Of a DNA stretch of 24,266 nucleotides, positions 1 through 24,266 are shown piece after piece. Source of the DNA: a virus; IMG/VR virus record IMGVR_UViG_3300037541_000074, positions 1 to 24,266 of that record; one strand, 5' to 3'. Made by a program: the position numbers and the translations under genes. Under the pieces are notes generated by a model. It did not search any database, was not told where the DNA came from, and saw nothing but the letters and a program-made list of their open reading frames with translations. Numbering within the stretch: the stretch's first letter is position 1; each line of letters starts with the position of its first letter.

Positions 1-254
1 GTTACTTCTGTTCTCGCTAGTTTGGGGATGTGGTACTCAATCGCCTTTAGGTAGATGTCGCACGCCTTTTCAGGACTCTCCGCTGCGACCTGTGTGAGCC
101 ACTCAGCGAACTTCTCTGCGTTGTCCTCTGCCATCCTAGCAATGGCCTCTCTGACCGCCGTGGTGGACTTGTTAGGCGTTCCTGGTGGCCTTCCCTTGCC
201 AGCGTTAGGCGGGAGCTTGCGTTCTGTAATTTCACCTACTTTACTGATTTCCAT
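1..254 (-). CDS. Terminase small subunit-like protein (DUF5681-like), 3' end outside window
   Basis: Seen: an open frame from an ATG at 254 to the left edge (84 codons, no stop), so the C-terminus is missing. The N-terminus carries the basic motif GKGRPPGTPNKST (about residues 19-31), followed by a helix-rich stretch (AVREAIARMAEDNAEKF). Known: this GRPxGTPNK motif is typical of DUF5681 proteins, which phages often encode just before the large terminase and which are often annotated as small-terminase-like. An AAGGA ribosome site lies about 8 nt upstream. Inference: a DNA-binding packaging initiator, with the large terminase likely just beyond the left edge. The small-terminase role is not proven by the motif alone. 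Confidence 0.75.
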   Translation of the reverse strand, partial: MEISKVGEITERKLPPNAGKGRPPGTPNKSTTAVREAIARMAEDNAEKFAEWLTQVAAESPEKACDIYLKAIEYHIPKLARTEV

Positions 255-259
255 GTCCG

Positions 260-300
260 AATCCTTGGTGGTTGTTCGGGATAAGTGTTGTTATTATACT
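260..300 (-). promoter_or_regulatory. Possible promoter ahead of the terminase-like gene
   Basis: The 50-nt gap between the ParB-like gene and the terminase-like gene is AT-rich and holds a perfect TATAAT on the minus strand (293-298). I see no convincing TTGACA 16-18 nt upstream of it, so this is a weak call based on the -10 box alone. Confidence 0.3.
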
Positions 301-304
301 ACAA

Positions 305-1516
305 TTACTTTATTAAGTCGTAACCCTTTTCTTGCAAGTCCCAAAGAGTAGTTTCTAAGTCTACGCCACCTCTTGACGGGTCAATTGATATTTTTCCATC
401 AGTCGCATAAGTAAACGGGTGTCTATCTCCGTGTGCAGAAATTCTAACTTCGATGGTGCTTATTTCGTCGTTTCCAAGGTCTTTTTCTATTGTTAAATAC
501 CTAGAATTGCTTACATTACTTGCGCCAGATTCGACTCTAAAACCTGATTTTTTGGCTTGTTTTTCTAGGTAATCATAAATTTTATCTACGTCATCTGTTG
601 TTTCTGGCCTTAACGACGCAAATGATGGCATTTCAAATTTAGATGTTTTTGGCTCTAGTAGACCCTTTAAAACATCGTCAGATGGGGGGTCAGACTTATC
701 CACTACCACCATAGCCGGAATTGACTTAGTATCCTGCGCCATTAGAGCGTCAAATCTATGACCGCCTTCAATGATGTATGCGCCCTTGCTGTCAACCCCG
801 ACAATCATAGGGTTAATTTCTTTAGACTCCTGAATCTGCCTTGCCAAGTCTTTAGTTCTCTTGTCAAGGTTTTCAAATGAAAGGGAGTCAAGATACTCTT
901 TGTCAAAAGCCCCCCTAGGAACCTCTCTGATACCAGAAAGAATTTCGTAATCATCTAGGCTTGCAGGGATAGAACTTACATTCGGCACTTCTTCTCTAAC
1001 AGTTAAGCCGGACACTTTATCTCCCGGCCTAACAATTTTAGGTGCTATGGCTTGCATAAACGGCATAGCGGTCTCTTGTAAGACCTGTGGAGCCGTTGCC
1101 TGTGGGTTTCCTGTAATCTGCCTTACGAGTGCGTCTGCCGCCCGGTTAGCCTGTTCTGTGGTGATGTCGCCTACCCTGCCAACAGCTCTCGCGCCAGCCA
1201 TCGGGTTGGTAAGTCCGGCGGCTAATCTCGTAATGTTCTCGGTGGCAGAACCGGTTGGCTCTTGGGCCATTCCTAAAGACCTTGCGATGTTGCGTAGGTA
1301 ATCACTTCCCAACACGGGTCTCTCAGACCCAAGTCCAGCAGCGCCTAGAGCAAGGTTTGCAACGTCTACGCCAGAGCCAAGCAAGTCGTATGGGTAGTAG
1401 GAAATGCCGCGACTTATGTCTCTGAGGCTTCTGCCTACGCCAGACAGAACTTGGTTGAAGTCCTGCGTGTCCTCGGGGAGGGTGGGATAGAACATCCCAT
1501 CATACGGGTATGTCAC
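305..1516 (-). CDS. Virion-associated protein with C-terminal ParB-like domain
   Basis: A 403-aa protein with a GTG start directly abutting the TAA of a 22-aa ORF. Residues 1-165 are Gly/Ala-rich and resemble internal phage virion proteins. From about residue 170 the sequence changes: residues 225-275 fit the ParB N-terminal fold, with GGHRFDAL (251-258) matching the ParB/Srx G-H-R signature after a turn reading INPMIVGVDSKGAYIIE. The last 100 residues are an unrecognised alpha/beta segment. Base composition also switches: the 3' part (about 305-1030) is clearly more AT-rich than the 5' part. Inference: a structural or injected protein fused to a variable effector-like domain. ParB-like domains may act as nucleases or CTPases; which applies here is unknown. 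An ATG at codon 8 is an alternative start. Confidence 0.6.
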   Translation of the reverse strand: MTYPYDGMFYPTLPEDTQDFNQVLSGVGRSLRDISRGISYYPYDLLGSGVDVANLALGAAGLGSERPVLGSDYLRNIARSLGMAQEPTGSATENITRLAAGLTNPMAGARAVGRVGDITTEQANRAADALVRQITGNPQATAPQVLQETAMPFMQAIAPKIVRPGDKVSGLTVREEVPNVSSIPASLDDYEILSGIREVPRGAFDKEYLDSLSFENLDKRTKDLARQIQESKEINPMIVGVDSKGAYIIEGGHRFDALMAQDTKSIPAMVVVDKSDPPSDDVLKGLLEPKTSKFEMPSFASLRPETTDDVDKIYDYLEKQAKKSGFRVESGASNVSNSRYLTIEKDLGNDEISTIEVRISAHGDRHPFTYATDGKISIDPSRGGVDLETTLWDLQEKGYDLIK

Positions 1517-1585
1517 TTACAGTCCTAGTTTTGCACGAATACGGCTGACGAGTAATTTAATGTCTGACCACAGGGTATGTAACAT
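1517..1585 (-). CDS. 22-aa basic amphipathic leader peptide
   Basis: ATG at 1585 to TAA at 1517-1519; the product begins MLHTLWSDIKLLVSRIRAKL. It sits 1 nt after the methyltransferase stop (TGA-T-ATG), has a good AAGGA site upstream, and its TAA is immediately followed by the GTG of the ParB-like gene. That arrangement suggests it is translated and couples the two larger genes. It could be a short membrane-associated helix. No homologue recognised; being so short, it could also be chance. Confidence 0.4.
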   Translation of the reverse strand: MLHTLWSDIKLLVSRIRAKLGL

Positions 1586-1586
1586 A

Positions 1587-2117
1587 TCAATCCTTCTTGA
1601 GAATGACTTGCAGGGCATCTACGGCACGAGGGGTTCTTATGATGGTCTCCGTGGAAACCTTTTGCTCCCGCATCTCGTGCCCTAAGTCTGAGAGTTCAAA
1701 CCCCATCTGCGTGCAGGTGAACTTCTCCTCCCAGTTTAGATACCAATGCCAATCTGTGTAATATAAAAATGAGTTTTCGTTGAACGCCCGCACATGAGTG
1801 GGGTCTTGCCACGCCCCTAGACTTAGGTCGTAGGGCACATGGATGTGCATCTCGCCTCCCCGCTTTAGCAGGTCTCGGCAGTTAGTCATTGCGGACACTA
1901 GGTCTGGGATGTGTTCCAAGACATCGTTGGCGATAATCTCGGAGAACATTCCCTTTTCTACCGGAAACTTCCCTAGACGGGTGTCTATCACCCCGCCCCA
2001 CGGGACTTGTGTAATGTCTAGCACCCAATCGGGTTTCTTCTCCGGCTGGATGTCAGCGTTTATGCAGTCCTTGCGCCAATCCTTGCCAGACCCAAGGTTA
2101 AGTTTTACGGTAGACAA
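1587..2117 (-). CDS. Class I SAM-dependent methyltransferase
   Basis: 176 aa from a TTG start that overlaps the upstream methyltransferase by 20 nt. Motif I is LNLGSG (6-11); an acidic residue after the next strand (NADIQ, 20-24) and the post-motif NDVLEHIPDL (64-73) followed by DLLKRGGEMHIHVP are the standard Methyltransf_11 layout. This is the core of a Rossmann-fold methyltransferase that uses S-adenosylmethionine. The substrate cannot be read from sequence; such phage proteins resemble those acting on sugars, lipids or small molecules rather than sequence-specific DNA methylases (no DPPY or PC motif is present). Pairs with the next gene upstream. Confidence 0.8.
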   Translation of the reverse strand: MSTVKLNLGSGKDWRKDCINADIQPEKKPDWVLDITQVPWGGVIDTRLGKFPVEKGMFSEIIANDVLEHIPDLVSAMTNCRDLLKRGGEMHIHVPYDLSLGAWQDPTHVRAFNENSFLYYTDWHWYLNWEEKFTCTQMGFELSDLGHEMREQKVSTETIIRTPRAVDALQVILKKD

Positions 2118-2598
2118 CTATGAAATCTCCCCAATGGTTATCGAGTAACTTTGTGTACTCGACGACGCAATTATAACCGTTGCGCTTTGCCCACTTGAGT
2201 AAGGCTTTGGCTGCGTCTGGGTAGAATCTCCAACAATCCTGCGGGTAGGCGTGGTACTCGCCTCTGGACGGGGCGTTTAGGTAGAACAACCCACCAGGCT
2301 TTAGGATTCTCACGCCCTCTAAGAAGGTTAGCCAGAACATCTCTGCGTGTTCAAAGCAGCTACTTGTCACGACAATATCCGTACAGCCGTCAGGCAGGGG
2401 AAACTTGTACTCGTCTTCTAGGACTATATCCACACCGTTAGCAGGGGAATAGTCTATACCCGTATAGGAATAATGCTTGGGGCATACGTCTCGGAGCGAA
2501 CCGTTGACAATCTGAGACCCTATCTCGACCACAGAGGCGGTCTCTAACGGAAAGCGGTCAAAGAACCTGTTTGCTTCCTCTAGTGCGCTTGCGTGCAT
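2098..2598 (-). CDS. Class I SAM-dependent methyltransferase (second copy type)
   Basis: 166 aa. Motif I is VVEIGSQI (23-30), motif II is YTGIDYSPANGVDIV (about 45-59), then FPLPDGCTDIVVTSSCFEHAEMFW corresponds to the post-motif region, and ILKPGGLFYLNAPS is motif VI-like. This is a Methyltransf_11-type fold distinct from the downstream neighbour: the two share architecture but little identity by eye, so they are not a recent duplication. ATG overlaps the upstream stop as TAATG. Substrate unknown; no DNA-methylase catalytic motif seen. Confidence 0.8.
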   Translation of the reverse strand: MHASALEEANRFFDRFPLETASVVEIGSQIVNGSLRDVCPKHYSYTGIDYSPANGVDIVLEDEYKFPLPDGCTDIVVTSSCFEHAEMFWLTFLEGVRILKPGGLFYLNAPSRGEYHAYPQDCWRFYPDAAKALLKWAKRNGYNCVVEYTKLLDNHWGDFIVVYRKT

Positions 2599-2936
2599 TA
2601 CTTGGGCTTATATCTCTCTTTTAGCCTTGTGCCGAGCGCCTTGAGGTTTTGGAGGTCGGCTTGGTTTTGCGGGACTTTGGCTGCCCAGCGTTTGAACTGG
2701 AGCGCGGCTGGCGTGGCTCTGCCTTTTTCGTCTTTAAGAGGGTGACCTGCGCTGAGAGCTTGGGCTGCTTTGCGGTAGATGAACTTGGCGCGGTCGTACT
2801 TGTCGCCTGTTGAGGCTCCTTTGAGCGACCGAACAGGTGCGCGAACATCTCCACCAGACCGATTATGTTCGGCCATTTTCTTCGTAGTTGCTCTGTCATA
2901 AGATTCAAACCGCTTGGCAGCGTCCTTTAGTTTCAT
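2598..2936 (-). CDS. Small basic phage protein, unknown function
   Basis: 112 aa, Lys/Arg-rich, mostly helical by composition, with the segment AALQFKRWAAKVPQNQADLQ near residues 77-96. Starts with ATGA overlapping the TGA of the upstream 52-aa gene and ends TAATG into the methyltransferase. No domain recognised with confidence. Sitting in a run of very basic small proteins next to packaging genes, it may bind DNA or be a minor capsid component, but this is only context. Confidence 0.6.
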   Translation of the reverse strand: MKLKDAAKRFESYDRATTKKMAEHNRSGGDVRAPVRSLKGASTGDKYDRAKFIYRKAAQALSAGHPLKDEKGRATPAALQFKRWAAKVPQNQADLQNLKALGTRLKERYKPK

Positions 2937-3091
2937 TTCTTGGCTTGCGCCCCGCGCATATTGGCGAGCAGGGAGGGGTATTTAGTACCCGTAGACTTGG
3001 CGAACCGCTTGGCGGCAGCCTTCTGGTTTGGGCTAAGAGCCTTGGGCTTGCCTAACTTCTTGGGTCTGGCCTTCTCGTAGACTTCCTTCAT
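2933..3091 (-). CDS. 52-aa lysine-rich phage protein
   Basis: ATG at 3091; the product begins MKEVYEKARPKKLGKPKALS, is strongly basic, and ends NMRGAQAKK. Its ATG overlaps the TGA of the gene before (ATGA), and its own TGA overlaps the ATG of the gene after. The family (MKEVYEKARPKxLGKPKxLSPxQK) is familiar from many podovirus- and siphovirus-like genomes near structural genes, always without a known role. Probably nucleic-acid binding from its charge. Confidence 0.65.
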   Translation of the reverse strand: MKEVYEKARPKKLGKPKALSPNQKAAAKRFAKSTGTKYPSLLANMRGAQAKK

Positions 3092-3246
3092 TTCTTCACC
3101 ATTTTTGGTAGTTTCTTGAGGCTAGACTGCCCTTCCTTGACCATCTTCTTGGCTACTTTCTGGGGGACACCCGTAGCCTTGGCGACCTTGGGGGACGCGG
3201 CTGCGGCGAACATTAGTTTGGCTTGCTGCTTAGATTTGAATGGCAT
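3088..3246 (-). CDS. 52-aa basic phage protein (MPFKSKQQAK family)
   Basis: An upstream in-frame extension exists, but the ATG at 3246 is chosen because it overlaps the upstream stop as TGATG and gives the typical N-terminus MPFKSKQQAKLMFAAAA. The C-terminus reads SLKKLPKMVKK. Short phage proteins starting MPFKSKAQ and ending in KKLPEKVKK are common near capsid and terminase genes; function unknown. Very Lys-rich, so it may bind DNA or RNA. Confidence 0.65.
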   Translation of the reverse strand: MPFKSKQQAKLMFAAAASPKVAKATGVPQKVAKKMVKEGQSSLKKLPKMVKK

Positions 3247-3581
3247 CAGTCTTCCCCTTCTTCGTCTTCTTCCATGCTTTCCCAAGCGTCGCAGACGTTT
3301 TCCTTGGAGCATTTGAACTCGTAGACATCGCAGAAAACCTCATCCTTGCCGAGTCCACAGCCATTTAACTTCATGCCGTACTCGCAGTTCCCGCACTTTT
3401 CTTCGCCCTCGCTAGGGCCGTATTGGGCGGTCAGGATGGCTTTTTGCTTGTTGCCCTTGTTGATGGTCTCGTCCTGCGTCGCAAGCGGACACTCGCCGCC
3501 CTCGTCCAGCAGACCGCCTTCCATCTCCTTGGACTCCCTTGGCTTACCAAGTAGCCCAATCATGATAGTGGGCCCCTTCAT
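3246..3581 (-). CDS. Cys-rich acidic protein, possible metal or Fe-S binder
   Basis: 111 aa with seven cysteines, six of them packed in residues 63-97 with spacing C-x2-C-x8-C-x8-C-x6-C-x5-C (C63, C66, C75, C84, C91, C97). The tail is very acidic (ESMEEDEEGED), unlike its basic neighbours. No named family recognised. The cysteine pattern suggests a zinc or iron-sulfur site; disulfides are unlikely in the cytoplasm. Start shares ATGA with the 26-aa gene upstream. Start at M7 is also possible. Confidence 0.6.
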   Translation of the reverse strand: MKGPTIMIGLLGKPRESKEMEGGLLDEGGECPLATQDETINKGNKQKAILTAQYGPSEGEEKCGNCEYGMKLNGCGLGKDEVFCDVYEFKCSKENVCDAWESMEEDEEGED

Positions 3582-3658
3582 TTTTTGGGGGCGTACTTAC
3601 CCGGCTTTGCGGGCTTCATTGGCTTCTTGGCGGGCTTCATTGGCTTTTTTCCGTACAT
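3578..3658 (-). CDS. 26-aa Lys/Pro-rich peptide
   Basis: ATG at 3658 gives MYGKKPMKPAKKPMKPAKPG and ends KYAPKK; half of the residues are Lys or Pro. AAGGTG ribosome site about 6 nt upstream, and ATGA overlap with the next gene. It is the first gene after the leftward terminator. Short MYGKKP-type peptides occur in many phages near structural genes; role unknown, probably electrostatic nucleic-acid contact. It is built on a tandem DNA repeat. Confidence 0.5.
   Translation of the reverse strand: MYGKKPMKPAKKPMKPAKPGKYAPKK
3610..3646. repeat. Tandem repeat, 16-bp unit with 21-bp period
   Basis: CGGGCTTCATTGGCTT occurs at 3610-3625 and again at 3631-3646, inside the 26-aa Lys/Pro-rich peptide. 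It encodes the repeated KKPMKPA unit, and slippage here would change peptide length in steps of seven residues. Confidence 0.85.
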
Positions 3659-3675
3659 GGTTATCACCTTATAAG

Positions 3676-3707
3676 AAAACCCCCCCAGCTTTTGACTGAG
3701 GGGGTTT
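3676..3707 (-). terminator. Rho-independent terminator, leftward
   Basis: Inverted repeat with arms AAACCCCC (3677-3684) and GGGGGTTT (3700-3707). On the minus strand the hairpin is followed by TTTTCTTAT, so it ends transcripts of the 5706-3743 operon. It separates that early operon from the packaging-side genes beginning at 3658. Confidence 0.8.
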
Positions 3708-3742
3708 GAGGGCTTGAAGGAGTAGGCTGAGGAGGAGGCGCA

Positions 3743-3979
3743 CTACTCCACCGATGATTCTACTCCTTTTTGTTGAGTTTTTGCAACATATCCCCAGATA
3801 TTTTTTCGCCCTTTTTCTGCGGTTAGCTGCACCCGTTCTATCTGCCCAGACTTGAGAAGGCTTGCAAGGGAACCGGAACAGATACCTGGCTTCATGTCCA
3901 ACGCCGTCTTGATTGCGTTCAGGGTTACTGGCTCATCCGAGTTGAAGATTACCTCGTAGATTCTAGTCGTGTTTTTCAT
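3743..3979 (-). CDS. Winged-helix DNA-binding protein (small)
   Basis: 78 aa. The pattern EVIFNSDEPVTLNAIKTALD then ICSGSLASLLKSGQIERV (residues 8-50) reads as helix, helix, recognition helix and wing of a winged helix-turn-helix; the tail holds the wing-like segment GRKNIWGYV. Likely a transcriptional regulator. Last gene before the terminator; ATG overlaps the stop of a 27-aa membrane ORF (TAATG). Similar in plan to the wHTH at 4135-4344, so the two may be related. Confidence 0.55.
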   Translation of the reverse strand: MKNTTRIYEVIFNSDEPVTLNAIKTALDMKPGICSGSLASLLKSGQIERVQLTAEKGRKNIWGYVAKTQQKGVESSVE

Positions 3980-4169
3980 TATCTAGTCCTGTAACCGGCG
4001 ATTGCGAGGGCGAGGGCTGCGTAGAGAACCAGCGTTTCTGTTGACAGTCCATACATTTCCATTGTTTGTTTCCCTTTCTAATTATGTAACTTCCGTTTTC
4101 CTTGTTCCTATCCCGTTGGCATGAGAAGCAAAACTTAGTCTTCAGCACGTTGTCCATCTTTAGGTTCAT
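3963..4169 (-). CDS. Zinc-ribbon protein
   Basis: The frame extends to a TTG at 4217, but the ATG at 4169 is preferred (68 aa; the ATG at 4157 is an alternative). Two CxxC pairs lie at C14/C17 and C39/C42, separated by a basic 21-residue loop, the standard zinc-ribbon spacing for small phage regulators. The C-terminal 28 residues (Ser/Pro-rich) overlap the 27-aa membrane ORF. Likely binds nucleic acid or a protein partner; target unknown. Confidence 0.55.
   Translation of the reverse strand: MNLKMDNVLKTKFCFSCQRDRNKENGSYIIRKGNKQWKCMDCQQKRWFSTQPSPSQSPVTGLDNEKHD
3979..4062 (-). CDS. 27-aa putative membrane peptide
   Basis: ATG at 4062, product starts MEMYGLSTETLVLYAALALA and ends IAGYRTR: one hydrophobic helix (about residues 10-22) then a positive tail, consistent with an inner-membrane micropeptide. 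Its TAA overlaps the ATG of the wHTH gene (TAATG). It lies in a different frame within the 3' end of the zinc-ribbon gene. An AAGGG site lies about 9 nt upstream. Function unknown. Confidence 0.4.
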   Translation of the reverse strand: MEMYGLSTETLVLYAALALAIAGYRTR

Positions 4170-4344
4170 CTCTACGAACCCTATAAAAGGTTCGCGCACC
4201 GACTCTAACTTCTTCAACTTTGCCCTCCAGTAACAACGATACGCAAGCGTTGTAAGCCTTGCTTTTGCTGACCGAGAACCTCTCTGCCAGGTGGGTTGGG
4301 TGAACCGGCTTGTTGCTCGCCAGAATGTAATCTTCCATTTTCAT
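4135..4344 (-). CDS. Winged helix-turn-helix protein
   Basis: 69 aa. HPTHLAERFSVSKSKAYNAC (residues 15-34) is a clear helix-turn-helix, followed by LLLEGKVEEVRVGARTFYRV, a two-strand wing, as in MarR or Rrf2-like small regulators. Probably a phage transcription regulator acting on early genes. The start is inside the ORF of the gene before it, overlapped by 131 nt in another frame; the in-frame codon two before the ATG is a stop (TAG), so the ATG at 4344 or 4338 is needed. Confidence 0.6.
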   Translation of the reverse strand: MKMEDYILASNKPVHPTHLAERFSVSKSKAYNACVSLLLEGKVEEVRVGARTFYRVRRDEPKDGQRAED

Positions 4345-4423
4345 CTTCTACCAGCTTTCTGTATTTTTTCATGGACTCTCTCAAGTCTGTTTTGTCTGCG
4401 GGAATGTAGGTAAACCTACTCAT
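4214..4423 (-). CDS. Short ORF overlapping the wHTH gene
   Basis: 69 aa. The first 27 residues (MSRFTYIPADKTDLRESMKK...) look like a real protein: ATG overlaps the stop of the 55-aa gene upstream and has a GAGGGAT ribosome site. The remaining 42 residues run in a different frame over the wHTH gene and look like shadow sequence. Either this is a short gene with a long overlap, or the true end is elsewhere through a frameshift or sequencing error. Function unknown. Confidence 0.4.
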   Translation of the reverse strand: MSRFTYIPADKTDLRESMKKYRKLVEDENGRLHSGEQQAGSPNPPGREVLGQQKQGLQRLRIVVTGGQS

Positions 4424-4583
4424 CTATCCCTCGCGCCCACTTGTAGATTTCGTGTGCTGAGTTCTCAATCTCCTGACATAGCGTCGTGATGGTGTCTCTG
4501 TCGGGAGCATACGAGTTAGCCATCTCATGCTGGAGGCGATTGCCCAGACTAATAATCTTAACTGCGTGTTCACTCTCATACAT
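4416..4583 (-). CDS. 55-aa hypothetical helical protein
   Basis: ATG at 4583 to TAG at 4416-4418; product starts MYESEHAVKIISLGNRLQHE and ends YKWARGIDE. Charged, helix-prone, no membrane segment. Overlaps both neighbours by 8 nt. No family recognised. Confidence 0.5.
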   Translation of the reverse strand: MYESEHAVKIISLGNRLQHEMANSYAPDRDTITTLCQEIENSAHEIYKWARGIDE

Positions 4584-4779
4584 GATTCTTCCTTTTTAGT
4601 CGTTTGTTAATCTCAGCCGCTAGTTCCTCTACGTCGCTGTAAACATCCGAACCCCAGAGATTACAAGACTCCGCAATCGACTTGAGTTCTAGGATGTCTA
4701 ACTCCTGCCACGGTCTTTGGGGCGACAGGTCTAAGACTCGCCGCTTGTTAGAAAGGCTGTTAATTTGCTCTTGGTTCAT
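4576..4779 (-). CDS. 67-aa hypothetical protein
   Basis: The ATG at 4779 is chosen over an upstream GTG/TTG extension because it shares ATGA with the membrane micropeptide ahead and has a GGTGA site. Product starts MNQEQINSLSNKRRVLDLSP, acidic in the middle (ELDILELKSIAE), with a basic end (NKRLKRKNHV). No family recognised; located directly after the annealing-protein gene in the same operon. Confidence 0.5.
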   Translation of the reverse strand: MNQEQINSLSNKRRVLDLSPQRPWQELDILELKSIAESCNLWGSDVYSDVEELAAEINKRLKRKNHV

Positions 4780-4871
4780 AGCATCACCAATACCGCGTAG
4801 CCTGTAACGCAACACGCTACAAAGGCTAGGGTGTCAAGCAGCCAGTTCTGCTTTTCTTCTGTCCTTGGCAA
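4776..4871 (-). CDS. 31-aa putative single-span membrane peptide
   Basis: From a TTG at 4871: a short polar head (PRTEEKQN) then a hydrophobic helix WLLDTLAFVACCVTGYAVLV ending ML. Its TGA overlaps the next ATG (ATGA), typical of real coupled genes here. The first third overlaps the Sak3 gene in another frame. The TTG start lacks a strong ribosome site, so it is a moderate-to-low call. Confidence 0.4.
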   Translation of the reverse strand: MPRTEEKQNWLLDTLAFVACCVTGYAVLVML

Positions 4872-5385
4872 CCGTGATAGCTGCGATAAACCCCGCATCT
4901 GATTGAGACGCGCTGTACGCTGCTTTCCAATTTGATTGTAAATCTGCGACATTTTTACTCTCCTCGATTAGTTTGACGAATTCTGCTGGCTCAGGTTTTG
5001 AGCCATCTTCCGGTAAGTCCTCACCTGCGTAGATGTATAAGCCTAGTCCATGCATTGCAATTCCCTTTGCCAGGCAACGCATGATTGCCGTGTTGACCTG
5101 AAAAGCGTCTGGGTTAGGGATAGCCTTGTTCTTGTGGTCAAGGACGGGCAGTTGGCAGGTCAGGGTCTTGGCGAACATGGTTACGTCTACGAACACCATC
5201 TTGGTGTCCCCGATGCTAACGTACGGTTTATCGTACGATTCGCCAAACATCTTGACAGTCCACTCTGCTTGCGGGTCTGCCTTGATTGCCTCTTGCCAAG
5301 CCCATGCCCACGACAGGTATGTAAGGTTTCCCTTCTTCTCCGTGTGGTCGTTGACGTTAATCTTTAGTAAATCTACTGAGTTCAT
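4834..5385 (-). CDS. Sak3-type single-strand annealing protein (DUF1071)
   Basis: 183 aa. The opening GNLTYLSWAWAWQEAIKADP (19-38) and the later TCQLPVLDHKNKAI, NTAIMRCLAKGIAMHGLGLYIYAGEDLP block match DUF1071, the Sak3 group of phage recombinases with Rad52-like folds. Such proteins anneal complementary single strands. The C-terminal 45 residues are charged linker, often the site of SSB contact. It lies on the opposite strand from the exonuclease at 10342, yet the two form a plausible exonuclease-annealing pair. ATGA overlap with the gene before. Confidence 0.85.
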   Translation of the reverse strand: MNSVDLLKINVNDHTEKKGNLTYLSWAWAWQEAIKADPQAEWTVKMFGESYDKPYVSIGDTKMVFVDVTMFAKTLTCQLPVLDHKNKAIPNPDAFQVNTAIMRCLAKGIAMHGLGLYIYAGEDLPEDGSKPEPAEFVKLIEESKNVADLQSNWKAAYSASQSDAGFIAAITVAKDRRKAELAA

Positions 5386-5603
5386 CCGTATCTCCTCATA
5401 ATATCTTCGTGTTCCTTCAAAGCTTCTAGTAAGTATTTTACTGCAATTCTTACATAGTCCTCGTCACCGCTAGAGTCCCGTATGGTCTGAGCGCACCCAA
5501 TCATCTTGCCGTGGTTCTTAGCCATCAGTCTTGCGCGTTCCCATACCGAGTCCTCTTGCTCTTGCTGCTCCATCTCTTGCTGGTGGGCTTGGCAATCAGT
5601 CAC
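5382..5603 (-). CDS. 73-aa hypothetical protein
   Basis: A longer frame exists to 5666, but the GTG at 5603 is preferred: it overlaps the stop of the 36-aa gene and has a GGGAGG ribosome site 6 nt away. Gln/Glu-rich helix (residues about 8-25) followed by DEDYVRIAVKYLLEALKEHED. Possibly a coiled coil. No family recognised. Its TGA shares ATGA with the Sak3 gene. Confidence 0.5.
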   Translation of the reverse strand: MTDCQAHQQEMEQQEQEDSVWERARLMAKNHGKMIGCAQTIRDSSGDEDYVRIAVKYLLEALKEHEDIMRRYG

Positions 5604-5706
5604 GGTTAGCCTCCCATGCGCGTTCTTCCCAGTAAGAATCCTCCTCCTCGTCCTCCTCGGACTCAAACTCTGGCGGTGTGTAGTACCAATCTTCGTCGTA
5701 TTTCAT
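5596..5706 (-). CDS. 36-aa very acidic peptide, first gene of the leftward operon
   Basis: ATG at 5706 after a strong GAGGAGGG site; MKYDEDWYYTPPEFESEEDE then EEDSYWEERAWEANRD, with a run of acidic residues in the middle. As the first gene downstream of the divergent control region it should be expressed early. Highly acidic small phage proteins often mimic DNA or bind host proteins; that is conjecture here. Confidence 0.55.
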   Translation of the reverse strand: MKYDEDWYYTPPEFESEEDEEEDSYWEERAWEANRD

Positions 5707-5827
5707 ATGCCCTCCTCGGCGTATATGGCGGGATGCCATGAACAGAATCTTACACCACTTTTAAGGGTTGTGTAAGAAATATACTAGGGACTAACCCTAA
5801 TGTATGGTTATACAGTAGAATGTAAGA
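5707..5827. promoter_or_regulatory. Divergent early control region with operator-like repeat
   Basis: 121 nt between the leftward (5706) and rightward (5828) operons. It contains the inverted repeat CTTACAC (5749-5755) / GTGTAAG (5770-5776), with the arms extended to CTTACACCAC versus CTTACACAAC. A third half-site TGTAAGAATG lies at 5821-5830, over the next start codon. AT-rich possible -10 boxes: TATATT on the minus strand (5778-5783) and TATACA on the plus strand (5809-5814), with no good -35 for either. The repeats look like a regulator binding site controlling both operons; the winged-helix proteins of the leftward operon are candidates. Confidence 0.55.
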
Positions 5828-6136
5828 ATGTCCCCGACCCAACGCTCCCTGAAGTACCTGCGCGACCAGGGGTATAGGTGCTGGATTGTGGAAAGGTGGT
5901 GTCCCTACTCCCGCAAGCGGATAGACCTGTGGAACTGTATCGACATATTGGCGGTTGGCAACGGGGAGACCATAGGGGTGCAGACCACCAGCAGGGGAAA
6001 TGTTGCAGCGCGGGTCAAGAAAATCGAGGAAAACGAGTATTTTCCAGAGTTGGTTCGGTCTGGGTGGAAAGTCCATGTCCACGGGTGGGGGAAATTAAAG
6101 GCGGGCTGGACAATAAAATTGGTTGAACTTAACTAA
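5828..6136 (+). CDS. Putative PD-(D/E)XK-like nuclease family protein
   Basis: 102 aa. MSPTQRSLKYLRDQGYRCWI, then an acidic pair D33 and D39 (RIDLWNCIDIL) and the strand VQTTS (51-55), where a canonical nuclease would show E-x-K. This family is common in phages and prophages; a restriction-endonuclease-like fold is suggested by the D...QTT layout, but the lysine is missing, so activity is doubtful. First gene of the rightward operon; its ribosome site is weak (AAG only) and lies in the operator-like repeat, hinting at repression or low expression. Confidence 0.55.
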   Translation: MSPTQRSLKYLRDQGYRCWIVERWCPYSRKRIDLWNCIDILAVGNGETIGVQTTSRGNVAARVKKIEENEYFPELVRSGWKVHVHGWGKLKAGWTIKLVELN

Positions 6137-6150
6137 ATCCGTGGTATCCT
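6123..6150 (+). promoter_or_regulatory. Sigma70-like promoter for the structured RNA
   Basis: TTGAAC (6123-6128), 16-nt spacer, TATCCT (6145-6150). Each box matches the consensus at four of six positions. It overlaps the end of the 102-aa gene and would start a transcript near 6157, just before the first hairpin of the non-coding region. Confidence 0.5.
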
Positions 6151-6156
6151 AGCGTT

Positions 6157-6320
6157 GTCAGCGGTGTGGCAACTGCTGGAACGAAAGCGTTAAGCATCAG
6201 TAAGCCCATATAAGTCTAGGGCGTGTGTAAAGCGGTAACTGATGAGTTTTGGCTTGACGCCTCATTCGTTCCTACTTTGCTCATGCCAAGAGCCACGCTC
6301 TAGTCTTATGTGGGCTTTTT
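6157..6320 (+). ncRNA. Candidate structured non-coding RNA ending in a long U-tailed hairpin
   Basis: No protein reading is supported here. Hairpin 1: CAGCGGT (6159-6165) with ACTGCTG (6172-6178), 7 bp, one G-U. Hairpin 2: AACG (6180-6183) with CGTT (6188-6191). Then a 24-bp stem pairs 6202-6225 with 6294-6317, with only one mismatch and two G-U pairs; the differences between the arms preserve pairing. Its 68-nt apical part can form a further branch, GATGAG with CTCATT (6241-6266). A T-run, TTTTTCTTT, closes the 3' side at 6316-6324, making a plausible terminator. It matches no RNA family I recognise. The length and strand are inferred from the promoter and T-run. Confidence 0.5.
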
Positions 6321-6520
6321 CTTTGGCTGACCGCTACCTAGTCGTCGGCGAAAGACGGCAGGGCTAGATGGCGATAAGGGTACTGTGGGCAGCGTTGGAA
6401 TACCCTAACCTGGCGGCGAAGTTAGCACCAGAACGCGAAAAGGCTAACGAGTCCTGTGGCTCCGAAAGTGCAGGTAAAGGACGGATAGGCTAAGGCTAAG
6501 TCCGTCCACCAAAAGTGCAG
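6321..6520 (+). other. Second hairpin-rich non-coding segment
   Basis: About 200 nt without a gene, upstream of the 124-aa nuclease-like gene. Visible stems: CGCTACCTAG (6332-6341) with CTAGATGGCG (6364-6373) enclosing a TCGTC/GACGG hairpin; AGGGTA (6377-6382) with TACCCT (6401-6406); GTTAGC (6421-6426) with GCTAAC (6443-6448); CCTG (6453) with CAGG (6471); and GGACGGA (6479-6485) with TCCGTCC (6501-6507). AAAGTGCAG occurs twice (6465 and 6512). GAAA-type loops recur. It could be a continuation of the upstream RNA, a 5' leader, or an origin of replication. Confidence 0.45.
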
Positions 6521-6546
6521 ATATATATACATAGTAAGGGAGGATT

Positions 6547-6921
6547 ATGTATAGGAATAGAGAGTACGGTAGTCAGCTAAAGGACTTCTCAGGGTTGAGA
6601 TGGGGTGCAATATCCCCGACAGATGTGGATGCCCTGCTAGAGTTCTCTAACCGACTGTTTATCATTGTCGAGACTAAGTACAAAAACTCGCCCATTCCTC
6701 GTGGACAGCTTCTAGCCCTAGAACGGGTCTGCGATGCCATAAACGACCCCCCGCATAAACATTGCCTGATTCTCCTGACCTCGCATGAGTCGTCTGGGGA
6801 TATAGACATGGGGTTGACCACGGTTACACAAGTCCGCGAGAATTGCAATTGGCTAACAGAAATCCCAGAAATCACCCTGCGCGAGGCGGTAGATATTTAT
6901 AGGGGTAAGTACCTAGGATAG
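6547..6921 (+). CDS. PD-(D/E)XK-like nuclease
   Basis: 124 aa. SPTDVDALLEFSNRLFIIVE (23-42) runs into TKYKN, placing D26/D28 before a beta strand that ends in E42-T-K44, the D...ExK signature, with a following Q54 in RGQLLALER. This suggests an active metal-dependent nuclease of the VRR-NUC or Holliday-junction-resolvase-like group. AAGGGAGGA ribosome site just before the ATG. It follows the structured non-coding segment, which could act as its leader. Confidence 0.6.
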   Translation: MYRNREYGSQLKDFSGLRWGAISPTDVDALLEFSNRLFIIVETKYKNSPIPRGQLLALERVCDAINDPPHKHCLILLTSHESSGDIDMGLTTVTQVRENCNWLTEIPEITLREAVDIYRGKYLG

Positions 6922-6966
6922 AATGTTACATAACCGATTACAATACGCCACGAGGAGGTGGTAAAC

Positions 6967-7347
6967 ATGGATGACTTTGATAAGTTTTGGGCTGCTTACC
7001 CTAAGAAAGTAGCCAAGGCAGACGCTAGGAAAGCGTGGGCGCAGACAAAAGATATACGGCCCGAATTAACAAATTTGTTAACTGCCATAACCGCTAACTG
7101 CAAGACCGAGAGCTGGATGAAGTCTGGCGGGGCGTTTATCCCGTATCCAGCTACCTGGCTTCGAGGGGAGCGTTGGGAAGATGAATTAGAAGTTTCCCTG
7201 CCAAACGTAGTTAACGAGAAGCCTTGGCACGAAACCGCTACCGGCATAGAACTCAAGGGTAAGGAACTAGGATTAGACCCTAGCCAGTTCGAGTCCTTCC
7301 CACACTTCAAAGTTGCGGTAATGAGAGCCGCGCTCAAGTCTGCATGA
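6967..7347 (+). CDS. Replisome organiser / DnaT-like C-terminal domain protein
   Basis: 126 aa from the ATG at 6967, chosen because GGAGGT lies 8-9 nt upstream (a GTG at 6958 is inside that site). FDKFWAAYPKKVAKADARKA (4-23) and GGAFIPYPATWLRGERWEDE (near 58-77) are hallmarks of the C-terminal domain found in phage replication proteins and primosomal DnaT-like proteins. The usual N-terminal DNA-binding domain is absent, so this may be a stand-alone loader-binding unit that recruits the host helicase. ATGA overlap with the next gene. Confidence 0.65.
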   Translation: MDDFDKFWAAYPKKVAKADARKAWAQTKDIRPELTNLLTAITANCKTESWMKSGGAFIPYPATWLRGERWEDELEVSLPNVVNEKPWHETATGIELKGKELGLDPSQFESFPHFKVAVMRAALKSA

Positions 7348-8162
7348 ACGACCCTTTTAGAATAACAGAGCCGACTGTCATCAGTTTTTCTGGTGGAAGA
7401 ACGTCAGCCTATATGTTGTGGAAAGTTTTACAGTCAAATAACGGTCTTCCGGAAGATGGGAAAGTTTGTTTTGCAAATACAGGAAAAGAAGACGAAGAAA
7501 CACTCAAATTTGTAAATGAGTGTTCAAAACGATGGGGTGTTCCAATATTTTGGCTTGAATATAGAAGCCTAAAAGAATTTGAAGAAGTTACTTTTACAAC
7601 CGCATCAAGGAATGGCGAGCCGTTTGAAGCGATTATAAAAGACAGAAAAATGTTGCCTAATGTTAGAGCGAGGTTTTGCACAGAAGAATTAAAGGTACGA
7701 ACTATACATAGATACCTTAAATCTTTAGGATGGGATGAGCGTTTCAGTATGGTAGGAATTAGAGCAGATGAACAAAGACGCGCTGCAAAAATGAAATCAA
7801 GAAACGCTGGTGAAGAACCAATTATGCCATTGCATCAGGCCGGAATACAAAAGGCAGAAGTTTTACAATTTTGGGCGAACAATGACTTTGACTTGGAATT
7901 GCCAATTATTAATGGGGAAACCATAAATGGAAACTGCGATTTGTGTTTCTTAAAATCTTTGCCAAAAATAATTACACTAGTGGCTCAAAAACCTGAACGG
8001 GCGGTCTGGTGGGCAAAACAAGAGGAATGGGCGCAAACTCAAACACAAGGAGATGGAAATAGGTTTCGTATTGACCGCCCGCGCTACGCAAATATACATA
8101 ACTTTGTAGACCGGCAAGGCGATATGTTTGACGATTCAATTGAATGTTTTTGCGGCGAATGA
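7344..8162 (+). CDS. PP-loop (PAPS reductase-like) ATP pyrophosphatase family protein
   Basis: 272 aa. The P-loop-like SGGRTS (16-21) binds ATP pyrophosphate in the adenine nucleotide alpha-hydrolase family; CFANTGKEDEETLKFVNECS (42-61) and RFCTEELKVRT (111-120) fit the phage PAPS-reductase group. Cysteines at C112, C198, C201 (NGNCDLC), C268 and C270 could hold a metal or Fe-S cluster. The ECGIH motif of sulfonucleotide reductases is not seen, so sulfate reduction is unlikely; nucleic acid or nucleotide sulfuration, as with DndC, is an alternative. Base composition is clearly AT-rich compared with upstream genes, suggesting transfer. Confidence 0.7.
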   Translation: MNDPFRITEPTVISFSGGRTSAYMLWKVLQSNNGLPEDGKVCFANTGKEDEETLKFVNECSKRWGVPIFWLEYRSLKEFEEVTFTTASRNGEPFEAIIKDRKMLPNVRARFCTEELKVRTIHRYLKSLGWDERFSMVGIRADEQRRAAKMKSRNAGEEPIMPLHQAGIQKAEVLQFWANNDFDLELPIINGETINGNCDLCFLKSLPKIITLVAQKPERAVWWAKQEEWAQTQTQGDGNRFRIDRPRYANIHNFVDRQGDMFDDSIECFCGE

Positions 8163-8539
8163 TTCTCTCCCCACACAACAGAGACGTAGCAAAGCAAATG
8201 GTGGATAGCGCACCTGATGGCTATGTGCTAGAAGTCCGTCCTGCTAAACGCAGTTTGGATAGCAACAGGTACTACTGGGCGGTGTTGGGTGATATATCTG
8301 AGCAGATGGTTGTTGGTAAGGCTTACGAGCCAAGCATTTTTCATGAATACTTTAAGTCTTTGTTTTTACCAGAAAAAATAATTGAATTACCAGATGGAAG
8401 CATAAAAATGATAGAACCAAGCACATCAGAATTAAATAAAGATACCTTTTCTGAATACCTAGAAAAAGTTATTAAATGGTCAATTGAGAACAACGTAAAT
8501 TTTTCTAAAAATACCAAGGATTTGCAACATGGAAAGTAG
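8159..8539 (+). CDS. ninB: NinB-like recombination protein
   Basis: 126 aa from the ATG at 8159 (ATGA overlap with the PP-loop gene; an upstream in-frame ATG is rejected). RPAKRSLDSNRYYWAVLGDI (27-46) and IFHEYFKSLFLPEKIIELPD are characteristic of NinB (lambda Orf), a single-strand-binding mediator that helps load recombinases. The 5' half has ordinary composition, but from about 8335 the gene turns AT-rich, as in the following homing endonuclease. Its stop overlaps that gene by 11 nt. Confidence 0.8.
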   Translation: MILSPHNRDVAKQMVDSAPDGYVLEVRPAKRSLDSNRYYWAVLGDISEQMVVGKAYEPSIFHEYFKSLFLPEKIIELPDGSIKMIEPSTSELNKDTFSEYLEKVIKWSIENNVNFSKNTKDLQHGK

Positions 8540-9065
8540 AGACATCCCAGAGTTTTGCGGACTTTATAAAGCTACATCTGATGGTCAAATTTTGTCATTT
8601 ACAACAAAACTAAATGGCAAAGCAATGAAGCTAAACAAAAGAAAAGATGGGTATTTACAGGTTCAAATAAAAATAAAACAAAAGGTACACAATCGGTTAG
8701 TTCACGTTTTGGTTGATAGGGCTTTCAATGGCGAAATCAATAGCCAACACGAAATAAATCACAAAGACGGAAATAAACTAAATAATAAATTTGAAAATTT
8801 AGAACGCGTGACCAGACAAGAAAATGTGCGTCATGCGATTAAGATTGGGCTTTGGAATCCTTGCAGAGGTGAAGCGCATAGAAGTGCAAAATTAACAGAA
8901 GAAAAAATAATACAGATAAAAGAAGAAGCAACTGCTTGTAAAGTAAACAGGCGTTACAAATATGGATTTATTAAAGAAACGGCTAATAAATTTAATGTAA
9001 ATGTCAGCACCATAAAACGAATTTTGAATAACGAGACATGGCAAAAAGAAAGAGTAAAACTTTAG
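8529..9065 (+). CDS. HNH homing endonuclease (NUMOD4-like + HNH)
   Basis: 178 aa. The N-terminus RDIPEFCGLYKATSDGQILS (4-23) resembles a NUMOD4 module; QHEINHKDGNKLNNKFENL (73-91) is the HNH core with the H-x3-H...N pattern. The C-terminal third (RSAKLTEEKIIQIKEE and VNVSTIKRILNNETW) is a helix-turn-helix-like DNA-recognition module. Freestanding phage HNH homing enzymes have this layout and cut the same locus in competitor genomes. Strongly AT-rich, with A-ending codons. It overlaps ninB (11 nt) and the next gene (28 nt), so it was inserted with minimal loss. Confidence 0.85.
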   Translation: MESRDIPEFCGLYKATSDGQILSFTTKLNGKAMKLNKRKDGYLQVQIKIKQKVHNRLVHVLVDRAFNGEINSQHEINHKDGNKLNNKFENLERVTRQENVRHAIKIGLWNPCRGEAHRSAKLTEEKIIQIKEEATACKVNRRYKYGFIKETANKFNVNVSTIKRILNNETWQKERVKL

Positions 9066-9355
9066 ATGAAAAAAACCATCTCTCTAAAGTTGCAGCCCTC
9101 GGATGCATGGTCTGCCGAAGAATTGGGTACGCTGATAGCCCGTCTGAAATTCATCATCTGCGGGCCGGTCAGGGGTGGGGCAGGTCTTCGCACTACCTTG
9201 CAATACCACTATGCCCAGAACACCACAGAGGTAAAACTGGAGTTCACGGACTCGGAACCAAAGGTTTCCCAAAGCACTACGGCTTTACCGAACAGGAATT
9301 ATTAGATGATGTGTACCGTCTTTTGGGCAAAACTTTACCGTTAGGGAATAAATGA
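9038..9355 (+). CDS. Ref-like HNH nuclease
   Basis: 105 aa. C23-x2-C26, then EIHHLRAGQGWGRSSHYLAI (38-56) and CPEHHRGKTGVHGLGTKGF. The HH pair (39-40) and CPEHH (59-63) form the zinc-supported HNH site of the Ref / DUF968 families. P1 Ref is a RecA-dependent nuclease that cuts DNA at displacement loops; here it follows NinB and precedes the exonuclease group, so a role in recombination is likely. The N-terminus overlaps the end of the homing endonuclease. Confidence 0.75.
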   Translation: MAKRKSKTLDEKNHLSKVAALGCMVCRRIGYADSPSEIHHLRAGQGWGRSSHYLAIPLCPEHHRGKTGVHGLGTKGFPKHYGFTEQELLDDVYRLLGKTLPLGNK

Positions 9356-10035
9356 AAGCAATAGCGATAGCAACAACTAAGGGGGCTTGCCTTCCTGTCC
9401 TAGCGGCCTCCATAACCTTCTACGTCCCGCAAGACGTAACCGTGTTTCTAGCCGGTAGCGAGATTATTCTCCCACGTCACAGGACGATAAACCTACCCAA
9501 CGACGCTACCAACTTTGGGGACGCTTACAACGCCGTGGTCAAACGGGCGTTCGAGGAGTTTGACGAGGTTGTGGTCTGTAACGACGATATTGTGTTCAAC
9601 CCCACCACCTGGAAGCTGATTGGCGAGGACGTTACGTTTTTGCGAGACAAAAGCATCCCCCTCGGATGGGTATCCGCTAGGTCTGATTATGCACGAGGTT
9701 TGCAGAACATTCGTCTTGGGCAGGGAAAAATGGAGTGGTTCAGGTACGAGACCGAGAATCTTATTAACATCACCGATGTTATAGCCCCGATTTGTAGTTA
9801 CATTCACAAAGACGCATGGGTGGACTTCCCGCCTATCAACTGGTACTCGGACGACGTGCAATGCTTGGACATACAGAAGAAGGGCTTTCAGCACGCCATC
9901 AGCAGGGCTTATGTCCACCACGTTGGCTCTCAAACCTGTGGACGAAATGCTAACGAACTTATACAATCTGCCCAACCTTGGATTAAAGCCAACAGACCGG
10001 AGTTATACGACTTATGGTTTCGGAAGAAAGATTAA
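9352..10035 (+). CDS. Glycosyltransferase-like protein (GT-A type)
   Basis: 227 aa. FDEVVVCNDDIVFNPTTWKL (70-89) contains the acidic N77-D78-D79 motif after a hydrophobic strand, as in GT-A (family 2-like) transferases that bind nucleotide sugar with a metal. The N-terminus starts directly with a beta strand (MKAIAIATTKG). The late segment NWYSDDVQCLDIQKKGF has a second acidic stretch. It could glycosylate DNA bases, proteins or cell surface. The location between a Ref nuclease and the antiterminator-like gene is unusual for a surface-modifying enzyme. ATGA overlap upstream. Confidence 0.65.
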   Translation: MKAIAIATTKGACLPVLAASITFYVPQDVTVFLAGSEIILPRHRTINLPNDATNFGDAYNAVVKRAFEEFDEVVVCNDDIVFNPTTWKLIGEDVTFLRDKSIPLGWVSARSDYARGLQNIRLGQGKMEWFRYETENLINITDVIAPICSYIHKDAWVDFPPINWYSDDVQCLDIQKKGFQHAISRAYVHHVGSQTCGRNANELIQSAQPWIKANRPELYDLWFRKKD

Positions 10036-10424
10036 AAAATTGGGCCTTTTATTGTGCTTGGGGTCATGTTGGCCCAGAACACCGTACCCAATGCGCGAGC
10101 GCAGAGGGGAACTACGAGTCCGAAGATGTCTTTGAGGGCGAAGAACCGAGAATAGAACCCGACATGATTGACGGGCAAGCAGTAGAGGACGCGGTAAGGG
10201 AATTGCCTGATGTATCCCGCAGGGTTTTGAAGGCAAGATATATCCAGTACCCGTACAACCTGAGCCACAATGTAGCCCAGAGATTGCGGATGAGTACGGA
10301 TAAGTTAGAGGCAGAACTACACATAGCCAAGAGGAGGCTGTATGACCGATTACAAAGAAATAGTTCAGGGCACAGAAGAATGGCTACTAGCGAGGCTGGG
10401 GTTTGTAACAGCCAGCAGGGTTAG
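10014..10424 (+). CDS. Antiterminator Q-like / HTH regulator
   Basis: 136 aa. The second half (AVRELPDVSRRVLKARYIQY, then LSHNVAQRLRMSTDKLEAEL, about 58-106) matches the helix-turn-helix of phage Q-like or sigma-region-4-like proteins. The AWG...Y-x-S layout at the N-terminus also fits Q proteins. Probably controls late transcription. The last 27 codons overlap the exonuclease gene in another frame, so the true functional C-terminus could be shorter. Starts within the 3' end of the glycosyltransferase. Confidence 0.55.
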   Translation: MVSEERLKNWAFYCAWGHVGPEHRTQCASAEGNYESEDVFEGEEPRIEPDMIDGQAVEDAVRELPDVSRRVLKARYIQYPYNLSHNVAQRLRMSTDKLEAELHIAKRRLYDRLQRNSSGHRRMATSEAGVCNSQQG

Positions 10425-10947
10425 CGACGCTTTAGCGGGCAAGGATACGGAGACCCGCAAGAACTACCTCTGGCAGCTCGTAGCAGAAAGACTGACCAAG
10501 ACCCCACAGGCGGGTTTTGCGCCCAACGCGGCTATGATTCGCGGAACAGAGCAGGAACCCATCGCTAGAGCCGCATACGAGGCTCACACGGGCGTTTTCG
10601 TAGACCAAGTAGGCTTCGTACCCCACCCGACAATACAATGGCTAGGAGCCTCTCCTGACGGGCTTGTGGGGGATGATGGTCTGGTAGAGATAAAGAACCC
10701 GAACACGGCTACGCACCTGCAATACAGGAAGGCTGGAAAGGTTCCGGCAAAGTATAAGAACCAGATGATGCTCCAACTTGCTTGCACAGGAAGGAAGTGG
10801 TGCGACTTTGTAAGTTTCGACTCTAGGCTTCCGACTAGCAAGATGCTGTTTATCGTGCGGTTTGAGCCGGAGCAAAAGGACATGGACGAGATGTTAGAAA
10901 AGGTACAGTTATTTCTAAAGGAAGTGGAGGCTGAGTGTGACGATTGA
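10342..10947 (+). CDS. YqaJ / lambda-type exonuclease
   Basis: 201 aa. MTDYKEIVQGTEEWLLARLG with TASRVSDAL is the usual N-terminal motif; GTEQEP (68-73), GASPDGLVG (102-110, D106) and LVEIKNP (114-120, E116-x-K118) are the PD-(D/E)XK catalytic elements. It degrades double-stranded ends 5'-3' to leave single strands for an annealing protein, here likely the Sak3 protein. AGGAGG ribosome site fixes the start. Confidence 0.85.
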   Translation: MTDYKEIVQGTEEWLLARLGFVTASRVSDALAGKDTETRKNYLWQLVAERLTKTPQAGFAPNAAMIRGTEQEPIARAAYEAHTGVFVDQVGFVPHPTIQWLGASPDGLVGDDGLVEIKNPNTATHLQYRKAGKVPAKYKNQMMLQLACTGRKWCDFVSFDSRLPTSKMLFIVRFEPEQKDMDEMLEKVQLFLKEVEAECDD

Positions 10948-11131
10948 CGACCTAGCGGTAGAGGCAGGGCTGTTCTTGAAGGAGGGGGAGATATTGTTCA
11001 ACTTCCACGAGGACTCTAGAACCCAGTTGCAGAGGTTTGCGGAAATCGTGCGCGAGGAGGAGATGTTGCGGTGCGCGAGGATGGCGGAGGATTGGGGATT
11101 TAAGACCCTAGCCCAGGAGATGCGGGGTTGA
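10937..11131 (+). CDS. 64-aa hypothetical protein
   Basis: GTG start at 10937, overlapping the end of the exonuclease gene, with GGAGG upstream. Helical and charged (FAEIVREEEMLRCARMAEDW), no domain recognised. Its TGA overlaps the TTG start of the next small gene. May be an accessory factor of the recombination set, by position only. Confidence 0.55.
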   Translation: MTIDDLAVEAGLFLKEGEILFNFHEDSRTQLQRFAEIVREEEMLRCARMAEDWGFKTLAQEMRG

Positions 11132-11277
11132 GCCAGCAGGTGATGATAGAAGCCCTCTACCAAGAGATTGTGGGGGCTGTGGAGAAGTTTGACGAGGCAC
11201 TACCTCTAGCCTCGGTGGTTGGGGTTTTAGAGGTGATTAAGTACCAATTACTAATGAACACGGAGGACGAAGAATGA
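11128..11277 (+). CDS. 49-aa hypothetical protein
   Basis: From a TTG at 11128 (TTGA overlap with the previous stop), MSQQVMIEALYQEIVGAVEK followed by EALPLASVVGVLEVIKYQLL. An ATG at 11143 gives a 44-aa version and cannot be excluded. Helix-rich, acidic; similar small proteins occur in other phage early operons. Ends with ATGA into the next gene. Confidence 0.5.
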   Translation: MSQQVMIEALYQEIVGAVEKFDEALPLASVVGVLEVIKYQLLMNTEDEE

Positions 11278-11387
11278 AAGACGGACTTATATCTGCACAC
11301 TTCTACGCGCAGGACGCGGCGTGGTTTGTGTTGTTTCTGCTGGGGGTGATTGTTTTAGCGGGGTGGACAGAGTGGCGGCGTGGTTAA
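11274..11387 (+). CDS. 37-aa single-span membrane protein
   Basis: ATG shares ATGA with the previous stop. MKDGLISAHFYAQDAAWFVL then FLLGVIVLAGWTEWRRG: one transmembrane helix (about 16-31), Arg-rich C-terminus probably cytoplasmic. Function unknown; next gene is also a membrane protein. Confidence 0.5.
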   Translation: MKDGLISAHFYAQDAAWFVLFLLGVIVLAGWTEWRRG

Positions 11388-11515
11388 TAGCAGGAATCGG
11401 TGTTGTATACCTTGTGGTAGCGGTGCAGTTGCTACTAGAGGGTAAGGTGGGTCTGGGCGTAGCCTTCTTGGGTTATAGCCTTGGCAATGTTGGTCTTTAT
11501 ATAGCAGCCAAATAG
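11372..11515 (+). CDS. 47-aa two-span membrane protein
   Basis: GTG start at 11372 with GGGGTGG upstream (a GTG at 11363 would give three more residues). Two hydrophobic helices, AAWLIAGIGVVYLVVAVQLL and LGVAFLGYSLGNVGLYIAA, separated by a short EGKVG turn. Hairpin topology with few charges; could be a small holin-like or superinfection-related protein, but there is no direct evidence. Confidence 0.5.
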   Translation: MAAWLIAGIGVVYLVVAVQLLLEGKVGLGVAFLGYSLGNVGLYIAAK

Positions 11516-11523
11516 GAGAAGTT

Positions 11524-11751
11524 ATGGAATACGATAATACCAATAGCGGTGTGTTGTTTAAGAACGAGTCGGACAACGAGAAGGCTCCTGCTTACAAGGG
11601 CAAGTTAAACGTAGACGGGACTGAGTACAACCTAGCCGCATGGATTAAAACAGGCAAGTCTGGGCAGAAGTTTATGAGTCTCAAGGTTGAATTACCCAAG
11701 CCCAAGGCAGAGCCAAAGCAACAAGCCTTAGAGGACGACATTCCATTCTAA
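11524..11751 (+). CDS. DUF736-like protein with SSB-type DDIPF C-terminus
   Basis: 75 aa. YDNTNSGVLFKNESDNEKAP (3-22), YKGKLNVDGTEYNLAAWIKT and GQKFMSLKVE are typical of small DUF736-like proteins of phages. A Lys/Pro linker (PKPKAEPKQQ) then leads to EDDIPF, the same last residues as the tip of bacterial SSB, which docks to SSB partners. Inference: a small OB-like protein that binds the SSB-interacting proteins. AGGAG site before the ATG. Confidence 0.65.
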   Translation: MEYDNTNSGVLFKNESDNEKAPAYKGKLNVDGTEYNLAAWIKTGKSGQKFMSLKVELPKPKAEPKQQALEDDIPF

Positions 11752-11798
11752 GCAAGCAACAGCTACGCGCCCTGTTTGTTTACAGGAAAGGAGAACTT

Positions 11799-12260
11799 GT
11801 GTGGAAGCCTCGACCCATTGAGGCTTTCGCCAAGTATTCCGCGTACGTCATGTGGAACGCTAGGTACGCCAACACAATCGCAGGACACATAACCCCTCGC
11901 GGTTATCGCAAGATTGCTATATTCAAAAAGCCTTACTTTGCTCACAGGATTATCTGGGCTTATCACCACGGGTGGTGGCCTGAGACCATTGACCACAAGA
12001 ACTGCAAGTTTGCCGACAATAGACTAAGCAATCTCAGGGTTGCCACGCAGATGGAAAACAGGTGGAACTCCAAGTTGCGGGAGAAAACCAAGTCCAATGT
12101 GAAGGGGGTCTACAAGAGGAAGGAAAAATTTTACGAGGCGCACGTTTGTGCCAACTATAAGAGGTATTATCTTGGGAGATTTGTTCGAAAATCTGACGCA
12201 GTCAGAGCCGTCACCACCGCCAGAAAAGCGTTGCATAAAACATTTGCTAGGGCTGGTTAA
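11799..12260 (+). CDS. HNH endonuclease with AP2 domain
   Basis: 153 aa, GTG start with AAGGAG 6 nt upstream. AHRIIWAYHHGWWPETIDHK (48-67) and NRLSNLRVATQMENRWN (74-90) form the HNH_3 type core. KSNVKGVYKRKEKFYEAHV (98-116) to the alanine-rich helix (133-146) is an AP2 DNA-binding domain. Freestanding mobile enzyme. Unlike the other HNH gene, its base composition matches its neighbours, so it may be an older resident. Confidence 0.85.
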   Translation: MWKPRPIEAFAKYSAYVMWNARYANTIAGHITPRGYRKIAIFKKPYFAHRIIWAYHHGWWPETIDHKNCKFADNRLSNLRVATQMENRWNSKLREKTKSNVKGVYKRKEKFYEAHVCANYKRYYLGRFVRKSDAVRAVTTARKALHKTFARAG

Positions 12261-12306
12261 CAGAGGAACCTTTACCGCCACCAAAGAGGAGTTCTATCAA
12301 ATCGTG

Positions 12307-12489
12307 ATGAGCGAACATGAGGCGAAGATAGAGGGGCTGGCAAGGTATGTGTTGACTCTCCCAACAAGGGAGGCGAGAAGGAAGTGGCTTGACCAGTTTG
12401 AAGCCAAGCACAATTTGACAATAGCCGAGGAACTAAAGGAAAGAATTACTCAGATTCATAGAGAGCGCGTTCGTGCTTCCGACGTTTAA
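12307..12489 (+). CDS. 60-aa conserved phage protein, last gene of the rightward operon
   Basis: ATG at 12307 (GTG at 12304 possible); an in-frame extension to 12148 overlaps the AP2-HNH gene and is rejected. Product starts MSEHEAKIEGLARYVLTLPT with REARRKWLDQFEAKHN: small helical phage proteins of this type are common in early operons. Ribosome site AGGAG is 12-15 nt away, longer than usual. The homing gene just upstream may have displaced the original start. The 3' end overlaps the endolysin gene by 44 nt, tail to tail. Confidence 0.55.
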   Translation: MSEHEAKIEGLARYVLTLPTREARRKWLDQFEAKHNLTIAEELKERITQIHRERVRASDV

Positions 12490-12925
12490 CTAAGCCAGGC
12501 AGCTCTTTCCCACCCGCTTTAGTCCACGCCATGAAGGACTCTGCCGCACCCTCAAAATCGCCACGGTTATGCTTCATGCGGATGGTTGACCTTTGGAGGT
12601 TGCCAAGCCCGACGTTGAAGGAGAAGGAAACCAAAGCGTCAAAGCGGCCTTGAGTAAGTCCACTTGGACAGAGGCGCAGAACACCTCGTTCGAATGTAGC
12701 CAAGTCTTGAGCCAAGAGAGCATCGACTTCTGCCATGCTAAGAACTCTGTCCCATCCGTCGGGAATTGGTAGATTTTTGCGGTCATCAAACTTTACCCTT
12801 ATGTGGTTCTGGTCGATAACGTGTCCAACTCCAACAGTCCAAAGCAGGGCTGGGCAGCGGTAAGGTTTTGTCCTTACCCCCTCGTCTTTCTTAATTCCCT
12901 CTATCGCTTCCTTGCTTACCTTCAC
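12446..12925 (-). CDS. Endolysin, GH24 lysozyme-type muramidase
   Basis: 159 aa. GTG start overlapping the holin stop (GTGA). E15 in KKDEGVRTKPYRCPALLWTV, C24 in place of the usual Asp, and T30 before GVGH (32-35) form the active-site cleft of T4-type lysozymes. RFDALVSFSFNVGLGNL and GLVKRRKHERALYE are conserved GH24 segments. It cleaves the glycan chains of peptidoglycan. No signal peptide or anchor, so it depends on the holin upstream. Last gene of the leftward late operon. Confidence 0.85.
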   Translation of the reverse strand: MKVSKEAIEGIKKDEGVRTKPYRCPALLWTVGVGHVIDQNHIRVKFDDRKNLPIPDGWDRVLSMAEVDALLAQDLATFERGVLRLCPSGLTQGRFDALVSFSFNVGLGNLQRSTIRMKHNRGDFEGAAESFMAWTKAGGKELPGLVKRRKHERALYESE

Positions 12926-13425
12926 TTCTTACCCCATTGGCGGCTCCCGAACCAGAAAGCAATAATTCCGCTTAGTAGAGCCATCTCGTCTTCGGAGAAA
13001 ATTACGTCTGTGGCGGCGATAAACTTCTCTACGTCCATGTCACCAAGACCGCCTTGCAGCAAGAAGTAGGTAAGACCGATGTTAATAAGCACTAACTCTA
13101 GGACAAAGATAAAGGTGACCGCAGGACGCACTATGCCGTTCAGGTTGACGACCCAACTAGAGGCGCGAGCCATGATAGCCTTGTCGTGGTCTAAAGCCGC
13201 GTTCTGGCGGTCTGCATCGGTCTGAAGGGCAATCTGGTCAGTCCTAATCTCCTCGACCCTCTGTTGGGCTAGGAAACCGCGCTCTGCAAGGGCTAACTCG
13301 CGCTCGGTCTGCATCTGCGCTAACTTCAATTCTTGCGCCTTGTCAGCCTTGTCTTGGAAGAAGTTTAGGATTTGCGGTAGACCAGAGGCTAGGAATCCGA
13401 CAGCGGAGGATATTAGGGATAGCAT
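12922..13425 (-). CDS. Holin-like membrane protein (3TM type)
   Basis: 167 aa from the ATG at 13425, chosen because it overlaps the upstream stop (TAATG) and gives MLSLISSAVGFLASGLPQIL; the longer 187-aa frame overlaps the previous gene. After a charged coiled coil comes VRPAVTFIFVLELVLINIGL and a last helix LLSGIIAFWFGSRQW. This matches the GTA-holin type membrane protein seen before endolysins, which pierces the inner membrane. Followed directly by the endolysin. Confidence 0.75.
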   Translation of the reverse strand: MLSLISSAVGFLASGLPQILNFFQDKADKAQELKLAQMQTERELALAERGFLAQQRVEEIRTDQIALQTDADRQNAALDHDKAIMARASSWVVNLNGIVRPAVTFIFVLELVLINIGLTYFLLQGGLGDMDVEKFIAATDVIFSEDEMALLSGIIAFWFGSRQWGKK

Positions 13426-13874
13426 TACAGGTGTCCTTTGAAGATGTAGTAAGTGGTGACTATGATTAGCGAGGCTACGAAGCACATAACCTTGAGTTCT
13501 CGGAGTTTCTTTAGGTCACGCCCCATCTCGTCACGCCCGTCCTTGATTTCTTTCATCTGGCGCTCTTTGATGGCTTGGATGTCCTTCCACTCGTACTCAG
13601 CCTTTTCCTTGCCATAACGCTCGACAAGCTGCTGGAATAAGTCGTCCTCGGCTTCCTTGATTTCTTTCAATCTGCGCCACTCCGCGAAGGCCGTGAGGAT
13701 GGTGCTATCGCCCTTAACTACCCGTTGTTTCTTTTGGAACTGTTGCTTGGCTTGGAGTTCTGCGACCCCAAGTTTTTGGATATCGTTTACTACTGATTCA
13801 ATCTCTTTCCCTGCGGCTATCGCGCTCTTTATTCCCTGCGCGGCACTCTTTGCCGAGGCTACTAAATCACTCAT
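13425..13874 (-). CDS. Coiled-coil protein with C-terminal membrane helix
   Basis: 149 aa. Long charged helices (about 35-125; FAEWRRLKEIKEAEDDLFQQ and later KEKAEYEWKDIQAIK) with a final hydrophobic segment MCFVASLIIVTTYYIF (about 128-145). It precedes the holin and endolysin, so a lysis role such as i-spanin or holin partner is possible, but the membrane helix is at the C-terminus, unlike an i-spanin. No family name is certain. Confidence 0.55.
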   Translation of the reverse strand: MSDLVASAKSAAQGIKSAIAAGKEIESVVNDIQKLGVAELQAKQQFQKKQRVVKGDSTILTAFAEWRRLKEIKEAEDDLFQQLVERYGKEKAEYEWKDIQAIKERQMKEIKDGRDEMGRDLKKLRELKVMCFVASLIIVTTYYIFKGHL

Positions 13875-14813
13875 TTATCCCACTTTCTCTCCTCGAAAGT
13901 AAGCCACGCCGTTTATTACTTCACATAACTCTGGAGGTAATAACATACCATTCTTAAATGTCAGAACGCAGAACCCCGAACACCAGTTCACAGGGTTTTC
14001 TTCTACATACACAAATTGGTCGCCACCTGGCTCCGCAAGCGTTCCTGTGTCTACACCGTATCTACGCCCGTTATAGTCCGTCCAAGGGGTCACCATCAGT
14101 TTATGCAGGTGTCCTGTGACGATACTTCTGCCAGATTTCAGGGCGTTGTTATATGTCGCGTGTTGCCCGTTGTGCCACCGATGCTTAATTACAACAGAGT
14201 TGTTTATGTCCACCCGCCAGCCCGTATGCCAGCCTGGGAAGTACGCAAACAAGTCCGAAAACTCTACTAAAGCGTCTGCATGGGTAGCAATGTAGTTAAA
14301 GAGGCGTGTATCGTGATTTCCGTAAGTCCAAAACTTAGTAGCGTTCTTAGAAGCGTTTGCAATCTCGGTTAACCGGTCTTGACAGGCTTCTATCTCTTGC
14401 TTGGGGGTAGGGGGGTTAGTACCCATTAGGGCAGCGTGGCGGCTGATTCTAGCCCCGTCAAAGACATCGCCGTTTAGGATGATGGTCTTGGGCTTAAACT
14501 CGGTCAGCAGGGAAACAAACGCCTTGTGCGCCACGGTTTCCTCGTCAGGCCAGTAGTGGCAGTCGGAGGCTATAAAGACATGACCGTTGTCTACGGTATG
14601 GGAGATAACCCTACGGTTATCGGGGATATATGTGTTGGCAATGCTGTGTTGTCTTGCGGCAAAGGAGGGCAGGGATACGTCTTTTAGTGCCGACCGCCTT
14701 CGGTAAACCGTTCCTACGTCTATGCCTAGAACCTGAGAGACCTTCTGTGGGCTCCCGTAGGTCTTAAACGCCGCTATTAGTTCCTCGTCCGATACCTTTT
14801 TTAGTGCTACCAC
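13875..14813 (-). CDS. Metallophosphoesterase with N-terminal HTH
   Basis: 312 aa, GTG start with GGGAGGA nearby. Residues 1-48 (DEELIAAFKTYGSPQKVSQV and GTVYRRRSAL) form a helix-turn-helix. The calcineurin-like core has IASDCHYW (D84, H86), GDVFDG (115-120), GNHDTR (165-170), HRWH (221) and GHLH (234-237), the full dinuclear metal site. Probably a nuclease or phosphodiesterase of DNA or nucleotides; the HTH suggests a DNA partner. The start overlaps the HslV-like gene by 50 nt. Confidence 0.8.
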   Translation of the reverse strand: MVALKKVSDEELIAAFKTYGSPQKVSQVLGIDVGTVYRRRSALKDVSLPSFAARQHSIANTYIPDNRRVISHTVDNGHVFIASDCHYWPDEETVAHKAFVSLLTEFKPKTIILNGDVFDGARISRHAALMGTNPPTPKQEIEACQDRLTEIANASKNATKFWTYGNHDTRLFNYIATHADALVEFSDLFAYFPGWHTGWRVDINNSVVIKHRWHNGQHATYNNALKSGRSIVTGHLHKLMVTPWTDYNGRRYGVDTGTLAEPGGDQFVYVEENPVNWCSGFCVLTFKNGMLLPPELCEVINGVAYFRGEKVG

Positions 14814-15234
14814 GCTTCCTCCCGCTTAGAGACATTACGTCAATTGGCTCATGGGAGGATGTGTCGTACAGACACGCCAGCTTTACTGCTTCTGCCGGAT
14901 TCAAGCCTAAGTGCATGGCAGCGATAGCAAAGTTTGCCCCAGTTCCAATTGCCCAAAAGTCGTTCTTTATCTTCGCAGGAATGATGGTACTCTCATAAAT
15001 CCAAATGCCATCACTTCTGAGTTCGAGAACGGTCACATCCGTATCCGAGTCTAGGTCTGCCCCAGACTCCAACGAATTGTAGAACTTTAATAGTTTATCC
15101 CAATCTCCGCAACCCCCGTAGATGCTGTTCTCGCCCATACGGATTTTGGTCACAAGGTAGAACGAGTCATCACCGCTGACCATTGAATCTCCGGCAATTT
15201 CTCCCGTAGACGCTTTGGCAGCGATGGTGGTCAT
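14764..15234 (-). CDS. HslV-like Ntn hydrolase (proteasome-type peptidase)
   Basis: 156 aa. MTTIAAKASTGEIAGDSMVS: removal of Met exposes T2, the N-terminal nucleophile; D16 in IAGD and K30 in VTKI align with the catalytic Asp and Lys of HslV. IGTGANFAIAAMHLGL matches the later G-rich loop of the family. This fits a small Ntn peptidase. No HslU-like ATPase is in the window; it may partner with the host unfoldase or work alone. The tail (RKRGSTKKG) overlaps the next gene. Confidence 0.75.
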   Translation of the reverse strand: MTTIAAKASTGEIAGDSMVSGDDSFYLVTKIRMGENSIYGGCGDWDKLLKFYNSLESGADLDSDTDVTVLELRSDGIWIYESTIIPAKIKNDFWAIGTGANFAIAAMHLGLNPAEAVKLACLYDTSSHEPIDVMSLSGRKRGSTKKGIGRGTNSGV

Positions 15235-15392
15235 TTAACGACTAGGCTTAACAGTAGGACAATAATGAACCCGGCAGAGCCAATCAAGATTTGCTCCAGG
15301 CGCTTTAGTCTAGCGTTTATCCCAAGATAGCGTTCTGCACAGACTGCTTCATGGGTGTCAAGTTGGCCTTGTACTTCAACGATTGATGCCAT
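15231..15392 (-). CDS. 53-aa membrane protein, possibly lysis-related
   Basis: ATG at 15392; MASIVEVQGQLDTHEAVCAE, helical NARLKRLEQ, then one hydrophobic helix IGSAGFIIVLLLSLVVK. Stop shares ATGA with the HslV-like gene. N-terminal amphipathic helix plus terminal transmembrane segment resembles XhlA-type hemolysin/holin partners; tentative. Confidence 0.5.
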   Translation of the reverse strand: MASIVEVQGQLDTHEAVCAERYLGINARLKRLEQILIGSAGFIIVLLLSLVVK

Positions 15393-15393
15393 T

Positions 15394-15705
15394 TTACAAT
15401 CCCGCAGTTGTTAGGTTGGACAATTGCTCAGTTGATAAGGACTGAATCTGCTCTGTTGTAAGTGCTACCAGAGGCTCAACTGCACCAGCCAACGCACACT
15501 CCACCCAAGCCCGGTCACCGTGGTTCCAGTTCCATTGATAGCCTTCTCTGTCTGTTGGCTTTGGGTCACGGACAATCCACTCCCAATTGAGCCACACCAC
15601 TTCCTTGCCGTCAGGGCAGGCAGGCTTCTCAGGCACTAGCACCCACCCGTTTGTGCCGTCTGTTGTAGGTTTCGGGATAGACCCGTTCTTTGAAAATAGC
15701 GGCAT
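15394..15705 (-). CDS. Tail-fibre-associated protein, probable chaperone or tip
   Basis: 103 aa from the ATG at 15705 (GGAGA upstream; the 107-aa frame starts inside the fibre gene). Trp-rich motif EVVWLNWEWIVRDPKPTDRE and WNHGDRAWV; ends in two short repeats LTTEQIQSLSTEQLSNLTT. Position right after the LamG fibre gene suggests fibre assembly or a tail-tip accessory. No clear family. Confidence 0.5.
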   Translation of the reverse strand: MPLFSKNGSIPKPTTDGTNGWVLVPEKPACPDGKEVVWLNWEWIVRDPKPTDREGYQWNWNHGDRAWVECALAGAVEPLVALTTEQIQSLSTEQLSNLTTAGL

Positions 15706-15706
15706 A

Positions 15707-17800
15707 TTAGTCTCCAAATAACGGGAATGGCGCAGTAGGTGCGGTGAAGTTAGCTGTATAGCGAGCGTATCCTTTGGTCACACGCAGGTCATCGATGTAG
15801 CCTGTCAAATAATCAATTGTTAGGCTATTTCCAATGCCGCCGATGCCAACAAAGTTTTGGTCAGGCAAAGCAGACAATGTTGTTGTTGAGCCCACCTGCG
15901 TGCCGTTCAAAAACAATTTTGCTGAACCAGCACTAACAGACAAGGCAACATGGCTCCAAGTGTTTGCGGATACAGTTCCACCAGAAATGGTCGTTACTCC
16001 ACCGCCGTTTGCAGTACGCAATTCAGATACCAAAGCAGTTCCATTTAGTGCAACGTCAAGAAACGCTGGCGATGATGTTGCGGAATTAACAATGTCAAAA
16101 ATGCGCTGGTAGCCACTTACAGTCGTTGGATAAATCCATGCCTCAATCGTATATGTTGTGCCAAGATTGAAATTCTGTGTATATGGCATGACGCATTTAT
16201 CATTGCCATCAAAGTACATACTCGAACCACCAAACTTGCTCTGCGTGGTGCTTATAGATGCGTTGCCCACAGTCTCCAAGACGTTAGACATGGTGTTGTC
16301 AATGATGCCGCCGTTAGTAAAGTTGCAAAGTAGGCTGGTGTTAGCGATTGCAGTTGGCGGTGTTGTGGGTGGTGTAAATGTTGTTGTGTATTGTGCCGTA
16401 CCCTTTAGCAACCGCAATCCACACAAGTAGCCAGAAAGCCGATTAGTAGACGCAACCTCACCAATAAGCAATGTTGAAGAAGTATCAAGCGATGTTGCGC
16501 CAGTATAGGTTGAACCCTCTTGCGCCCCGTTAATAAACAGTTTTATACCTGTTGCGCCCGGAGTTCCAGAAATTGCAATGTGGTTCCACGAACTGACCCG
16601 TAGGGCGTTGGTACTCGTAATGTCTGCGCCGTCACCAGAAAAACCAGCATCAATCTTTCCGGAACCCGCCGTTGAACCACCCATTTGAATAACAAATCCA
16701 GTTGTACTTCCACCGTAGTTTGTTATTAGGCATTGCGTTCCACTTAGCGTTGTTGGGTAATACCAAAACTCAATCGTAAACGCTCCGGAACCAAAGTTAA
16801 ATGCGGCATTGTTCGTTACACTTAAAAAATCACCCGTACCATCAAAGTACCCAGAGCCGCCATTAACGCTAGCATCGTAGGACGCAGTAGTCGGGAATGG
16901 GGAGAAGGTTTGGATGGATGGTGCACTATTTAGAGTAATTGCATATGCGTTTGTGCTGTTGTCAACGAAGCGATTTGACTGACAAGTTAACAACTTAGTG
17001 TTTGTGATTGCAGTAAGCGGAGTTGTGCTAGGGGTGAAATTGCTCGTATATACTGCGCTGCCGACAACCCAACGAAGATTAGACAAATATCCTTGAAGAT
17101 AGGGAGATGCTGGGCCGGGAACGCTTCCAATCCAAAAGTAGTTATCCGAGAAGTTTCTGGTGCTGCTGACAGTTGTGCTATTTGCAATTCCGTTAATATA
17201 AACCGTAACTACATTAGAACTATTTCTTACAAGAGCAATGTGTGTCCATTGACTTCTGGGAACTAAACCACCAAGATTTGTTTCAGTTCCATCATAAAAT
17301 TTAATTGCACCAGTACTATAAACACCAAACTGAAAGGCTGTTGTTGTAGCGCCGTTAGAACTTCTTGTGTCAACAAAAGCAACGTCACTTGCTGGGTATG
17401 TATCTAAATAAACCCATAATTCAAGAGTAAATGTGCTAGTTCCGGCGCTAATGCCAGACACGTTGCACGAAAGACTTGAACTGCCGTTAAGATAATTTGA
17501 CCATCGACCATCAGGTTTAGAGAACGGAGCAAACGTGCCTTGCGTGGTATTACCGTTGCGGGTAATCGTGAACGCATTGGTCGAAGAATCTAAGAACGTA
17601 TTGTTCTGTGCGCCGTTAGTGCCATCGCCAGACAGCAGCATCGTGACGTTCTCAAAGTACGGGTCAGAACCGGCATTGGAAGGCGGCCACAATCCAGCAC
17701 GTATCGCTTTAGTTGCCTCTGAGAGTGACCAGATTCCCTTGGCGCTACTGGTCGTTGGGTTGTTTGCGGCCCCAATAACGCCGCCATTCCATCTTGGCAT
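15707..17800 (-). CDS. LamG-domain tail fibre / receptor-binding protein
   Basis: 697 aa with three tandem LamG (concanavalin-like) modules of about 200 residues. Module cores: FTLELWVYLDTYPAS, FTIEFWYYPTTLSG and YTIEAWIYPTTVSG, each preceded by a YFDG or NYLNG type segment and followed by a linker such as LRWVVGSAVYTSNFTP, LRLLKGTAQYTTTFTP and LRVTKGYARYTANFTA. LamG folds bind glycans, so this is a likely host-attachment fibre. N-terminus: MPRWNGGVIGAANNPTTSSA. TAATG with the gene upstream. Confidence 0.8.
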   Translation of the reverse strand: MPRWNGGVIGAANNPTTSSAKGIWSLSEATKAIRAGLWPPSNAGSDPYFENVTMLLSGDGTNGAQNNTFLDSSTNAFTITRNGNTTQGTFAPFSKPDGRWSNYLNGSSSLSCNVSGISAGTSTFTLELWVYLDTYPASDVAFVDTRSSNGATTTAFQFGVYSTGAIKFYDGTETNLGGLVPRSQWTHIALVRNSSNVVTVYINGIANSTTVSSTRNFSDNYFWIGSVPGPASPYLQGYLSNLRWVVGSAVYTSNFTPSTTPLTAITNTKLLTCQSNRFVDNSTNAYAITLNSAPSIQTFSPFPTTASYDASVNGGSGYFDGTGDFLSVTNNAAFNFGSGAFTIEFWYYPTTLSGTQCLITNYGGSTTGFVIQMGGSTAGSGKIDAGFSGDGADITSTNALRVSSWNHIAISGTPGATGIKLFINGAQEGSTYTGATSLDTSSTLLIGEVASTNRLSGYLCGLRLLKGTAQYTTTFTPPTTPPTAIANTSLLCNFTNGGIIDNTMSNVLETVGNASISTTQSKFGGSSMYFDGNDKCVMPYTQNFNLGTTYTIEAWIYPTTVSGYQRIFDIVNSATSSPAFLDVALNGTALVSELRTANGGGVTTISGGTVSANTWSHVALSVSAGSAKLFLNGTQVGSTTTLSALPDQNFVGIGGIGNSLTIDYLTGYIDDLRVTKGYARYTANFTAPTAPFPLFGD

Positions 17801-18174
17801 TAGGAAATCTCCTCGTATGAGCAGACTACTTTAAGGTCACTTGCAGAGCCAGCGGTTGCGCCAATTGACTTATCTTCTTCTAGGTAAATAAAAGAGGTCT
17901 TGTCAATCACCACTAAAGATGAGTCCGCTGGAACAGTTACCGTTGAGCAAATCTGGGTTGCTGTGCCACCAAGAGAAGCTGCGGAGTAGTAGTTAATGGT
18001 AATGTCAGCGTTAGATGTTCCGTCAACATTAGAGACAATCAAGGTGTTAACTTTGAATACCTTGCCAGAAGATGCGGAATTGCTAATGATTGATGTTGCA
18101 GCCGTCGTGGTTAAGTCCACAACCGAGGTTTTCCCGGTAATGGTAGCGACGTTTACGATATTAGGTGCGGCCAT
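17800..18174 (-). CDS. Tail-fibre/virion structural protein, unknown
   Basis: 124 aa, beta-strand-rich (NIVNVATITGKTSVVDLTTT; VFKVNTLIVSNVDGTSNADI). Proteins with this opening are frequent in tail regions of phages, but their exact position in the virion is unknown. AAGGAG site upstream, 18 nt after the fibre gene. Confidence 0.6.
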   Translation of the reverse strand: MAAPNIVNVATITGKTSVVDLTTTAATSIISNSASSGKVFKVNTLIVSNVDGTSNADITINYYSAASLGGTATQICSTVTVPADSSLVVIDKTSFIYLEEDKSIGATAGSASDLKVVCSYEEIS

Positions 18175-18192
18175 GTTTAATCTCCTTAAAGT

Positions 18193-19098
18193 TTAGCCAA
18201 ACACAATGGCCATTGCGATGGCCTTGCCTGTTGTAATTCCACCGCCACCACCGCTACCTAAAGCAGTCCACGTAGCACCTGTGTAAACCTCTAGCACATC
18301 GGTGTCATCGTTAAACCGCACCATACCGGCTACGGGTGTTCCCGGACGCTCTGCTTGAGTACCAACCGGCATTTTAACCGCGCCGGTGCTAGTAAACAAT
18401 ACGTCGCCTGAGAAGGTGTTAGTTGTGCCTGTGGCGTTGATATTCCCAGAAATGACCTGGGAACCACTAAAAGTGTTGGTTCCGCTAGAGTTGATATTCC
18501 CAGAAATAATCGCTGCGCCGGAAATCGTGTTCGTTGTCCCCGACAAGGTGGCGTTCCCAGAGATAACCGTCGTTCCCGACATGGTGTTAGCCCCAGAGAA
18601 GATATTGCCGCCGCTAAAGGTATTGGTCGTGCCAGATGAGTTGATATTGCCGCTAATGACCTGCGCGCCGCTAAATGTGTTGCTACCGCTTGAATTGACG
18701 TTCCCAGAGAGGATTACGGAACTAGAGAAGGTATTTGTTCCCGAGTGAACCACCCCGCCCGAGAAGGTATTGGCAGACCCCGAGGAGTTGATATTACCGG
18801 AAATAATTGCCGCACCAGAGATTGTATTGGTAGAGGACAGAATCGTGCCCCCAGAAGCCGTCAGAATCCCCGTCACGGTCATGGTGTTAGCAGAGAACCC
18901 ACCAGATGCTACAAACCCGCCAGCAACCGTCAGAGGGTCACCAGATGAGCCTGTCTGGAAGTTCTTGAGGTGAACCATAACCTCGCGGATAGCATTGTTT
19001 ATCCCAGAAGGCGCACAACCCTCGTCGATGTTAATACTCTGAATGTCGGTGTTCTGAGAATTGGTCGTTGAGTATTCTGAAATCTTGGTCTTAGGCAT
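18193..19098 (-). CDS. Repeat-rich tail fibre
   Basis: 301 aa. N-terminus GCAPSGINNAIREVMVHLKN, then at least six copies of a Ser/Thr/Asn/Gly repeat with core ISGN-x-x-SSG...NTFSG, then a typical fibre end GTPVAGMVRFNDDTDVLEVY and TGATWTALG followed by a Gly run. Low-complexity repeats build a beta-helical shaft; the last 80 residues are the likely globular tip. Repeat copies differ in codons but keep the protein pattern. Starts directly after the 515-aa gene. Confidence 0.75.
   Translation of the reverse strand: MPKTKISEYSTTNSQNTDIQSINIDEGCAPSGINNAIREVMVHLKNFQTGSSGDPLTVAGGFVASGGFSANTMTVTGILTASGGTILSSTNTISGAAIISGNINSSGSANTFSGGVVHSGTNTFSSSVILSGNVNSSGSNTFSGAQVISGNINSSGTTNTFSGGNIFSGANTMSGTTVISGNATLSGTTNTISGAAIISGNINSSGTNTFSGSQVISGNINATGTTNTFSGDVLFTSTGAVKMPVGTQAERPGTPVAGMVRFNDDTDVLEVYTGATWTALGSGGGGGITTGKAIAMAIVFG
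18400..18900 (-). repeat. Coding repeats of the fibre shaft
   Basis: The central part of the fibre gene is built of similar units of about 45-60 bp, encoding the ISGN...NTFSG pattern. Units are imperfect (point differences in nearly every copy), so expansion by recombination is possible. Confidence 0.65.
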
Positions 19099-20646
19099 TT
19101 ATTGCTCCATTCCATACTGTGTGGATAGTAAGCCGCGCAATGCTGTTGGCGGCAGTAGTTCTAACGCTTGTCCTTGGGGTGTCCTACCAAGGCTAATCTG
19201 TTCCATGAGCCGTTGGACATTTTGTTGGCGAAGACCTTCTGCGCCACGGCGTGCCATTTCTGAAACCGCAGCCGCCCCCATTGCCAATGGGCCACCTAAC
19301 TCTGGAGATATAGAAGCTGCTCCAATGTACGGGACTGAACTGACTGGGCCACGGATAGAGAACTTACCTACAAAGCGCAAAATCTGTTCTCCAGTACCAC
19401 CGCCTTTAGCGATATTGCGAATCTCTGCTTGTTCGGTAGGGGTAAATGCGGCCATGCGCTTATTGTTCTTGGCTAAAGCCGCAAATTGCACCCGTAAGGC
19501 GTTATCCATGCCAGATTGACTGTACTGCCCGCTACTAATGTCGGCTTTATTAACCAAATCTTCAACAATCCCAAGCCGTTTGCTTTGTCCGTAGACTTTG
19601 CGGGCTTCTTTTAAGGCAGAAACAGCCATTTTTTCGTCGCCAGAAAGGATATTTGTCTTACCAATACCCTCTACGAGGTCGTCATACTTGTCTACAAGGG
19701 TTGCTGCAATGCGTTGTTGGTCGGGATTTGTGAAGTCACCCTCTGGTGAGCGCACAATCCGACGCAATGTCTCCAACTCTTTCAGGGTTTTTGGTGTTGA
19801 ACCCTCGGATTCAAGTCGGTTGATAACCGAAGCGACCTTTGGGTGCAGTCCAGCATCGAACCCCGCGTCAACAGCTTCTTTTTTCAGCGTGTTGGCGATG
19901 TTTTGCACATAGTCATCTTTTACTACTAGCCCAGCGCGGTCTGCCAAACGATAGGCAGAGGCGGCTTGCGAGGCTAATTCTGGTCTTCCTGCGCCTTGTT
20001 CTACGCGACCTGGGCGAACACCGCCAGCCGCACCTACTGCGGTTCCTGCAACCAATCCTGCTAGTGGGCTACCCGTGGCTTCTCCAACATACTGAGCCGT
20101 TCCTGCGGCTGGGGCTGCTGTGCCAATTTGTACGGCTGGTGCTTGCCCCGCTTGTTGTGCAACACCGCGAACCACAGGAGAAACCGCCCCCGTAGCCAAG
20201 CGCGTTAAGGCAGGTATTTGTGCGCCAGCGCCTGTAATTGCACCCGCGCCAGCCTCTAGCATCCGTTCTCCACGGCTTTCTGGCTTGGCTAAGCCAAGGT
20301 TATCCAACAACTCTGAAATCGCGCCAGACGGCAATTTAACGTCACTACGGGTTGTTAGGTTGTAGAGGTTGACCAAGAAATCAGATACGGGGATTGCAAC
20401 ACCACCAGCCAAAGCGCCAACCGCCGAACCAACGGGGCCGGCAGGAGCGCCCATAAGAGCGCCAGCGGTAGCCATCGCCGCAGGTGGTAAAGCACCACGA
20501 GTGGCAATTTCTGCCACCCTTTGTACGCCACCCGCTTTGGGTGCGTTTGCATCGTCGTACAGTTTTTTAGCGGCAGCGTTGACCTCGGCTTCCGACATTG
20601 TGTCGGGAAACTCAACCTGTCCGACCTTCGGAATGTCAATAACCAT
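19099..20646 (-). CDS. Internal virion protein (large, Ala-rich)
   Basis: 515 aa, ATG in TAATG overlap with the gene upstream. Starts MVIDIPKVGQVEFPDTMSEA, a short domain common at the N-terminus of phage injection and tail proteins, then Ala/Gly-rich segments and long helices (from about residue 230). No enzymatic motif seen. Likely a core or ejection protein. Confidence 0.6.
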   Translation of the reverse strand: MVIDIPKVGQVEFPDTMSEAEVNAAAKKLYDDANAPKAGGVQRVAEIATRGALPPAAMATAGALMGAPAGPVGSAVGALAGGVAIPVSDFLVNLYNLTTRSDVKLPSGAISELLDNLGLAKPESRGERMLEAGAGAITGAGAQIPALTRLATGAVSPVVRGVAQQAGQAPAVQIGTAAPAAGTAQYVGEATGSPLAGLVAGTAVGAAGGVRPGRVEQGAGRPELASQAASAYRLADRAGLVVKDDYVQNIANTLKKEAVDAGFDAGLHPKVASVINRLESEGSTPKTLKELETLRRIVRSPEGDFTNPDQQRIAATLVDKYDDLVEGIGKTNILSGDEKMAVSALKEARKVYGQSKRLGIVEDLVNKADISSGQYSQSGMDNALRVQFAALAKNNKRMAAFTPTEQAEIRNIAKGGGTGEQILRFVGKFSIRGPVSSVPYIGAASISPELGGPLAMGAAAVSEMARRGAEGLRQQNVQRLMEQISLGRTPQGQALELLPPTALRGLLSTQYGMEQ

Positions 20647-21884
20647 TATTCAACCTTTCCCGTCTTGGGATTGAACCTTCTAACCCCGCCAGTAGGAGCC
20701 GTTGGTACGGGCGCGACATTCATTGGCCCTAATTCATAGAACGGCACTAGGTCACGCACCTCTGGGCTTCCACTCCTGCGAAGAACATCTAATTGACGGT
20801 TGTGCGATGCAATACGGTAGTTAGCTGTTTTTTCCATTGCCGTAAGCAACGACTGAACCTCTGGCGCAGTAAATTGGTCTAGGCGACCACCGGCGGCGCG
20901 TTGAATTAGCACGCGTTCGTTTTCTGTGATTGCGCCTTGTCCGCGCATTGCTGCGGCGGCAGACAACTCGAACTTTGCCAAACCTTGCATTGCAACTGCG
21001 GTACGGTCTAACAACTCTTTAGTGTCTTTGCCGGTAATTCCTAGTGATGAGGCAATCTGAGCCACGGCACGAGGCGCGGCACTTAACGGGCCAGCAAACA
21101 CGCCCTCTGCTAGGATGGGGCGAAGTTCATTGATGTTTTGTATAGTGCTTTGGGCTTCTTGGGCTTGCGTCAATGACGAATCAAGACGCTCTGCGCCTTT
21201 AGCGCCCAAGACTTCTGCCATCTTCTTGTCGCCAGGAAGCGTGATAGTAGTAGATGGTGCGCCAGCTTTTTTCTGTTCTGTAATGAAGTCTTGGAACGTG
21301 CCCTTAAATCCTTGGCCTACGGCAAACTGATACTCTCGAATTGATGTTGGCTGGTCTGCCGCTTTTGGTTGAGTTAGCTCTAAATATTTTTCTGGCGCAA
21401 ACTCAGCAATTGCCGACAACAATCGGTCACGGTCAACCGAAATCCCAGACTTGGGGGCTTGTGCAATAACCTCTTGCATAGACATTCCTTCAAGCGCTTC
21501 TGGCTCAATGTTGGTCTGTTGGCGCAAAACATCCTGAACAGTAGGCTGACGGGTGATTGCGCCTTGTGCAGCCGTACGGAACGCTTGTTGGCGCTGTTGC
21601 TGTTCCATGACCTGCTTTAATTGTGTTGCGCGTAAAGTGTCTTGTAGAGTCTTGTCAAATGACTGTTGGTAAGCACTAACTGCTGGGATACCAGAAGCCG
21701 CCAAGATTTGTCCTAACCCTGGCTGACCCTGCCCCGGCTGGCCTTGAGAGCGTAGAAGCGCATTTAACCCAAAGTTTAGGAGTGCGGCGTTTTGGGCGCG
21801 CTGTTCGGCTTGGGCTTGCGCTTGCGAGCCAAGTAAGCCGCCGATGGTTAAATCACCACCTAAGATTTCATTTAGTGTCGCCAT
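20646..21884 (-). CDS. Internal virion protein (412 aa)
   Basis: Starts MATLNEILGGDLTIGGLLGS, a Gln-rich middle (MEQQQRQQAF), later helical segment ATAMRGQ-like, and ends GGVRRFNPKTGKVE, a terminal tag that recurs in phage structural proteins. No catalytic domain recognised. Inferred virion role from its place in the run of structural genes. Confidence 0.55.
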   Translation of the reverse strand: MATLNEILGGDLTIGGLLGSQAQAQAEQRAQNAALLNFGLNALLRSQGQPGQGQPGLGQILAASGIPAVSAYQQSFDKTLQDTLRATQLKQVMEQQQRQQAFRTAAQGAITRQPTVQDVLRQQTNIEPEALEGMSMQEVIAQAPKSGISVDRDRLLSAIAEFAPEKYLELTQPKAADQPTSIREYQFAVGQGFKGTFQDFITEQKKAGAPSTTITLPGDKKMAEVLGAKGAERLDSSLTQAQEAQSTIQNINELRPILAEGVFAGPLSAAPRAVAQIASSLGITGKDTKELLDRTAVAMQGLAKFELSAAAAMRGQGAITENERVLIQRAAGGRLDQFTAPEVQSLLTAMEKTANYRIASHNRQLDVLRRSGSPEVRDLVPFYELGPMNVAPVPTAPTGGVRRFNPKTGKVE

Positions 21885-21893
21885 GTGTAATTC

Positions 21894-22796
21894 CTATGCG
21901 AGTAAACCGCCCGACACAATCGGGGCTACGTTTGGAGTGCGTGCTTTTCCGGCGTTAATCAGACGCAGGAGTTCTTCATAACTTGTTGCGCCAGGTGCTT
22001 GTTGTTGCGTTAAATCTGGCATTTTCATCTGCTGTGGGATTTGTGGTTGGCCAAATACGTTTTGACCTAACCTAGCCACATTCATTGCGTCTTTAAGGGT
22101 AAATGTGGTGCTTTGCGCTACACCGCTTGGGAAGATGTTCATGCCAGTTGCAGACTGCGCTAGGTTTTGGGAGATAACCCCAGGTGTAAATCCCTGTGCG
22201 GCAAGCTGCGCGGCATCTGCGGCGATAAAAGATTCTACACCAGCGCCTTGCAAGACCTGAGCAATTTGTGCCTCAGACAATCCTTGGGCGGCTAGTTGTG
22301 CTGCATCCTGTCCTACAAACGCGGCATCTGCGCCCAGAGTCCCAGTAGCCGTACCACCCTGTGATAGGAGAGAACCGCCGTAACCTAATGCCGCACCTGC
22401 TAGTGCGCCTTTAATTGGGTTTTGTCCTGCTAAAGCAGCTCCGCCCGCACCAAGCAGACTTCCACCAAGTGCAGTCGCCCCAGCCCCAGCCAACGCCCCG
22501 CCGGTCAATGCGCCACCAATGCTAGTAGCAAAACCAAGCGGGTTAAAGGCAGCAACCGCTGAACCCCAACCTCCAGGAATGTTCTCGCTTACGAAGTCGT
22601 CTAACTCAGAACCAACGTCTTTAACGCCTTCCCAAGCATCGCTAACAACACCGCCAACAAAATCAGCGACATCGCCTAGGGCATCACCAACATCCTCGAC
22701 AAGACTTTCAACGCCACCCTCTAATGTCATTCCAAAACGCCCGTTGCGTGGCTGGAACGCCCGCATAGGCAACATAGAAAAATGGTCGTGTCTCAT
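21894..22796 (-). CDS. Virion protein, Gly/Ala-rich (300 aa)
   Basis: N-terminus MRHDHFSMLPMRAFQPRNGR; acidic helix, a long Gly/Ala-rich membrane-like core (about 80-140), then repeats DAAQLAAQGLSEAQIAQ and DAAQLAAQGFTPG. The hydrophobic core could insert in or cross a membrane during DNA entry. ATGA overlap with the gene before it. Role inferred from context. Confidence 0.55.
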   Translation of the reverse strand: MRHDHFSMLPMRAFQPRNGRFGMTLEGGVESLVEDVGDALGDVADFVGGVVSDAWEGVKDVGSELDDFVSENIPGGWGSAVAAFNPLGFATSIGGALTGGALAGAGATALGGSLLGAGGAALAGQNPIKGALAGAALGYGGSLLSQGGTATGTLGADAAFVGQDAAQLAAQGLSEAQIAQVLQGAGVESFIAADAAQLAAQGFTPGVISQNLAQSATGMNIFPSGVAQSTTFTLKDAMNVARLGQNVFGQPQIPQQMKMPDLTQQQAPGATSYEELLRLINAGKARTPNVAPIVSGGLLA

Positions 22797-23158
22797 ATTA
22801 ACGCCATCCAGTTGTAGTTTGCGCGGTCTGAGGCTTGTACCTCAACACCTAACCGGCGAAGCAAGTCAATGATTTGTGTGTTATCTGCCCTGCCGTAAAC
22901 AGCGCGCAAGTCAGAATTTCTAATCTGCTGTACGAAATACACCAAGGAACGAGCAAGCGTTACTGGCTCGTCTTGTGTAAACAGGTGCAACTCCACATCG
23001 TTTGCGTCTAGTTTTCTCAAAAACAACACGCTGTTGTTCTTCCTAAACATGATTCCGTCTTTGAGTTTTACTAGGGCCGCCATCGTTCTAATGGCTTTTG
23101 CACCATCTGCGCCACGCTGTTCTGCGTCGGCTTGGATGATTTCTTGCGTTGTCATCAT
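22793..23158 (-). CDS. Conserved phage protein, 121 aa, GNAT-like layout possible
   Basis: Compact alpha/beta protein: IMFRKNNSVLFLRKLDANDV, VELHLFTQDEPVTLARSLVY, RNSDLRAVYGRADNTQIIDL, LRRLGVEVQASDRANYNWMA. The strand-helix order resembles a small acetyltransferase fold, without the classic acetyl-CoA loop. It recurs in structural modules, so it may be a virion component. Starts at M1 or M2. Confidence 0.5.
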   Translation of the reverse strand: MMTTQEIIQADAEQRGADGAKAIRTMAALVKLKDGIMFRKNNSVLFLRKLDANDVELHLFTQDEPVTLARSLVYFVQQIRNSDLRAVYGRADNTQIIDLLRRLGVEVQASDRANYNWMALI

Positions 23159-24135
23159 AGGAAGTATCCTAAGAGTCCACCCACTCCAGCACCTAATGCT
23201 TGATTGGAGACGCCGCTAAACAAAGGTGTTGACCCTAAGAACCCGCCGCCCAAGTACCCAAGAGAAGCGCCACCAACGGCTTGTCCAAGCCTGTTGCTAG
23301 AGGCTGCCTGTTGTTGCTGTGGGTAGATACTTGATGCCATCGGTGTTCCGTAAATGCTTGACAGGTACGATTGAAGTTGCGAGTAGGGGAGTTGCTGTTG
23401 GTATTGGAACCGCTGAATCTGCTCTTGCAGGGGTTGAGCAGCAATGGCTTCTTGCGCTGCACCAACTTGCGCCAAGGTCTGCGATGGCAGAAGGCTTGCT
23501 TGGAAGAACCCTGGTGCGGACTGTGCTAATTGTGCCTGTGCCAACTGCGCCTGCAACTGGTTCTGGCGCTCTCTTGCGTAGTCCTGTGCCACGATTCCCG
23601 TGGTCACATCGCCCAATGCCCTGCCATAAGCCTCAGAAGCCCCGCCAAGGGCACGTTCCATTGCGCCTGACCCGTAGCGTCCAGCGCGGGAATAAAGGCT
23701 TGCAACGCCCGGCAATACCTGCTCCCCGAACTGCTGTGTTAGGGGGCGGGTAGCCGCCTCAATCATCTGTTGTTGGTATGGCGAGCCTGTAAGGAACCCA
23801 CCGGCAGCCGTTTGTCCGACCTGTCCCAAGGATTGCAGATAGGCTTGTTGGGCTTGACCTAGTAATTGTTGCCCCGCACCAGCCGCCGCCTCTTGTTGGG
23901 ATAACGCCTGTTGGGTTTGGGTGGACGGGGAAACGTACATCTGCCCCTGATACATTTGCGGCTGCGCCCCGAAGAACAGTTGTTCTGCCCTCTGCAAACC
24001 TTTGGTGAGGTAAGGAACAAGTGCGGGGTCAATTTTTGAGCCAGCCGCTACTCCTGTCTGTGGGAGGATAGCGGGCAAAGCACCCATGCCGGGTGCGGTA
24101 TCTGGAACTACGTTGCCGAAAGCGTCAACTGCCAT
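23155..24135 (-). CDS. Gln/Ala-rich internal virion protein (326 aa)
   Basis: Starts MAVDAFGNVVPDTAPGMGAL; Gln-rich repeats such as QAQLAQAQLAQ (near 190) and long helices, with a Gly-rich hydrophobic end (QALGAGVGGLLGYFL). AGGTGA site before the ATG. Resembles core or portal-associated proteins of podoviruses by composition only. Confidence 0.55.
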   Translation of the reverse strand: MAVDAFGNVVPDTAPGMGALPAILPQTGVAAGSKIDPALVPYLTKGLQRAEQLFFGAQPQMYQGQMYVSPSTQTQQALSQQEAAAGAGQQLLGQAQQAYLQSLGQVGQTAAGGFLTGSPYQQQMIEAATRPLTQQFGEQVLPGVASLYSRAGRYGSGAMERALGGASEAYGRALGDVTTGIVAQDYARERQNQLQAQLAQAQLAQSAPGFFQASLLPSQTLAQVGAAQEAIAAQPLQEQIQRFQYQQQLPYSQLQSYLSSIYGTPMASSIYPQQQQAASSNRLGQAVGGASLGYLGGGFLGSTPLFSGVSNQALGAGVGGLLGYFL

Positions 24136-24155
24136 AGTGTCACCTATTATAAAGA

Positions 24156-24266
24156 TTATCCAACCAAAATGTAAGCATAAGTCTTGTCTGCCGTAGAGTT
24201 GGCATAGTGGCTTATGGTTGCCTGTCCCTGCTGTTGGGCAGAGACGTAAATGTTTGAGTACGACGC
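24156..24266 (-). CDS. Structural protein, only C-terminal 36 aa in window
   Basis: Open frame runs in from the right edge to a TAA at 24156-24158: beta-rich tail SNIYVSAQQQGQATISHYAN and TADKTYAYILVG. N-terminus beyond the window. Probably a late virion gene in the same leftward operon; no family can be named from this fragment. Confidence 0.6.
   Translation of the reverse strand, partial: ASYSNIYVSAQQQGQATISHYANSTADKTYAYILVG

Follow-up and report, generated by a model that had tools for sequence, protein, structure and literature searches.

The window, i.e. the whole stretch of DNA analysed here, is the 24,266-base IMG/VR virus record IMGVR_UViG_3300037541_000074 from an uncultivated phage. 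Two + strand ORFs in it, at 5828-6136 and 6547-6921, are separated by a gap of 410 bases, in which a preliminary description had placed a non-coding RNA at 6157-6320 between two nuclease-like genes. No ORF of at least 60 amino acids lies inside 6157-6320, in agreement with a non-coding stretch; the label nuclease-like was not borne out, as Pfam and PHROG gave no match for either flanking gene. Downstream of the gap, the ORF at 6547-6921 is followed by early-operon genes for replication-initiation-like, PAPS-reductase-like, NinB, RecA-dependent-nuclease-like and YqaJ proteins. The RNA itself is larger than previously described, spanning 6157-6331, and is the first of two RNAs that lie end to end, here referred to as RNA1 and RNA2 (Table 1). 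From 5' to 3', the order is promoter, P1, P2 5' strand, P3 5' strand, P5 (with part of the P2 3' strand in its loop), P4, P3 3' strand, U-run, P0 3' strand and RNA2.

Table 1 Features of the RNA1 locus (positions in the window)
Feature	Position	Strand	Evidence and remarks
Promoter	6123-6150	+	-35 TTGAAC 6123-6128, 16-nt spacer, -10 TATCCT 6145-6150; start expected near G6157
RNA1, whole	6157-6331	+	Fold z -3.87, covariation, no Rfam family; sRNA form expected to end at ~6318-6322
P1 hairpin	6158-6179	+	Loop UGGCA 6167-6171 complementary to UGCCA 6284-6288 of the P4 loop
P2 5' strand (GGAACGAA, GCGUUAAGC, AUCAGU), hypervariable	6178-6201	+	Cognate pairing beats swapped partners
P3 5' strand (long U-tailed stem)	6202-6225	+	99.4% of cells paired, compensatory changes
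P2 3' strand: ACUGAU 6238-6243, GCUUGACGC 6252-6260, UUCGUUCC 6265-6272	6238-6272	+	
P5 small hairpin, AUGAG with CUCAU	6242-6246 with 6261-6265	+	Covaries in type C; in the window seen in sequence only
P4 hairpin, GCUC-AUGCCAA-GAGC	6279-6293	+	Invariant in 28 type-A relatives, save one optional loop base
P3 3' strand (6294-6317) and U-run UUUUUCUUU, intrinsic-terminator-like	6294-6324	+	Sequence and fold
P0 3' strand, GCUGAC	6326-6331	+	Pairs with the RNA 5' end 6157-6162; 100% of cells paired
RNA2, Betaproteobacteria-1 RNA (RF02932)	6334-6452	+	80 bits, E 1.6e-13; abuts RNA1
First downstream gene of the early operon	6547-6921	+	124 aa, no family match

The stretch at 6157-6320 had been matched to no RNA family, and the Rfam search agreed: there was no match near a gathering score even at E 5, and the best weak Rfam 15 matches were rli36 (17 bits; cut-off 50) and STnc490 (13 bits; cut-off 56). 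RNA1 gave no match to the GOLLD and ROOL models nor, at E up to 5 and among such models as Rfam holds, to IsrK, P4 CI-seqA or C4-type RNAs. The gathering score of RF02932 (49.4 bits) was passed by RNA2 only; RNA1 is not covered by this match and is thus not a member, the Betaproteobacteria-1 RNA being a separate family although the two abut. Several relatives resemble the window in having RF02932 next to RNA1; elsewhere other RNA2 modules or none are found. Conservation runs on past the RF02932 model to ~6508, with further hairpins. Just after RNA1 in L203, L208, L293, L152 and L007, other RNA2 modules (e.g. CCGNACTCCGNNCG...) replace the Betaproteobacteria-1 RNA; those scanned had no Rfam match and could be a further RNA family.

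Relatives of RNA1 were drawn from viral contigs via the downstream gene, the promoter, the upstream gene and pattern scans for short conserved hairpins. About 150 related stretches were obtained in three sequence types, which have a common architecture and different sequences: 96 of type C, 43 of type A, to which the window belongs, and 17 of type B. Two type-B candidates (L357 and L359) were discarded as chance matches in which the rest of the element is absent. A convincing copy of RNA1 was absent from 84,980 bacterial and archaeal genomes, 50,697 phage records and 72,556 plasmids searched by exact pattern or blastn, and blastn of cultured phages and plasmids gave no close relative; the bacterial exact-pattern matches L327 and L328 lie within coding genes and are due to chance. 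A covariance model of type C found one place per record, besides its own antisense, in 20 of 24 records, and one contig carries the element at both ends. In the window, this model picked 6157-6332 at a weak 23 bits, compared with 24-37 bits for the antisense of true copies; that types A and C are homologous is indicated chiefly by their common architecture and place. RNA1 stands at the head of the early operon in every relative with readable context, across different phages; the upstream genes varied, and early genes were common to the downstream operons, in which the NinB-like and methylase-like labels of relatives were assigned by sequence rather than by profile scan. An earlier description of RNA1 was not found in the literature searched, in which coverage of subscription journals was thin. 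RNA1 appears to be an undescribed RNA family present in many uncultivated phages.

The sigma70-like promoter proposed for this RNA is a modest match in the window (8 of 12 consensus positions) and was not flagged by a simple promoter scan; it is borne out by the relatives: of 90 distinct upstream regions, 68 have a -10-like hexamer with exactly 6 nt between its end and the 5' G of the RNA. A -35-like hexamer mostly lies 16-17 nt further upstream. Moreover, the fixed -10 spacing was also seen in relatives with an unrelated upstream gene.

The fold of 6157-6330 has an energy of -68.2 kcal/mol compared with -51.0 ± 4.4 kcal/mol for dinucleotide shuffles (z -3.87; none of 200 was as good). In the 24-bp stem that had been noted at 6202-6225 and 6294-6317, here P3, 23 of the 24 pairs form, with a U-U mismatch (6215/6304) and two G-U pairs, and the T-run reported to follow the stem is present. 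P3 and UUUUUCUUU together resemble an intrinsic terminator, in that the stem is GC-rich and a U-run comes directly behind it in the direction of transcription; the loop measures 68 nt, contains inner helices and is too large for a simple terminator scan, hence the terminator was not listed. The arms had been said to differ in sequence and yet pair, and among the 28 type-A sequences 99.3% of cells are paired, with compensatory changes. Likewise, in 60 type-C sequences, with P1, the P2 core, P3, P4, P5 and the loop contact counted, 93% of helix cells pair compared with 83% in shuffled and 29-51% in slid alignments, and 21 pairs changed on both sides, although many relatives share history and the cell counts are therefore not independent events. 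None of 500 shuffles equalled the pairing percentage or the covariation score of type C, and covariation among homologues, which the preliminary description had named as a check, is strong. In L245 (2509-2654) and L184 (4780-4927), an ATG directly follows the U-run, and AAGGGG of the P3 3' strand is a possible ribosome-binding site, so that the stem might control translation too in these two cases.

P2 comprises 23 pairs in the window, between 6178-6201 and 6238-6272, with a duplex energy of -28 to -29 kcal/mol; it abuts P3, and the two helices overlap in the manner of an H-type pseudoknot. When the partners of P2 were swapped, none of 2000 swaps in type A was as good as the cognate pairing (-28.2 kcal/mol compared with -18.1 kcal/mol for swapped partners), nor was any of 1000 swaps in type C. 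Mean pairwise identity in type C was 0.49-0.50 for the P2 core compared with 0.77-0.82 for the P3 arms, while P4 was invariant. The central positions of the type-C core take all four Watson-Crick pairs with few wobbles; many cores have the form GGC-NNNN-AC, paired with its complement, and some cores reappear on different backbones. Near-invariant loops beside a helix with all four Watson-Crick pairs per position make an unusual contrast. G-U exchanges on the + strand are abundant in basal P2 and in P3 and point to a + strand RNA. In the P2 core, G-U and A-C numbered 12 and 15 in one class, with 7 of the 15 in one mismatch column; G-U does not clearly outnumber A-C, so that the core itself may be selected as RNA or as DNA. 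The P2 core is a hypervariable, self-complementary "barcode", the two strands of which vary in step, much as a tag for self-recognition would. A role of the barcode as antisense to another site in the same phage was considered and rejected, the longest shared words having a mean of 7.97 compared with 8.09 for swapped controls.

Two small hairpins had been proposed upstream of P3. The 5' one (6158-6179) is real, with four of seven P1 pairs changed on both sides within type A; by contrast, the second (~6180-6191) is not conserved and its bases belong to P2. The P1 and P4 loops are complementary in each type, as UGGCA/UGCCA in type A and as UGAC/GUCA in type C. The P5 loop displays the middle block of the P2 3' strand. 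In P0, one pair changed on both sides, and none of 300 swaps of partners across types was as good; moreover, in L343 and L345 a change of GUCAGC to GUCAUC is answered in both partners, i.e. in P0 and in P1. Basal P2 shares a strand with P5, and P0 shares one with P1. These helices cannot all form together, and both members of each couple are conserved, which is the pattern expected of a two-state RNA. In total, covariation across many relatives supports the earlier picture of a phage RNA that is structured, promoter-driven and U-tailed and belongs to no known family; P2, the loop-loop contact, P0 and RF02932 had been missed.

From the position of RNA1 as a leader before the replication/recombination operon and from its mutually exclusive helices, a regulatory role is the best inference, and RNA1 may act by controlling termination. 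Specifically, we give an even chance to RNA1 being a terminator-ended leader attenuator of the early replication/recombination operon, which would also yield an sRNA and in which P2 would compete with the terminator stem. RNA polymerase would start near 6157, and P2 would form on the emerging RNA, keeping the 5' terminator strand in the P2 loop. Once made, the 3' strand (6294-6317) would compete for the 5' terminator strand, and the outcome of this competition would decide between a stop at the U-run, giving an sRNA of ~164 nt, and read-through into RNA2 and the operon. In the read-through RNA, the 5' end could re-pair beyond the U-run, forming P0 while P1 dissolves. We regard this co-transcriptional competition between P2 and P3 and the re-pairing to P0 as evenly poised between true and false. 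In prefix folding of the growing transcript with a pseudoknot-free model, P2 is present at ~0.9 from 6275 to 6306 and P3 instead at 6314; the model does not allow pseudoknots, and P2 and P3 might coexist side by side, which could make RNA1 a rigid RNA rather than a switch.

Any bias of the proposed attenuator would act on P2, and the most economical candidate for its source would be a second copy of the same RNA. The P5 loop of a second RNA1 would show the barcode to the matching nascent strand and block P2; accumulating RNA1 would thereby shut its own operon down, amounting to dosage control. That another RNA1 copy directs such a bias is possible, if doubtful. Self-recognition in trans via the barcode, for incompatibility or superinfection control, is a plausible hypothesis. 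Lysogenic immunity as a general role is unlikely because a tyrosine integrase is present in two of 24 records, some of which may be fragments. Very tentatively, and with more doubt than belief, we suggest that RNA1 might serve mostly lytic phages for kin recognition at the RNA level. The leader of one genome would recognise leaders that share its barcode and no others, and would turn off their replication operon; copy number would thereby be controlled and superinfection by the same type excluded, and new barcodes would arise through frequency-dependent selection. Should specificity lie in the barcode, nature would offer in RNA1 a set of mutually independent RNA attenuators.

RNA1 could instead be a stand-alone sRNA, the terminated form of which is directed at a protein or at some target in host or phage, with read-through incidental and with P2, P3 and the kissing loops just stabilising the fold. 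It has its own promoter and U-tail, and near-invariant exposed loops such as AUGCCAA are what a binding site would have; however, RNA1 always heads the early operon where context is readable, matches to the barcode at other sites of the same locus do not exceed chance, and the variable part is self-complementary rather than target-complementary, and we consider a stand-alone sRNA unlikely. That RNA1 is no more than an intrinsic terminator or insulator separating two genes, without regulation, is very improbable: GC-rich stems with a U-run are common between genes, but an insulator needs neither its own promoter, nor kissing loops, nor a covarying P0, P1, P2 and P5, and in type C the P3 sequence is conserved while that of P2 is not. 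For a function at the level of DNA, with the inverted repeats selected as a cruciform, replication origin or recombination site, one could cite the almost purely Watson-Crick barcode core, with no clear excess of G-U over A-C, and the replication genes that follow. The + strand G-U exchanges in basal P2 and P3, the orientation of promoter and U-run, and the complementarity of single-stranded loops argue against it, and we give it hardly any credence.

The HK022 put RNA has no terminator of its own. It is a cis-acting RNA near an early phage promoter, ~70 nt long with two stem-loops, and functions as an antiterminator (PMC9378689). A put-like leader, making RNA polymerase resistant to downstream terminators, would agree with the place of RNA1, which like putL and putR (PMC9378689) comes immediately behind an early promoter, and with the phage operon that follows. 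By contrast, RNA1 is 175 nt, pseudoknotted and terminator-ended, with a conserved terminator-like stem, a U-run and a hypervariable helix, none of which antitermination needs; it fits less well with put, and we find this reading improbable. RNA1 could also be structural or act in assembly, self-assembling as GOLLD/ROOL do or forming a pRNA-like part, with P2 pairing between molecules and the barcode preventing co-infecting phages from mixing. Long stems with short connectors make an intramolecular double pseudoknot tight, and homo-oligomeric phage-associated RNAs are known, according to the part of the source available (PMC12286853). The GOLLD and ROOL models are without a match, however, and the P2 strands lie close within one molecule and would fold on each other first, making a structural RNA quite improbable.

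Other leaders were seen in these contigs. In most of L294-L326, downstream of the homologue of ORF 5828 (~2830-2930), a different leader has a segment such as CTCATCAC that can pair with GTGATGA or GATGAG immediately ahead of the start codon; all three segments change together between phages, and the leader looks like a translational switch. In L292 and L322 (~2820-2930) lies another leader that ends in a terminator and follows the same logic in a different sequence, with GTAGCTGTC/GACAGCTAC overlapping GGCCACTTACT/AGTAAGTGGC and TTTTTT. Divergent type-B relatives lie behind near-consensus promoters in L360 (4257-4414) and L361 (near the minus-strand match 2327-2347), with P2 barcodes of their own (CACCAG/CTGGTG; TACACATCAAA/TTTGATGTGTA). 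Finally, just after the ORF 5828 homologue in L275 and L284, a fourth RNA type without a U-run leads straight into a replication-like gene and has a covarying pair, GGACAG/CTGTCC versus GGTTAG/CTGACC.

Among known systems, the P1-type C4 RNA is grouped with the P4 CI-type immunity RNAs. In P4 immunity, as outlined in the portion of the source available, the CI RNA with seqA and seqC is a terminated leader that acts on the read-through transcript (PMC4825925). As far as that portion goes, RNA1 resembles P4 CI/seqA and C4 in being an untranslated leader before replication genes, with complementary segments on the same strand and termination as the proposed outcome; unlike them, it has its pairing partners inside one terminator loop, and no sequence relation to them was found. 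Also unlike P4, most carriers of RNA1 have no tyrosine integrase. IsrK of the Salmonella prophage Gifsy-1 is described in the same portion as a phage leader sRNA with its own promoter, an intrinsic terminator and partial read-through downstream, which activates translation of its own read-through mRNA in trans (PMC4825925). By contrast with RNA1, IsrK is prophage-borne, the two are not linked by an Rfam match, and no hypervariable helix is described for IsrK in that portion. On the same basis, IsrK and, as proposed, RNA1 are both promoter-driven phage leaders that are terminator-ended and partly read through.

In the plasmid antisense attenuators, such as those of pT181 and pIP501, competing helices decide termination before replication genes, and the antisense RNA is made from the opposite strand. 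Swapping of the recognition sequence in such attenuators gave orthogonal versions, according to the part of the source available (PMC3753616). RNA1 differs from them in that both strands of the variable helix lie within one RNA. It is like them in having competing helices ahead of replication genes. If its specificity does come from the barcode, RNA1 would be to lytic phages what incompatibility is to plasmids, in RNA form.
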